64,000 nucleotides of DNA from Galdieria sulphuraria (lineage: Eukaryota > Rhodophyta > Bangiophyceae > Galdieriales > Galdieriaceae), in contig NW_005178471.1 of the NCBI RefSeq assembly GCF_000341285.1, forward strand, positions 213,739-277,738, given 5' to 3'. The notes beneath the pieces are model-generated. The model did not search any database. It was given only the letters and a program-made list of their open reading frames with translations, and was not told where the DNA came from. A program made the translations under genes and the position numbers. This document shows, in pieces, positions 1-64,000 of this stretch (positions are counted from its first letter, which is position 1; every line of letters begins with the position of its first letter).

Positions 1-2798
1 CCACACTGACGTGCGATTCCATACAATGCGACGGTTGCCATTTGACAATTGATACTTAAGCCAAACGAAAGAAAACAAAGACGTAAATCCCCTTGGCGAA
101 GTTTGGATGCTGAAGACAGTCCAATTATGACTTGGTCAACAGGTTCAGACTGTCTAAATACTGTTGCAAGGCGAGCAATTCCTAAAAAGCCTTCGATAGC
201 AGATTGGACTTCATCACCATCCTTCGCTGCTCCAAGTGCCCTACAAGTTGCAGTCAACATGGGCTTCCAAGCTATCAAGAAGACATCTTCATCAAATTCC
301 TTGGCTTTCGCAGGTGAAGGAAACGCCAACATATTGTTACTTTCACCACTTTCCGGATCAATACCCATCTTTCTCAACTGTTCATCCCAATGATCTTCTG
401 TCAATGCATGCAAACCTGATTCATCACTCATTCTGATCTCTACACTGGAAATATTTGCATAAACTTCTCTTAAGAACTCTCTCGGAAGGTCATGTCCATC
501 ATTGATTCCACGACTGTTGGATATAAACTCTTCCAAAGTCATCTTCTTTTTTATCGAAGAATTATGTTGATCAGTATTCAACATAATACAAGCAAAGGCC
601 AAAACATGCGCCGCATCTGCTGAGTTGAATGGTGTACTGCTCTTATTTTGTTCATAGAAATGTTCAGAAAAGGATTGCAAGATTCTGTCAATCTTCTGTG
701 CTTCTCCTGGTAGTCGAAAGGATTCGAGGAAAACACGAAGACTTGTCGTGAAAGGCCTATTTTTGAAATCAAAGAGTCTAACATAATTCTTCAAGATTTT
801 TATGGAAACTTCATCTGGTTCCCCCAAACATGCTCCAATAGTGGTTTTGTTGAGTCCTGGAGTAAACCGCAAAAAAGCAGCAGCAGCCTTGTTTCCATCG
901 ATATCGTGGAAGCTTGAAAGTATTGGAGACCTTGGAGAGAATCTACTGGGAGACGATGGAGGACTAGCCGAGCTTTTGGGAGAACTCGACATTGATACTT
1001 GCGCAAGCAAATCACGTTTACGAATAAGATCGATTACCTGCATCCCACTTGTGAAGGGTCCGACCGAATTGAATTCTTTCACTAGTTCGTCAATTCTCCT
1101 TTTTAACCTTTTCTTTGCACGCATCTGCTCTATAGATATATCTGGAACTCGATGGACCCATCCAAAAATACGGTCGATATCAGAGTCATCAGGAACAAAG
1201 GAACGAGTTGCAAGAGTGTCCATGCAAGTTAAAAATATTTCAAAGCTGATGTAACCAGTTGCAGACAAAAAGCCATCCTCCGTTAAAACAGTTTCTTCTG
1301 AAAGTGCTTCTAAAAGTGGTTGAACGGCGTCTGATTCATTCAATTGACAGTCTAAAATTGCATAAGCTGCAGATAAAAAGCCTTGTTTTTGTAACAACGC
1401 GGCAAGAGAGTCGAGAGCAATCTCTCTGGTCACTGGACTAATTGTTGGATGAACATTATTGTAGCCATTTCCTTCTTCATTTTCTTCTTTGAATAGAAAC
1501 GAGCGTGCAATACGAATAAGAATCATCTGAACCAAAGGAGTGGAATAGGGACCCAAGGTACTAATCAGACAAAGAACTGTACTAAATGATGAGGTTATCA
1601 CTGTTGATGGATCATTCAACATTCCTAAACATCGCAATAATGCTCGACAAACATCCCTCAAGAGAATCCTCCTAAGAGATGGCATCTGGGCTAAGGAACC
1701 TCTCGGAGCAGAATGCAAAGCGATTTCCAGCAATTGCAATCCAATTAAGCGTTCCTCAATGTTTTGAGTTATCACTGGGTCAACCATACGTGCACCAAGA
1801 GATAAAAACCAGGCAAGCGATCGATAGTTGTATCGCATGTGAGGAGGATTGATATATGTCGACCTTTCTTCCGTAGCTGTAGGACTACGATTCTGTTTTG
1901 TTAAAGTTTGTTCCTCTTTGTTGCCATTTGTAAAAGTATCTAAAGGCTTGGCTTCTCTCGTATTGTTGTATTCCAATGCGCTTTCGTGAACCAGAAAGGA
2001 AGCTCTTGAAAATATGTGACTGATTACGGTTCTTAAATATGACTCTGCAACTTTTCGTGAACATTCTGAGCGTTTCTTTCCTCTTGGAGAACAGACCCGA
2101 AGAAATGTTTCGATACAGTGTACCAAAGCCTCATTAGACAAGTATTCACCTTCTGGGCTATTCACACAATGGGCCATCAACTCACAAATACGACTCATCA
2201 TAACTTCTTCCGTACTCGAATCAAAGCCACCAAACCGCAAAGCTGAAACAGTCTCCACGATGTCCTCGACTGCCTTTGCTGCCTCCTCCCAACATAAGTT
2301 CCCTGATAGTTTGACAAGTGCTGTAGGAACACGATAAACAATCAATCTGCTCAAAGACGATAAAACCGTAGAAATAATATTTCCTGGAAGGTCCTCTGTT
2401 CTCAAGAGGTCGACAAAAGGCTTAAATACACTTCTTGGATCCTTTGGCCAAGACTCACTTGCGAAAGCGTTCCTCAAGAGTTTTATATTTTTTACCAATC
2501 GAGTTTCGTCCCCACTTTTGTTAACTCCTCCAAAAGTAGAACCTAATAAATAAACTGAACCATTGGAAAGATCAGCCACACCAGGTTGGGCGAAACGTGG
2601 GTTTCTTCTCAACGCGGCAAGTACTTTTCTTGCTTCGGACAAAACAATATCAGAAGTCTCACGTTTCTCGTAAAACAAAACGGAACCTTCCACCATTTGG
2701 TCACTTTCCAACTGTCTTCTTTCTTCTCGCAAGGAATTTTCTACTCGGGAAGAGTGCGCTTCGATGGTCTGAAGAACACGACTTTGCAAAGGCTGCAT
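1..2798 (-). CDS. ARF guanine-nucleotide exchange factor, GBF1/GNOM class (5' part; runs off left edge)
   Basis: Large Sec7-family exchange factor that should load GTP on ARF GTPases at Golgi/ER membranes. The minus-strand frame is open with no intron from the ATG at 2798 to the window edge (about 930 residues), so the C-terminal part is missing. The N-terminal region matches the DCB/HUS part of GNOM and GBF1 (segments such as LAALRRNPRF-like and FKPFVDLLR). The Sec7 domain lies around residues 590-780 and carries the glutamate finger in FRLPGEAQKIDR near residue 698, followed by FACIMLNTDQHN. After it comes the HDS1-like region with CQMATVALYGIARQCG, as in GNOM. The start is the first ATG after an in-frame stop. 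Oddity: the early Sec7 helix region is Ser/Pro-rich instead of the usual FNxxPxxGI stretch. Family assignment is firm; GNOM versus GBF1 naming is only by class. Confidence 0.9.
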   Translation of the reverse strand, partial: MQPLQSRVLQTIEAHSSRVENSLREERRQLESDQMVEGSVLFYEKRETSDIVLSEARKVLAALRRNPRFAQPGVADLSNGSVYLLGSTFGGVNKSGDETRLVKNIKLLRNAFASESWPKDPRSVFKPFVDLLRTEDLPGNIISTVLSSLSRLIVYRVPTALVKLSGNLCWEEAAKAVEDIVETVSALRFGGFDSSTEEVMMSRICELMAHCVNSPEGEYLSNEALVHCIETFLRVCSPRGKKRSECSRKVAESYLRTVISHIFSRASFLVHESALEYNNTREAKPLDTFTNGNKEEQTLTKQNRSPTATEERSTYINPPHMRYNYRSLAWFLSLGARMVDPVITQNIEERLIGLQLLEIALHSAPRGSLAQMPSLRRILLRDVCRALLRCLGMLNDPSTVITSSFSTVLCLISTLGPYSTPLVQMILIRIARSFLFKEENEEGNGYNNVHPTISPVTREIALDSLAALLQKQGFLSAAYAILDCQLNESDAVQPLLEALSEETVLTEDGFLSATGYISFEIFLTCMDTLATRSFVPDDSDIDRIFGWVHRVPDISIEQMRAKKRLKRRIDELVKEFNSVGPFTSGMQVIDLIRKRDLLAQVSMSSSPKSSASPPSSPSRFSPRSPILSSFHDIDGNKAAAAFLRFTPGLNKTTIGACLGEPDEVSIKILKNYVRLFDFKNRPFTTSLRVFLESFRLPGEAQKIDRILQSFSEHFYEQNKSSTPFNSADAAHVLAFACIMLNTDQHNSSIKKKMTLEEFISNSRGINDGHDLPREFLREVYANISSVEIRMSDESGLHALTEDHWDEQLRKMGIDPESGESNNMLAFPSPAKAKEFDEDVFLIAWKPMLTATCRALGAAKDGDEVQSAIEGFLGIARLATVFRQSEPVDQVIIGLSSASKLRQGDLRLCFLSFGLSINCQMATVALYGIARQC

Positions 2799-3032
2799 TT
2801 TGACAAAATGGTTATAGCTTCTTAACAACAAAGATAACTTCTGTATTTACTCGTACGGAAGATAACAAGTAATGAAGCTTGTACGAACAAACCCAGTTCG
2901 ATACATGGCCAAAGTGAGTTGACCAGAACGATTAAAACCTAAATAACAATTTGGACTTTCCCACCAAATTTCTAAATGGTTCGTCGAACGTGATTCATTT
3001 AATAAACCATCCATTTTCTATCATTACTTGAG

Positions 3033-4194
3033 TCAACGAATACCCATCTTTCGTAAAACACTTACCAAACATTTAACGAAATCTTCAACAAGGTTGTATA
3101 ATTGATTTCTAGTAATATCCCCGAACCATGCTTTGGAAGCAACTCTCCTCCCAGCAGCTATTTGTCTCCTTTTCACACCAGGTTGCATATCAGAGTGACT
3201 CATTGCGAAGCGAATGGGATAAGGAAAACTCCAGGTCATCTCTTTAGGCGACGAATCAACATCAATGCGGAAGAAAAGAGGCGTGGTCCAAAGTATGGTC
3301 TCATTGCGAGTAAACTTATCGGTAAATATTTCAGCTGGAAGAACAGGTAAACAAGAAAATACACCCTCCAAGGATTCTATCTCGTTACTAGTGTACTCCC
3401 ATCTAATATGTGAGACTTCTTCCCATAATGTATATCTTCCATTCCATTGGATTAACTTTCTATTACTGCAAACACTTTCTGGAGGATCAGCTACAACTGC
3501 AAAATATATATACCGAATAGAATACAACACATTCCAAAGAATTTTCCATGGTGGATTACTTGGAAAATCTTCGATATATGTGACAAGGCCTTGCTGGTTG
3601 CACAATAATAAAGAATAGCCAGAATATACAGCAACTGGCTTCCAAAAAATGGGCCAAGTGGCGGAAATCGTCCACTGCAGAACAGCTGTCAAGTTGGCCT
3701 CACTGGAAAGTTTCAGCTTTTCGTCCCAAGTCTCAGCTAGATATATTGAAGGTTCAACAAAAAACGATACCAATCTTGTAAATACATCAATAATTTCGTG
3801 TTTTCCCTTTACTGTCTTTATGCAATTCTTCCAAACACAGTCTTCTGCAAGGAGTTGTTCAAGTGACTCTGAACTACTATCTCTGAAAACTTTCTAAACA
3901 ACACTTAAGTGCAAGCACACAAACACACTGTAATATATTTACCAAAATAGCTTTTTGAAATTCGTCAACTACAGGAATATATTTCAAAGGAACTTGAGTG
4001 GGCTTCAAGCTTTCTATAGTGCAACTCAGTTTGCCACGAAAAGTGCTAACAGATAGTTTAACTCTAAAAAGTTGTTTTCGAATAATACTGCTTCCGTAAA
4101 GAGATGAATGTCTCGAGGAAGCCAAGTGATACCTTCGACCTTCGAAACTCCAATAATACGGAGAAACGAAGCCACATCTCTTGCAAATGCTCAT
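3033..4194 (-). CDS. NTF2/SnoaL-like domain protein, probably organellar
   Basis: Two exons, 3943..4194 and 3033..3893, joined by a 49-bp intron (donor GTAAATAT, acceptor TTGTTTAG), give an open frame of 370 residues. Residues 1-60 are rich in Ser, Arg and aromatics with few acids, like a plastid or mitochondrial leader. The middle contains an NTF2-like segment (LEQLLAEDCVWKNC, then HEIIDVFTRLVSFF), a fold used both for small-molecule enzymes and for protein binding. No catalytic residues are recognisable, so I assign no reaction. The first in-frame ATG is at 4194; the frame stays open slightly upstream through a GTG, so an upstream exon cannot be excluded. The stop lies about 235 bp from the start of the ARF-GEF gene on the same strand. 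Confidence 0.6.
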
Positions 4195-4952
4195 TCCAAG
4201 AATAGCAAAATCCGAGATGAGTCCCAACTTCACATGATTCTTCTAAATTGTCCAAAAATAAACAATTTATTCACAAATTGAGCTTAAATACTCTCATATT
4301 GAAATGAATATAATATCTCGTTGCCATTAGAAACTATTAAGTCTGGGATGGTTTCGAATCTTTTAAGCATAGTCTTCATAGGAGGTAATTTTGTTGTAAG
4401 GATTCATCCGAGCGTCATAGACTTTCATATGACACAAACATGAGAATATCTGTAATATCAAAACCACAAAAAAGGATTACAAAGAAATCACAAATCTTGA
4501 AACAGGTTACCTTGCTGTTATAGGTAAAGTTGCGAGCGATTGTTAATGAAGTATTATTCTTTAGACAATAGTCATATTGCCATAAAAAACAAACCAATAG
4601 CCATATTTGATATTAATGCTATTTCCTTTCCATCAAAACAACAAGCATAAAGTACTTCAAATAACGCTCAACTACCAACAATGAAGACATCATTTGGCAA
4701 TTCTTTCGAGTTATGAATACACGTTGCGTAATGATTTGATGAAAAACAATATCGTTCCTAAAGACACTCTGAAGCATAAGTATATCGTTGGAACAACACA
4801 CTCGACAACTACTACAAGATGCGCAAAATAAACTGCCTATAAATGGACACTCATCAGTTCGACAAACTACTCGTACAAGTCACCAAAATGACTGTTACTG
4901 AAACACAACTGTACACTTAAAAACTTGAAATGTTCATTTGCATATAATCGCA
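4195..4952. other. Intergenic stretch, no gene recognised
   Basis: About 760 bp between the NTF2-like gene and the NOSIP stop. Only short unsupported reading frames (up to about 60 codons) occur on the minus strand. A T-loop-like string near 4347 has no matching anticodon or acceptor stems. I see no RNA gene, repeat or recognisable exon. Confidence 0.5.
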
Positions 4953-5871
4953 TCAGACTCTAGCTGCTGGTGCAACTTTCCTTTGTTCCAGTTTGTTCAA
5001 ACTTGTAGCTGCATATCCCGTTCCCTCTGTTTGCAAAAAGATGACGTCTCTAATTGGATCAATATAAGAGTCTGTCACAGGGTTTTTTGAATCACGTTTT
5101 GCAAACCGTTCCACACATTCGGCACAAATAACGTCCCCACTATCTCTCAATACAGCACACTTCACTGCATTCGAAAGTCCAACATAACAAACGGGACACA
5201 TATACTGCCACTCATTCTTTCCATATTTCTCAATGACTCGGTGTTGTTCTTTCTCTGCGGCAAGAGTGAATTTGACAGTGATCAGATCCTTTGCCTTTAA
5301 GGGTTTTCCACTCATAGGACAACAAGTATACTTGATTGACGCACCCTTTTCTCCGTCTACAACAATCTCTTCTTTCTGCCCAACTTTACTTTCTGGCAAC
5401 CAACAATTGCTTGAACCAAAGTCTTTTCCTTCAAAAGAATCACTAAGCTTGGGCTTCTTCACAGTGTTGCTAAGGCCACGAGCTTTCCTCTCAAATTCCT
5501 CAATTCTTTCGCGTTGTTCTTCCTGCTCAAGTCGCTCTTTTTGGAGCTTCGAGGCTAGCTTACGTTTTCTTTCATTCTCTTCAACCTTTTTTAAACTTCT
5601 CTTTTGATTAAGAAGGTGTTCTAGTATTGCTTCTCGGTCATACAAAAAACCTTCAGGCGTTACCTACAAACTTCTTAAAAACTTCAAACAGAAAAGCACA
5701 GACTCAACGAACCACTGGGTCCTTACTGGGTTGCAAGGAGAGACAACAACAGTCAAAAGGTCGTATCGTTTCTGAACTTAATACAACGGTCTTTGAACCA
5801 TAACCCATTTTCTTCTTCTCATGATAAGAAAATACAGCTGAGTCATAACTGTGTTTCGAGTGTCGTGTCAT
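4953..5871 (-). CDS. NOSIP-like U-box E3 ubiquitin ligase (CSU1/NOSIP family)
   Basis: Exons 5713..5871 and 4953..5663 with a 49-bp intron encode 289 residues. The N-terminus (MTRHSKHSYDSAVFSYHEKK) and the split U-box (FDCCCLSLQPSKDPV, then VTPEGFLYDREAIL) are diagnostic of nitric-oxide-synthase-interacting protein and its plant counterpart CSU1. A charged coiled coil follows (about residues 70-120), then the second U-box-like half (MCPVCYVGLSN and a CAECVERF segment). The family acts as an E3 ligase and as a spliceosome-associated factor. The intron uses the unusual donor GTTCGT. The start codon lies only 76 bp from the divergent PPP4R2 start, so both genes must share a very small promoter. 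Confidence 0.93.
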
Positions 5872-5930
5872 ATCTAGCCAAGTCTTTCTGTGACAGTACA
5901 AAGGAACGAACAACAAATTATTCAACGAAA

Positions 5931-5951
5931 ATGTGTTTGGTCCACACATGA
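5931..5951 (+). promoter_or_regulatory. Six-codon upstream ORF overlapping the PPP4R2 start (ATGA)
   Basis: The first ATG upstream of PPP4R2 opens a six-codon frame (MCLVHT) whose TGA at 5949-5951 overlaps the main ATG at 5948 as ATGA. If the transcript begins upstream of 5931, ribosomes would meet this frame first, and the main frame would be reached by leaky scanning or by termination-reinitiation. Whether it is transcribed is not visible. Confidence 0.4.
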
Positions 5952-6475
5952 CATGCAACTCCGAGGATAGAGCAGAAGAGCTTTTACACCAAGTAGCTAC
6001 TGAAGGGAGGCTATGTAGCGCCTGGGAAGAGTTGAAAACCTATATTGTTCAAGTGTTGAAAAGTGTTCATATGAAATACACGGAAAAGGAAACTGTAGAA
6101 GCGGATTCAACCAAGTTGTATACTGAGTTGGAGACTATGGTGAAAGATTGTCAACGAGCTCCTTTTACCGTCCAAAGAATATGTGAACTTCTACTGAACC
6201 CTACTTATAACAGTTTTGAAAAGTTTTGCCAAGCTTTTGAAAAACTATTCCATGTCGTTAGTCGTGTTGCGGAAGGGGAAGGTGTATTTACTTCCAATTT
6301 ATTGTACCTTCGGAAACAAAGGAACTCAGACTGGCAAGCTGCGGATGGTGAAAGCTCTTGTTCTTCTACAGAAACAGAGATACTTTCAGATGCTGAGAAT
6401 TCCAATACCGCGTTATCTTGTGAACAGCAAGACAACAATATGAACGGAGGGGAAGAGGATAGTACTGAAGCTTAA
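5948..6475 (+). CDS. Protein phosphatase 4 regulatory subunit 2 (PPP4R2 family)
   Basis: Single-exon gene, 175 residues. The central part (APFTVQRICELLLNPTYN, then FEKFCQAFEKLFHVVSRV) is the signature of PPP4R2, the regulatory subunit that binds the PP4 catalytic subunit, a phosphatase involved in DNA-damage recovery and centrosome or splicing functions. The C-terminal 50 residues are acidic, Ser/Asn-rich and probably disordered, as in other family members, but the whole protein is much shorter than animal PPP4R2. The ATG at 5948 was chosen because the upstream ATG at 5931 is out of frame. Divergent from NOSIP across 76 bp. Confidence 0.85.
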   Translation: MTCNSEDRAEELLHQVATEGRLCSAWEELKTYIVQVLKSVHMKYTEKETVEADSTKLYTELETMVKDCQRAPFTVQRICELLLNPTYNSFEKFCQAFEKLFHVVSRVAEGEGVFTSNLLYLRKQRNSDWQAADGESSCSSTETEILSDAENSNTALSCEQQDNNMNGGEEDSTEA

Positions 6476-6893
6476 CTTTTTAACAACGTTAGGCAGTTGT
6501 TGGTCCCCTATGAAAGGTTTCCATCACTGAGGGCTGTTGTTCGAGACTGACCATGGTCCAAAAATGAAGATATGTTTCTTTATGAGAGAAATACTGGACA
6601 TTGTATATTCTTTGGTTGTTTTTTATGATGGTTTTACTATAGGGTGGTACATACCAATTAAATGGTTTATTGTCTTAGCATAACAAGGTGAAGTATGCTA
6701 TTTGAATCTTGGAAAAATTACTTTTAGTTGCAGACGAAATATGGTGGAAGACCCTATGTTTCTGTTATGAAGAAAAGTTTGAATAAAACTTTCAAGTTTT
6801 TCTGTTTCATGATTGAGTTAAAGATTCTCCACTTCCCCCAAAAAATGGCGCTCATTTTAAATTTCCAAAAGTTAATTTGATCGTTGCAAGCAA
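6476..6893. other. Intergenic stretch, nothing recognised
   Basis: About 420 bp of A+T-rich sequence between PPP4R2 and the SANT-domain gene on the same strand. It must hold the 3' end of the first and the promoter of the second; no frame, RNA gene or repeat stands out. Confidence 0.5.
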
Positions 6894-7795
6894 ATGAGTT
6901 CTGCCTCGGAATACGAGAAGAGACGACTCGAGAATATAAAGAAGAATGAGGAGATCCTTCTTAGACTTGGGTTGAACGCAGTTGCACCTTGTAGAGAATT
7001 GAAACGGTCTGAACCCTCCGCCTTATCCATTGTTACCAAGTCAGATGCTAAGAGACATACAATTGGACTAGAGTCATATCTTCCAAAAAGAAGAAGCACG
7101 CGAAACAAAGAGCTGAAGAGCGAGAGATTAGAATCCAAGGAGAAGGAGATATCTGAGAATCATGAGGAGAATTGTACTGTTCACATGGAGGAAGATGAGG
7201 CAGACGCTCTCATAGACCTAGATACTTGGTGCGATATGAACAACATTCAACCAGGTCCTTGGGTAGACGGTGTGCAAGTCTATACAGAACGAACAAAAAT
7301 CGCTAACGATGAATAGGTCACTATCGTGGTTGGGTTAATGAGGACGTCCGTCAGTCATTAGGAATAGCTTCTTCCGCAAGTGAAGCATGGGAGTCAAATG
7401 GAGGAGGAAAATTTTCATATAGGAATCCTTATGGTCATATGGATACAAAGTCCATAAAGAAAGATACCAAAACTCGATCAAGTGCAAAGGAATGGGCGAG
7501 AAAAATGATTTATAAGAACCCAAATGCCTATTTCTATCGACATACTTGCCCTGGAGAAGAACAAAAGTATGGTGAATGGAGTGAAGAGGAAGTCGACCTG
7601 TTTGTTCAAGTTGCTAAAACATACGGTAGTGGTGATAAATGGGGACTGTTTGCCAGTCATATACCTCATCGAGTTGGATATCAATGTAGCGCAGCATATC
7701 GTGAGATAGTGATTCCCCGAGGCCTTATAAGAGATCCGAATTTCAGGATAACCAGAAATGGAAAAGCCATATACGTGGGCAGGCATTGTCATTGA
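6894..7795 (+). CDS. SANT/Myb-like domain protein
   Basis: Exons 6894..7269 and 7317..7795 are joined by a 47-bp intron with branch-point-like CTAAC close to the acceptor, giving 284 residues. The N-terminus has the motif EYEKRRLENIKKNEEIL plus LGL, seen at the start of several plant and algal nuclear proteins including WDR76-like ones. The C-terminal half holds a SANT/Myb-type repeat (GEWSEEEVDLFVQVAKTYG, then WGLFASHIPHRVGYQC), ending in a conserved GKAIYVG segment. It is probably a nuclear chromatin or transcription-associated protein; its targets are unknown. The middle is basic and Ser/Glu-rich. Confidence 0.75.
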
Positions 7796-8316
7796 TTCTT
7801 ACTTGTTACTAATAAAGAAATGTGCAGATTAGTAAAATGTGGTAAAACTCCTTTCATTTTTTGTAAATGGTCGTTGAGCAGAAACTACAAACTTACTTTA
7901 CGTGGATGTCAGGTTCGTTGTTAAGGAAGTTGTGAGATGTTCTTTATCAACGTGTTTCCCCGAAGACAAAAAAAATTCATCCATTGAAGAAAAGCGAAAT
8001 CCTTGTTTGTCCAAATTCAAAAAAGATGAAAAGAACTTTGACGATTTATTCAAGTAGTTACTACGTGCACATGCTGTTGATAATGAATCTTCAGGATACT
8101 TCTAATTCTCACCTGTTTCCCAAGAACAGTATCATTCATAGGCCACGTAAGGACGATATCCTCTTCATTTCATAATAAACATTAGATATTGAACAAATAA
8201 GAAACTAAATGACAACCAAAGATCACTCTTTTCAAGTAAAATGTCACAATGAGGACCGTAGGTTTCATTTTCAACTATTTGGCAACACAATCAACAGCCT
8301 TCAAGCTTGCTACATA
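7796..8316. other. Convergent intergenic stretch, nothing recognised
   Basis: About 520 bp between the stops of the SANT protein and TSR3. Short frames near 7990-8170 have no supporting similarity. Presumably it carries both 3' untranslated regions. Confidence 0.5.
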
Positions 8317-9144
8317 TTACGAGACTTCATTAACTGTCGAAATCTCCAAGCTACTTGTACAATCCTCCAGTTCAAAATCTTCCGACATCCTAAAACTTGC
8401 TTTTTGTGTGCTGTAATTGGGATTTCCTGATAAAAAAGGATCATCATCATTATCCTCTTCAGATGTATTCAACTCGTCTGTTCTTGATGCTCTATTCTTT
8501 TTATTCAGCTCCTCTAAAATCTTAAACTGAACGTTTACAATTTCGGTACTTGTAGAGCAAGCCTCATATGCCGATAAATAGGACTGATTTACTTGCCAAA
8601 AAGAATTGCCCCAACCAAACTTTTCGAGCAGTCTTTCTGCCTCAGCTCTTCTGTGCATAATAGTCAATGCAGCAGCAAACGCCTCTACACAGCTCAATTG
8701 TAGGGGCTTTCCATACTTTGTAGGGTTTGCAGCAATAAGGAACGGAAGAAGTCTGGGTTGTGCCTTACTAAGTTTTGCAAAGGGTACTTCGTCAAGTTTC
8801 GCCCACGAACAGTCGATCGCAGCCAGGCCGTGTTTTAGTACAATTTCTGCGTCTTGTGGGGAGAAAGCTGTTGAGCCCTCAGGACTTAGTATAATACCAC
8901 GAAAGGCTCGATGTACTTCAAGACTCGAAACAAGGCCGAATCTCAACAGTTTCCTACCTGTGCAACGTTTCGCATCACATTGCTGAAAGTCGTAGAGAAA
9001 TAGCTTAACGTTCCCTTTCTGAACATTTCCTTCGATGCTATCATGTCTAGACTTATCCTCAAACCTCTCTACCACAGGCAAACTTCTCGACTGGCCACGT
9101 TGATGACGCTGACGGTTCATTCCTTCCTTTGATGCTTTCTCCAT
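8317..9144 (-). CDS. TSR3: 18S rRNA aminocarboxypropyltransferase TSR3
   Basis: Intronless, 275 residues. TSR3 transfers the aminocarboxypropyl group of S-adenosylmethionine to the hypermodified uridine of 18S rRNA late in small-subunit maturation. Family marks are DFQQCDAKRCTGRKLLRFG near residues 52-70, GLAAIDCSWAKLDEVPF and LPFLIAANPTKYGKP followed by LSCVEAFAAAL. The C-terminal 70 residues are acidic and low complexity, as is common in this family. The start is the ATG at 9144; the upstream F-box gene diverges from it across about 110 bp. Confidence 0.95.
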   Translation of the reverse strand: MEKASKEGMNRQRHQRGQSRSLPVVERFEDKSRHDSIEGNVQKGNVKLFLYDFQQCDAKRCTGRKLLRFGLVSSLEVHRAFRGIILSPEGSTAFSPQDAEIVLKHGLAAIDCSWAKLDEVPFAKLSKAQPRLLPFLIAANPTKYGKPLQLSCVEAFAAALTIMHRRAEAERLLEKFGWGNSFWQVNQSYLSAYEACSTSTEIVNVQFKILEELNKKNRASRTDELNTSEEDNDDDPFLSGNPNYSTQKASFRMSEDFELEDCTSSLEISTVNEVS

Positions 9145-9258
9145 CGGAGTCGATTTAAAAGGATTTGCACGTGGTCAGAGAGTATTTGGCGGTATTGGTT
9201 GTGTTATGATTGGTTGTCCTTAAAGGCAGAAAGGGAAAGACACGAGGAAATAGTGAGG

Positions 9259-10717
9259 ATGGCACACACTCTGTCGTCAGAGGTTCCAATCATTAACAAC
9301 TCTACAAAGACTATTTGTATCATTGACGAAGAAGATTACCGGCGAATGACTCATCTAGCAGCGGAGCTAAGAAAAGCAAGAGGAAACATCTTTTCTGAGT
9401 AAGTATAAGACTTTTTGTGACTTTTAGTCTGAATATCTGTACTGTTACAAAGGTTGTCTTCGAATGAGAAGGGTATAGAGATGGTTTTGAGGAGTGGAAG
9501 GAAACTTGGTTCGTGTTCCACTAACAAAGTGGGCTGTCGTTCGAAAAGAGCTTGTTTGAAGAGAAAGAGAGCGGATGACTGGAATTTACATCGTTGCAGC
9601 GGAAACTGTATAGCCAGCTGTGGAAAGTTTGTGAAGCAAGGCAGTTTTTGTGGGTTTAATACTCTCCCAAAAGACTTACTTTTTCACATATGCAGCTTTC
9701 TTACTGATTTTTTGGATATTGTTCGTTTACGTCGAACTTGTAGGAGTTTTCGAGAAATTTTCTCGAGTAATCTCTTGTTTCCAAAACTTGATTTCGGAAA
9801 TTGTAGATATCTGGACGACAACATGTTACTGTCTTTCTTGAGCTCGTCATTTTTACCGTTTAAAGCGAGGTTCGAACAAATTATTCTCTCCAAATGTCAT
9901 CGGTTAAGTAGTCGAAGTATTCTGCGACTTTTCGAATGTACTTTAGAAGATACAACGGAACATTTGGATATTCGATGGTGTACAGAGTTGGATGAGTCTA
10001 TTACAGAGAAGCTTTCAAAGTTGTTGAAATTGAAGACCTTGCTTATGTCTCACACTCGTCGTATTTCTGCTGTGTATTTACCGAGCATATTTGAGAGCTT
10101 GCACAGTCTTAGAGTTGTGGATCTTTCTTTTACTAGTTGCAATCGAGAAGTCTTGTTTCAGTTAAATTGTAAATATCTTTCAGTTTTAAAATTGCAAGGT
10201 ATCTCCGACGTTGACGATGAAGTGGTAGATATACTTTCCCAACGATTGCAAATGATAGAGAAGCTTGATCTTTCCTGGTGTCCAAATGTTGGTAGTCGTT
10301 CTTTATTTTCCATCGCATCGCGCTGTAATATGTTACAAGAAATAGGGTAGGTTTTTTTTGATGAATCACTTTATGTTTCTTACAAGATATCCAAGGTTAT
10401 CTGAAACGAAAGTATCAGATGACGGTCTGTGTGAATTGATGCGGTCGTGTCCCAGAATCAATAGTATTCAAGCTTCACGTTGTTCTCGTATTCGGGATTC
10501 TTTTGTACAGTTTATTGTCGATAACATTGTTTTGAGGGAACGACTAACGAGTCTTGATATCTCATCTTGTCATAATATATCTGATACAGTAGTTGAAGAA
10601 TTGCTTAAACAATGTAGAAACTTGAGATTTGTGGATGTTTCCAAGTTACCCTCTCGGAAGATATCTTGTTCAACCATATGTGCATTGCGAAGGAGAAATG
10701 TAGAAATTCTCTTTTAA
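9259..10717 (+). CDS. F-box / leucine-rich repeat protein
   Basis: Exons 9259..9398, 9453..10346 and 10387..10717 (introns of 54 and 40 bp) encode 454 residues. An F-box (LPKDLLFHICSFLTDFLDIV, then LRRTCRSFREI) lies about residues 120-165 and is followed by AMN1-type leucine-rich repeats with the consensus LDLSWCPNVGSRSL. Such proteins are substrate receptors of SCF ubiquitin ligases, the F-box binding SKP1 and the repeats binding the target. No target is predictable. The first ATG in the spliced frame is at 9259; the frame is open some codons upstream, so a 5' exon is possible. A five-codon upstream frame begins at 9206. Confidence 0.85.
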
Positions 10718-11023
10718 TAAAGTGGCATTGAGTTTTGAAGAATATGACACATTCCTGTTGAATACTTTATATTTTCCTTGGATCTCCTTCAAATGTTCAT
10801 ATTCCCACTGTGATACTCTGGCTGCTGTTGTTGCAATTCTGTTTTCATAAAAGTCAATGAGATTTCATTGCAGCTAAGACATTTTCAACCAGTTCATACT
10901 ATTCATCAAAGGACTTGAACTACACGTAAAGACTCTGTGTGGATTTTTAGCAAGTAATGTTATGCTGCTTGTCAATACTTTCAGTCACATCAACTTTTTC
11001 AAACAGTACATTTCAAGACGACC
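10718..11023. other. Intergenic stretch, nothing recognised
   Basis: About 305 bp between two plus-strand genes. No frame, repeat or RNA gene recognised. Confidence 0.5.
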
Positions 11024-12403
11024 ATGTTGATGATCATTCTCTGTTTACTTTTCAACCGAGAAATTACAACACTTTTCTACAATACTGAAAGGAATATTTC
11101 AAGAACATCGATGAGAACGAACTACTCAGAAGGAAATGAAGTGATGGAGAACATTCAATACTTTATGGCGAACTGGAAGTTTCACTCTCTGACCCTTTTA
11201 TTGGTTGTTTCTTGGTATGGAATCAGCACGACTATCATACTTTTGACAAAGTGGGCCGTTTCTGAGGTTCCTGGTTTCGAGTTTCCTCTGTTGATCACTA
11301 CAACAAACAACTTGGGTGCTTTCGTTTGGTCTTTTCTATTTATAAGGTAAGTTTTCCTTCAACTCTGCGCTGTTTCTCACGAGAAAAGGTTTGTTGTGAA
11401 CAATATTCCACACTGCTCGAAGGAACGGTTGTTGTATTCTTTTTTTCCAGTTTCAGTGGGTATCGCTCTAGAAATTGGACTTTCCAACATTGCCTTGTCG
11501 CTACTATCCGTTGCGCTTTCTACACTTTTAAAGGGTTCTGCACCACTTTTTGTTATGTTTTGGGGTCTGCTACTTGGTACCGAAGTTTTTAAGTTGAACC
11601 TGTTCTTCTCCATTGGTTTGATTTGTTTGGTAGGGTTTATTTTCTTCTATGAAATTCTTTCTTATTATTGAATCAGGGACTTGCGTTAACTTCCGTTGGC
11701 AATTACGCTGGAAATACACTAGGAATCATCCTACAACTTACTGCTGTTGCTGCAGGTGGTTTTCGTTGGTGCCTTATGCAGATTTTATTACAAAGGAGAG
11801 GAGACGAACACAGAGTTTCTGCTCTTGAACTAACATATTATACGTAAGTGCAGAGTTGTTTTTCTGAATAGAAGCTTACGTAGTTTTAGTGCTCCTTTGA
11901 CAGCACTGGTGTTATTTCCATTTGTTGTTGGTTTGGAAGGCAAGTCTTTTGTAGCCTATCTGACAAATACAGCGTCTAGTCAAGTTGCCTATATGATACT
12001 GATATTGTTGCTCATTTCTACTTTTGTTTTCCTATTGTTGATTGTGGAATATTTATTGGTAAGAAGGACCTCTTCACTGGCTATGGCAGTTGCTGCAGTA
12101 TTTAAAGAAGGGGTAAGAATTCGAACGACTTTCTTTCAGAAACGGTTAATATTTACAAATGTTGTTCTCTAGACAACTATTGTTGGAGGTGCAATATGGT
12201 TTCATGATCGTTTGAGCATTGTGAACGTAGTAGGATTTGTTGTTTGTCAAATGGGCATTTTATGGTATATGTTTTCCCGAACTCAACAAACCCCAATTTT
12301 ATCCAAGGATCCTACATTACTGAATCAAGTCGTATCATCAAAAGATGATTCGCAGTCCATACAAGAACAACTTACAGCGGTACAAGATGATGAGGCTCAG
12401 TGA
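11024..12403 (+). CDS. Nucleotide-sugar/triose-phosphate translocator family protein (SLC35-like)
   Basis: Five exons (11024..11346, 11389..11629, 11677..11843, 11890..12112, 12173..12403) with introns of 42, 47, 46 and 60 bp add up to 394 residues. The protein is a multi-pass drug/metabolite transporter: about ten hydrophobic segments, with PVSVGIALEIGLSNIAL and LKGSAPLFVMFWGLLLG typical of the SLC35C2/At1g06470 group of putative endomembrane transporters. The substrate cannot be read from sequence. A hydrophilic tail of about 45 residues follows the last membrane segment. The stop codon TGA (12401-12403) lies inside the final codons of the convergent kinase gene, a 7-bp coding overlap. Confidence 0.85.
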
Positions 12404-14813
12404 TACTTGAGTGGTTTCTGAATGGTTCTGTTATTAAAGTGGAATGAACGGTCCAGTCCTGCAAACCAGTCACCAGTATGGTCTGTTTTGTTGATTGTCG
12501 GAAATGGATAAGGCGACATACGAATCAATAGGCCTTCACCTCGTCTAACAGAAAGTGTGGGTTTCTTTAAAGTCATTAGAAAGAAAACTTACTTGAGTTG
12601 TTGACGAAATTTACCATCAAAAGATGCCCAAGAATGACTTCGAGCGTTTTCAGAAATATCCACTCGTAACTGAACAGAATCTGGAAAGATTATAGGGCGA
12701 AAGGAAAGGCTATGAGGACATATCTAAAGTGTATTGTATTCACAGAACCACTTTGAGCGTAAATATAAGACTTACTGGAGTAAATAAAATTGCTGGAACG
12801 GAAGGATGCACCATAGAACCTCCAGCACTCATAGAATAGGCTGTGGATCCTGTTGGCGTAGACATAATAATGCCATCAGCTTGAACAGTAGTGATATACT
12901 TGTTATCACAAAAACAATCCAAGTTACAAAGATACGGAGAAGCTCCTCGATCAACTACTACTTCATTTAATATTTGGAATTCCTTTTTGGGATAGCCTTT
13001 TTTAAGCAATGTACATAATAGTCGCATGCGAAGACTGAGTAGACATTCTCTTCCTTCCAAGATGGAGGAAATTTCTTCTTCAAAAGAGTCAAATTCAAAT
13101 GGAGTTAGGAAACCTAAGCTTCCCAGGTTAAAACAAACGACAGGAGGCATAGCTGTTTTAAATAGAGTTGAAGCATGAAGAATGATCCCGTCACCGCCTA
13201 AACAAATAACAAAGTCGACAATCTTGTCAAGAGGACCCATCGTACTGGTGCTGTCAACATAAATACCATTTGCCAGTATTTCAGGCTGTAGGAAACTTTC
13301 CACGATGACTTGAAGTTTTTGCTTCTTAAGATACTGAACTGCTAGTATTGTTTGGTGAAAAAGAGCGGGATCTTTTTTGGCTAAAACCAAACATGTCTTT
13401 GGCCTCTCGTTCCATACTAACATGACTTGTTCTGTTGCTGGACTTCGAAACATAATATTACTTTCTTCAACAGTTTCTCTTTCGCAGACAAAGCCATCGC
13501 ATCTTATAAGAGAAACTTGGGCCTTGACCTTATCACCTATCAGTTGCTCTTTTGAAAAGTTTAGTTTTGTGCGTATTCTTCTAGACACTAGTGATGGATG
13601 CCCAGATAAAGTATTATCATTAGTGTACGAATTCTGTTTCTCTTGTTCCGTTGTATGTTTCTTTTGCGATATGGCAGAATGAGATATCCGATATTCAAAT
13701 ATATCTTCAACATTCATATTACACCAATCCAATTCCGGCACGTTATTATTATTCTCCAACATAATTATTCTATCCACAATTTCTTTAAGTACATCAAGAG
13801 GAGGCCTTTCAGCATCAACTTCAATTAGATACTGTTTAAATATTTCAGTAATAGAGTCCATATAAGTGCAATAATCATTATATTCTTGTTCAAAAGTTTC
13901 ACTAGAAACGGACACCAAGCGCTCGTAAACTTCTGTACTGACCTTAACCAAGTTATCACTGGACCTCTTTCCACATTATTGAACTTACTGGTCTAAAGAA
14001 TCTCTTGTGATAAACTCTTTCGGTCTCCGGATCCGACTTTCTACCAATTAGTCTCTGTTTCAACACGTCGAAGCTTGCTTTCAAGCGAAACACTTTTTGA
14101 GGTCTTATTCCTTCACTAAGAAGAGCCTCTGCCTGACCAACTTATAAGTTTTCGTTAAGACGAGAAGGTAACTGTTGTTAACGACTATAAATACCTGTTC
14201 GAGGAAACCCATCCAAAATGAAACCCAACTCTTTGCAATCCTGCATACGCAATCGTTCTAATATACAAGGAATAACTACATCATCGGGGGGCACTAGTTG
14301 CTTTTCCACATATGGACCTACTCGTTTCCCAATGGGTGTCTGTTGAGAATAGTGTGCTTTGATCAAGTCTCCTGAGGAGATATGTACCATTCCTAGCAAA
14401 TGGGAAAGAAGAGAAGCGATGGTACTCTTTCCACTAGCAGGAGGTCCCAACAGAATAAAGTAGTTGGTCAGTAAACTTGTTTCCCCTGAACTCAAGTTGG
14501 CTTCGTTTTCTTTTACAAAGAGCATCCAAAAATAAGAGTGAGTATTCCGAATATTGCCATTTCTTCGGTTCAAACTTAATTCTGTCTTTCTAAACCTTCG
14601 TGAAAAGTAAGGTGGAGTTGTTGCTTTGTTCCAATAAGCTCTATTTTCCACAGTTGTTGTACAGTCCCGATATGTTTTCTTGTTGTTTGTTGGAATATCT
14701 TTAAGAAATAGTTCCTTTTGGAAACAGAAGTTGCAGATAAAACTGTACGGTTTTCTATCAAATAAGTCATGTTCTTGACCTCGCTGGTGTGATTGTTCTT
14801 GATCCATCATCAT
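12397..14813 (-). CDS. Adenylate kinase-like / NAD kinase fusion protein
   Basis: Five exons (14195..14813, 13989..14140, 12776..13942, 12593..12723, 12397..12544) sum to 2217 nt, 738 residues, with consistent phase. Residues about 115-335 are an adenylate-kinase domain: P-loop GPPASGKST near residue 122, NMP-binding [18 protein letters not shown] and LID start [15 protein letters not shown]. Residues about 440-735 are an NAD kinase: [13 protein letters not shown] near residue 505, [12 protein letters not shown], and [20 protein letters not shown]. The 13942/13989 junction falls inside the adenylate-kinase fold, whose last helices lie in the same uninterrupted exon as the NAD kinase, so the two cannot be separate genes. 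Compared with typical adenylate kinases, the NMP-site arginine is Lys and two catalytic arginines of the region after the LID appear replaced, so kinase activity is doubtful. The N-terminus may be an organelle leader. NAD kinase makes NADP from NAD and ATP. Confidence 0.85.
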
Positions 14814-15033
14814 ACAAATCCGTCTGAATAACTTCTCATGTGGACCTTATTCGGATAACTATCGTTGGTCACTTGGCCACCATTTTGTAAAGTCTAGCAT
14901 TTGTGTATAAAGCGATACGAAGATTCTTCTTTTCAAGACTAAGTCGTTTAATACATTTTTGATTTCTATCAGAAGAGAAAGCTTTTCAAGTTGGCATGTG
15001 CGATTGCAATTTCGTGGAATTTGCTTCATTCCT

Positions 15034-18000
15034 ATGAGTTTCTTTCTAAAGTAAGAACTTTTTAAAGAACTTATCAGCATTAGGATAACAGACCTTTGCA
15101 GATATCCTAGTCCAGACTGGGCTCAACTCGGATGGCTTCTTTTGTTTGGAACTGCATGTTTGTTGTTCTTCTGCTGTGTGCCCTTGTTTGTGAGGTTTCT
15201 GGACCTGGTGAGACTTGCAAAAGGAGAATTCTGTATCATTATATTGACTCTTGGATGTGTTCAGTTTCCGACTGTGGGACGTAAAATGAATAACGTACTA
15301 AGTCAGTATTCGCAGCTTGACGTAGATTACCAGGTTTCTAGAAACTTGGACGGAGGTGGGGAAACTGTCCACAACTTTCCTACGTGTAATAACCATTTCA
15401 CAGATACGGAAAGTCAGAGTAATCAGTTGGAGCGCAATTGGGAGGCTCTTAGAGCAAAATTTACCACAAAGTTTTATGCTAGACTTGGAATTATCCCTGA
15501 GTTGCTTCGTTTTGCGCTGAATTTCATAGCAGTTGGAGTTTATGTTTCTTCCAGCTACACTAGCGGGTTTCAGAAAGGTTTAGGAGCGCTTGAGGTAGTT
15601 TCAGAACACATCACGTTTCTTTGATTCTCACCAAACTATAGGTAGCTTTTGGTATTATATTTGGATTGGACTATCTTCTACGATTCTATTTGATTTCTCT
15701 TGATTCCACTTTACTTGGCTTTGTATTTCGTATCGACTCGTTGGCTGACCTCTATAGTATACCTAGTCTTATAGCGGTAGGGAATGAAATATTCATCCTG
15801 TTACTATTCTGATTTGCTACTAGTCTGGAATTGCTTTTGTCTCGTATATCAATTTCAATTATTTGCGAGCCTTTAATCTTTATTATGCCTTTGTAAAGAT
15901 TTACTATCCTGGTGGTCACGATCCAGAAACACAAAAGCCAAAGCAAGTTTCTGCCTTAAGACCTTTTGTATTTTGTTGGATTTTATACTTGTTTGTGATT
16001 ATATTTGTTTCGGCTTGTACCGTCTATTCAGTGAGATATCCATCTATAGAATTGGCTTTTGTTGTTATTACTAAATATTCATATAGCTCGAAATGATGGG
16101 TGAAATTGATGGCTGGCAAATTGTGAATAGTGCAGGCGAACCTTTATGGAATGTCTTCAATTCAGTTTATTTTGTAGTAGTTACGATAAGCACTGTTGGA
16201 TATGGCGATATTACTCCTACCACTTATCCTGCAAGGTTAGTAAACCAATGTTTCCGAAGAGTATCTTTTTAAAGTTCTTTTTACAGAGTGGCTACAATTT
16301 TGCTCATCTTCTTTGTGGCTGTTTACTTTGCTTCCAAATTGTCAACTCTGATGGAAGTGATGCAAGTGCGTCATTAAGCTTGGTCTTTGATTGAGCTAAG
16401 AATATTAGGAACAAAAGTTAGGTTCTGGAGAATATATTAAACGAAGAGGAACTCGACATGTTATTGTTGTAGGACGGTAAGTAATTTGCATATTCTTTAT
16501 GTGAAAATGGCGTTACTTGTACCTAGTCATAAATTTGGTGATTTCGAACATTTTTCTGCTGCTTTTTATTCTTCTCCTCTTAACGCTACAACTCATATTG
16601 TGATATTGGCAAGATATCTACCTTGGTCAGAGGAAGATTTTGCAATTTTGCAAATGTCAAAGATTAGAGATTACGTCCATTTTTTAAGAGGAAGTGCCGC
16701 TGAAGTTCGTGATCTTCACCGGGCAAAGGTAGGCGATGTCTACTTTGAGACGATTTTTTTTGAAGTTGTTATAGTTAGAGGATGCAAGTGCAGTGTTTGC
16801 TTTCTTGGCAGGTGGTTCTAGTGATAGATTTGCTGAGGATTCGGTGCAAGTAATCCGTATTCATGCAGTTCGAGCCGTAAATCCAACGGTATGTTTGATA
16901 ATTGTTTTTTGTATTGATAAGACTGAACGAATTCCAGGTTCCTATTTTTGCAGTTCTCGTAAGTCTTCTACTACGTGTAATTCATTCGCTGCTTTACAGT
17001 TTTATTTAGTTGGATAGAGGCCTTCATATACACATAAAGAGTTGTTTGACAGCATCTGGAGATTCACCATCTGGAATCATGTCAGGTGATCCTCATTCCT
17101 CACAGAAAGGAAACCAGACAGACAATGGTAAATTGCTCTATGTTGTAATGATTGTTGCTTAGAAAAGTTTGAAGAACGTAGTATTAGTGCAGACATGGCA
17201 GCCAGTGGTTCTATTCCATATCAGTTTAGTTCTTCTGGCACAGAAATGTTAGGATGTAGTATCTGTACTCGTGAATTTTTGTGCAGTCTCATGTCCTTGA
17301 ATGTGGTTTGTGATGGTGCATCTACTCTTGTAGCCAATCTTTTGTTTTTTATGAAGTTTGTCTGTTGCTTGATAATTTTTTCTGTTTCTGAAACATTGTA
17401 GGTCAAACAATGTATCTCAAGACTTTCCATGGATTTGGGAGTATAAACGAGGAGTAAGAAATGGTAATCTAGTTTAATTACGATAGCTATGAATACAAAT
17501 GTCCTGTCTCTAGAAATTTTGATGTCCGAAACTCCAACTTTTTTTATTGGCGAGAAATTTGGTATTTGTTTGAAGGCTATTTACGAGTTATCTGGAATGA
17601 TTTTGATTGGAGTTTCGACAGATAGTATGTAACAACGACGCATCTCTTACGCAAATTCAAGTCCTTTTGTTGTAGATACTGCTGCAGAGATTGGATATTG
17701 GGAGAAAGTCATACCAGAGAGGAGCTACTTATATGTCATTGGAACAAGAACTCAGGCAAGATGAACTAAGTTTTTTTTTATAAAATGTGGTTATAAGATG
17801 TTGCATAGTTTCATTTATTTAAGAGAATGGAAGCTGAAACGATTTCTTTGATTGAGGAGAAATTGAAGATGTTGAAAAGTGCCAAACCTCTTTCTTACAC
17901 TACGGTAACATCACTTAGTGCATATGACGTGGTGGAAAAGGTTGAAGACATTCCTGAAGATAAGTATGTAGAACAAAAGACATGAAAAGGTTATATCTTG

Positions 18001-19760
18001 TTCACATTCCGTATAGAGTGGATATCAAAGAGTTCCGTGATCATATTGTCATTTGTGGCTTTGATGAAGCCGCTGTGTCAGATGTTGTTTTTCTTTTAGA
18101 GAGAATTTACCTGTTTTCGTACGGTGAGGAAGTGTTGGCTCCAGTTATACTTTTATTTTATTCGCTAACACTTTGTCAAGGTGATCCTTTATTTGGATTT
18201 CCCGTGAACAAACCGCCATTTACTGTCGTCATTCATCCAAGTATTAGTGAGGATAAGATAAGCTCGTTGCACAAAAGATTTCCTAGGACATACTTTTTGT
18301 CAGAGTCACCAGAACATCTCAAAAGTTTGGAGAATGTTGCTATTTTTAGGGTTGGCTTTTAGTGGATTCTCGTCGAAGATAACTTATTCGAATCAATAGG
18401 CTAGAAACGTTCTTGTATTGAGTGACTCATCTTTTTCCTTTGGAGACTCAACGAATGATGATTCCCTGTTTTCTGGCATTAATACAGAGAACTTGGATCG
18501 AAAAGTTGTTATGACTTTGTTGAACTTGGAGCTTCTTTTGGGTAATATTTGTTTCCAGCATCCCGCTTATGATTCTTATTGTATTTTGCCTTACTTGTAG
18601 GTTCCTATGATCAGACTCACATCTGTATTGAAATCAAAATTTCACATTCCATTGCATTCCTTGGTCTTCCTCGTCCTCGTCGAAGATATTCTTATTTTGG
18701 GGTTGGTGATGTTTTCCATGCTTCATTGCACTTTATAGCGTTCTCCCTTGATAGTTACCAAATGAGAGTCATTTTGTAAAAATGCATTCAAAAGATTCTC
18801 AAAAGCTGAAAGAGCAGTCATCCACAGTGACAGAAGAAGGCGTCAATTCGGATGAAATACAAAGACATCGTAGACATCAATTTGCTTCGACTATTGTGAA
18901 TCTGGGACCTCGTTATCTAAAAACTTTATTAGCCAAGCAGGATGAGAATGATTACATAGAACTCGGCATTTCTTCTGCAGCGACTTGGTATAGGGAAAGG
19001 TAGAGACTAAATGGGGCTTGTTTAAGTTTCATATCTTCCTCTTTTTTAGATACGCATCGGGTGAAGTCATTTTAGATTCGCTTCCTGATGTTTTGTTGTG
19101 TCGTGAATACGAGCATTGTGGAGTCGTTTCACTACTGTGTGAGATGGTAGGCTTAAGGAATGGAGGAAGGTTGGTTTATATTTTCATGAGCTGCTTTAAC
19201 AGATACTCAAGCCACGATAGTCTTACAACACCTTTGTTGAGGATGATTGGCATTCCTTCCAAGTGGGTTGGATGGAGATATGACAAGGTAAGTTGCAACA
19301 AGATTGAAAGATTGCACTTCATGATTCCAAGGTATTCTCTGAAATCGTTTCTTTTGGAATGATTCCTATTGCGTTGTATCGTTCTGGCGAGGCTCCCATT
19401 TCTGCAAGTCTTTTCGAGTCAACACAAAAGAATTTTATACAAGAACTCTCTTCGGACATTTCTAAGTTTCAGAGACAATTTCATCTTGGTAGTTCAGGTA
19501 TAGCTTCATTTTCATCATTTCAAGTTGCTTATATTGTTTCACAGCTTCTATGGATGCTTTCGAGGCGAAATTCTATCCTGCACAAAATATACTTCCTTGG
19601 TAACTTATCTTTCTTAGCTGTTCTCTACTGTCCTCATGTGTATGTTAGGGTTTATACCAACCCTACCCCAGATACAATAGTTGGATATCGAGATGGAATA
19701 TATGTTCTGGTGAAACCTGCATTGTCAAGCAGTGCCTTTCGACCTATTTATCAATCATGA
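15034..19760 (+). CDS. Slo/BK-type calcium-activated potassium channel alpha subunit (multi-exon)
   Basis: At least 20 exons with introns of 35-68 bp. Placed exons: 15034..15050, 15102..15594, 15642..15776, 15824..16030, 16087..16235, 16287..16365, 16409..16476, 16527..16728, 16775..16888, 16938..16958, 17010..17127, 17163..17343, 17402..17463, 17514..17624, 17676..17755, 17824..17963, 18017 onward; the 3' exons up to 19760 are less certain. The N-terminal part holds membrane segments, then the pore with selectivity filter TISTVGYGDITP and S6. RCK1 follows (HVIVVGRHKFGDF, then an RAK-LEDASAVFAFLAGG segment) with the Slo-specific FLCSLMSLNVVCDGAS part. RCK2 begins at DHIVICGFDEAAV and continues through ARNVLVLSDSS. 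It should conduct K+ across a membrane under cytosolic Ca2+ and voltage control; I see no clear Asp-rich calcium bowl. The start ATG at 15034 rests on a six-codon first exon. Confidence 0.85.
17756..17823 (+). other. Probable GC-AG intron in the K+ channel gene
   Basis: Between the exon ending ...GTRTQ and the one beginning RMEAETISLIEE no GT donor keeps the frame, but CAG|GCAAGA does, with acceptor TTTAAG. GC-AG introns with this donor context are an established minor class of U2 introns. Inferred from frame only. Confidence 0.5.
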
Positions 19761-19867
19761 GACATTTTCATTTGTAATAAATCCGTTGATGGTCATGCAT
19801 GGTACTCTTAGAAGACTTGTGGCAACTTGGTTTATAACCTTTAGAACTAAGTCTTCAGAGGGTCCAC

Positions 19868-21191
19868 ATGAACGGTGTAAAATTGGAAGTGCAACCAAGA
19901 AACCTCCTTTTTCCGCAACTTGGTCAAAAGATTCTTATGGGAACTATTGGAAAGTTACTAACTTTGCAAGGACAAAGCCCTCTTTTCGGAGAAAGTTTTT
20001 GTCGGATTTTGCAACCTTTCTATTATTTCACCACTTTTATTGGTCACTTTTTGCTATATTATGGTTTCTTTGGTTCGGTTTATATCAAAGAAACCGGGTT
20101 ATATTGACAGTTTCAGGTTGGTTGCCATTGTATTTGAACTCTTTCCTAACACTGCTTACTTGAAAATAAGCCATTTACTTATTGACTTGGTTTGGAAGAT
20201 TAGAATATGGAAGTGGACTGCCTTGCTCAACCTTTTGTCGCTCAGCTTGGTGGAAGTTGGTGTTTGAATACTTCCCTGTTATTGTTTACCAACAAGTTGA
20301 ACATGAAACTGCTTCAAGTGATACCATCATAGTATGTTGCCATCCGCACGGTGTAATGGCGGTTAGTAGAATACTTTTGTATGGTTTTCTTTGGGAGACT
20401 CTCTTTCCACAGCATGAAAAGGTAGGTTGGTTAGATCGTCACTAATGACTTTATTTTTGATTCTCTGTTGTTTTGCGTGAAGAGAAGGGCACTTGCAGCA
20501 AGACCGCTTTTCTATTTGCCAGTTTGTAGAGAGTTTACGTTGTGGTCGGGAGGTATCGATGCTTGTAGATATTCTGCTCTCACTTCTTTGAACAGTGGGA
20601 ACAGGTATTCTTTCTTTTTGTCAGTTTTCTCGTTCCGTCAACTAAACTCTTTTAGTATTTTTGTGTTTCCAGGAGGCAGTGAAGAAATATTTGTAACGAG
20701 AAGAGATAATATTTATGTGCTGCTAGAGAAACGGAAAGGGTTTGTGCAAGTATCTTTCTTATTTCGAAGACTAACTGCAGTTTGTAGTTTTATCAGGTTA
20801 GCGTTGGAAACGGGATCCAATCTGGTTCCTGTGCTTGCTGTTGGTGAAGAAGAGCTTTTTAGACTCTTTCGTTTGGTCCCAGAACGTTTGCAACAATTTT
20901 TTTTACATTATTTTAGGCTTCCTGTTGGTGTAGCGTTAGGAAGTTACTGTACTTGTATGCCAGAACGTTCTCCACTTCAGGTTCGTTGTTGAGCTAGTTT
21001 ACTTTGTGTGAGATGGGTAAACATAGAGATAGATTGTGGTTGGAAGGGCAATAACCGTGCACGCCATAGAGAACCCCAGTAAAGAAGATATCGATTCGCT
21101 CCATGCCGTTTATAAGGAAAGACTTGTCGAATTGTATAGAGACTTTAAAACTTTGAATACTTGCAAAGACAAATCTCTCGTCATTTTATGA
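19868..21191 (+). CDS. Type-2 diacylglycerol acyltransferase (DGAT2/MGAT family)
   Basis: Membrane-bound acyltransferase that makes triacylglycerol from diacylglycerol and acyl-CoA at the ER or lipid droplet. Diagnostic blocks in order: EYFPVIVYQQVEHE, CCHPHGVMAVSR (the HPHG active-site motif), FTLWSGGIDACRYS, IFVFPGGSEEIFV, RKGFIRLALETGSNLVPV, and the C-terminal AIENPSKEDIDSLHAVY. Two hydrophobic segments precede HPHG. At least five introns occur; clear ones are the 48-bp intron before FIRLALETG (donor GTTTGT) and the last, with donor GTTCGT, before IVVGRAITV. Splicing in 20060-20180, inside the membrane hairpin, has more than one possible solution. The stop at 21191 is 49 bp before the ALG3 ATG. 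Substrate specificity (DGAT, MGAT or wax synthase) is not decidable. Confidence 0.88.
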
Positions 21192-21240
21192 CAATAAAAA
21201 GATTTCTTTGAAAGAATCAAAAGTGGTTGTTGGTTGGGCC

Positions 21241-22560
21241 ATGAAGTTGAAGTTGGCTATTTTATTTTGTTTTCTAGACTTATTAGTTGGAGTTGGGGTT
21301 ATTTATTATGTTCCATTTACGGAGATAGACTTCCAAACATACCTTCAACAGGTTTATCAAGTATTTTTTGAGGGAAAGCGTGACTATAGTCAAATCCGAG
21401 GAGACACTGGTCCTTTAGTATATCCTGCGGGATTCCTTTTCATATATCGCCTCTTTTATGCAATAAGCAACGGAGGCTCTAATTTGTTTCCTGTGCAAGT
21501 TTGTTTTGCGTTTATCCACTCTGCAACGCTATGTACTGTTTGCTCAATATTTATTTATTGTAAGTTGGACACCAAAGAGTTCTTATTTTGCTGTATGCCA
21601 TTGCTGTTTTCTCGACGCGTAATGTCTATTCATGTTCTGAGGTTGTTCAACGATGCTTTTGTTACATTCCTTAGTTATCTATCCGTTCTCCTCTTCGTTT
21701 CTCGGCATCATTTTGTGGCTTGCATAGTCTACAGCCTTGCAGTATCAGTGAAAATGAGCGCCTTACTTTATGCTCCTGCTGTCTTGATTGTGTTGTTAGA
21801 ATCGTTTTGTTGGAAGCAGACCTTTTTATATGTAGTACTTTGTGGTGCCGTGCAGGTTAGTTGTTTTTCAATACAACGAATGCCGCATTTCATTGTATTT
21901 TGGATAGTTTCTTGTCGGTTTACGATTTTTATGGCATCACCCAATATCTTATATTTCAAAAGCCTTTGAGTTTCATAGAGTATTTCTGTACGAATGGACG
22001 GTCAATTGGAAGTTTTTACCGGAACACATGTTCCAACATCCTTTGTGGTCTCTTGTTCTACTATCGAGCCACATTTTGGTGCTTTACATTTGGTACAAAC
22101 GTGTAGTGAGAAATTTGTTTACAACGCTTCAAAAAATGTGTCAAGAAAAGTGTTTTGTCAAACAGAGAAATGTCATACTTGGTCGTGGTATTGTAACAGT
22201 ATTGTTTCAGTGTCAATTGATCGGCATTGTATTTGCGCGAAGTATTCATTATCAGTTTTATACGTGGTACTTTCATAGCTTACCCTGGATTCTGTATAGC
22301 TTAGGTATCCATCTTAGACAAGGGTAAGTTGTCGTTGTTAGTTTATTGGCACTCATTCTCACAGAAATTCTAGTTGTGTCTTATTGTTGGCTATAGAGCT
22401 AGTCTATAATAAGTATCCACCCTCTTGGCATATGTCAATATTACTACAATGTTGCCATTTGTATATCATTTCCAAAATGCTTCAGTCGGATAGTGACAAA
22501 AGAATAATTCATTCTCTAACCCAATCGATCAAGACAAATATAAAATCTGTAGAGAAATGA
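21241..22560 (+). CDS. ALG3: Dol-P-Man:Man5GlcNAc2-PP-dolichol alpha-1,3-mannosyltransferase ALG3
   Basis: Exons 21241..21855, 21908..22323 and 22365..22560 (introns 52 and 41 bp) give 408 residues. ALG3 adds the sixth mannose to the lipid-linked oligosaccharide in the ER lumen using dolichyl-phosphate-mannose. Signature segments: FTEIDFQTYLQQV, YSQIRGDTGPLVYPAGFLF, VLRLFNDAFV, SLAVSVKMSALLYAP, RVFLYEWTVNWKFLPEHMF and GIVFARSIHYQFYTWYFHSL. Multiple membrane segments match the GT58 family. The presence of ALG3 implies that the organism extends its N-glycan precursor beyond Man5. Start is the ATG at 21241 following a hydrophilic non-coding leader. Confidence 0.95.
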
Positions 22561-22612
22561 AATTTAACTTATAGATGAATTTTTTGCTCGTTGTCGCTCT
22601 CTTCTTGCGTCG

Positions 22613-22735
22613 ATGGAGGCTAACAAGATCAATTATATTGACTTGTGTAAACAGTTACAGGCTTACCTTCTCTCTTGCGTGATTCCAGTAAACGATGTGG
22701 TCCTTGTTCTCTGTCCAAGAGATAAGCAGAGGTAG
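22613..22735 (+). CDS. Possible small ORF, 40 residues, unknown
   Basis: Between ALG3 and the convergent PUS3 gene there is a 40-codon frame (MEANKINYIDLCKQLQAYLL at its start, ending CPRDKQR). Its composition is protein-like and the frame continues upstream to an acceptor-like TTATAG at 22571, so it may be a 3' exon of an unrecognised transcript or part of the ALG3 3' region. I do not recognise a family. Confidence 0.2.
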   Translation: MEANKINYIDLCKQLQAYLLSCVIPVNDVVLVLCPRDKQR

Positions 22736-22786
22736 GTTCCGTAAGTTGGTGAAGGTTTTCCCCTAAATATCCAAGTTAAGATAGTT

Positions 22787-23959
22787 TCAGTCTATTGCTC
22801 CAAAATTACCTCGAATGAAATGTTCATGTAGAGAGTTGAGGAGATCCTTCAAGATAGCTGCCTTGCATAGGAGACTGGTACATGCTTCTTGCAGAAACTT
22901 TTCCACATCTGTATATGCTTTTGAGCTGATTTGGAAAGAAAGACCACCAAAACCAATCTGCGATAAGACCAAAGGTATTTCACTAGCCATTCTATATAAT
23001 GGCTTGGCTCCAAAACACTCATGTTGCAGCATATCTTTCACGATATCTTCCTTTTCTAATCCTTCTCCCACCATAAACAGGATACTTGCCATACAACGAA
23101 TCTGGTGCCACAAAAATGCTTGTCCCTTCACAACCAACTTTGCTAAGCAAATACTACTCGTATTTTTAGAGGATTGAAGTGAACAAGTTGCACTTTCCGG
23201 TGGTAGATGCCATTCGAATCTACTTTTGTGTGTCATGGATACTATTTTAATATCACAGCTATAGATAACTCGTCGAAAACTCTGTACCTGGGTAACATCT
23301 GCTTTACAAAAGTTGCGAAAATCATGTTCTCCAACGAAAAACTGTGCTGCACGTTGCATAGCTGAAAGGTTCAAGTGCTCAGGTCTAAAATAATAGTGAT
23401 AGACACGATAAGAAGCTGAAAAGCGCGCGTGGAAATCTGGATCCACACTAGTCCATCCTGTTATCCATATGCCACTTGGTAATACTCCATTCAGTATACG
23501 AGGATAGTCCAGCTCTACCTCACCATTAGAAGGTGGTATGATATGGGAGCGGACAGTAAGCGATACCACATTTTCTATTGCAGAAACACCTTTGTCTGTT
23601 CTTGCAGCACGACTATAGCAACTTCCTTCTCGGTTCTCGATGAGCTTCGTCTTTAAAAGTGCACGAAACAAATGTTCTTCTACAGTGTTATCAGAGTGAG
23701 GCTGAGAAGCAAATCCATCGAATCTCCAACCAAGATAACATATGCGCAAAGCTATTTTTCTCTTTCCGTGTTTGTTGAAGTCAAAAGGTTTTCCTGTTGT
23801 TGCACAACAAAGCGAGGCTGAAACTGAGTTGGAAGAATTGTCCTTATTTTTGATAAAAGCGTCTCTCAAAGAAAGTATGAAATGAATTAATTCTTCTTTG
23901 GAGCTACTTTGCAAAGACTCTTCTGAAGTTTGTATCAACTGATTCTCTAGTTGTTCCAT
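22787..23959 (-). CDS. PUS3: tRNA pseudouridine synthase PUS3/DEG1 (positions 38/39)
   Basis: Intronless, 390 residues from the ATG at 23959. TruA-superfamily enzyme that isomerises U38/U39 in the anticodon stem-loop. The catalytic Asp is in YSRAARTDKGVSAIENVVSL; other blocks are ICYLGWRFDGFASQP near the N-terminus, VDPDFHARFSASYRVYHYYF, GEHDFRNFCKAD and AFLWHQIRCMASILFMVGEG. The order and the CYLGWRFDGFA variant fit the PUS3 branch rather than PUS1. A short disordered N-terminal segment of about 70 residues precedes the domain. Upstream on this strand lies a run of five ATG triplets that starts an overlapping out-of-frame upstream ORF. Confidence 0.93.
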   Translation of the reverse strand: MEQLENQLIQTSEESLQSSSKEELIHFILSLRDAFIKNKDNSSNSVSASLCCATTGKPFDFNKHGKRKIALRICYLGWRFDGFASQPHSDNTVEEHLFRALLKTKLIENREGSCYSRAARTDKGVSAIENVVSLTVRSHIIPPSNGEVELDYPRILNGVLPSGIWITGWTSVDPDFHARFSASYRVYHYYFRPEHLNLSAMQRAAQFFVGEHDFRNFCKADVTQVQSFRRVIYSCDIKIVSMTHKSRFEWHLPPESATCSLQSSKNTSSICLAKLVVKGQAFLWHQIRCMASILFMVGEGLEKEDIVKDMLQHECFGAKPLYRMASEIPLVLSQIGFGGLSFQISSKAYTDVEKFLQEACTSLLCKAAILKDLLNSLHEHFIRGNFGAID

Positions 23960-24262
23960 TCCGACAACTCTCAAAGACGACCTCGTCCATCATCATCATC
24001 ATTATTTTTATTATTATTTTTATTACTCATTTTTGGATCAAGTTTTGATCACTGCGGCTTTGAGAAGGGTTTGTTATCTTCCTTGTTCGAGTGAATGATA
24101 AACTTTCCCTTTTGTAATAACATAATTCGTGAATCATGCAAGAGTTTTCTTCCCAGTCAGTCATGCCTCATCGTACAACATCCAACAATTCTTCTTAGTT
24201 TTTCGAGGGAAAACGTGATTGTTTGAAAAGACCGTTGCAGTATTCAATTTCTTGTGTGGCAT
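23960..24262. other. Divergent promoter region with an ATC/ATT tract
   Basis: About 300 bp separating the divergent PUS3 and coiled-coil gene starts. It contains the trinucleotide tract at 23988-24031 and nothing else recognisable. Confidence 0.5.
23988..24031. repeat. CAT/ATT trinucleotide microsatellite
   Basis: (CAT)5 at 23988-24002 followed by ATT/TTTTTA-type triplets up to about 24031. Read on the minus strand it gives five consecutive ATG triplets 29 bp upstream of the PUS3 start codon. Confidence 0.8.
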
Positions 24263-26384
24263 ATGGAAAAAGACGACGATACTTGTACCCCTTTTGCCGA
24301 AGAAGCTGCTAATTTGATTGCTGAAACACTTCACGTTTATGATAGAATAAAACAGTTGGGCGGGATAGATAATAATATAGACACCAATCTCAGCTCTTTG
24401 TTGTTAACGGAAGGTCTGGATCAATTCGTTGCGGCTAATCTGCAAGAGAGAGATGAAACATATGAATCTAGAAGAATTGCTTTTTTTGATTCCAGTGACG
24501 AAAGTAGTTCAGTAAGTACAACCAATACAACGATACTGAACGTTCCAGCTTCTGCCAACGCACTCAACTCCCAAGTTTCTTGTTCTTATCAGCATAAAGA
24601 CGAATCAGTTGAAAGAACAACTTGTAAAGAAAGTTCTCACTCAGTTTGTTCGCATAACAAGGTACAAGAGGAGGTGATTGAAGTGGAAGACAGTCATAGC
24701 TTACAAAATATATCACGTGACAGTAGTCACTTATTGATTCACCATAGACCAGAAGGTTTTGCCAAAAGAAAGAAAGAAAGAAAAGGATGGACGCGACAGA
24801 GTCTTAAAAGTATACTTCGAAACTTGAAAGAGGTTTTGAATTCGATGGAAGAAAAGGTTGTGGGGTATGAAAGTGAGCCACTGCATAGCCACAAAGGGGA
24901 GAATAAGGATTTGCTTGTTCTTAAGAGACCTAAAAAGGAACAAAACAAACACGTATCAAGTTTGGCTAACGATAGGTCATTCTCTGAAGGTAGAGATAGA
25001 ATGACTTCACATAGAAAAGAGTTATCAACTTCAATTTCTTATGCTACCATAGAAAACATGTCTACACAGTGGCTTGATAATAACTATGATAGCAAGGAAA
25101 GTTTATTGAATGATTTGCAGTCCATTACCAAGTTCTTCTTAAGAACATTGAGGAGTGATTGGAAGGACGTATTGCCAAGTGGCTTGAGCGCGGACAAGTT
25201 ATTGGAAAAGTCACACTGGAGCCCCAAAGAACTCTTTCATGTTTTAACTTTGAGTATACAGTTCCTTTGTGGACGCTCAGCTGCAATTTCTGAAAGAGAA
25301 TCCTGTTTGGAAGCTGAAATGCGTAGATTGGAAGAGTTTGAAAGACAGTTAGATGTTCGGGAGGCTGCTGTAATGAACAAAGAACGCAGTTATTCTGGTG
25401 ATTCTACGAAGAAGACAGGATCACAACAAATACAAAATGGTTGTGAAACAGTCAGACAATTTGAAGACGGAAAGAGATGTCATTCGGAAACTTTGAAAAA
25501 GCAGACTGTTGCATATTTGTCTATTCCTGCATCGGAACTGACGAGTGAGCGCAATAACTTGAGGGATTCAGAAGAGTCTTCCAGAGTTGGCATTGAATCA
25601 CATCGTCAGTTAACTGATTTACGTTCAAGAATTCGTACTGCAGAGCATCGTCTAAAGAAAGTGTGCAGGCACTTAACACGCTCGGGCAAGGACAGAGTTC
25701 CATCTACTTATTCAGGGCCAGAATCGAGTCTTTCAGGATGTGAGGAAGCTTCAGCGTTCTCATGTGCTCAATCATCTATGCAAAGTAAGAATTCAATGCA
25801 CAATGAATTGGAAGAGCTCAGAACAGAGCTACTCCAACATTACAGTGCATTGCAAAACTCATTAACGGAAGCTTTAAAGAATATTTCCAATCGTATAGAA
25901 GAGCAACGCATTCATCCACCATTTGCTATAGACACTGAAAAGCTCGAGAAGAAAGAAGGAACTATGGAAACTTATGAGGTAAGTTGAAAGCATTTTATAT
26001 AGCAAATTGGTCAATTTGCATAACTAGAACCATTCGATGAGCATGCTGAGAAACATAGAAAGTTCTTCTTGTTGCCTTGATACTCCTTCGCTGCTAGATG
26101 CTTTGAGCGCAACAGAAAGGGAGTGGATAAGGCGACTGGAAGTATTGAAAGCTATCATCTCTCAAAATAGACAATGCAAGCAAGACTTTATTGAAACCAT
26201 TCCAAAGTTGACTGGGGAAGCATGTGGAGATATCACAAATACTCAGAAATGGAATGATTTCATTATTGCATTTGTAAGAGAGAACGAAGCGCTCGATGTG
26301 TATTGGAAACGTGCTTTGGATAGCATTCCTGAACAATTGGAACACACCTCTGCATCGGAGACTGCTCTCTCCGACAAGGTTTGA
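24263..26384 (+). CDS. Coiled-coil protein of unknown function
   Basis: Exons 24263..25978 and 26028..26384 (49-bp intron) give about 690 residues. If the AAG|GTTTGA at 26375 is a donor, a third exon (from about 26450) would end at 26514. I recognise no named domain. Residues 1-120 are acidic and Ser-rich; residues about 285-345 contain a helical block (LQSITKFFLRTLRSDWKDVL); several heptad-like segments follow (MRRLEEFERQLDVREAAVM, RSRIRTAEHRLKKVCRHL), and a charged helical region ends the protein (SATEREWIRRLEVLKAIISQ). The layout would fit a cytoskeletal or centrosome-type scaffold, but that is a guess. Confidence 0.6.
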
Positions 26385-26767
26385 CTCTTTGTTGATTAGT
26401 TATTTTATTTGTCTTTTGCCTATTTATTCTTACTTTCGCATTTACTAGACAAATGTTCCTATTCAGAGCACTCTCTTCCAGTTAGAAAGTATTGCTCTTC
26501 AAAGAATTCTATAAAATGAGCTATCAGTCGGGCCTTCATAAAGATTGTTCCAATTGGTTTTGTAGGAACGATTGCTCTTGTTTCTCTGATCCAAAAGAAA
26601 GTCTTTTGATTACGTTTCAATTAGATATGAGAGTGTTGTTTTGTCTCCATTCAGGACATATCTAAAAGCTTACCTCTATTCGATGGCAAATATGTCCGGT
26701 TTTCTTTCGTGCAGTATAGTTATTTTGCCTAGAAACTCTTCTTTTTGTGGTTTAAAGAAATTAAAAC

Positions 26768-28091
26768 TATGGAGAACGTGTCAATACAAGTAAGACACTG
26801 TAGTCGACAAACACTCGATGTTTATTAGCTCATAGGACAGTGGTTGCTTCTGTGAATGAGGGAAGCAAGGATGATATTCGAAGGCCTAAAGTACAGTGGT
26901 ACCCTGGTCATATTGCAAAGGCAGAAAGAGTGTTGAAAGTATCAAAGCTTTTGGTCATCCAAATTAGTGTACTAAATGTTTCAAGGACAAACTCAGACTT
27001 GTCGATGTTGTATTGGAGGTTCGAGATGCAAGAATACCAAAGTCAACAGAACATCCAGAACTGCAATCATGGTTAGTGTTTTTATCTCCTCGAAGACGGA
27101 GCTAAGTTGCTTTTAGGCTCGGAGAGAAGAAGCGACTTGTAGTGCTTAATCGTCGTGATATGGTGCCTCAAGAAGCACTATCCGTTTGGATCAAAACTAT
27201 CAAACAACAAGGCTTTGAAGTGTTTGATACCAACGCGAAACTTGGAAACGGAATACAAAGACTTAGAAAGGCTTTGATTTTCTGTGGAAAAGCTATCAAC
27301 GAAAAGTATTTATTGCTTCATTGGGTCAGTATCTTTGAAGAAAATGTCTGAATTCTGTTTAGGAGAAGAGTAAAGGGATTATTGCCGAGAAGTGTTCACT
27401 GCATGATTGTTGGATATCCGAATGTCGGGAAATCGGCTCTCATTAATAGACTTGTGAATCGCGCTATTGCAAAGTCCCAAAATAGGCCTGGGGTGACAAG
27501 AACTTTCCAGGTAAGTTGTCTTTTGACCAGTGTTGCTTATAATGAAATTTTTTGTAAAAGTGGATTCAAGTTTCTGATCAAATACAGCTTTTGGATTCAC
27601 CAGGAATCATACCTCCTAAACTTGTAAGTTTGTCTTAGGCATCATTTATTTTGCTCATTTGGGAATAAGGTTTCACAGAGTAGTGCTGAGAAATTGGCAT
27701 TTTGTAACGATATCGGTAGTGGATCATATGATAACCAAGTAGTTGCGGCAAGTAGTTTTTCATGAAAGAGTTTCTGTTTTAATGGACTTTCTAGTCCGCA
27801 TTGCTTGAATGCATTAGAAATGTTGGAACAGTCTGGTCACAAGATCATTGTTTTGTCAGGTTTAACGAAAGATTTGGTATAGATATGCTAAAACACTCGG
27901 GAGAAATGCTTCTGGTAGGTTCATTTTTGATTGCAGCCATTGTTAGAGTTCACTATTTCTCTTTTCAGGAAATAATTTCGCGAAAACAGTTTTCGAATGA
28001 TAAAGAGAAGACAGCTCAGAAGATTCTCGCAGAATTTAGACAAGGACTTTGGGGACCGTTGTGCCTGGAATGGTGCGATTCAGAGCTGTAA
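26768..28091 (+). CDS. MTG1/RbgA (YlqF)-type ribosome-assembly GTPase, probably organellar
   Basis: A circularly permuted GTPase of the YlqF family, which helps mature the large subunit of bacterial-type (mitochondrial or plastid) ribosomes. Blocks in order: [35 protein letters not shown], the G4-like [11 protein letters not shown]-loop [35 protein letters not shown], and a C-terminal [12 protein letters not shown]. Six or more introns of about 41-60 bp interrupt it; examples are the one closing QSW|LGEKKR and the one before IISRKQFS. The first exon is uncertain: ATG at 26768 fits if the intron from about 26800 (donor GTAGTC) is used. The end at 28091 is 56 bp from the convergent ETHE1 stop. 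Confidence 0.85.
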
Positions 28092-28147
28092 AGTTTCGGT
28101 GTTTTGATTAAAATGTCCCGAGAAGGCCATGTCTTAAAAAACATCGT

Positions 28148-28912
28148 TTATTGTTCTTCTAATATACCACAGCACATATTTCTTGGGAGAGCAAAATCAA
28201 TAAGTTTGGGATAGTCCAACTTCAACTCTTTCATCATGAATAGGAATTCCTCTCTGGTCTTACTTAACCGCGTATTCCATTTCTTTTCTTCTTCAACAGT
28301 AGTTACATTTCTTCCATGATAATCGTGGGCTGGATATAATAAAGTATCATCGGGTAGTGACAAAATGTGCTTATGCACTGACTCATAGAGTAACTCTGAA
28401 TTCCCTTGCTGAAAATCCGTTCTACCACAGCCTCGAATCAGTAAAGCGTCTCCAGTAAATGCCATTCTGGGTACATAATAAAAAACATTTGGCGTCTCGT
28501 GAGGTTTTGAGTCATATAAAACATAAGTAACACAGCCAGAAGTGTGACCTGGAGTTGGCCTAGCTTCCAAATAAAAGTTCCCAAAATGAAGTTTCTCGTA
28601 GGGGTCCAAGTGAACGTCTGCCTTGGCACCACTAGCTTTAGAAATAACTGACTTGACTGTTTTCAACTCTTTCTTCAGCATACCAGTTCCGGTAACGTGG
28701 TCTGCGTGGACATGAGTATTTAAACCATATAGCAGTTGCACACCCAATTCTGTAACAAGCTTTACGTCCCTCTGTACTTGTGTATCAACAGGATCAATAA
28801 GGACGGCAGGCTTTTCCTCAAACCTCAGGTCAGCTAACAAATATGTATACGTGTAAGATTCTCTATCAAATAGTTGCCGAAACAGGAGTGGGTTTCTAAC
28901 TTCCATTTCCAT
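28148..28912 (-). CDS. ETHE1: Persulfide dioxygenase ETHE1
   Basis: Intronless, 254 residues, close to the usual family length. ETHE1 is a mononuclear iron metallo-beta-lactamase-fold enzyme that oxidises glutathione persulfide to sulfite, normally in mitochondria. Metal-binding motifs are [45 protein letters not shown] and YPAHDYHG. There is no obvious targeting leader: the domain begins within the first 10 residues ([20 protein letters not shown]). Together with ATP sulfurylase and ChaC in this window it points to active sulfur and thiol metabolism, though the genes are not adjacent. Confidence 0.95.
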
Positions 28913-29361
28913 TCAAATCTAAAAAAACTGAGCTGAACATTCATTAAGTGTCTCCGTTTGGGGTATTTGAAGGAGTTTAATGCACGTGCATCGAATTGAG
29001 TCCAATAGACAATTCTTCAGAGAAATGCCTTTAAGATATCCCAAGAGCCGACAATTACTTTATTCTATTGTGCTCGAGAGATCCATAACTATTAGAGATT
29101 AATGATGAAAGGTCATATTGTTAGAAGAATGGGCGGTCTTGTTTTTATATGTATCCTGTTGTACTTTGTGAACTTGCTACTATCCAGTGTTACCTGAAAA
29201 GTAAAGGTTGAAAGTGTCCAGTGCTTTTTTCCTCATTTCGAGTTTTTCTACTGAAAATTTCCATAAAAAATTAAGCTACTCTTATGATTTCTACTCTTAT
29301 CCAGCCTAGTGCCTTTGAATACTTTGAGACCATTGCAATATAAACGTTTTCGACGACGAAT
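28913..29361. other. Intergenic stretch, nothing recognised
   Basis: About 450 bp between the ABC transporter stop and the ETHE1 start, both minus strand. It must hold the ETHE1 promoter. No other element recognised. Confidence 0.5.
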
Positions 29362-31398
29362 TTACCAAAAACTTCCTTCAACAATGGAAGCTTCCGAAAA
29401 CTGTGCCTTTAACATTTCTGCATATTTTCCGTTCTTTTTTAGAAGTTCGCTAGGTGTTCCAAACTCAATTATTCTACCCTTTTCTAAAACGACAATTAAA
29501 TCAACTGATTGTATAGTAGAAAGTCTGTGAGCCACTATAAATACGGTACGATTTTTTGCAATAACTTGCAAAGCTGATTGAATGGCGGCTTCACTTTCTG
29601 CATCCAAAGACGAAGTGGCTTCATCAAACACGAGTATGCGAGGATCTGTATAAACTGCTCTTGCAATGGCGATTCTTTGTTTCTGTCCTCCCGAGAGACG
29701 ACATCCACCTTCTCCAACGTCGTAGGAAAAACCACCTTCTAGTTCAGATATAAAGTCCCAGGCATTCGCTGCTTTGGCTGCATAATATACTCGATTCATA
29801 TCAATATGAATCTCACCAAGAGCAATGTTTTCAAGTATAGTACCAGAAATCAATGGAGCATCCTGAGGGACAAATCCTATAAGCTTCCTTAACGAAGCCA
29901 ACTTCATATTTCGACAATCTACGCCATCGATTAAAATAGAACCACGGAGAGGATCATAAAAGCGAGAGAGCAATTCCAACAAAGTTGTCTTTCCTGAACC
30001 TGAATGACCAATAATTGCAACCGAGTTACCTGCGGGTACATTAAACTGAATGTGTGAAAGCACATAATCAGTTTCATTGGATACATGCTTCTCCATTGAA
30101 TAAGAAAAACAAACGTTTCGGAACTCCACATGACCCTTGACGTTCTGAGGCTCATCTGTTCCAATATCTGCTACTTGCGGTCTTGCGTGTAAGAATCCAC
30201 GAATAAGTTCCCATGCAACTTCTCCATTACGAAGTTCTACAGCGTTACTAGCAATGACTTGCAGTGGCTCAATCAAAAATGCGATCGAACTCACAAAAGT
30301 TATTAAAGTAGTTGAGGATAAAGAGCCTCTTCCAACAAGATAAGCACTCATTAACAGCAATACCAATACAGATAGGGCATAGGAGATTGTAATTATGGGA
30401 ACAATCGCTGCTTTGGAATATTCAAATTGATAGCTTTGTGATTTCAACTGGGTCAAAATATTTTTCAGTTTATATTCGAGCATGTATTTTTGAGCTCCGT
30501 AACTCTGAATGAGACGAATGTTCCGAAAAGTATCCGACAGTAAGGAAGACAAAGCTCCTGCAGTCTCCTGCAATCTCTTAGTAGAATTCAATAATACTCT
30601 CTCCAGAAGGTTGTATGTCGTTAGCATCAAGGGCATCGTACCAATTAGTGACAGAGTAAGAGGTGGACTCATAAAGAACATGTAGACAAGAACTCCACAA
30701 AACTGAACAAAACTAGGTATAAAGCTATGAAGTAAACTATACAGAAGTTTTGATACTCTTTCGACAGCAGAAGTGCAAGAGTATAGTAGATTTCCACAAC
30801 TAACATTGTAATAAAAGACTGTGTCTCGATATAAAAGTCTACTGAACAAATCTCTTCGCAGAGATACTTGAAATTCTGTTATAACTCTCGCTATGATTGC
30901 GTCTTGTGCAAAGAGCGCTAGAGAGCGCAGCGATATGAAAAATAAGATCTTTGCTGTTTCAACAAGTAAGTTGGAATGAAATCCCTTCCCTATCATTGAA
31001 GAGAAAGATCCAAAACTTGCTACAAGACGTAACAATGAAGCCAAAGAGATCGTAGTCGCCAAGGAAAGAAAGAGAAGTTCTCCACGAAAATTTGCTATGT
31101 ACGGAAATATTTGAGCGTAAGTATTAATATATCTTTCTCTAACGTCAAAGAAAAAAGATTTCGCCGAGTTTGAAGAGACTCTTTGGGAGTTTCTTTCATA
31201 GCCGGAACTTTCAACGCCTCTCTTCTGACAACAACAAAATCTGAAAAGGGTTTTCCGGTTTAGTTTGAAAGCAGCTGCTGCTTTTCTCTTTCCAAAGTGG
31301 GACGGCAACAATAAACGTAAAAAGGTTTCATTCCCAACATACTCCAAAAGCCTAGAATTGGGCATTATCCTCTTAAATGATTGAACGATGATGGGCAT
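29362..31398 (-). CDS. ABCB-type half ABC transporter, probably organellar
   Basis: Intronless, 678 residues from the ATG at 31398. One membrane domain of about six segments (starting around FRGELLFLSLATTISLASLL) is followed by one nucleotide-binding domain: Walker A GHSGSGKTT, Q-loop GFVPQDAP, signature LSGGQKQRIAIARA, Walker B ILVFDEATSSLD and switch AHRLSTI. The first 90 residues are basic, with Ser and few acids, consistent with an organelle leader. The half-size layout resembles plastid TAP1-like ABCB26/28/29 or mitochondrial ABCB10-type exporters; it would work as a dimer. It lacks the features that would let me call it the ATM (ABCB7) type, and the substrate is unknown. Confidence 0.88.
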   Translation of the reverse strand: MPIIVQSFKRIMPNSRLLEYVGNETFLRLLLPSHFGKRKAAAAFKLNRKTLFRFCCCQKRGVESSGYERNSQRVSSNSAKSFFFDVRERYINTYAQIFPYIANFRGELLFLSLATTISLASLLRLVASFGSFSSMIGKGFHSNLLVETAKILFFISLRSLALFAQDAIIARVITEFQVSLRRDLFSRLLYRDTVFYYNVSCGNLLYSCTSAVERVSKLLYSLLHSFIPSFVQFCGVLVYMFFMSPPLTLSLIGTMPLMLTTYNLLERVLLNSTKRLQETAGALSSLLSDTFRNIRLIQSYGAQKYMLEYKLKNILTQLKSQSYQFEYSKAAIVPIITISYALSVLVLLLMSAYLVGRGSLSSTTLITFVSSIAFLIEPLQVIASNAVELRNGEVAWELIRGFLHARPQVADIGTDEPQNVKGHVEFRNVCFSYSMEKHVSNETDYVLSHIQFNVPAGNSVAIIGHSGSGKTTLLELLSRFYDPLRGSILIDGVDCRNMKLASLRKLIGFVPQDAPLISGTILENIALGEIHIDMNRVYYAAKAANAWDFISELEGGFSYDVGEGGCRLSGGQKQRIAIARAVYTDPRILVFDEATSSLDAESEAAIQSALQVIAKNRTVFIVAHRLSTIQSVDLIVVLEKGRIIEFGTPSELLKKNGKYAEMLKAQFSEASIVEGSFW

Positions 31399-32363
31399 GC
31401 ATATGTCTGCTTTTTGGCAGCATTTTGTTGGCCGAAAACAACTTGCAACTTCCAATAGGCATTAAAGGACATTTGGATAATCAAGTTTGGCATGATGCTA
31501 CGTTCATTTTTTTATTTAAGAATAAAGAGTAAAGAATCTCTTGAAATATGGACTGTGAGCACTTGTCTTCTTTGCTTCTTGTTTTGGATTGTGGCTGCCT
31601 ATGAATTTAAGAGCGCACGGAATTTATTCCCCACATTTTACAGACAATAGCAAAGGTTTTAATCCTATTGTAACATAATATTTTGCATTTTCCCCTAGCA
31701 GCGCAATTCCATTTACTCATCGGTCTATTGCAATGTCGAAAGAAGTTGAAATAGATGACTACAATTTTAAAATGACCCAAAAGAATTATGTATATTACTG
31801 GTGTTGGTACCAAATATCTTCTCGGGACTTTCTCCATGGAAAAAATTCAAGAATAATGAGAAAACTAGCAGAATTCAATAAGTTTATAGAAGGCGTCGAA
31901 TATTCGAAAGGCATTTTTGTCTGAAATATTTAGAGTGTTCAGCTTGGTTTGTCCAAAATGCCCCTCGCCTTCTTAAGAGTTATTTAGGAAGGAGGTTTCG
32001 TTTTATTTTTTTGGTTACGGAGCTGCAATAGACATAGTCATCACAATACCCTTTGTACGAAACCCTGTTTGTTCGGTGTTAATGGCAGTGAACTTTTGTA
32101 AGAGGCTATAATGTAAATATGAGCAGATCTTGTTTCCTTAAGAAAGTATCTTTGTTCAACTCAGTTCACCAAGAGTGATCTCATAAAGCATTCCTTCTTG
32201 TATTTTAGGTTCACTATGTTGCTGTCTTTAGATTCCAGAAGCTGATTCTTTCCAGACGGCCCGAGAGGAATGGGAATGAGACCCAATTGCTTGAGCTCCG
32301 GCTGACGTGTTGTCTCAATTCTCCCGAAGACAAATTGGATTAAATTTTGGTGTAGTTGACGAT
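31399..32363. other. Long intergenic stretch
   Basis: About 960 bp between the divergent ABC transporter and YrhK-like genes. It holds one weak small ORF (31733..31924), and just before the YrhK-like start an 11-codon upstream frame beginning near 32270. No RNA gene or repeat recognised. Confidence 0.5.
31733..31924 (+). CDS. Weak small ORF, unknown
   Basis: A 63-codon frame starting MSKEVEIDDYNFKMTQ in an otherwise gene-free stretch. The start is protein-like, but the middle is poor and an intron (GTATAT...AATAAG) could be present. No family recognised; it may be chance. Confidence 0.15.
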   Translation: MSKEVEIDDYNFKMTQKNYVYYWCWYQISSRDFLHGKNSRIMRKLAEFNKFIEGVEYSKGIFV

Positions 32364-34079
32364 ATGCTTTCTTCTATACAAAGGAGTATTTTTGGAAGCC
32401 CAGAGAATTCTAGACCTTCACTTTACCATCCACATTATCGTAGACCAGATGAAGCTGCTCTAGAACCTGGTGCAGTTCGAGCAAGTTCCGAATTTCGCTT
32501 GGCGTTTAGGGAACTTATTCGAGAGTTTGCTGACATCGCTGTGAGAGAGGCCGTCAAGGTGCGACGCTCAGTGGCTAGCGTACATGAGACAATACGTCGT
32601 TCTATTTCATCTAGGAGAGGTTCCATATTTTCTCCTAGGACATCAACGGGCTCCGAATATGAACTTCTAGAAGAGAACAGTGAGTTTGGCTCCATTTTGG
32701 AGTCAAAAGATAGTGTAGAGCTTGGAGAGACACTGGATATCTACAGACTAGATATTATTGCAGAAGAGAAGGACCTCGTTGCTCTGGACCCTCGCAAGCC
32801 ATATTTAAGAGAACGAGTTTCCTGGCTTCAGTCTGTCCGACATGTTTATTTTCATATTCCCGGTCTGCATGACATTCACTGCAATTTATCAGAACCATCT
32901 GATAATGATTCCACCTTTGTGGAAGGAGAAAACTCCGTTATGGAGCTAGGTGATAATATGGATGAGCCTTCAACTCCATTGCAATCTGGTTATCGAACCT
33001 CCCCTTTCGTTGTAATACATGATATTGAAGGGGTGGCAGGCTATGTAACATATCTTAAATTTTCGATAAATGGTCGTATGAATGAGTGGCGCTCCAATAT
33101 GTTTCGCAAGAGAATATTTTCTGTGGATTTGAAAAATTTGAGACAGCGAGCGCAATCTCTTCCTCCTATTCGAAGAAGATCAAAACAACTCTCGAACGCA
33201 GGTTATTATGAAAGAGAAAGAATGCATAGTGAAAGATTTCCTTCAGAAACTTCTTCAAGACCTTCTCAAGTTATGAGAATCAGAAGAAGACTTTTTCGAC
33301 CTTGGTATTACAAGCTCAAATCCTTTCCAATGTGGGTCGGAATCATGTTTCTTGTTGGATCCATTATTTTCACTATTGGTAGTGCATTGTCTTATGTCCC
33401 TTCAGTTGCTAATAGTTATGTGCTTTATCAAGGCCTCATAGGCTGGCCATTCTTTGTAGGGAGTATTTTCTACACTGTCGGAGCCTATATAAGAATTTTA
33501 GAAGTGCTAAATGCACCACCGGTTCACCCGATGATATCGGACGAAGATAGTGTTCGGCTTTCTGTTGATATTTTGGAGCATAGAAAGATTAGACTTTTTG
33601 GATGGGAGCCTTGGCGATGGGACTTCCTTGGTGCACTTATTCAACAAATTGGTGCTTGTTTGTACAACATCAACTGTTTCGTTGGAAATGGTAACAGTGC
33701 CTTCAATTTGAGCTTTTATGAGACCCAATTTATTCTTTGGTTGCCGGACACTCTCGGATCGATATGTTTTGTCGTAAGTTCGTATTTCTTCATAGTAGAA
33801 TATGGACATCGATGGTGGACTTGGGATCCAAAATCTCTTCTGTATTGGACGGTCCTGTGTAACTTCATGGGTGCCATTGGCTTTCTTCTCAATGGAGCTT
33901 TTGGGTTTGGAGAGTACGCATTTCCATCCAATTCTCTCTATGTGTACATTGGTTCCGATTTACCTCTCCTCTTTGGATGTATTTGCTTTTCTCTTGGTGG
34001 TCTGTTTCTTATTTTAGAACAAAGCTTACCTAGTCATCTTGATATTCTCGCATCATTCGGGCATTTATTTTCAGAATGA
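32364..34079 (+). CDS. Multi-pass membrane protein with YrhK-like four-helix repeats
   Basis: Single exon, 571 residues from the ATG at 32364 (the frame is open upstream through a GTG, so a 5' exon is possible). Residues about 1-330 are hydrophilic, Arg/Ser-rich and cytosolic-looking. The last 240 residues contain about eight membrane helices in two similar four-helix sets. The first begins near WYYKLKSFPMWVGIMFLVGS; the second near GWEPWRWDFLGALIQQIGAC, with RWWTWDPKSLLYWTVLCNFM later. The aromatic W-x-W-D pattern at helix starts resembles the bacterial YrhK domain, whose function is unknown. A role as a plasma-membrane or vacuolar protein is inference. Confidence 0.6.
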   Translation: MLSSIQRSIFGSPENSRPSLYHPHYRRPDEAALEPGAVRASSEFRLAFRELIREFADIAVREAVKVRRSVASVHETIRRSISSRRGSIFSPRTSTGSEYELLEENSEFGSILESKDSVELGETLDIYRLDIIAEEKDLVALDPRKPYLRERVSWLQSVRHVYFHIPGLHDIHCNLSEPSDNDSTFVEGENSVMELGDNMDEPSTPLQSGYRTSPFVVIHDIEGVAGYVTYLKFSINGRMNEWRSNMFRKRIFSVDLKNLRQRAQSLPPIRRRSKQLSNAGYYERERMHSERFPSETSSRPSQVMRIRRRLFRPWYYKLKSFPMWVGIMFLVGSIIFTIGSALSYVPSVANSYVLYQGLIGWPFFVGSIFYTVGAYIRILEVLNAPPVHPMISDEDSVRLSVDILEHRKIRLFGWEPWRWDFLGALIQQIGACLYNINCFVGNGNSAFNLSFYETQFILWLPDTLGSICFVVSSYFFIVEYGHRWWTWDPKSLLYWTVLCNFMGAIGFLLNGAFGFGEYAFPSNSLYVYIGSDLPLLFGCICFSLGGLFLILEQSLPSHLDILASFGHLFSE

Positions 34080-34159
34080 AGTTTTTGGGATATCTCTTTT
34101 TTATCAATATTTTATTCAAAACGTCAACCACAAATTTCGAAATGTCAAACAAATACGAA

Positions 34160-34832
34160 CTACGACATATTCTTTATAAGGTCGTCCACGGAAACAACAT
34201 TAGCCTGGCTTGGAAAGATATGGTCAAGCAGGGCTTGATGAGCTACGTCATCTCCATCAGTAACCGCTTCACGAACTACAGTGATTTCATAATCCGCGTC
34301 TGCAGCCCAACGAACGGTCGAAAGTATAACCCCACTTGTAGACACACCTCCCAAAATCAGGTGCGTAGCATTCAAAGCACTCAAAATCGTTGTAAGATCG
34401 GTATTGAATTGTGCTCCAACTCTTCTCTTTGTTACCGAGAATTCGCCTTCAATTGGCTTCAACTCCGCCACTTGTTCACTTCCAGGGGTATCTTCCACAA
34501 GAATAGAACCTCTCGAGGAAATCAGGGACAAAAACTTGTTTCGCTTCGAAACTTCAGGGTGTCTGAAACAGTACTTCAGCAAATTTGAAACTCAATGTTT
34601 GCCATATTCTATTACCCCTTTCTAAAACGAACTCCCACGTGAATCACTGGAATCTTCTTCTCTCGGGCAAAGTTCTGATCACAGTTATTCAGTTAAATAC
34701 AATTTGACTCAAATTCAAACATACCAAAAGCTTCAAAGCTCCTTTGACGACAGCTTCTTTCTTTTCAGGAGGAACAAAGCCCATAATGTCATTTTGAAAG
34801 TCGCACAGCACAAGAACTGGATTCGAAGACAT
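34160..34832 (-). CDS. Isochorismatase-like hydrolase (cysteine-less subfamily)
   Basis: Exons 34725..34832, 34617..34674 and 34160..34563 (introns 50 and 53 bp) encode 189 residues, the family's usual size. The catalytic Asp is in VLVLCDFQNDIMGF and the Lys region in EFSVTKRRVGAQFNTDL. At the place of the nucleophile Cys the sequence reads GGVSTSGVILSTVRWAADAD, with Val instead of Cys. This replacement is typical of a known subset of the family that keeps the fold but whose chemistry is unclear. The stop lies 80 bp from the convergent YrhK-like gene. Confidence 0.88.
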
Positions 34833-35467
34833 GACAAATTCAAAAAGCAATAAATGAATCCGGACAGCACATAAATGTCACATTTGGAAGAGATGGCTGA
34901 AGCCTTCCAATGTTGTAGCAAAATCCGAAAAAACAATTCCGACATTGCACATAGTGCATGATTTGTTTGTAACTAAAGAGAAATACCAAAAATAGGACAG
35001 TTTTCCACTGAGATCTTTTCAAAGATAGAGAATGAAACTTGAATATACATAGCAATCTGTCCAACCTAAGTTTATATGTCTTCATTGTAGAAATCAAACC
35101 AACATGAGAAACGCTTGACTCTCAATATATGTGCTTTGTTCCGAATATTCTGAAGATGATTGCTCTCTCTCTCTCCAAAAAAAATCATTCAAAAACAGGC
35201 CTGCCCTCAGAAGCGTAAAATGTAGGCTTCTACAGAATATTAAGTTTCTTTCCATCTGTTGTAGTCTAAACGATAAACAGATTGGAGCTTGAAATGTTTG
35301 AATTGACATGAACTTTTATTTCTTCATCATGGCTCTTCTGCAAAGGAAGTTGTTTCACGGTTGGTGAAGAAGAGAAATTTCAAAACCACGATGAAGATTG
35401 GACAATTAACTATGTTGAGCTGATTTAGTCGAACTACGTCCTTTGTGGCGCCTTTTTCTCGTCTTTC
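34833..35467. other. Divergent intergenic stretch, nothing recognised
   Basis: About 635 bp between the starts of the isochorismatase-like gene and FANCM. A short CT-rich run near 35160 is the only visible feature. Confidence 0.5.
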
Positions 35468-38400
35468 ATGGATCTATTAAGTGATGAACAACTTTGGAAG
35501 ATTCTTGAAGTAAGTTTCCAAACTTGGTTCGCTGCTATATTCGTAATATCTCCAGTCTCAGGACGACGCGCCTTTTGTCGTAGACCCTGAAGAATATGCT
35601 TTATTGGAGAAACTAGAAAAAAATGCAAGAAAAGACGAGGATTGCGAGAGAAAAAATATTTCTAGAAATACACAGAATTCGAACTTTAGCTTATCTACGA
35701 CCTTGCCTTCCTTTACAGACAAAGTTGAAGACAAAGAAACTACGCACGAACGACGAGTGGCCGAGGACAAGTTCTCGGAACCCTTTGAATGTATAGAAGA
35801 CGACTTGTTAGTATTTGCTCTTGACTCTTTTGAACGACAATATGGCGCTCCTAGTGAACCGACAGAGTTGAACCTCGTTGTTGAAGAAACGCAAACTTGG
35901 CTGTCAGCGCAAACGCATTCGAACGAAGAGAACCACTCAAAAAGGGTTGATTTGACAAAATCAGCTTTCCTTTGTCAGTTTGGTGATAATTTGAAGCAGC
36001 AAAGTATAGAAAAATATGTGCCAACGTGTCGCACAAATTCAAGTGTTGTGACTTCCTCCAACTCTCCGGTGGAACTCGTATCCCCTAGGATTCGGAAGGT
36101 TCAACGAACTCTTGATGGAGTAATGGACAGTCTGTGGTTTCCCTCCAAGTCAAGCAAAAAACTACCACAGAACGTTGCGTTGGACTTGAATGCCGCGAGT
36201 TCATGGATCTTTCCTACTAACATTCCAGAACGTGAATATCAGTTCAATATTGTCCGCTCGGCGTTGGCTTGTAACACGCTAGTTTGCTTACCTACAGGTT
36301 TAGGTAAAACATTTATTGCTGCTGTGGTAATGTACAATTTTTTACGTTGGTATCCAGACGGTAAAGTGAGGAGGCAATGTTTTTTTTTCGAGTTACATTC
36401 TAAGTTTGAATGAGGTTGTTTTTATGGCTCCCACCAAACCTCTTGTTCGACAGCAGATAGCAGCCTGCTATAGAGTGGTCGGCATTCCTATCGAAAGTAC
36501 TGCAGAAATAACAGGAGCTATGAAGACTGAAGTGAGAAAGACAATGTGGAAGTCTAAAAATGTGTTCTTTGTCACTCCGCAAGTAATGAAGAACGATATT
36601 GATCACGGCATTTGCCCGGCATCCAAGGTTAATTAGTAACTTTGATTGTTTGTTCCAAAATGACGATATTTAGGTGATTTGTGTCGTTTTCGATGAAGCT
36701 CACAAAGCTACTGGAAAATATGTCTATTGTAGCCTAGTTGAAGACTTGAATAAGGCCACTGGTGGTTCTTATAGGATCTTAGCATTGTCAGCTACTCCAG
36801 GAAATACCATATCTGTCATCCAACAAGTTATCGATAACTTACAGATAGCAAAAGTAGAATTTAGAAGTGAAGATGATCCAGATACGAAGCCTTATACGTT
36901 TCACCGGCAAATAGAGTCAATTATAGTGCCACTGGGTGCTGATCTACAAGGAGCCAAAGATTTGGCTATGGATCTTTTATCACCGTTTCTTAATAATTTA
37001 TGTAATAATCAGGCGTTTTATGAACGTTGTGCTGAACGGCATGTCTGTTATTACNGTAATCTCTTTTATTCTCATTTTTAACATAGGGTCAGTATCATGA
37101 AATTATTAACCGCAAGAGAAACTTGGAAACAAAAATTTACACCTCAAACAAAGGAAGACCATGCCAAACGTTCTTTCGTTTTATCACAATTCTCACTTGC
37201 AGTTTCTCTTTGCTATGGCATTAACCTTTTGTATTCCCATGGTAAGTATTCCTCTTGGTGTCAAATTTATTCATGTTTTGAGAGTTCTCATGGCTTAGGT
37301 CTAGCCCCATTCGACAGTTTTCTTGAAAGCTTTGAGTCGGAGTCGAAACAGAGGACTGGGGGACTGAAGAAGCAGATTGCAAATCGAGAAAAATTTAAAC
37401 AACTTCGAAGTATCACATCGGAACTCATAAGCAGAGGTGTACGTAAAGAATATTTTTTTATATGTGTCAATGCATAACATTACAGCTACAGGTTACACAT
37501 CCGAAAGCTCTGAAATGCGTTGAAGTACTAAAACATCATTTTAGTGAAACTTCGACACCTTGTTCAGGTTTTGTTGAGGGGAAGTCTTCTACTAGAGCAA
37601 TAGTTTTCGCTCAATATAGAGAATCAGTAGTTGAGTTACGGAGAATTTTGGCACAGTATGAGCCGTTAATCCATGCCATGTGTTTTGTTGGACAGGCACC
37701 ATCAGCTAATAGCCATAAATCTCAAAAAACATCTGGAATGTCCCAGAAGGAACAGATTGAGGTTCTGCGAGAGTTCAGAAAGGGAACATTTAATGTTCTA
37801 GTCTCAACTTCCATTGGAGAAGAGGGTTTAGACATTGCTGACGTAGACTTGATTATTTCTTATGATGTCATTTCTTCTCCCATTCGTATGTTACAGAGAA
37901 TGGGACGGACTGGCCGTGCGAGAGCTGGCCAAATAGTTGTGTTGCTGACTGAAGGATGTGAAGAAACAAGACTATGCGAAATGAACAAGAGAGCTACAAG
38001 CATTGCAAAAAGTAGGTAGTCTTCTTATGTTGCCTCCGGTTTTATGAATTTAACTTCTGAAAGGTCTTCGCGACAAGTTGAATTGCTTTTCTCTGTATGA
38101 GAACTCGCCGAGAATGATTCCAACAGATGGTACAACTATCCACTGTGAACGTAAGGAGCTCTCCATAGAAGACATAAGATTTTCAGGAGAGGACTCCATC
38201 TTTCCCCTTCATTTCAAGAACCATAGGAAGAAGAATGCTTCCAAGGATTTTCAACAACAAACGAGCTCGTTTGCATCAGCGGCGAACACAGTGGAATCTA
38301 TGTTTCTTGAGAGTTATGGATTGGATATTGGTGAGGCGCCACAAACGAGGCTAAGTACGAAATGCGGAATCCGGAAGTTTTTTTCCGACAATATTTCTGG

Positions 38401-39419
38401 TTCGGTCTCTGTTTGCAAGCGGCCAAATGCTTCAAAACTGGGGAGTTTGAGAGCTCAAACTGTTTATTTGATTGAACAGATCTCCTCGGGGTTTGTTAAG
38501 TTTGATATCGCAGATTTCTCGAATAACGAAGTGAATGAAAATCTTGAGGATTCTCAAAGAACGTATTTGTCAGAATCTAGTAACTACTTAGAGTGCGCAT
38601 TCCCGGGGTTGCTTAAAGAGAGCCAAATCAATAGGGACATCGACGATGCGAAAATGCTTGATAGAAAAGCAGCAGATTCTGGGAACTGTAATATCTACGT
38701 CGGTTCAGAATCTCTCGTTGATAAGAGCTCAGTAGACACAGTAGATAGTTTGCTGGAGGAAATTTGCAGCCCTCCTGATGAAAAGCTGGAAGTGAATATT
38801 TCTATTCGTCCCTCGGGTTTGCATAATTCTTGCCCAAGTCTGCAGGAAATGAATGTAGAAGGCAACGAAAGCAAGGAGTTGTGTCGTCCAGACCAAATAA
38901 TGATAAATAGAAATGATAATGTTGTACTGGATGCAATGCCAAAGGGAAGTTATGCATCTGATGAGTCATCGCCCATATTGAGAGTGAAGAAGAGACGGAA
39001 GCAAGAAAAGCAGCAACACGGTCCTTCGGTTCCAAGTGGTCGTAAAAGGGTTAAGGCTCCCAGAAGCTTACGATTTATTCAAAGTCAAGCGTCCATTAGT
39101 AGTGATGACGTTGATGACGAAGGAAGTTACGAAGACGACGAGTTGGGATCTTTGGCAGACTTCCTTGTGGAAGACTCAGAGAGCCAAAGGAAATCATTCG
39201 ATGAAAATAACAGTGACTCAGGTAGGGTTTTTCTTATGGGAACTTGATTTCAGGTCCCTCATTCCAAGACTAGATGAACGCAAAAATGTAAATATGCATT
39301 CCATATATCTTCGCTCGTTGCGTAGTCCGGAAAATCACAAGTTGGGATTTGTATCACCTCCAAGGTTTGGTAAATCAGCAAATAAGGGTGCCATGAAAAT
39401 GGGACTCGCCAAAAAATGA
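35468..39419 (+). CDS. FANCM: FANCM/Mph1/Hef-type DNA helicase
   Basis: Nine exons: 35468..35509, 35562..36365, 36415..36627, 36674..37055, 37087..37241, 37299..37438, 37486..38011, 38064..39221, 39274..39419, introns 31-57 bp, about 1188 residues. Superfamily-2 helicase that remodels stalled forks and recombination intermediates. Motifs: I LPTGLGKTFIA, Ia APTKPLVRQQ, II VVFDEAHKATG, III ALSATPG, IV AIVFAQYRES, V STSIGEEGLDIADVD and VI RMLQRMGRTGRARAG. The N-terminal 200 residues and the 400-residue tail are low complexity; no ERCC4 nuclease domain is visible, as in fungal Mph1. Exon 4 ends at an undetermined base (37055), and the reading phase across that junction is off by one, so the assembly is probably short by one base there. 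Confidence 0.92.
37055..37055. other. Undetermined base (n) at the 3' end of FANCM exon 4
   Basis: The only ambiguous base in the window. It sits directly before a GTAATC donor. All other exon phases of the gene agree, but exon 4 ends in phase 1 while exon 5 needs phase 2, so the n may stand for more than one base. The apparent 31-bp intron is also shorter than any other here. Confidence 0.8.
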
Positions 39420-39511
39420 AAACTTTTATTATCAATCAGGTTATAAGAAAAATGTTAATAGGTATCTCGTTATTTTTCTCATCACCTGAAAAAAATGGAA
39501 ATGTCCTTTGT

Positions 39512-41020
39512 TTACCGACTTTGCGGTGGCGTATCCTCTCGTTTATTTTGATAGTACGAAGCCAATATTTCCCAAGCCTTCTTGCCCATAAAGCCAGCAG
39601 GTGGTTCCTCACCAGTAGATGCAAACTTCCGCATCTTTGTTCCCGAAATGAAAAGAAAGTCTTCAGGTCTGGAAGAATCGAAGAACTCCATGCCTCCACT
39701 CTTTAAGTTGTATGCAGCTACCTGGAAGGGTAGTATTTCAAGTTTTTCCAAACCAGGCGCCATCATTAAAACCTTCTTTCCATGCCAAGGATCGTACATA
39801 TCACGATTCGTGCCAGGATGTTTCATTCCAGCAGGATCCCTTCCTACAATGTAAAACTTGCAACCTGCGTTCATTCGTGCTTTGGCGTGCCACTGTACTT
39901 CCTTAGGGCCTGCATAAATCATAGGGCTTGGAAAAATTCCAATAATAGTATTATGAGGATCTAAAATTCCCTCTTCAAGAATGGCTTCATTCTGGGCAAT
40001 TCGAATATCAAGAGGAACATCGTCATCTTTTACTTTGCCACCAATCTGATGAACCAGTAGCAAAGGTTTCTTAAAACCTTTTTGAAGAAGCTTTTCTCGA
40101 CATGAGTTCATCAAGAGAGCGTGACCGTTGTGAATAGGATTCCTCAACTGGAATACAAACACAGCATCGGCTTCTCGTCTTCGAAATTCTTCTTTCAGTT
40201 GGCGTGGTGAGTAACGATAACTGTCGAGTCCATCACCGTATTTGATACGTTCGAGAACTTCTAACTTTCCACCTACCAACCAATCCCCCGACTCATATAT
40301 AACACTCGTGTATGGGTGCCTTGGATCGGTAATCCCAAAAGTTCGGGCACAACGCTCTTCTTTATGATGATGAAATATTTCGATATTTCGAAGTACTGCG
40401 ACAGGTTTACCGGGAAAGTCAGGGTGACAAAGGGCTACTTTCCGTTCTGTTCCTATTCTTTCTTTGTCTGAATTTGAAATAGGAAGAACAATAGGAATAG
40501 ACTGATTCACAATTGTACCATCTTTAAGCCTCAAAGTACTAAAGTGCAAACTTTGAAGATACTCGTCTTCCTTCATAAATCCTTCGAGAGGCGCAGCCCA
40601 ACCGTCGGCTAATACGTGTAGCCACTGCAGATCCAACTCCGACAAAGTTAGTTTGACCAACTCTTCGGCTTCTAAGATGGTCTCTTCCTTCTTTTCCAAC
40701 GGAACGTAAAGCTCCTTCACTTGAAGCAACTCTTCCTGTGATTCGACAACATTCGGTTCTTTCCGAACTTCATCAATTCGCGTAATAGTGTCTTGGCCTG
40801 TCTCAAACGTCGATGAAGTAGTCTGATGCTCTGCAGTTGCGCGCAGAGCCACGTGTCCACCTGGAGTGGGATTTATAAAGCGAGTCATATTTCTTCTGAC
40901 AAGAACAGAATAGCTCTTAGTAGAAGTGTTCAAGCTCTTGTCTAACTTTTTACTTCTCCACAGGTCACTATTTCTGGGTTTCTTCGGGCCGCAGCCATCA
41001 TATACGAAGGCACTTTTCAT
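39512..41020 (-). CDS. ATP sulfurylase, probably plastid-targeted
   Basis: Intronless, 502 residues from the ATG at 41020. Makes adenosine 5'-phosphosulfate from ATP and sulfate, the first step of sulfate assimilation. Active-site blocks: VFQLRNPIHNGHALLM (the QxRNPxHxxH motif), YIVGRDPAGMKHPGTNRDMY and DFLFISGTKMRKFASTGEEP. About 120 residues precede the PUA-like domain (WLHVLADGWAAPLEGFMKE); the first 60 are basic and Ser-rich and look like a transit peptide. It resembles the plant/animal-type ATPS domain without a fused APS kinase. The frame is open upstream through a GTG but has no earlier ATG. Confidence 0.95.
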   Translation of the reverse strand: MKSAFVYDGCGPKKPRNSDLWRSKKLDKSLNTSTKSYSVLVRRNMTRFINPTPGGHVALRATAEHQTTSSTFETGQDTITRIDEVRKEPNVVESQEELLQVKELYVPLEKKEETILEAEELVKLTLSELDLQWLHVLADGWAAPLEGFMKEDEYLQSLHFSTLRLKDGTIVNQSIPIVLPISNSDKERIGTERKVALCHPDFPGKPVAVLRNIEIFHHHKEERCARTFGITDPRHPYTSVIYESGDWLVGGKLEVLERIKYGDGLDSYRYSPRQLKEEFRRREADAVFVFQLRNPIHNGHALLMNSCREKLLQKGFKKPLLLVHQIGGKVKDDDVPLDIRIAQNEAILEEGILDPHNTIIGIFPSPMIYAGPKEVQWHAKARMNAGCKFYIVGRDPAGMKHPGTNRDMYDPWHGKKVLMMAPGLEKLEILPFQVAAYNLKSGGMEFFDSSRPEDFLFISGTKMRKFASTGEEPPAGFMGKKAWEILASYYQNKREDTPPQSR

Positions 41021-42211
41021 AATTTCAACAACGGCCAATCCACCCAAAGAGACGTTATGTGGGAGTGACTGTTGACCATTAAATTTTGTTGGTTGAAACG
41101 GCACTACCAGGAATTTTATTACTCGTTAAGGGCTATTGACCATAAAGGAATTGGAACCTTTTGATTCCCGTCTGTCTTTGAAATATTTTATTAAGAGCTT
41201 GCAAGGTGGACTCAAATGTCTTGGGTTGGAACCTAGTTTTGATACTTGGAGAAGAAAGGAAGTGTGCTTGTAAGTCTTCTCAATTTTCAGTGCAAGTAGA
41301 AGTTCACTCATGGTTCCTGCTTTTGGCTTACATATATATATATATATATATATTCTTACAGTGGAGTTTTTTTCATGTTTACTGACTCTAATATTCGTTC
41401 TAATAAACAAGGGTAATCTCCTCAAAGATTATCAGAAACACAAACGCAATGTAGACGCTTCTTTTGTCATAGGTAACATTTAGAAACCAACTGTTTTGTC
41501 TCACTCTTCTGAGAAGCATTTTGACAACCGACGCTTCTTGTGTTATGAAAATTCACGTCAATCTTGAAATGTGAAACTTGGCATGAGAATAAGAAAATCA
41601 TTCAAAAAATTCCGTATTTCGTATGAAGGATTTTTTCATGTTGGAATAGCTTCAATGTTCAGTTTTTTCATTTTGTTTTTCTTTGATAACAGTCTCTCAA
41701 GACTCTCAGGTCTGGAAATGAAGAAGGCTTTCATTTTAAAAGTGGACATATGAAGACGTACGCAAACGAAAAATGCGAATGAGAGGCATTTCCCACATCT
41801 CAATAATGAAAACGTTTGTTGCGCGACACATATAATATGCCACTCGGCGGTTTGTTTTGACATTTCCTAATTTATATACAGATGACTATTTTAAAAAGGC
41901 GAAATGGGCTGAAAAAATCAAAAAAATATGCAATTCTTTCAAAAACACACACTCTGCATGAAAAATTACCTTCATTGTAAAACCTTACATTCTCTGTCGG
42001 AAGTCATTCCGTCACAAACTTTTCGGAAATGACAAAGCATATCAAAGAAATTATACTTGGCTGTTTGCTCGTTGTTTACGACATTTTAAGTCCAAGCAAG
42101 TCGTGAAACACAGCGATAGAATCAAGAACTCCTCGGAAGCATCTACGAACAACATCGTTTCGTTAAGTTACGAAAACTTGTAAGTAATTCCCAAACGGAT
42201 GTACACTCTTC
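41021..42211. other. Long intergenic stretch
   Basis: About 1.2 kb between ATP sulfurylase (start) and profilin (stop), both minus strand. It contains the (TA) microsatellite at 41332-41353 and a 56-codon plus-strand frame at 41583-41753 with one hydrophobic stretch that I do not trust. No RNA gene recognised. Confidence 0.5.
41332..41353. repeat. (AT)11 microsatellite
   Basis: Uninterrupted alternating A/T, about 22 bp, upstream of the ATP sulfurylase gene. Confidence 0.9.
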
Positions 42212-42737
42212 TCAACTTTTGACAATGTTCTGCATCAAAGCCTTTAGTGCTGGAACTGCGTAAGCAGAAACAACGGGCGCAGAATACAGAATCAACGCTG
42301 CAACATCTTCTGTTTTTGCCAGCGCGAATCCTTTCCCTTTCAAATTTTCAGCTTCCCTTCCGTATATAAGAGCCACCTCTGACTCTCCATACCAACTTTA
42401 AGAGGTGAGTCTTCTCTGAAACAAAACTGTTAAAGTTGAAACGAACCGATGTATGTCATATTGAATATCATCTAGAAGAATTCCGCTGGAAATAGCTTCC
42501 TTTTTGTCTTGAAAAAGATTCCATAACTTTCTACAACCTGTTAAACACGGAAACTTCACAAAAAGTTTTCACCAACCTGCAGTCAATCTTTTGAGGTATT
42601 TCCGAACCTCTTTCTAGCAGTATCTTGTTCTTTGTAAAAATGACGATGATATCCCAGAAGGGAAGAGAGACGTTCATATATTTATCAATTTCTTTCTCTA
42701 CTTGAGTAAGCCAAGTGTCTAGCGCCGCAAGACTCAT
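42212..42737 (-). CDS. Profilin-like protein
   Basis: Exons 42577..42737, 42447..42530 and 42212..42395 (introns 46 and 51 bp, the second with donor GTTCGT) sum to 142 residues, near the usual profilin length. The order of elements fits profilin: N-terminal helix (MSLAALDTWLTQVEKEI), a central strand pair, KLWNLFQDKKEAISSGILLD, then ALIYGREAENLKGKGFALAK and a C-terminal helix (AVPALKALMQNIVKS). Profilin binds actin monomers and poly-proline and regulates filament growth. Sequence identity to plant or animal profilins is low, so this call rests on pattern and length; another small alpha-beta-fold protein is possible. Confidence 0.6.
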
Positions 42738-42971
42738 TTCATACAAGAATAATTTGAATCCAATGGAATATTTTCCTTTCCTAAATAATTCCTTTGGATA
42801 CGACTTGAGAGAGATTTTAGTCTAAAAATAGTTAAAGCTCCATTTGATACGGTCCTTCGATACAGCAAATCGTTAAGAGAGATAACACAAAAATGTCGAA
42901 AAGGGAAGTAGCGATAGGATATGATAGCTGTTGGAATCAATTTGAGTTGCTAAATAAATTTTCTTGTGTCG

Positions 42972-43372
42972 ATGGAAAATTCGATGGCAAGGGTATTGGA
43001 ACAGTTGTATGTATCGCATTTTCTTGAATAGCCTATTATTCATACTGATAAGTGTCGTGAACACAGGGCGAACGAACCAAAAGTAAAAGGATTTCTTGTC
43101 GCAGATTGGGAGGGGTTATGCATTGCTTGTGAGTTTCTTTTTGGCTTACAGTTGTCACTAAAAAACTTGTAGCAAGAGGCGTCGCTCCGTCCCAGTCTTC
43201 GGGTTGGATTACAAGTATTGCAGAAGCGTCCTTGATGTTGAGAAAAGATATGAAAACAGAGAACAAGGAGCCGCCTTTCATTCAAGTCGACTTGGGAAAA
43301 TATGTTGTGGCTGTAAGACCTCTGGAAAGTGTAATATTGGCAGTTTATAGGGAGAGTGACGGTAAACAATAA
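42972..43372 (+). CDS. LAMTOR5: LAMTOR5/HBXIP-like Ragulator subunit
   Basis: Exons 42972..43006, 43067..43128 and 43173..43372 (introns 60 and 44 bp) give 98 residues, the typical LAMTOR5 length. The sequence follows the family pattern: MENSMARVLEQLANEP, then KVKGFLVADWEGLCIASRGV, a helix SGWITSIAEASLMLRKDM, and PFIQVDLGKYVVAVRPLESV. LAMTOR5 is a roadblock/LC7-like subunit of Ragulator, the scaffold that anchors Rag GTPases and TORC1 signalling at the lysosome or vacuole. Convergent with the TFIIA gene, with 84 bp between the stops. Another roadblock-fold protein is the alternative. Confidence 0.75.
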
Positions 43373-43456
43373 GACAAGGAAAAGAAACCTAGACAAGGTT
43401 ACACGAATGACAACCACTCTGAATAATTCAAAAATACAGCCATTCTTTTGAAATTC

Positions 43457-44434
43457 TCACCACAAAAGTTCCCCGCTACAGCTTTTAAATAGATATTCAT
43501 GACCCAAAATATGCGCAACGCCGTGAAGAAGCGGAATCTTCCACTTGCCTCGCTTATTGTCTTTTCGAATTCGTTCATGCTGTGCAAGAATATAGTTATC
43601 TGGTTCCTTCCCAAACTGCGTAAATAAACACTAGAATAAGAACAACATACTTACTTCCTCATTATCTACCGAATCGACCAGCTCCGTGTCACTACCGGAA
43701 AGCTCGCTATCTAAACTTTCTTCTGACTTGAGATCCTTTTTGATATCCTCTTCCTTGGGTGACCTTTCCTGTTTTTCCACACGAGCCCGCTTATTAGAGC
43801 TTGTATCCGCAATATAACCCTTACGCAAAGAATTTGTTTGTCGAGGTGAAAAACTTCTTTTATCTTCTCCTCTCTTTGACGATCTCACAGTAGTGAATGA
43901 AGAGGTTGGTTCATTTGAAACCATGGTGATAGATTCTGTGTCCTTTGCTCGTCCTCGTTGTACAAACTCACTCAAATCTTTACGTGACCTTATGGGGCCA
44001 CTCTCGTCTTGTATTGACGTAAAGCTTGGTTCCCCAGCGTATCTCTGAAGATTCCATAAGGACTGAAGCTCACCTGAAACTGGTGCACGTCTTTCGTACC
44101 CCAAGGCTCCCGAAGTAAAGGTTGACGAACCCCACGGATACTGAGGCACACCATATTGTGGTAAACTTGTCGTATAACTTTGCAAAGAAGACTGGTTTCG
44201 TAAGACAGCGGCAGGGTTGCTGCAGAAGAACTCTACAGGAAAGTCCAGCTCATGCTCCGACGCTGTAAGCTTACTTTCCCAAAGAGAGCGAAGTTCCTTC
44301 AGACCTGCTGAAGCAGTGTAGTGTAAAGCGCTTTTTTCAAACTCTTGTCTTGCTGCTTCAATAGTTGTCTCCAGAACACGCAAATAAACTTCCTTCACCG
44401 AAGTTCCATCTCTTTCTCCACTGCCTGGTGTCAT
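43457..44434 (-). CDS. GTF2A1: Transcription initiation factor IIA large (alpha/beta) subunit
   Basis: Exons 43655..44434 and 43457..43615 with a 39-bp intron encode 312 residues. TFIIA stabilises TBP on promoters. The N-terminal helical domain (VKEVYLRVLETTIEAARQEF, LKELRSLWESKL) and the C-terminal beta-barrel half (NYILAQHERIRKDNKRGKWK, then LGHEYLFKSCSGELLW) are both present and joined by a long, low-complexity, acidic-ended linker, the normal layout. The C-terminal Trp ends the protein as in other TFIIA sequences. The start is only 27 bp after the stop of the methyltransferase gene on the same strand. Confidence 0.93.
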
Positions 44435-44461
44435 AAATGAATTTGAAACACTTGGAGAACT

Positions 44462-45295
44462 TCAATTTTTGGAAAGCCTATAAAGCGAATAGTTCTCCAT
44501 ACGTTGGTTCGTTTTACAGTATTTAGCGGGGTCTATAGATAAAGGAAACTTTTCAACCAGAAAACCTCTCGCAAGAGATTCTTGAACGAAGAAATCAACT
44601 CCAGCACGACTTTCACCCAAAACCTCATAAAAGACTCCGTTTGGTTTCATAAAGAACTCGACTGTTTTTAACAAAGGCAATACGTGAAATTCACAATATG
44701 TTAGTTCACTTCCTTATAATAATACGAAAAATAATGAAGAGATTCTCTGAGAACTGAAGACCACAGTCATACCTATTATCACGTCAAAGTTGCCCGCAAT
44801 TCTACTTTGTTCAGGGAAGTTCCAGTCTAAATGTTCTACTTTCGCACTCGAGGATAACTTGAGCTTCATATCCTGCCGTCCTTTGCTTTCAAGATCTTCG
44901 CAGTTTAGCCAAAGATTATACCGAAGGTTCTCAACAATTTCTTTAGTATAGTCAGTAAGATAGATTTCTCTGGCAAAGCGTGCACCTATGATTCCAGGAC
45001 CGCCAGTTCCAGAGCCAAGTTCCAGAACTCTTTTATCTTGCAGTTTGCTTCTCCCTTGAGAATATAACCACTGACAAAGAAGAATGGAGGCATCCCAAAC
45101 TGCACAACCAACACCGCCTTGAGTAAAACTCAGCTCGCGCAAGTGAATTTCGTCGTCCCAACAACGTTCCCTTTTGTCAAAACTCCCAAAACCTATTGTT
45201 CTCCTTTTATATTTCTGGAAACCTAGAGCCAAATCCAGCCAACAAAATTCAGAAAAATATTCCTTTTCTCTTGTTTGAAGAGACTTGTCAACCAT
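44462..45295 (-). CDS. METTL21/METTL23-like protein lysine methyltransferase (Methyltransf_16)
   Basis: Exons 44773..45295 and 44462..44712 (60-bp intron) encode 257 residues. The SAM-binding motif I is RVLELGSGTGGPGIIGARFA, preceded by GGVGCAVWDASILLCQWLYS, which contains the W-D-x-x motif typical of this family; YLTDYTKEIVENLRYNL follows, and the DVIIGSELTYCEFHVLPLL stretch stands at the place of the D/E-xx-Y substrate motif. Members methylate lysines on chaperones, elongation factors or histones; the substrate here is unknown. It lies 26 bp downstream of the aminoalcohol phosphotransferase stop and 27 bp upstream of the TFIIA start, all on one strand. Confidence 0.85.
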
Positions 45296-45321
45296 TTAAA
45301 GAACTATACTACTACAAGACT

Positions 45322-46704
45322 TTATTGTTCCTTAACTCTAGGCTTCTTCAACGAAAAACAATAAATGCCTAAAGAATGAGTAATTTCACCGACAATTTGA
45401 CAGACGCGTATTCCATTCATTAGCAAACAGAACAAAAAGGCTGCAAACAAAACAACAACGTCCGAAAACATTTGTTTCTTAAATAGATAACCCCATATAC
45501 TGTTTATCGCACCTAATATCAACGGGGCCTCGATAAAGAAAACGCTCTTATATTCTGAGTCTGTCAGGTGTGCAACAATTAATCGAGTCACGAGAGCAAA
45601 AAAAACTGAGCCACAAGTCCACATAAACAAAATCAAATGGCTGTAAAGAATAGGAGAATACGCGATCCACGAAAATGTACAAATACTAAATAAAACGAAT
45701 GGCAAGCTATGTAAAATGGAACGAAATTTGACTTGATTGACATTTTTGCCTTTGATAGTCGCATCTCTCCAGATTTCACGGTAGTTGCCTATCACTGTTG
45801 GAATACAAAGCGGAACAGCGAGAAGAATCAAAAACTTGTTCCATTCTATGGGAAAGGAGATGGAAAATATGAAAATTCTTCGTTTCCAAAAACCACTTCC
45901 ATTCAAAGCCGTCAACAAATAAAATAGCTGCATAAGAATTAAGCCTTCATTGGGACCATTAAATTGGCGGAGAACTAGAGCACCCGTAAAATACTCCTCT
46001 AAAGTAGCAAAAAAGAAAGGAAGCATTCCATAGACCCAAATGATAAAAACTGCCCAGAGCGAACGACCTAGCCTTACTACCGCAGCAAATGTTAGACCTG
46101 ACACTGTAACATTCAGAGCATCACAGCCATGATCAAATAAGTGTCCTAGAGGACTCGAACTATTTGTTCTTCGAGCCTGTCTACCGTCTAGGTTGTCCAA
46201 TAGCATATAAATGAAAAGCGAGGCTGAAGCAAAAAGGTATACAACCCTCGGGGCATCACAGTCAAAGTCAGCACAATAATATAAAACAACTCCGTGAGAA
46301 AATAAAGCAAAAAGGAGCCCAATAAAAGTGATAAGGTTTGGAGCCAACCATCTTGGAAGCAAATGTACTGTCGTGTTGTATAAGTGAGAAAAGACATAGC
46401 GATACAACAGCGAGTGGTCTTCCCCAAAGTTTCTATATCTATGAAGTGCTTCAAGCTGCTCTTCAGTAAACTGGGGTGAACCCAAAAATAGATTAGTTAG
46501 CAGTATAAAACTATTCTTAACAGACGTCAAAAAGAAGCTCTCGCTGGCAAGTTTTCTCAAATCTTTTAGTTCTGAATATGGCACTTGAGTACCCTGCACC
46601 CTATCCAATTTGCTTTGTATAAGGTTTTCGTTCCGTATAGGACCGTTTTCATTCCTTAAACGTCGTCTTCTTTGTGGAAGGCTGTCTTCCTCCGGTGGCA
46701 CCAT
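45322..46704 (-). CDS. CDP-alcohol phosphotransferase (choline/ethanolamine phosphotransferase family)
   Basis: Intronless, 460 residues from the ATG at 46704. Transfers phosphoethanolamine or phosphocholine from the CDP-activated form to diacylglycerol, the last step of the Kennedy pathway in the ER. The catalytic CDP-alcohol motif reads DNLDGRQARR, then GHLFDHGCDALN (pattern DGxxAR...GxxxDxxxD). About ten membrane segments follow the family layout. An Arg-rich hydrophilic N-terminus of about 70 residues is longer than in plant AAPT. Head of the same-strand run phosphotransferase, methyltransferase, TFIIA. Ethanolamine versus choline preference cannot be read. Confidence 0.9.
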   Translation of the reverse strand: MVPPEEDSLPQRRRRLRNENGPIRNENLIQSKLDRVQGTQVPYSELKDLRKLASESFFLTSVKNSFILLTNLFLGSPQFTEEQLEALHRYRNFGEDHSLLYRYVFSHLYNTTVHLLPRWLAPNLITFIGLLFALFSHGVVLYYCADFDCDAPRVVYLFASASLFIYMLLDNLDGRQARRTNSSSPLGHLFDHGCDALNVTVSGLTFAAVVRLGRSLWAVFIIWVYGMLPFFFATLEEYFTGALVLRQFNGPNEGLILMQLFYLLTALNGSGFWKRRIFIFSISFPIEWNKFLILLAVPLCIPTVIGNYREIWRDATIKGKNVNQVKFRSILHSLPFVLFSICTFSWIAYSPILYSHLILFMWTCGSVFFALVTRLIVAHLTDSEYKSVFFIEAPLILGAINSIWGYLFKKQMFSDVVVLFAAFLFCLLMNGIRVCQIVGEITHSLGIYCFSLKKPRVKEQ

Positions 46705-47594
46705 CGGTCCTCTTTCAGGCCACGCCACGAAACCTTTTTTTAATTGATGGTCGGCAGGTCTAAAGCTTATGAAAGAAAAGTTCAGTCCTCTGTTTTTTTA
46801 AATTTGTGTGACTCAACTGAGTTGCTACATAAATGAGACATTGAGATTTTAAAATGCTTTCTAAAACTGAAATGATACGAAATATGCGTTGTCTACCAAA
46901 ATGATTCAACTAAAGTATAAAAGTTCGCATTATCGAAAATTTCCTTACAGATAGTTTATAAATGTTTTCAGATATTTTAATATTTCCCAGTTCATCAAAT
47001 AGTTTCCTATTGAAAAAAAGGACAACAAATATTTGCATAACAGGATTCCCGTCAATGCTTTTTGAATCTATTAGATATAAAGTTTATAGACAAAGGCCAC
47101 TCCTTCCGGTCAGGCTTCAAAGCTAATTGATCCTCTTCAAGTCATAAGTTACAAACTCTGAGTTCCACAAAGTCGGTTGAATACTTGAAATTTCTTTGTG
47201 TTCCATCCCAGTCTAAAAGGCAAAGAGACATACTGGACGTTCTGTTCAAAAGGTCCGAGATAGGGCAACAACTCAGTTTTCCTTCGTGATATAGAAATAT
47301 CTTAATCAGGCCACATCAGATAAAAAACTCTCCACTCTTAGGAGGGAGGCAAAAACAATTGCATGATCCATATTCCCCTCCATGAGTCTCGGTTTGCTTG
47401 TCATACGTAATTCAAAAGTGTCGTTGATAGTCAGTCGATTTCTTGACTTTGTGAGATGGATTGTATTTGTTAATAGATTTCATATCTAATGATGGTATGG
47501 TGCATTGGTCATTCAGCATATCGTACTAAAATCGAAATGAAACAAGGGTAACATCGTTTAACACACTTTTGATTTTTGAAACTGCAACACTTCC
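46705..47594. other. Long divergent intergenic stretch
   Basis: About 890 bp between the starts of the phosphotransferase and the WLM protease. I looked for snRNA, SRP, RNase P and tRNA marks and found none that I can support. It is A+T-rich with no open frame of note. Confidence 0.5.
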
Positions 47595-48301
47595 ATGTCT
47601 TTAGTTCGATCATCCAAAACAACACCAGCTGTTTGTTGCTTCTGCAGAATAGAGACTTTAGGCTACTTTGAAGATACTGAAGCTAAGAAATTGCTTGAAA
47701 ATGTTGCCAGAAGTATGCAACCTATTATGAAGAAGAGGAACTGGACAGTTCTCTTGCTTTCAGAATTCTATCCAAGGAACAGAAATTTATTTGGTTTGCA
47801 TATAAATGAAGGCGAAGAGATCAAAGTAAGATTGCGCGAACCGGAAAATGTCAAAACTCTTTTGCCTTTCGAAAGTGTTGTCGGAACGATTCTTCACGAG
47901 TTGGCCCACTTTGGTTGGTACAGGTTCTTGCACCTTTTTTTTGTTTCTTACATACTTTCGTAAAAGTTCATAAAAAACACGACAAGTCTTTTTATTTACT
48001 TTTAGATCAATTAACAACGGAATATGAAGCTTGCTTTGTAGGTTTTGGAAAAGGCAATTTTAACTCAGATAAGGGCCAAAGGATAGGAGGCAAAATATCA
48101 AAACCTTCTACGAAACAGGAAAAAAGAAACCTGTTAGCACAAGCTGCGGAAACTAGGCGAATCCGAGCAGGTTTATTATGCGGTGCCCAGAAACTTGGCG
48201 GTTCAAGTCCCCAATCTTCTTCAACTCCACAACAAATGGCTGTTTTAGCTGCCATAAGAAGAATGAAAGACCAGGAAAGGTGTGGAACTGTAGACTCTTG
48301 A
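47595..48301 (+). CDS. WLM-domain metalloprotease (Wss1/SPRTN-like family)
   Basis: Exons 47595..47913 and 47967..48301 (53-bp intron) give 217 residues. The zinc-protease motif is split by the intron: HELAHF, then VHKKHDKSFYLLLDQLTTEY, matching the WLM signature HExxHxxHxxHDxxF. Wss1-type proteases cleave DNA-protein crosslinks and SUMO-linked proteins; this copy has the upstream FGLHINEGEEIKVRLRE-like segment of the family but I see no clear VIM or SHP motif. The stop is 30 bp from the convergent small gene. Confidence 0.88.
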
Positions 48302-48331
48302 TACAAAAATATGTCAAGCTGGTTGTAATAG

Positions 48332-48803
48332 CTATTTAAAACTTAAAATCGATTGTGAAGACACTGAAAACCTCTTCAAATCAGGGCCTCGCTCCACCCA
48401 ACTAGAAACACTATATAGACAAATTCTTGTCCAAATATATTGAAAGCATACCTGTACAACTTCCATTTCTTCTTTACTCACAGACATTCGCTTTGGGGCC
48501 TTTTCAAGCCGGCTTGTTTTCCTATCTATACGCGGTTGGGTAGGCTTCACGCTCTCACGACTCAACAAAGAAACCATTTTCTCGTTCATCTCTATCCATA
48601 CCTTTAAATCACACATCATAGAGAACACAACTTCACTTACTAACGGCCGGTTGCTCTCCTGCAATCTTGGCTTTTTCTTCTGCATAACGAAATCTTATTT
48701 TCGGCTTGTGACCAAGTGAACAAAAGTTACGAATACTAAAGGGAAATAAAAGCTGAAAAGTAAAAAAACGGATATTCCTAACACAAACTTTTGCGAACTT
48801 CAT
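48332..48803 (-). CDS. Small basic protein of unknown function, possibly mitochondrial
   Basis: Exons 48645..48803 and 48332..48601 with a 43-bp intron give about 142 residues; the frame is open upstream to another ATG at 48863, so 162 residues is possible. The N-terminus (MKFAKVCVRNIRFFTFQLLF) is basic and hydrophobic like a mitochondrial leader; the middle is highly charged (PRIDRKTSRLEKAPKRMSVS). The last 40 residues may instead be intron or 3' sequence, since a GTATGC donor occurs after EMEVVQ. No family recognised. Confidence 0.45.
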
Positions 48804-48970
48804 TGTAAACACAATCGGTTTTCTAATTGCAACAATCTTCTGAACATATACTATCGGCTGCATTGACTTGCTCCATTTTACTTGCAACTCCGATACAAAT
48901 TTCGGGCACAACGAAAATAAACTTCTTGAAACTTTTCAAGCATTATGGTCTACAGCCACGAGCTAACGAA

Positions 48971-50416
48971 TCATATATTCGGCTCTGTGAATAATAAAGA
49001 AGCATTAGTACCTCCAAAACCGAAAGAATTGTTTAAAGCTGCCCGAATTCGACATTCTTTGGCCTTTTCAGGAACATAATCGAGATCAAATTCTTCACTT
49101 GGTAGACAATCAAGATTAAGTGTGGGTGGAATGGTTTGATAAAAGATGGAGAGAACTGTAAAAGCAGCTTCCACTGCTCCAGCACTACCAAGAAGATGAC
49201 CTATCGCGCCTTTTGTTGAAGAAACTGCTAGAACATCGGGAGGATGTCGACCATTCCGTGAAGGCCCATTTCTTTCCTTTCCACAGTGCAAAGATAAAAG
49301 TCGTCGAATGGCGGTATTTTCTATTTCATCTCCTAATGGAGTTGAAGTCGCATGTGCATTTACATAATCAATATCAAGAGGCGACAATCCACTCATGTCC
49401 AGGGCTCTCTTCATAGCAAGCCAAGCACCATGACCATCAGAACGTGGTGCAGTTATATGATGGGCATCACCAGAAAGTCCATAGCCTTCAACCTGCGCAT
49501 AAATTTTTGCCTTCCTAGCGACAGCATGATTTAATTCCTCTAAGACTAAAATTCCTGCCCCTTCACCAATAACGAATCCTTCCCTATCTTTATCAAACGG
49601 ACGAGACGCTCTTTGGGGTGAGTCATTATAAGATGAAGCCAGTGCTTTGGCTCTTGAGAAACCTACAAGAGAAACCTCGTGAATACAAGCTTCTGAACCT
49701 CCAGCTATCATAACATCTGCATCTCCATCACGAACCATACGAAATGCATCGCCAATAGAGTGAGAACCTGTAGCACAAGCTGTAGAAACAGAATGATTGG
49801 GTCCTTGAAATCCATATTTCATAGAAATATAACCAGCCGCCATATTTGTTAAAATACGAGGTACAAAAAACGGGCTTACACGTCTATAACCTCTTTCAGA
49901 AGATTCAATAAGTCTATTTGCTTCAATAATATCCGGAATAGAAGTAATTCCCGCTCCTACTGCCACACCAGTTCGCTCTAAACTGGTTGCATCCACTGGA
50001 AACCAGTTTGCATCTTCTAAAGCTTCTTTGCTAGCAGCCAAGGCGAACTGAATAAACTCTGGTGTCTTTTTCTTGTCATCTTCCGAAAATCCTAATATTC
50101 TAGTAGCATCAAAAAACTCCTCGTCCTGCAACTTTTTACAATTTATCTTTCTACACGGCCCTAAGTCTCCCCAACTGCTTCTAGGAACTTCAGCTGCAAT
50201 CTGTATCGGAAACCTGGAGGCATCAAAGGCAGTAATTCTGTCTACAGCACATTCACCAGCGATGAGTCGATTCCAAGTGGAATTAGTACCAACACTTAAA
50301 GGAGTAACAAGGCCTATCCCCGTAACAACAACCCTCCTCCTGTTTTGATTGACAAGTTGATGAAGCAGCCTTAAGCCAAACAAGCGATGCATACAAGAAA
50401 AGAACGATATTCTCAT
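48971..50416 (-). CDS. 3-oxoacyl-ACP synthase (KAS II/OXSM type), probably mitochondrial
   Basis: Intronless, 481 residues. Condensing enzyme of type II fatty-acid synthesis that extends acyl-ACP with malonyl-ACP. Active-site Cys214 is in HSVSTACATGSHS; the two histidines are in NAHATSTPLGD and KGAIGHLLGSAG. The first 27 residues (MRISFFSCMHRLFGLRLLHQ at the start) are hydrophobic and basic with no acids, more like a mitochondrial presequence than a plastid one, suggesting the OXSM/CEM1 enzyme that feeds lipoate synthesis. Plastid localisation cannot be excluded. Confidence 0.93.
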   Translation of the reverse strand: MRISFFSCMHRLFGLRLLHQLVNQNRRRVVVTGIGLVTPLSVGTNSTWNRLIAGECAVDRITAFDASRFPIQIAAEVPRSSWGDLGPCRKINCKKLQDEEFFDATRILGFSEDDKKKTPEFIQFALAASKEALEDANWFPVDATSLERTGVAVGAGITSIPDIIEANRLIESSERGYRRVSPFFVPRILTNMAAGYISMKYGFQGPNHSVSTACATGSHSIGDAFRMVRDGDADVMIAGGSEACIHEVSLVGFSRAKALASSYNDSPQRASRPFDKDREGFVIGEGAGILVLEELNHAVARKAKIYAQVEGYGLSGDAHHITAPRSDGHGAWLAMKRALDMSGLSPLDIDYVNAHATSTPLGDEIENTAIRRLLSLHCGKERNGPSRNGRHPPDVLAVSSTKGAIGHLLGSAGAVEAAFTVLSIFYQTIPPTLNLDCLPSEEFDLDYVPEKAKECRIRAALNNSFGFGGTNASLLFTEPNI

Positions 50417-50639
50417 AGTGATTCAACAACAGAAACCATTTCTGTTGCTCACGTTACTCCAGATATCTTTTTGTGATGACTTGACTGGGGAGTCTATTAA
50501 ATCTCACAGTTTTATGGATACAATTGCATTGGTCTTGTCTAGCAAATGCAATGAAAAGTCTCTTTGAATAAGGTAGGTAATTGTGGCATTGAAGAAATTT
50601 TTAGGATTCATTGTTCTCATTGTCAATTCTTTAACTACA

Positions 50640-51545
50640 ATGCAATCGTCGCTACTGCGATCCCTGTTATTTGTTCCTGGCAATAGCGAGAAAATGTTGC
50701 AAAAAGCACTTCAAGCTCACGCTGATGCTTTGGTTCCTGATTTGGAGGACTCGGTCCCGAAGGAAGAAAAGGTTACCGCTCGTAACCTTGTTTCCAAAGT
50801 GCTACCTTCTATGAGGGCGCAGATACACAAAAGGATTCAGATTATTCCTCGGGTGAACTCGTTTTATACTCAGTGGTTTGAAGAAGACTTAAAAGCGGTC
50901 CTGCAACCAGGAGTCTCAGCCGTGACCATCGGAAAGGTGGAAACGGCTGAAGAAATGAAAGAAATCGTAAAAGCAGTAGCAGAAAAAGAAAAAGAAGCTA
51001 GTTTGCCTCCTAACTCCGTAAAAGTAATTCCGTGGTTGGAGACGGCAAAGGGTATTGCCTATGCCCGCGAGATTTGTGCCTGTGGATCAAGATTAGTCGC
51101 GATAGCTTTTGGAGCGGAGGACTTCACCGCGGATATGCAAATCGAAAGGACAGCCTCTGGAAAAGAGTTTTATCACGCACGCAATTGGATTTCCATCGCG
51201 GCTAGAGCTTCAAAACTTCTTGCGTTAGACTCGCCTTGGCCCCATTTTAAGGATTTGAACGGACTGGAGGAGGATTGCCGTATTGCTAAAGCTATGGGTT
51301 ATAAAGGAAAGTTTTCGATTCATCCTGCAAACATTGATACTATTAATCAACAATTTTCACCCTCTATGAAGGAAGTTGAGCTTGCCAAAAAGATCGTTGA
51401 AGCATTTGAAGCTGCTAGAAAGGCAGGTAGAGGATCGACTTCAGTTGATGGGACAATGGTGGACGAACCTGTATATAGAAGGGCAAAAGCTGTTATTGAA
51501 CAAGAAAGTCTTTTACAGGACGCAAACAATGCCAGTAGCTTGTAA
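50640..51545 (+). CDS. CitE-like / HpcH-HpaI aldolase-citrate lyase family protein (CLYBL-like)
   Basis: Single exon, 301 residues from the ATG at 50640. The TIM-barrel lyase family cleaves or forms malyl-, citramalyl- or related CoA thioesters. Typical blocks are RSLLFVPGNSEKMLQKALQA near the start, DALVPDLEDSVP (metal-binding DLEDSV), IPRVNSFYT, VIPWLETAKGIAYAREI (metal-binding Glu), VAIAFGAEDFTADM and KFSIHPANIDTIN. These match the CLYBL/citramalyl-CoA lyase branch. The frame is open upstream to about 50583 with a hydrophobic stretch, so an upstream exon with a targeting signal is possible. Confidence 0.88.
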   Translation: MQSSLLRSLLFVPGNSEKMLQKALQAHADALVPDLEDSVPKEEKVTARNLVSKVLPSMRAQIHKRIQIIPRVNSFYTQWFEEDLKAVLQPGVSAVTIGKVETAEEMKEIVKAVAEKEKEASLPPNSVKVIPWLETAKGIAYAREICACGSRLVAIAFGAEDFTADMQIERTASGKEFYHARNWISIAARASKLLALDSPWPHFKDLNGLEEDCRIAKAMGYKGKFSIHPANIDTINQQFSPSMKEVELAKKIVEAFEAARKAGRGSTSVDGTMVDEPVYRRAKAVIEQESLLQDANNASSL

Positions 51546-51645
51546 GTTTGTCTATAGAAAGTTTAAAACGTATTTCAGTTCCCATAGAATCAAAAATAGA
51601 AAATTGGCTACGGCGTATTAAATGTTACTAAAACACCTGTATAAA

Positions 51646-52764
51646 TTATCCAGTTTCAGTTTCCTTTGGATCAGGAAGAACATTATATTTGCTATAGTAG
51701 AGTCCACATCGATTGCACAAAGTCTGCTTACCAGCCGGTCCTGCTCTCATCAAAGGAGTATCACGACGTGGTATTCCACAGTTCTGACATCGAATGTCCT
51801 CATCAAAGGACGGAGCCCTCATGAGTGGTTGATGACTACTAAATGAACCTCTTCCTATTGAATAGCTGAAATTACTCATACGTTGTTGAATTTCCATCCT
51901 TCTGTTGTTTGCAATTCCAATGGGATTGGAGTACATCACATCTAAAGGTGTCGGTGAGGTTTGAGGCTTTGGGACTTTGGAGGCTCGTTTATACAAAGGT
52001 TGCTGTTCTGCTTCAGAATCTGCAATCTTCGCCTTGGACGAGTTGAAAAAATCATAACCATTTCCAAACGATCTTAATGGTCTTTTTCTTACATTCGGTT
52101 CGGGATAGCTTACTGTCGTACCAGTACCTGAACGAATGGACTCTCGTCCTTTGTTACGCCTTGCCACGCGCGCGTCTCTCGTCTCTCTCCTCTCGAGCTT
52201 CTCAAGTTGATCATCTGTCAAAATTTCCACGACTGGCTGCCACTGTGAAAGCGTTTCGGGTTTTCTATATATACCGGAGGCAGGAACGGAACCCTGCAAA
52301 CAGCGAGTATATGGGTGTTCGGCTAGTTCTTGTAGTTGCTCTCGTATGGCATGCGCAACTGCTGGAACGAATTCTCTAGTGAGACCCAAGTCTTTACACA
52401 GAGTTTCAGCAAACTCTTCGGGTGAGTTGTCGGCATTACTACGATCCCACTCGAATTGGTCTCTCAATACTACTTTCCCTATACGAATATCTAGCTTCAA
52501 GATGTGCCTTCTTTCTCCTATTTCTTCTTCAGGAGAACGATATGGAATGTAACCGGCAACTTGTTCCCTTATACTTGAAACAATGAGTTCTTCGGCCGAA
52601 TGGGGCAACGAGGTATCCACCACTACAGTCCGAGCAAATGCCCGCATCGACTCCTCTCCTTCTTCTATATTCCATAAGAATGTGTCGACAAATCTTCTTC
52701 CTGAAAGAGTCAAGTCAATTCTTATCGGTATGAGAGGATCAAAGGACTTGAAATCAGCAGACAT
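51646..52764 (-). CDS. SNF5/SMARCB1/INI1-family protein with C-terminal GATA zinc finger
   Basis: Intronless, 372 residues. Residues about 5-170 are the SNF5 domain with its two repeats (FDPLIPIRIDLTLSGRRFVD, TFLWNIEE, and KVVLRDQFEWDRSNADNSPE, then FAETLCKDLGL), the core subunit of SWI/SNF or RSC chromatin remodellers. Residues about 332-356 form a GATA-type finger: CQNCG, 17 residues with TPLMR and GPAG, then CNRCGLYYSKY. The linker is basic and low complexity. A SNF5 plus GATA layout is known from fungi; it would add direct DNA binding. The upstream ChaC gene ends 21 bp before the start. Confidence 0.9.
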   Translation of the reverse strand: MSADFKSFDPLIPIRIDLTLSGRRFVDTFLWNIEEGEESMRAFARTVVVDTSLPHSAEELIVSSIREQVAGYIPYRSPEEEIGERRHILKLDIRIGKVVLRDQFEWDRSNADNSPEEFAETLCKDLGLTREFVPAVAHAIREQLQELAEHPYTRCLQGSVPASGIYRKPETLSQWQPVVEILTDDQLEKLERRETRDARVARRNKGRESIRSGTGTTVSYPEPNVRKRPLRSFGNGYDFFNSSKAKIADSEAEQQPLYKRASKVPKPQTSPTPLDVMYSNPIGIANNRRMEIQQRMSNFSYSIGRGSFSSHQPLMRAPSFDEDIRCQNCGIPRRDTPLMRAGPAGKQTLCNRCGLYYSKYNVLPDPKETETG

Positions 52765-52785
52765 GGAAGCGCCAAAAACCCAATT

Positions 52786-53443
52786 TTATTGAAAGGCGGT
52801 TTCGATTTGTTGTTGTGCTACACTTGTGAGGGATTCCAAATGCGCATCATAAATACCAAATGAGCGCATAGAGTCGACTAATTTCTCGAAATATTCTCTG
52901 TTGCTTCCTGACGGACCTCTACTTTTGAAAATGTGCTCAATCATCACTTTCTCGTCACTCGGACCGAGCCATTGTCTGTTGGTTTCCGAGGCAATATATA
53001 TAAGTGCATCTCTCACAACTGGAAGTTCAGCGTCTTCCTTTTCATATATGTCCACCAATACTTTCGAATAACCATTCTTTTCCCTATAGTCCAAGTACTG
53101 CAAAACTTTCTCAACTTCTGCTTTCTTGATTAGGTAACCGACACCCCATGTCACAAAACTTTCATCAGTATAGGCTTGCCCCATGGAACGTACAGTTTCT
53201 GCTGGCACAAGAGTGACAACTCTTCCGGGAGCATCTTGTGTTCCTCGATGGTCTATGGAACCTTGCCAAAATCTTCGACACCAGCCTTTCACGCAACCTC
53301 GTATAGACTTGACGTAAGGGAATTCAGCTTTCCATATGAGAGAACCGTCTATTCTGATACGTTTGAGAACCAAGTAAAAAGTTTTCTGTTTGTCACTTAC
53401 AGCCAAATATCCAAGTTCCGTCTTCCTCTTGGTCTGTAGTCAT
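52786..53443 (-). CDS. ChaC-type gamma-glutamylcyclotransferase
   Basis: Exons 53401..53443 and 52786..53348 with a 52-bp intron encode 201 residues. The first exon is only 14 codons; the splice rebuilds the substrate-binding motif WIFGYGSLIWKAEF. Further marks are SIRGCVKGWCRRFWQGSIDH and VLQYLDYREKNGY (catalytic Glu region). ChaC enzymes degrade glutathione to 5-oxoproline and Cys-Gly in the cytosol. Without the splice the protein would lack its first glycine-rich loop, which supports the intron. Same strand as SNF5, 21 bp apart. Confidence 0.93.
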
Positions 53444-54136
53444 AGTGCAACGTTAGCCAAGAGGAATTTTCGAAGCATAAAATGTAAATGGTCCTTCGGT
53501 CGAATGATTCGTATTCGAATTTAGCTTCCAGTGATAGTTTGAAGAAAATACTAAAACTAACTCATCTTTCCTAGAAGAAGATAGCTCACTATTGTCACTG
53601 CGTGCTTATCTACTTGTTGATTCCTTGAGAATGTCGTATTACTTTAACTCTATGGGAAGTTTTCAAGGCTGTGTCTTTGAATGTATCATTGTGAATAAGA
53701 CATTCAATTATTGAAATCTGACACTGAAAGCTTCACATTGTCTTGAAAGCACTACTGTCTTTTTCAAAGAGAAGAACAAATATATCATTGGTAAAACATT
53801 GCTTCTAGGCAGTCTATTGGCAAAGCTGCAGCCTTTCTCTCTTACCTTATAAGAAGAAGAGAAAGTTAATTGTGAAGATTGGGTGTATCGAGATTTACAA
53901 CCAACTGGCTTCTGCTGCATTGTATGAAGCGCTGAAGTTGAGCTTGTCAAATTCTATCTCCTGGTTGTATTTATATCCATTGCATTCTCTATCTTTTTAA
54001 ACAAATTTCTTGATATTCGTTGCTTTGAGTTTCATAAAAAATTTTTGCTGTCTTCTAACCAGAAAAACAGCTGTTCGCACATTGGTTATCAATTTTGAAG
54101 AATTTGTAGTGCTTCGAAACGTGATTTGTATATGAA
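53444..54136. other. Divergent intergenic stretch, nothing recognised
   Basis: About 690 bp between the ChaC and GET3 starts. Only short unsupported frames; no RNA gene or repeat recognised. Confidence 0.5.
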
Positions 54137-56257
54137 ATGAAACCGCAGTTGGCAGAAGCTCTTTTGGAAAGCGGAGTATCTTGGATATTTGTTGGTGGTA
54201 AGGGTGGTGTTGGGAAAACTTCAACAAGTGCTGCTTTAGCTGTGGAGCTGGAGAGAGAAAACCGTTCAGTTTTGCTAATTTCAACTGACCCTGCACACAA
54301 CTTGAGTGATACGTTTGCTCAACAATTCAGTGGCGAACCCTCTTTGGTCAATGGGATGTCCTCTTTATACGCAATGGAAGTTGATGATAGCTCCCTACAC
54401 AACTCGAGTATCAAGGAACTCGTCGGCTTACTGAGAGAATCTAGTAGAAGCGTATTTGGCGGAACGCTCTTTGGTCGTTCAGAGGAATATCCACAGAGTG
54501 AACAAGGAAACAGTGAGAATATTGATTCTTTGCTAGAGCAACTTACGTCTTCGGTGCCTGGAATTGATGAAGCTTTAGCTTTTGCCACTATGATCGAGTA
54601 CGTAGAAAATATGCGATTTGATATCGTAATCTTTGATACTGCACCAACAGGACATACCTTGCGTCTCCTGAACTTCCCAAATCTCTTGGATAGAGGCCTT
54701 ACGCAGATATGGAATTGGAGCTCTCAGTTTGGTGGTATTTTCCAAAGTATGGGAAGCTTGTTTGGTTTGCAGCAAGATTTTTTTGGACAACTTGCCAATA
54801 AGCTGGAGCGCTTTCGAGATTTGACACAGAAGGTTATCCATCAATTCCAGGACCCTAGAAAGACTACTTTTGTTGCTGTTTGTATTCCGGAGTTCCTCCC
54901 TATTTATGAAACAGAGCGTCTTTTACAAGACTTGAAGAAATTCCAAATTGATTGCAAATATATTATTGTTAACCATGTAATCAATGAATCAATTCAACTT
55001 GGAATGAACCCAGAAGATCTCTTTCACTCCAGAGTTAAGGTACAAAATAAGTACATAGAAAAAGTAAGGGATTTATATTCTGCGGATTTTCACGTAACAA
55101 AGTTGCCATTGCTTCCTTATGAGGTCAGAGGTTTAGCGACTATCAGTACTTTTGCGAAATTATTGCTCGGAACAAATAATCCATTTTATAAAGAGTTTTT
55201 GAAAAAGGAGAGCCACTCATTGGACATTGAAGAATATCCTCCTACGTTGCAGAATGTATTAGACGAAGACTCTCTACGATGGATTTTTATTGGTGGAAAA
55301 GGAGGAGTTGGGAAGACTAGTGTCTCTTCTGCTTTGGCAACTCTTTTATCTGAAAGGACTGAAGGTCGCGTGCTATTGGTTTCTACAGATCCTGCTCATA
55401 ATCTATCTGATGCATTCAATCAGTCTTTTTCTTCATCACCTACAGCAGTAGAAGGGAATACTCGACTTGATGTAATGGAAGTTTCTCCCAATGTCGAAGA
55501 GCTATTTACTCAAGATCAAGACGGTGGTCTTCCTTTTGATATACCAGGTTTCGGGGACTTTGGAAACATTCGTAGTCGAATTCGGGATATATTTTCAGAT
55601 ATGATATCTTCTATACCTGGTATTGATGAAGCAATCAGTTTTGGTCATATCGTTCGTTTTATTCGAAACCAGGACTACAAAGTTGTGGTCTTTGATACTG
55701 CACCGACTGGACATACCTTGCGACTTCTGAGTTTCCCTTCAGTATTAGAGAACGGAGTTTCTTGGTTGTCTTCGTTTCAAGAACAATATTTACCTTTGTT
55801 GCAAAGTGCAGCAGCAATGATGCAAAATTCCAATGCAACTGGCAACCAGAGTTTTTCCCCGAGAGATATTGAGAATTTAATGAAACAGAAACTTCGGGAA
55901 CTCAAAGCTACAATAGAAACAGTTCAAGAACAATTTCGAGACCCAAGTTGTACGACTTTTATTTGTGTTACAATAGCAGAAGCTCTTTCTATATACGAAA
56001 CGGAGCGGCTTGTTCAACAACTTGCTTCTTATGATATGGACTGTAGAAATATCGTTGTCAATCAGTTGTTTGATCCAAATGAGGAGCATAAGAAAGAAAT
56101 GTTATTGCTTCGTGCCAAAATGCAACAAAAATATTTGGATCAAGTGGACGAACTCTATTCCAGTGACTCATTTGTGATAAAAGCCCCTCTTTTACCTGAG
56201 GAATTGTATGGCTTGGAACACTTGAAAATGTTTGCGAACTATCTGAAACTCCCGTAA
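54137..56257 (+). CDS. Tandem GET3/ArsA-type ATPase (two ATPase domains in one chain)
   Basis: Single exon, 706 residues, about twice the length of GET3. Domain 1 (residues 1-355) and domain 2 (about 370-706) each have the deviant P-loop GGKGGVGKTS (residues about 20 and 386), switch I STDPAHNLSD, and switch II FDTAPTGHTLRLL. Both also carry a long insert between switch II and the C-terminal part (GLQQDFFGQLANKLERF; LPLLQSAAAMMQNS), where GET3 binds tail-anchored helices. The segment that carries the zinc CxxC in GET3 is present but has no Cys pair (NHVINESIQLGMNPEDLF; NQLFDPNEEHKKEMLLLR). GET3 normally is a zinc-bridged homodimer; here the pair is covalent, as in bacterial ArsA. GET3-like client binding is more likely than arsenite efflux, but that is inference. 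Confidence 0.92.
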   Translation: MKPQLAEALLESGVSWIFVGGKGGVGKTSTSAALAVELERENRSVLLISTDPAHNLSDTFAQQFSGEPSLVNGMSSLYAMEVDDSSLHNSSIKELVGLLRESSRSVFGGTLFGRSEEYPQSEQGNSENIDSLLEQLTSSVPGIDEALAFATMIEYVENMRFDIVIFDTAPTGHTLRLLNFPNLLDRGLTQIWNWSSQFGGIFQSMGSLFGLQQDFFGQLANKLERFRDLTQKVIHQFQDPRKTTFVAVCIPEFLPIYETERLLQDLKKFQIDCKYIIVNHVINESIQLGMNPEDLFHSRVKVQNKYIEKVRDLYSADFHVTKLPLLPYEVRGLATISTFAKLLLGTNNPFYKEFLKKESHSLDIEEYPPTLQNVLDEDSLRWIFIGGKGGVGKTSVSSALATLLSERTEGRVLLVSTDPAHNLSDAFNQSFSSSPTAVEGNTRLDVMEVSPNVEELFTQDQDGGLPFDIPGFGDFGNIRSRIRDIFSDMISSIPGIDEAISFGHIVRFIRNQDYKVVVFDTAPTGHTLRLLSFPSVLENGVSWLSSFQEQYLPLLQSAAAMMQNSNATGNQSFSPRDIENLMKQKLRELKATIETVQEQFRDPSCTTFICVTIAEALSIYETERLVQQLASYDMDCRNIVVNQLFDPNEEHKKEMLLLRAKMQQKYLDQVDELYSSDSFVIKAPLLPEELYGLEHLKMFANYLKLP

Positions 56258-56270
56258 ATCATAGTCTTGA

Positions 56271-56296
56271 ATATATATATATATATATATATATAT
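56271..56296. repeat. (AT)13 microsatellite
   Basis: Uninterrupted alternating A/T, 26 bp, beginning 14 bp after the GET3 stop and lying between the convergent GET3 and NAC-beta genes. Confidence 0.9.
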
Positions 56297-56457
56297 GACA
56301 GGTTTGTTCTGATATCCTGTGCCGAGATTATTACTGTTGTGGCGACTCTGTTGGATATAAAGAGTCAAAATAATTCTGGATTTATTGAACCATATAATTC
56401 TATCTTAAAGACAACTTCAAACCGCGATACAATTTGAAGACAAAGTCGAAGGAACTT

Positions 56458-57039
56458 TCAGCTAACAGGAATATCCGCCTCCTTCACATTACTTTCTTCT
56501 TCCACCTGGTCAAAAGTTTTGGTTTCCACAAGCTCTGGAATATCGTCGTCGTCTTCTTTTGACTTTTCCCCGTTTTCTGTAGCGTCACCCTTATCATCCG
56601 TCGTACTGAGACTCTCCATAAGGGAACGCATTTGCGCTAGATTATCCGAACCCAACTGATTGAGGACGTTAGGAAGTAATTCCTGAAGTGACTTGGTTTC
56701 TCCTTGGCCGGATACCACGTAAGTGTTCGCTCCGATGGCTGCTTGAACTAGAAGAACATTAATAAAGAGTTCAAATAAAAGTAAACTTTGCACACCTTTA
56801 GGAGTCGTAAAATTGATCACTTGTCCGTTATCTTTGAAGATATTTACCTCCTCAATTCCAGGTATTTGATTCAGGCCCAGACGCTTCAAGGTGCTTTGAA
56901 GTCGCTTATCATCAGTCGGTGTTCCTTTGTGAACTGCCTTCTTCTTTCTCCTAACAGTGCCTTTCCCACCAGTTCGAACATTCACAGCCATTCTTTGTAG
57001 CTTTGCCAACTTCTCATTTTTCAGAGTCTCATTTTCCAT
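56458..57039 (-). CDS. BTF3: Nascent polypeptide-associated complex subunit beta (BTF3)
   Basis: Exons 56796..57039 and 56458..56747 with a 48-bp intron encode 177 residues. NAC-beta binds ribosomes near the exit tunnel with its basic motif, seen here as VRTGGKGTVRRKKKAVHKG. The NAC domain continues with LKRLGLNQIPGIEEVNIF and VINFTTPK|VQAAIGANTYVVSG (bar marks the splice). The acidic tail is family-typical. The intron length is a multiple of three with no stop, so an unspliced message would encode 16 extra residues inside the NAC barrel. The start is the ATG giving MENETLKNEKLAKLQRMA; the frame is open further upstream without an ATG. Confidence 0.93.
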   Translation of the reverse strand: MENETLKNEKLAKLQRMAVNVRTGGKGTVRRKKKAVHKGTPTDDKRLQSTLKRLGLNQIPGIEEVNIFKDNGQVINFTTPKGVQSLLLFELFINVLLVQAAIGANTYVVSGQGETKSLQELLPNVLNQLGSDNLAQMRSLMESLSTTDDKGDATENGEKSKEDDDDIPELVETKTFDQVEEESNVKEADIPVS

Positions 57040-57281
57040 TATAGTTTCGGGACTGCACCGAGCTACAGCAGCCTTTGGAAATTCCAAGAAGGAAACTGAT
57101 TTAGGGCACGATCGGCGGTTAAGTCGATTGAAAGACTTGTTGAGATGTAATTCTAATATCGTTTGGCTTTTGTTTATTGAATATGGACTTGAGCTGTTCT
57201 CCAATAAAAGTTTTTCCTAGAAATCAGTTTTATTGACGAATAGATGTTCACTTTTTACAACGACCGTATCGTTTTACGCTA

Positions 57282-58490
57282 TCACGATTTTTTTCTAGCC
57301 GGACTGTTAACGATAAAGTCATTACAGTTTTGAGCTTTTGCTGAGTGTGATTTTCCGCTTGAAAGAGTAGTGATTAGTTTCTTGCTTTCTTTCTTTGGAA
57401 TTTCTTTCTTTGAAATTGTACACACTTGTTTTTTGGATATTGTCTCGTTTTGACTTTGTTCCATTTCGGTTTGTTACTTGTTGTTTTTGTGGAAAGACCA
57501 TTACCACCCAGGAAATGTGCCCTTGTATTATGAGAGAAAGAGGCGAGGTCTCTGTTTCCGCAACTTTTTAAATATTTCAGTTACACTGTTGGAAAATTCT
57601 GTTGATACTCACCCAAATAGCTCGACTAGTTGTGGTTTCGTTAACTTTTCTTTGCGCCAGTCTTCTCGACCATAAATAATCTCGTCTCCTATTACTTGTT
57701 TTCCTTGTAAAAGAGCATTCAAGGCGAACTCCCATAACTTTTCGTGGCCTACTCTCTTTATTGTATCTTCGTTAGATTCTCTCGGTAGTCCAACAAATTG
57801 CAGGACATCAAAAACTTTGGAGCTTTCGTGTTCGCAAGAAAAGTTAAATTTGCTTTGTTGTCGCTCATTGAGATGTCCAAAGTTGCCTTCTACAACAGGA
57901 GCATTCTTATAGCTGAAATCATTGTCCTGAGTCGTTTCAGCGGAACATGCGTCATCAACGTCTATAATATTCTCGAATTTTGATTCATTGCAAAGCAATG
58001 ATTGACTATCTATAGAATATTAGTGACGCTCAAAGAATGAAATACTAATGCACAACCTCGAATTTTCTCAGGCTCAACTACGTTTCTATGCTCTTCGGTA
58101 CTTTCTAGTTGAAGTTTGAACAAGTTTTATCAGCCTAAAATGATATTCAAAAGGTCACTTACTCTTCTGAAAGCTTTTATTTGTCGAGAAGACAGCACAG
58201 CGAGGATTTGGTGTCAGGTATGTGTCTTCATTGTATTTTGAGAGTTCAGTTGACCGAAATTGAATTTTCGACAAGGTGACAGGAGAAGATATTTCAAGAA
58301 AATGCTTTTGTATCATCTTTTTAGAAGGTGGTGTTTCTAGAATAAAGTCTTCTGCTAGTCTTGTTGCAACATTGTGGTGGTTGGGGTACTGTTCCGAACG
58401 AAACTCGTGTTTCTGTTGCTCTTCTAGAAGAAATTCTAGAGGAGGGAAATTGCTTTCAAATGAGTCTTGACTGTGACAGTATCTATCCAT
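57282..58490 (-). CDS. Multi-exon protein of unknown function
   Basis: Solved exons: 58163..58490, 58057..58104 (48 nt) and 57613..58009, with introns of 58 and 47 bp and matching phase. One or two 3' exons lie in 57282..57612; the last probably contains the Lys-rich tail ending FIVNSPARKKS at 57282. The N-terminal part (MDRYCHSQDSFESNFPPLEF) is Ser/Glu-rich; around residue 210 a conserved-looking helix block reads KLWEFALNALLQGKQVIGDE, then REDWRKEKLTKPQLVELFG. No domain recognised; the composition suggests a nuclear protein. Confidence 0.5.
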
Positions 58491-59650
58491 TGCTGCTTAA
58501 GCAAGGAACATGCTTTTAGGTTCCCGAGCAAACCCGCTGAAAGAATTCAAAAATTGAAATATTGAGAATGAGAGGACTGAAAGAAATTCCGTTGCCCAGA
58601 AAATGCTAAAGCTGGATAGAATTTCCTTGTAGTCCATATTGGAAAGATGATAGCTTTCAATATTGAGAAATAAATATATTTGATACTGGGCTGGTCACAC
58701 TTGTACTTGGCAAGGAACTTTACTCTTTGACTAGTTTTTCTGGAGGTAGCGGATTCCATACGTAATATAGGAAAGTTACAGAAAAGTTTACGCTAGGGTC
58801 GAAAAGTTCTCAATCAATGCTTGGAGTATTAGCTCATAAGGATGCTTGTATAATTCTTTTGAGTAGCGTCTCCAAACTCTCCCCGTCACACTGTGTCGAA
58901 TTTTCACTCTTGTTGAAGAGTGTCTTCATTACACGATTGGTTCGCAGTCTATTTGACCATTTCCTCAATTTCATAGTCTGTTGATATTTCATTGTTATTT
59001 TTGTGCACTTTATTTATTCTGTGCCATCTGAAAGTTTCCTCCAAGTTTCAGTGCCACTTCTGTGAGATTTCACTGTTCAACACTGTCATATAAAGGTACA
59101 ATCTTTGTAAGGTGACACAGCTACTAATTTCTCGGAAACTAGTTTTTGCCAACGTCTTTGTTCTAATATATTGTGTTTTGAACAAGAGAGGTTTTGGAAA
59201 TTTCAGTTAAAAGCAGGCAAGTTATGAGTACTTTCCCTAGTCTGTGACTCATATAATTTATTGACTTAGAGTTTGTTTCCAGTAGCGAAGCAGTGCCATT
59301 AATGCCCAACTCTGGAATCAATTGTCCAAAGAAGAGCAGCGTTGTCTGTTTTCAATTTCTGACAAAATCCTGTCGGTTATTTCTAGTTTCGAGCGTACAT
59401 TATTTTTATATTCTTTCAAAATGATCTCTTTCGTATCTTGTTGTAAAAGTGCTGTATAGGACTTGCATTTGAAACATTCTTTTTTGCCTCAAACATTTGA
59501 ATGATGGTATGGTTAAGGGACGGTTCATTTTTTTTCGGGAAGAATGGATATTAGGACATGCCTGACATGAATATTTTGGGTTTATAATAGCAAAGAGGAG
59601 CAGTGCTCTTTACGATTTTCTCCAAAATCTAACTGTGTTGTTTTTCATTT
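58491..59650. other. Gene-poor stretch
   Basis: About 1.15 kb with no convincing reading frame on either strand. A weak internal similarity (AAAGARGAGCAG-type strings at about 59328 and 59592) is the only structure I noticed. Confidence 0.5.
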
Positions 59651-60776
59651 ATGAATTGTCTATTGACATATAATCATAAAGAATTGGTACAATCAATCCC
59701 GCTGCATCTATTGGACCCTTTCCAATCATTGTATAATAAAGTAATGAAGTGGAAATTTCGAATCCTAAAATTTTTTACTTTTCAAAACAATTGCTTTGAA
59801 GCATCTTTTATTTTGATGTGCTTAATGTCCATGAAGATAAATGGCAATTGGTTCTATCGCCAATACACTCCATAAAGTATTACGTTTCGAGGAGTACCAT
59901 CATCAAATTGAAAGAGTCTGTTATGAAAGAAACCCAGCGTTATGAACTTGTGTTTCTGAACGAATGTAACCATAAAGTTGCCTCTTGCAATATTAGAAAA
60001 GTTCAGAACTTCTAGAAATGAATTCCAAAGAAAATCAAAACACTGAGCAAGAACGGAAATCGAAAGCTATTGAATTCGAAAGGCAGTAGAAAGATCTAGC
60101 TTCTGCTGTGAGATAAGCTTGTCTCCGATCAACACCAGGAGAATGAAGCAGACCCTCCTTTTGATCCATTATAGTTGGACTGCAGCAGTGGTTTTGAGAG
60201 AGCATTTTCAACTCATTAATTTTTCCAACCACCAAAAAAATTTTAAAGTAGCTACTTGAAGTTTCGTTTAGATTTCTTTTTAGAGAGACCTTAAGTTGGT
60301 TGCTTCATATTTCATTGGCTTAATTTCTCATAAAGTCTCTTGTAGCTGGAATTATTTCGTGGCTTCCATGCTAAAACGGCCAACGAACCTAATTTATATG
60401 CTAAATCAAAGCTTGGATAGTTCAAAGATCTCACAAATGGACAAGGATTCTACAATGATCAACAATAACTATCCAAAAACCTTATTTCATTGCACGCTGT
60501 GTTGTATTTGCGAATGATACAGGCTCCTTTTATCTTGAAATGGTCCTTTTGAGAAACAAAATAGTCCTCCTTTGGAGTATTCAACTCTTTCTTTCACTCT
60601 TCATAGGCTCATCAACGGAACTTGAAGCAAACAATTTTATTTCTTATAGATCCTGCTACTATGATATTCGTCATTACACTCACGACAGCTCGGAAGATGC
60701 CAAGACCAATGATGACGGCTCAGCCACTAGTCAAACGAGGCATACAAAGATGTACGTGAAAAATTGGCACAATTGA
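59651..60776 (+). other. Probable unresolved 5' exons of the RWP-RK gene
   Basis: Several short plus-strand pieces look coding but I could not join them: 59651-59735 (LVQSIPLHLLDPFQSL), about 59820-60000 (VHEDKWQLVLSPIHSIKYYV, then STIIKLKESVMKETQRYELV), 60019-60084 (NSKENQNTEQERKSKAIEFE), about 60345-60415 (LELFRGFHAKTANEPNLYAK) and 60610-60730 (GSSTELEANNFISYRSCYYD). Acceptor-like AG sites precede most of them. They could encode the N-terminal part of the RWP-RK protein or a separate gene. Confidence 0.35.
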
Positions 60777-60832
60777 GTGAGTAAGCGAATTATTGGCAAA
60801 AGCAAAAGAACTATCTTCTATACCATTTTTAG

Positions 60833-61015
60833 AAAGATTCGATTGATTTCTTTTCAACTCATATAGATGAAGTTGCACAAGAGCTGGGTATATGTGTAAC
60901 GCTTCTTAAAAATTTTTGTCGCAAGAATGGAATCAAACAATGGCCGTATCGCAGACTGAAGAATGTTGATGCCAAGTTGAGCTCTTTACGTCGTCTCTTA
61001 TTTACCCAACAATAG
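60833..61015 (+). CDS. RWP-RK domain transcription factor (3' exon only resolved)
   Basis: Last exon, 60 residues, phase 0 at its 5' end (acceptor TTTTTAG). It reads DSIDFFSTHIDEVAQELGIC, then LLKNFCRKNGIKQWPYRRLK, the core of the RWP-RK DNA-binding domain with WPYRR at the place of the RWPxRK signature. Family members regulate nitrogen responses and gamete or egg-cell fate in algae and plants. The upstream exons are uncertain (see 59651-60776), so total length and any extra domains are unknown. Confidence 0.7.
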   Translation, partial: KDSIDFFSTHIDEVAQELGICVTLLKNFCRKNGIKQWPYRRLKNVDAKLSSLRRLLFTQQ

Positions 61016-61219
61016 AAAAAAATTTCTTGAAGCATATGATTTGTTATTGACTGAAAGAGAAAGGATTCTACGTGGCCATGAATTCATCATCTCTCCAAGG
61101 TGTGGATACCGAAGTTTGATGCTCAGAAAATCGTGTCTGGCTTTAGAAAGGTTGCAAGACATTTTGTACTCTGTGAAGGACGGTTTCAAGTGACTCCTTC
61201 TTATTCAATAAGAAAGATC

Positions 61220-63467
61220 ATGACAGTTCATCAAACCAACGTCGCAAGTGTCCCTTTGATTCCTCGAAAGATCTTGTTTGATAACCCCAAACAAACAGCA
61301 GTAAAAGTATCTCCAGGTAAACTTGTAGAAAGTTGACTTGAGAAATACAACTGAGGCTTTGTTTTAGATGGAAGTTTTCTAGCCTATCTAGCTCCAAGTG
61401 ATCAAAACGTGCTGAACGTTTGGGTTTATCCTCGTGGGAGTGAGTTGAAGCGTATAATGACTAGAGATACTCAGCGTGGTATTCGATTTTTTCAATGGTC
61501 AGAAGATTCAAGGAGTATTTTGTATTTACAGGATAAGGATGGCGATGAAAACTTTCACTGTATGTATATATTTCTCTTTCATCGTTCTTTACTTATTTTG
61601 TAAGTTAGTATGGGCAGTTGATATTACTGAGGAAGGCTCTCCAAGTATAGACCTAACTCCTTTTGAAAATGTCAAGGTGGAGGGACTGATGTCTTCCCCC
61701 AAGAGACCTAATGAGCTTCTCATTGGAATGAATCAACGAGACTCGTCTTGTTTTGATGTTCATCGTATTTTTCTAGATTCACGAGAGATATGTTTTGATA
61801 CTGAAAATCCTGGAGATGTTGTATCATGGACGTTGGATGAAAGTACCATGACAATATTGGGAGCTACTGCTACCCATCCAGAAGATGGAAGTACCATTCT
61901 TCGTATTCGTGATAGTCCTGAGGTACCTTGGAGAGAGCTGAAATACTTTCCATATGGTGAGGAAGGAGACATTGTGGATTTTAGTGCAGACCATGAGCAT
62001 GTATATCTTCGAAGCTCTTTAGAAGCAGACAAGACACAACTAGTTTTAGCTAAGCGTTCCAACGGGGCCATTGTTCAAACGTTGGCTTTTTCTCATCAAG
62101 CCAACGTTGGTCGTGTTCTATTGCATCCTGATGATAAACGACTTCAAGTAAGCCTAAGCCTTGTTGATATTTTATAATAAGAGCCTTCTTTTATGAACCT
62201 TTACATAGGCCGTTTCTTTTACATTTGCCCGAAAGGAATGGAATTTTTTTGATGAATCCATGAAAGAAGACTTTCTTTTTATAGAACAAAAGTTTGGTGA
62301 CGTTGATTTGGACTTTACAAGTCGTGACCATGCAGACTCTATATGGGTTTTATCAGTAATTCGTGACAGTCGTTCTGTTCAATATATTATGTTTGATAGA
62401 AGATCAAGAACGATAACACCTTTATTCCATGAACGTCCCGAACTTGATGAATATATATTGAGTAAGATGGAGTCCATTATTGTAAGTGCAAGAGATGGAA
62501 TGCAGTTGCAGTGTTATTTAACAAGACCTGTCTATGGAACTGCACCATTTCCTCTTGTTCTCTTTGTACATGGTGGTCCTTGGGCAAGAGACTATTGGGG
62601 TTTCAATCCCATGTCACAATGGTTTAGCAATAGAGGATATGCTTGTCTTCAAGTCAACTATCGTGGTTCTGCAGGTTTCGTAAGTATATTTTATTTATAT
62701 TATTAAAGACTGGTTTTATTTGGTTAGGGTAAAAGTTATTTGAATGCAGGAGATAAACAATGGGGCATTGGCAATATGCAAAATGATTTAACGGATGCTG
62801 TCAAATGGGCTATAGAAAATAACATTACAGTTTGGAATCAAGTGGCTATTTATGGTGTAAGTCAGGTTGCTCATATTCTATTGGATAATTGTATTCTTGA
62901 AATAGGGTTCTTATGGTGGATATGCTACATTGGCAGGTCTTGTGTTTACTCCAGAACTATATTGTTGTGGAGTTGATATCGTTGGACCCTCCAACTTGAA
63001 AACCTTGATAGACAGTGTTCCTGATTACTGGAAGCCTATGAAGAAGGAATTGTTATTGAGAATAGGGCCTGTAGATACAGATGAGGAATTCAATCGAAAA
63101 ATATCTCCTTTGTTTCATGTGGAGAACATCAAGGCACCACTTTTAATAGGACAAGGAGCAAACGATCCTAGAGTGAAGCAGCGCGAAAGTGATCAAATAG
63201 TAAAGGCAATGTTGGAAAGGAATATACCTGTTGAATATGTGCTGTATCCCGATGAAGGACACGGTAGTTTAGATATTGGCATTTTGTTCAATAGTTTTCA
63301 ATTTCATTTCGTTTTGTGTAGGTTTTGCTAGACCACCTAATCGATTAGACTTTTTAGGAAGAGCAGAAATATTTTTGTCCAAATATATTGGAGGTCGCTG
63401 TGAACCATATGAAAAAGTTGCCGAGAGTACCGCTTGTTTACCTATTCAAGAGGGTCTTCTTAAATAA
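61220..63467 (+). CDS. S9-family serine peptidase (acylaminoacyl-peptidase/oligopeptidase type)
   Basis: Seven exons: 61220..61316, 61368..61559, 61609..62147, 62209..62679, 62728..62856, 62906..63263, 63322..63467, introns 48-61 bp, giving 643 residues in one frame. An N-terminal beta-propeller (VSPDGSFLAYLAPSDQNVLN and similar blades) precedes an alpha/beta hydrolase domain. Catalytic Ser is in YGGSYGGYATLAG, Asp in GQGANDPRVKQ and His in YPDEGHGFARPPN, the last spanning an intron; the oxyanion segment is FVHGGPWARDYWG. The enzyme should trim short or N-acylated peptides. No leader peptide is evident from the ATG at 61220, but the frame is open further upstream. Confidence 0.92.
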
Positions 63468-64000
63468 TGGGGTTTGTGGACTTAATAAAGTTACTTTTAG
63501 TGTTTGTTAGGATTCGTTTTGACTCGAGTCTAAAAAACTGCATTTTGAGAGAAAGAGTAGTTGGATTCCATTCTGGACCAAGTGACCTGTTTTTGTACAT
63601 AAAGAAGAGCCAGTGTTGTCAACGCTTTGAACTTGGCTCAAGTTTAGTACTGAAACTATTCCGTCTTTAATTTCCAACTAATTCATTGTTTTAGTTGGAC
63701 AAGTGTACTTTTATTATCTACGTTTCTTTGTAAAGTTCTGGAATTCATTCTTTCATAACCGTCCATCGAGTTCTCTTGAGCACTGAGTTCCTGGTAGACT
63801 TTAGTGTTTTTTTGTGTACCATTTTTTCTATCTTTTTGAAGTCTACACACTTTATGCAACACTTATTGTTGCTTCAACTTGTGGTATTATATGGAAACTT
63901 GAGATTTGCATTTTCGAGAAGAGAGCAAAGACAAAGGAGTTTAAGCTGTTGTTGAGTTCTAGCAGATCACTCCATTAGTTGCTCGCAAGTCCATTTAGTT
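63468..64000. other. Downstream stretch to the window edge, nothing recognised
   Basis: About 530 bp after the S9 peptidase stop with only short unsupported frames. It may hold the start of a gene beyond the edge. Confidence 0.5.

Follow-up and report, generated by a model that had tools for sequence, protein, structure and literature searches.

Eukaryotic GET3/TRC40 is taught as a homodimer clasped by zinc, and bacterial ArsA is a tandem. The window analyzed here, a 64,000-nucleotide stretch of the Galdieria sulphuraria genome (contig NW_005178471.1, positions 213,739 to 277,738), contains a gene that places two such ATPase cores in a single chain. The locus thereby raises the question of whether its product is a GET3, an ArsA, or two genes joined in error, and of whether the absence of a zinc site is a consequence of the fusion.

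The preliminary description had claimed two full ATPase cores in a single 706-codon frame, with the CxxC missing from both halves, and both observations are borne out. The frame opens with the ATG at 54137 and closes with the TAA at 56255-56257, contains no internal stop, and has its closest in-frame 5' stop at 54122. The Pfam profile ArsA_ATPase (PF02374) matches the 706-residue protein in two segments, with 600.1 bits against a cut-off of 24.3 (E 1e-180). The motifs GGKGGVGKT, STDPAHN, and DTAPTGHT occur in each half, and their places in the DNA were rechecked. The only cysteines are residues 249, 273, 605, 610, and 636, none of which lies within a CxxC. The boundary between the halves in the following list is our own choice and was placed inside the linker.

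54137..56257, + strand: tandem (covalent) GET3a gene, 706 codons, from the ORF scan and translation, with two PF02374 stretches
54137..55198, + strand: N half, GET3a core 1, residues 1-354; best PDB match human ASNA1 (6so5, 284.3 bits); GET3a clade
54197..54220, + strand: P-loop 1, GKGGVGKT, residues 21-28
54281..54301, + strand: switch I 1, STDPAHN, residues 49-55
54635..54658, + strand: switch II 1, DTAPTGHT, residues 167-174
54971..54976, + strand: NH of the N half, residues 279-280; NQ in 123 of 123 sampled single-domain GET3a
55013..55024, + strand: former CxxC position of the N half by alignment, EDLF, residues 293-296
55121..55132, + strand: intact EVRG of the N half, residues 329-332, which we equate with the A-loop
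55133..55294, + strand: 54-residue stretch from the N-half EVRG to P-loop 2 (last N-half helix, linker, first C-half helix and strand)
55199..56254, + strand: C half, GET3a core 2, residues 355-706; best PDB match Aspergillus Get3 (3ibg, 284.4 bits); GET3a clade
55295..55318, + strand: P-loop 2, GKGGVGKT, residues 387-394
55382..55402, + strand: switch I 2, STDPAHN, residues 416-422
55694..55717, + strand: switch II 2, DTAPTGHT, residues 520-527
56093..56104, + strand: former CxxC position of the C half, KEML, residues 653-656
56201..56212, + strand: degenerate A-loop motif of the C half, ELYG instead of E[VI]RG, residues 689-692

That two neighboring genes were joined by the gene model or the assembly is exceedingly improbable, the unusual architecture being the only point in favor. 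The uninterrupted DNA frame argues against it, as do 49 other red-algal sequences of this layout from many sources. These include transcript collections, in which the fused frame is found in P0012 and P0059 (mmetsp) and P0017 (GFKZ entry, eukprot), and an artefact was rejected on these grounds. The Galdieria partita record P0002 is also 706 residues long, with 89% identity and the identical two-core layout. Because G. partita and other red algae, some represented by transcript-derived sequences, share this layout, the 706-codon frame is not a product of chance. A promoter scan of the locus with a bacterial-type tool returned promoters at chance level.

Besides Galdieria, the tandem occurs in Hildenbrandia, Gracilariopsis, Chondrus, Porphyridium, and Rhodosorus, and a Galdieria-only tandem was therefore rejected; no Cyanidioschyzon-named sequence was present among the matches listed, the 120 best of about 8,000 that were scored. 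Eight of the 65 tandem-type matches (P0001-P0065) were dropped because the search pattern did not find two P-loops. P0013 and P0052 are near-complete tandems, P0048 is N-terminally shortened, the first P-loop region is missing from P0062-P0065, and P0005 represents part of the 54137-56257 frame itself; CxxC occurs in none of the eight. Since rows were selected by the P-loop pattern, counts of P-loops are biased. A viral-contig scan with the metagenomic tandem P0049 gave no relatives. No publication on a red-algal GET3 tandem was found in the open literature among the matches listed, and a mention elsewhere is possible.

To place the protein, trees were built with 50 complete red-algal tandems, the window protein included. 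Both halves fall inside eukaryotic GET3a (support 100/99) against archaeal Get3, bacterial homologues, and the GET3b-like sequence ownC28. In a quick tree, the GET3a rows, including the red halves, split from an outgroup holding ArsA1-type halves with support 97; P0067, P0069, P0071, P0073, the ArsA1-type rows, and the distant CxxC tandems, all long or distant rows, were left out between the quick and the main tree. The identity of the N half to six single-domain GET3a is 42-44% and that of the C half 44-48%. The profile TIGR00345 (GET3_arsA_TRC40) scores 511.8 bits against a cut-off of 135, and the curated ArsA equivalog TIGR04291 only 252.9 bits against 650. The earlier assignment to GET3 rather than ArsA therefore holds. 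Bacterial ArsA (1f48, 9nbl) likewise carries two cores on one chain and belongs to the same superfamily, and Pfam labels both cores of the Galdieria protein ArsA_ATPase; an arsenite pump ATPase of the bacterial type is nevertheless highly unlikely. In addition to the missed curated cut-off, the PDB sequence match to ASNA1 reaches 290 bits, compared with 122 bits for E. coli ArsA. Residues 1-248 and 274-604, where our unaligned mapping of the residue numbers in PMC5382584 leads one to expect the ArsA metal cysteines, contain no cysteine. On the curated score, the tree, and the cysteines, we rejected an ArsA identity and regard ArsA as a separate family.

A second known tandem is plastid Cr-ArsA1 from Chlamydomonas (PDB 5zme/5zmf), which has two GET3-type cores in one chain and lacks CxxC. 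According to PMC11170914, it is a pseudodimer associated with chloroplast tail-anchored proteins, in which domain-swapped-like extended helices may replace the zinc site. It is very unlikely that our gene is the red-algal orthologue of Cr-ArsA1 instead of a cytosolic GET3a, even though the predicted overall fold is alike, CxxC is missing in both, and Cr-ArsA1 is one of the top sequence matches, with 284.8 bits in two stretches. The ArsA1-type halves branch outside GET3a (97). C49, a separate ArsA1-type tandem in the Galdieria genome, matches the ArsA1-type Rhodosorus protein P0121, and Rhodosorus has both types (P0018 and P0121). Moreover, the Galdieria tandem lacks an N-terminal extension: its P-loop starts at residue 21, with a median of 25 in the 50 reds (3-152) versus 59 in 21 hand-picked ArsA1-type tandems (4-131). 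The tree and the separate gene led us to reject orthology. Green ArsA1-type N and C halves group together in a clade of their own (P0075, P0091; 99, quick tree), so the ArsA1 fusion looks independent of the red fusion, and our best reading is a one-chain GET3a convergent with plastid ArsA1.

When did the fusion occur? In the main tree, support is 98/85 for a clade of red N halves and 83/89 for a clade of red C halves, each with Galdieria sister to the other reds. A further analysis unites the red N and C halves with support 79/84, and a tree with the CxxC columns masked does so with 94/85. In the masked tree the C halves group at 100/97 and the red N halves are not one clade; the quick tree leaves the red N halves without resolution. 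A topology test of red N and metagenomic N halves as one clade gave a borderline p of 0.0498. As judged from these sequences, the best supported scenario is that a GET3a gene underwent duplication and head-to-tail fusion, most likely a single time, before Galdieria diverged from the other reds sampled. As to whether the duplication is lineage-specific, a check that had been proposed earlier, its best placement is inside the red lineage, and it is not confined to Galdieria. The sponge Sycon ciliatum also has a GET3a-type tandem (P0058), but its halves are sisters (100/99) and each keeps CxxC, so either the fusion arose separately there or the gene model joins two genes.

The preliminary description had further proposed that the zinc bridge became dispensable through fusion. 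In support of this order of events, with CxxC lost from both halves as a consequence, CxxC is absent from all 100 halves of the 50 complete red tandems and from all 12 halves of an independent group of metagenomic tandems (P0010, P0011, P0047, P0049, P0056, and P0060). Furthermore, the exchange of C-terminal tails that we read from both structure models (see below) would be located at the former zinc site, and CxxC is present in P0070 and P0078, two animal sequences that rank with the best single-core matches to the red profile. However, 27 of the 123 unfused GET3a sampled in the alignment lack it, so CxxC is not a defining feature of GET3a. Its absence is also published (PMC8644595, PMC11170914, PMC5382584) for unfused plant GET3a, green-algal Cr-ArsA2, and diatom Pt-Get3a. 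Among 35 listed one-core relatives, 34 are single-domain proteins lacking CxxC, in a ranking that includes the CxxC helix; the remaining one, P0264, is fused to a J-domain protein and keeps it. A single clade of red and green GET3a was not rejected (p-AU 0.154). Conversely, CxxC occurs twice in the Sycon tandem and twice in each of five distant tandems from metagenomes (P0074, P0086, P0087, P0092, and P0098). The proposal is not supported, and fusion followed by zinc loss is unlikely. Because unfused GET3a without CxxC exist and the Sycon tandem keeps two, fusion looks, on sequence grounds, neither necessary nor sufficient for the loss.

The Galdieria tandem shares family, motifs, and a putative client-binding subdomain with GET3/TRC40/ASNA1, including plant GET3a and diatom Pt-Get3a. 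Single-domain proteins, however, are separate subunits that need to dimerize, whereas in our protein the two are fused and have diverged, with 40% identity between the N and C halves. The NQ position is changed in all five Galdieria-type N halves (NH in four, NN in one). The C-half A-loop motif is degenerate in four of the five Galdieria-type tandems, all 45 other reds examined retain it intact, and the C-half switch II is altered in 4 of 50 red tandems. The first P-loop reads GKGGCGKT in P0013 and P0052, both outside these counts. Given the degenerate A-loop, the switch II changes, and these P-loops, one ATP site may not cycle in some reds. The TRC40-insert segment is present in both halves, with a hydrophobic fraction of 0.43 (N) and 0.41 (C) compared with 0.43 in 123 singles. 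Its GRAVY values are 0.17 (N) and -0.21 (C) here and 0.36 (N) and -0.23 (C) in 45 other reds, with 0.14 in singles. As to the idea that fusion allows the halves to specialize, these motif changes and the less hydrophobic C-half insert are hints only.

Structure prediction, which had been proposed as a check for a closed pseudodimer, is consistent with a one-chain pseudodimer in both models built. Cr-ArsA1 is the best full-length structural match of each, with 27-29% identity in the Foldseek alignments: the P0001 model (pLDDT 73.8, pTM 0.69) aligns with 5zmf over 571 residues at 3.8 A, and the Rhodosorus model (pLDDT 83.3, pTM 0.83) over 574 residues at 3.6 A. For most single Get3 chains the alignment covers 250-317 residues at about 2-4 A, and in the model it extends from the N-terminus to the C-terminus. 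This suggests that the C-terminal tails that follow the old zinc site are swapped between the predicted halves, a feature read indirectly from the first and last aligned residues that the aligner reports. Divergence correlations across 45 of the 50 red tandems, whose pairs are not independent, gave a mixed outcome: the N tail tracks the C core (0.51) more closely than the N core (0.18), and the C tail tracks both alike (0.34, 0.32). Alternatively, each half may fold on itself, with the linker merely tethering two ordinary GET3 cores. The halves are complete, in six reds 45-54 residues separate EVRG from P-loop 2, and the predictor, which may know 5zme, may have copied the exchange from it, the first alignment having included four ArsA1-type rows. 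Yet one of the two models was built without any ArsA1-type row, in both models 50 of 50 PDB rows listed span the first 19 to the last 7 model residues, and Foldseek alignments of single Get3 chains (about 310-356 columns) superpose poorly, at about 12-15 A. We consider a pseudodimer without exchange possible but the less probable arrangement.

The gene is filed as a covalent GET3a variant because two cores lie in one frame and an intramolecular pseudodimer is predicted. It probably encodes the cytosolic GET3a (TRC40/ASNA1) of the red alga, a one-chain pseudodimer that targets tail-anchored proteins. The two cores would fold together within the chain, bind ATP, and receive a tail-anchored protein from SGTA/GET4, closing a single client groove over its transmembrane segment; the groove would open on ATP hydrolysis at the ER. 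The dimer would be held by the covalent linker and by the predicted swap of C-terminal tails, which begin with the helix that follows the former zinc site; a zinc clasp would then not be needed. We infer client binding, ER targeting, and the ATP cycle by analogy from family knowledge, and the cytosolic location from family knowledge and the short N-terminus. A more specific, tentative and rather doubtful version is a convergent, tail-exchanged, zinc-free cytosolic GET3 that in Galdieria would be asymmetric, one ATP site working and the other structural. If the tails are exchanged, each ATP site would be built from both halves, and the NH of the N half and the ELYG of the C half would consequently fall in one site and leave the other intact.

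The genomic context was surveyed by searching the G. sulphuraria genome with PF02374. Besides the tandem, the matches were the intron-rich C49, a chlL-like gene (C36), two short weak matches at C19 and C6, and C28, a GET3b-like single-domain protein with CSFC and an N-terminal extension. A check for a second, single-domain GET3 thus returned C28 and no single-domain GET3a. Regarding the homologues of GET1/GET2 that had been sought as partners, an exon-by-exon genome search did not detect GET1 (PF04420), nor, in searches without a positive control, CAML (PF14963) or Tugs (PF17840); GET4 (84.2 bits) and an SGTA-type frame of 425 residues are present.

For the family, the one-chain GET3a of red algae has several implications. 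Together with plastid ArsA1, the metagenomic group, and perhaps the sponge, it suggests repeated fusion of the GET3/ArsA fold, and its comparison with unfused GET3a lacking CxxC separates zinc loss from fusion. Red-algal GET3 seems to have been a single chain since long ago, leaving each half and each ATP site free to change separately, and the tandem lets one ask how far the GET3 cycle requires two equal subunits.

The gene at the centre of this analysis occupies a single uninterrupted frame whose nearest preceding in-frame stop lies at 54122.

54137-56257, forward strand: tandem GET3a gene, 706 open codons, ATG start, TAA end

Pfam places two ArsA_ATPase stretches in the encoded protein (600 bits in total), and each half carries a P-loop (GGKGGVGKT), a switch I (STDPAHN) and a switch II (DTAPTGHT). 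In the alignment, the positions of the zinc-binding CxxC are occupied by EDLF in the N half and KEML in the C half, and a scan of the whole protein sequence found no CxxC. Frame, Pfam, motif and alignment evidence agree with the preliminary description of two complete cores in one 706-codon frame, both without CxxC. Among the best 120 of 7988 matches, the nearest relative is a Galdieria partita protein of equal length (89% identical), which points to a Galdieria-like red alga as the source. Two neighbouring frames on the reverse strand were also observed. A NAC-domain (BTF3-like) frame (56458-57204) and the tandem gene meet tail to tail across a gap of ∼200 bases, probably by chance, and at 51646-52764 a SNF5 domain and a C-terminal GATA zinc finger are joined in one frame, a pairing that is unusual for a chromatin-remodelling subunit.

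GET3/ASNA1 chains were the best solved relatives by sequence, both for the whole protein and for each half. Cr-ArsA1, the fused two-core plastid protein of Chlamydomonas, also ranked high, and bacterial ArsA far lower. The protein is assigned to TIGR00345 (GET3_arsA_TRC40) by the criterion of that model; a bacterial ArsA identity was considered and rejected because the ArsA equivalog score fell short by a wide margin. Maximum likelihood applied to 80 rows, including 13 red proteins with both halves, placed the red halves inside eukaryotic GET3a, in line with the GET3 reading of the preliminary description. Support of 100/99 sets GET3a apart from Get3 of methanogens, homologues of Bacillota and Chlorobiota, and the GET3b-like gene of the same genome. 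The halves of ArsA1-type tandems fell outside GET3a (support 97) in an earlier quick tree that contained them. Separately, a eukaryote-type GET3 with CSNC (60% to the alignment) was noted on contig JALHRR010000111.1, which is catalogued as part of a Saprospiraceae metagenome-assembled genome; the protein groups near fungal rows in the tree and is likely contamination.

The protein search (best 120 of 7988 matches) recovered tandems from Galdieria, Hildenbrandia, Gracilariopsis, Gracilaria, Agarophyton, Chondrus, Porphyridium, Rhodosorus, and many unnamed sources. A two-P-loop pattern was passed by 57 of the first 65 tandem-type matches: 50 red proteins (the window protein included), six of a metagenomic group, and one from a sponge. 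Many rows are unnamed, and "red" is here a label assigned from the tree. The family, tandem nature, and distribution of the protein are shown. The 80-row tree groups the red N halves (98/85) and, separately, the red C halves (83/89), with Galdieria sister to the remaining reds in each of the two clades. Red N and C halves together are one clade (79/84). After the CxxC columns had been masked and a different set of rows taken, the joint clade received 94/85 and the C halves 100/97; the long Galdieria N branch was then basal and the N halves were not one clade (82/19). Red N halves were unresolved in the quick tree. The simplest reading of these trees is that a single duplication and fusion preceded the split between Galdieria and other reds. 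A topology joining red N halves with metagenomic N halves was borderline rejected (p 0.0498). The metagenomic tandems (P0010, P0011, P0047, P0049, P0056, and P0060), with CxxC in 0 of 12 halves, form one clade of N and C halves (100/100), and the two halves of the Sycon ciliatum tandem P0058 are sisters (100/99), so both look like independent fusions, although P0058 may be either a genuine fused protein or the product of a gene model that joins two genes.

The suggestion that fusion made the zinc bridge dispensable is not supported. CxxC is absent from all 50 red N halves and all 50 red C halves. In the same alignment, 96 of 123 single-domain GET3a proteins have CxxC and 27 do not, and the Sycon tandem retains it in both halves (CKMC and CDMC). 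Of the 27, 17 have SKLL at the site, the form found in most named green plants and algae of the sampled set. Unfused GET3a proteins without CxxC are also described in published work on Arabidopsis GET3a, Cr-ArsA2, and diatom Pt-Get3a (PMC8644595, PMC11170914, PMC5382584). Because such unfused proteins exist and the Sycon tandem keeps the motif, fusion looks neither necessary nor sufficient for CxxC loss. Red and green GET3a as one clade was not rejected (p 0.154) and the GET3a backbone was unresolved; the loss in red algae may have come before the fusion or after it, both being compatible with the tree. As a side observation, the distant GET3/ArsA-type tandems P0074, P0086, P0087, P0092, and P0098 have two CxxC each, which in the four that were aligned lie at the zinc column of both halves.

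AlphaFold2 models were built for the window protein (48 tandems in the alignment, 4 of them ArsA1-type; pLDDT 73.8, pTM 0.69) and for the Rhodosorus tandem (44 red rows, zero ArsA1-type; pLDDT 83.3, pTM 0.83). Both matched Cr-ArsA1 end to end in Foldseek (TM 0.70-0.72), and VIA superposed Cr-ArsA1 over 571 residues at 3.8 Å (window protein) and 574 at 3.6 Å (Rhodosorus). Single Get3 chains gave Foldseek alignments of ∼310 to 356 columns at ∼12 to 15 Å, and most gave 250 to 317 residues at ∼2 to 4 Å by VIA, with ranges spanning the model's first 19 to last 7 residues; the ranges of all 50 listed rows per model do likewise. A pseudodimer is predicted, and we read the ranges as indirect indication that one fold unit would combine the N core with the tail at the C-terminus of the C half, and the other unit the reverse, the tails being exchanged beyond the former zinc site; this is taken from alignment ranges rather than coordinates, and 5zme, a Cr-ArsA1 structure, may have been part of what the predictor learned.

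The two halves also differ in sequence. In Galdieria-type tandems, NH or NN replaces NQ in the N half (5/5) and ELYG, ELCG, or ELNG replaces E[VI]RG in the C half (4/5); both motifs are intact in both halves of 45/45 non-Galdieria reds. We take EVRG to be the A-loop and NQ to be part of the adenine pocket. If the tails are exchanged, the two changes would share one composite ATP site. Elsewhere among the reds, C-half switch II is altered (DMAPTGHA or DLAPTGHA) in P0041, P0043, P0053, and P0054, and N-half switch I in P0028, P0041, and P0043, two of which have DTAPTGHS in the N half. P0041 has SGKGGVGKT in both halves, and the first P-loop reads GKGGCGKT in the near-complete red tandems P0013 and P0052, which are not part of the counts. 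Red C halves carry a less hydrophobic TRC40 insert than red N halves do.

The search of the Galdieria genome (12.05 Mb, 102 contigs) with PF02374 returned these further matches.

C49:43500-47500: intron-rich ArsA1-type tandem (L023)
C28:10800-13200: single-domain GET3b-like gene with N-terminal extension, CSFC kept (L024)
C36: chlL-like gene, for which reason C36 looks like the plastid contig
C19 and C6: two short weak matches

The single-domain gene at C28 is GET3b-like; no single-domain GET3a was found among the matches, the two short weak ones aside. GET4 (C40), an SGTA-type protein (C7, 425 aa), and EMC3 are present. Profiles of GET1, CAML, and Tugs had no match, and we do not claim their absence since an exon-by-exon search can miss small split genes. 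The P-loop starts at residue 21 in the window protein (median 25 in reds versus 59 in ArsA1-type tandems, with overlapping ranges), a short N-terminus compatible with a cytosolic location.

Most likely, and with good overall confidence, the window protein performs the GET3 role as a single chain. It would accept tail-anchored proteins from SGTA/GET4, shield the transmembrane domain in a groove made by both halves, and free the client at the ER upon ATP hydrolysis; this client work and ATP cycle we infer. A covalent GET3-type pseudodimer without CxxC is already known in Cr-ArsA1, and some red-algal sequences are already named ATPase GET3 or ASNA1 in database entries. PMC10248533 describes splitting pseudodimers for a GET3/ArsA tree, and its main text does not contain the term "red alga". 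No work on red-algal tandem GET3 was found in the open literature searched, part of which was represented by best-ranked matches. Within that literature, what appears unreported is that this red alga's sole detected GET3a takes the form of such a CxxC-free tandem, which other reds share and which is both ancient and convergent with ArsA1.
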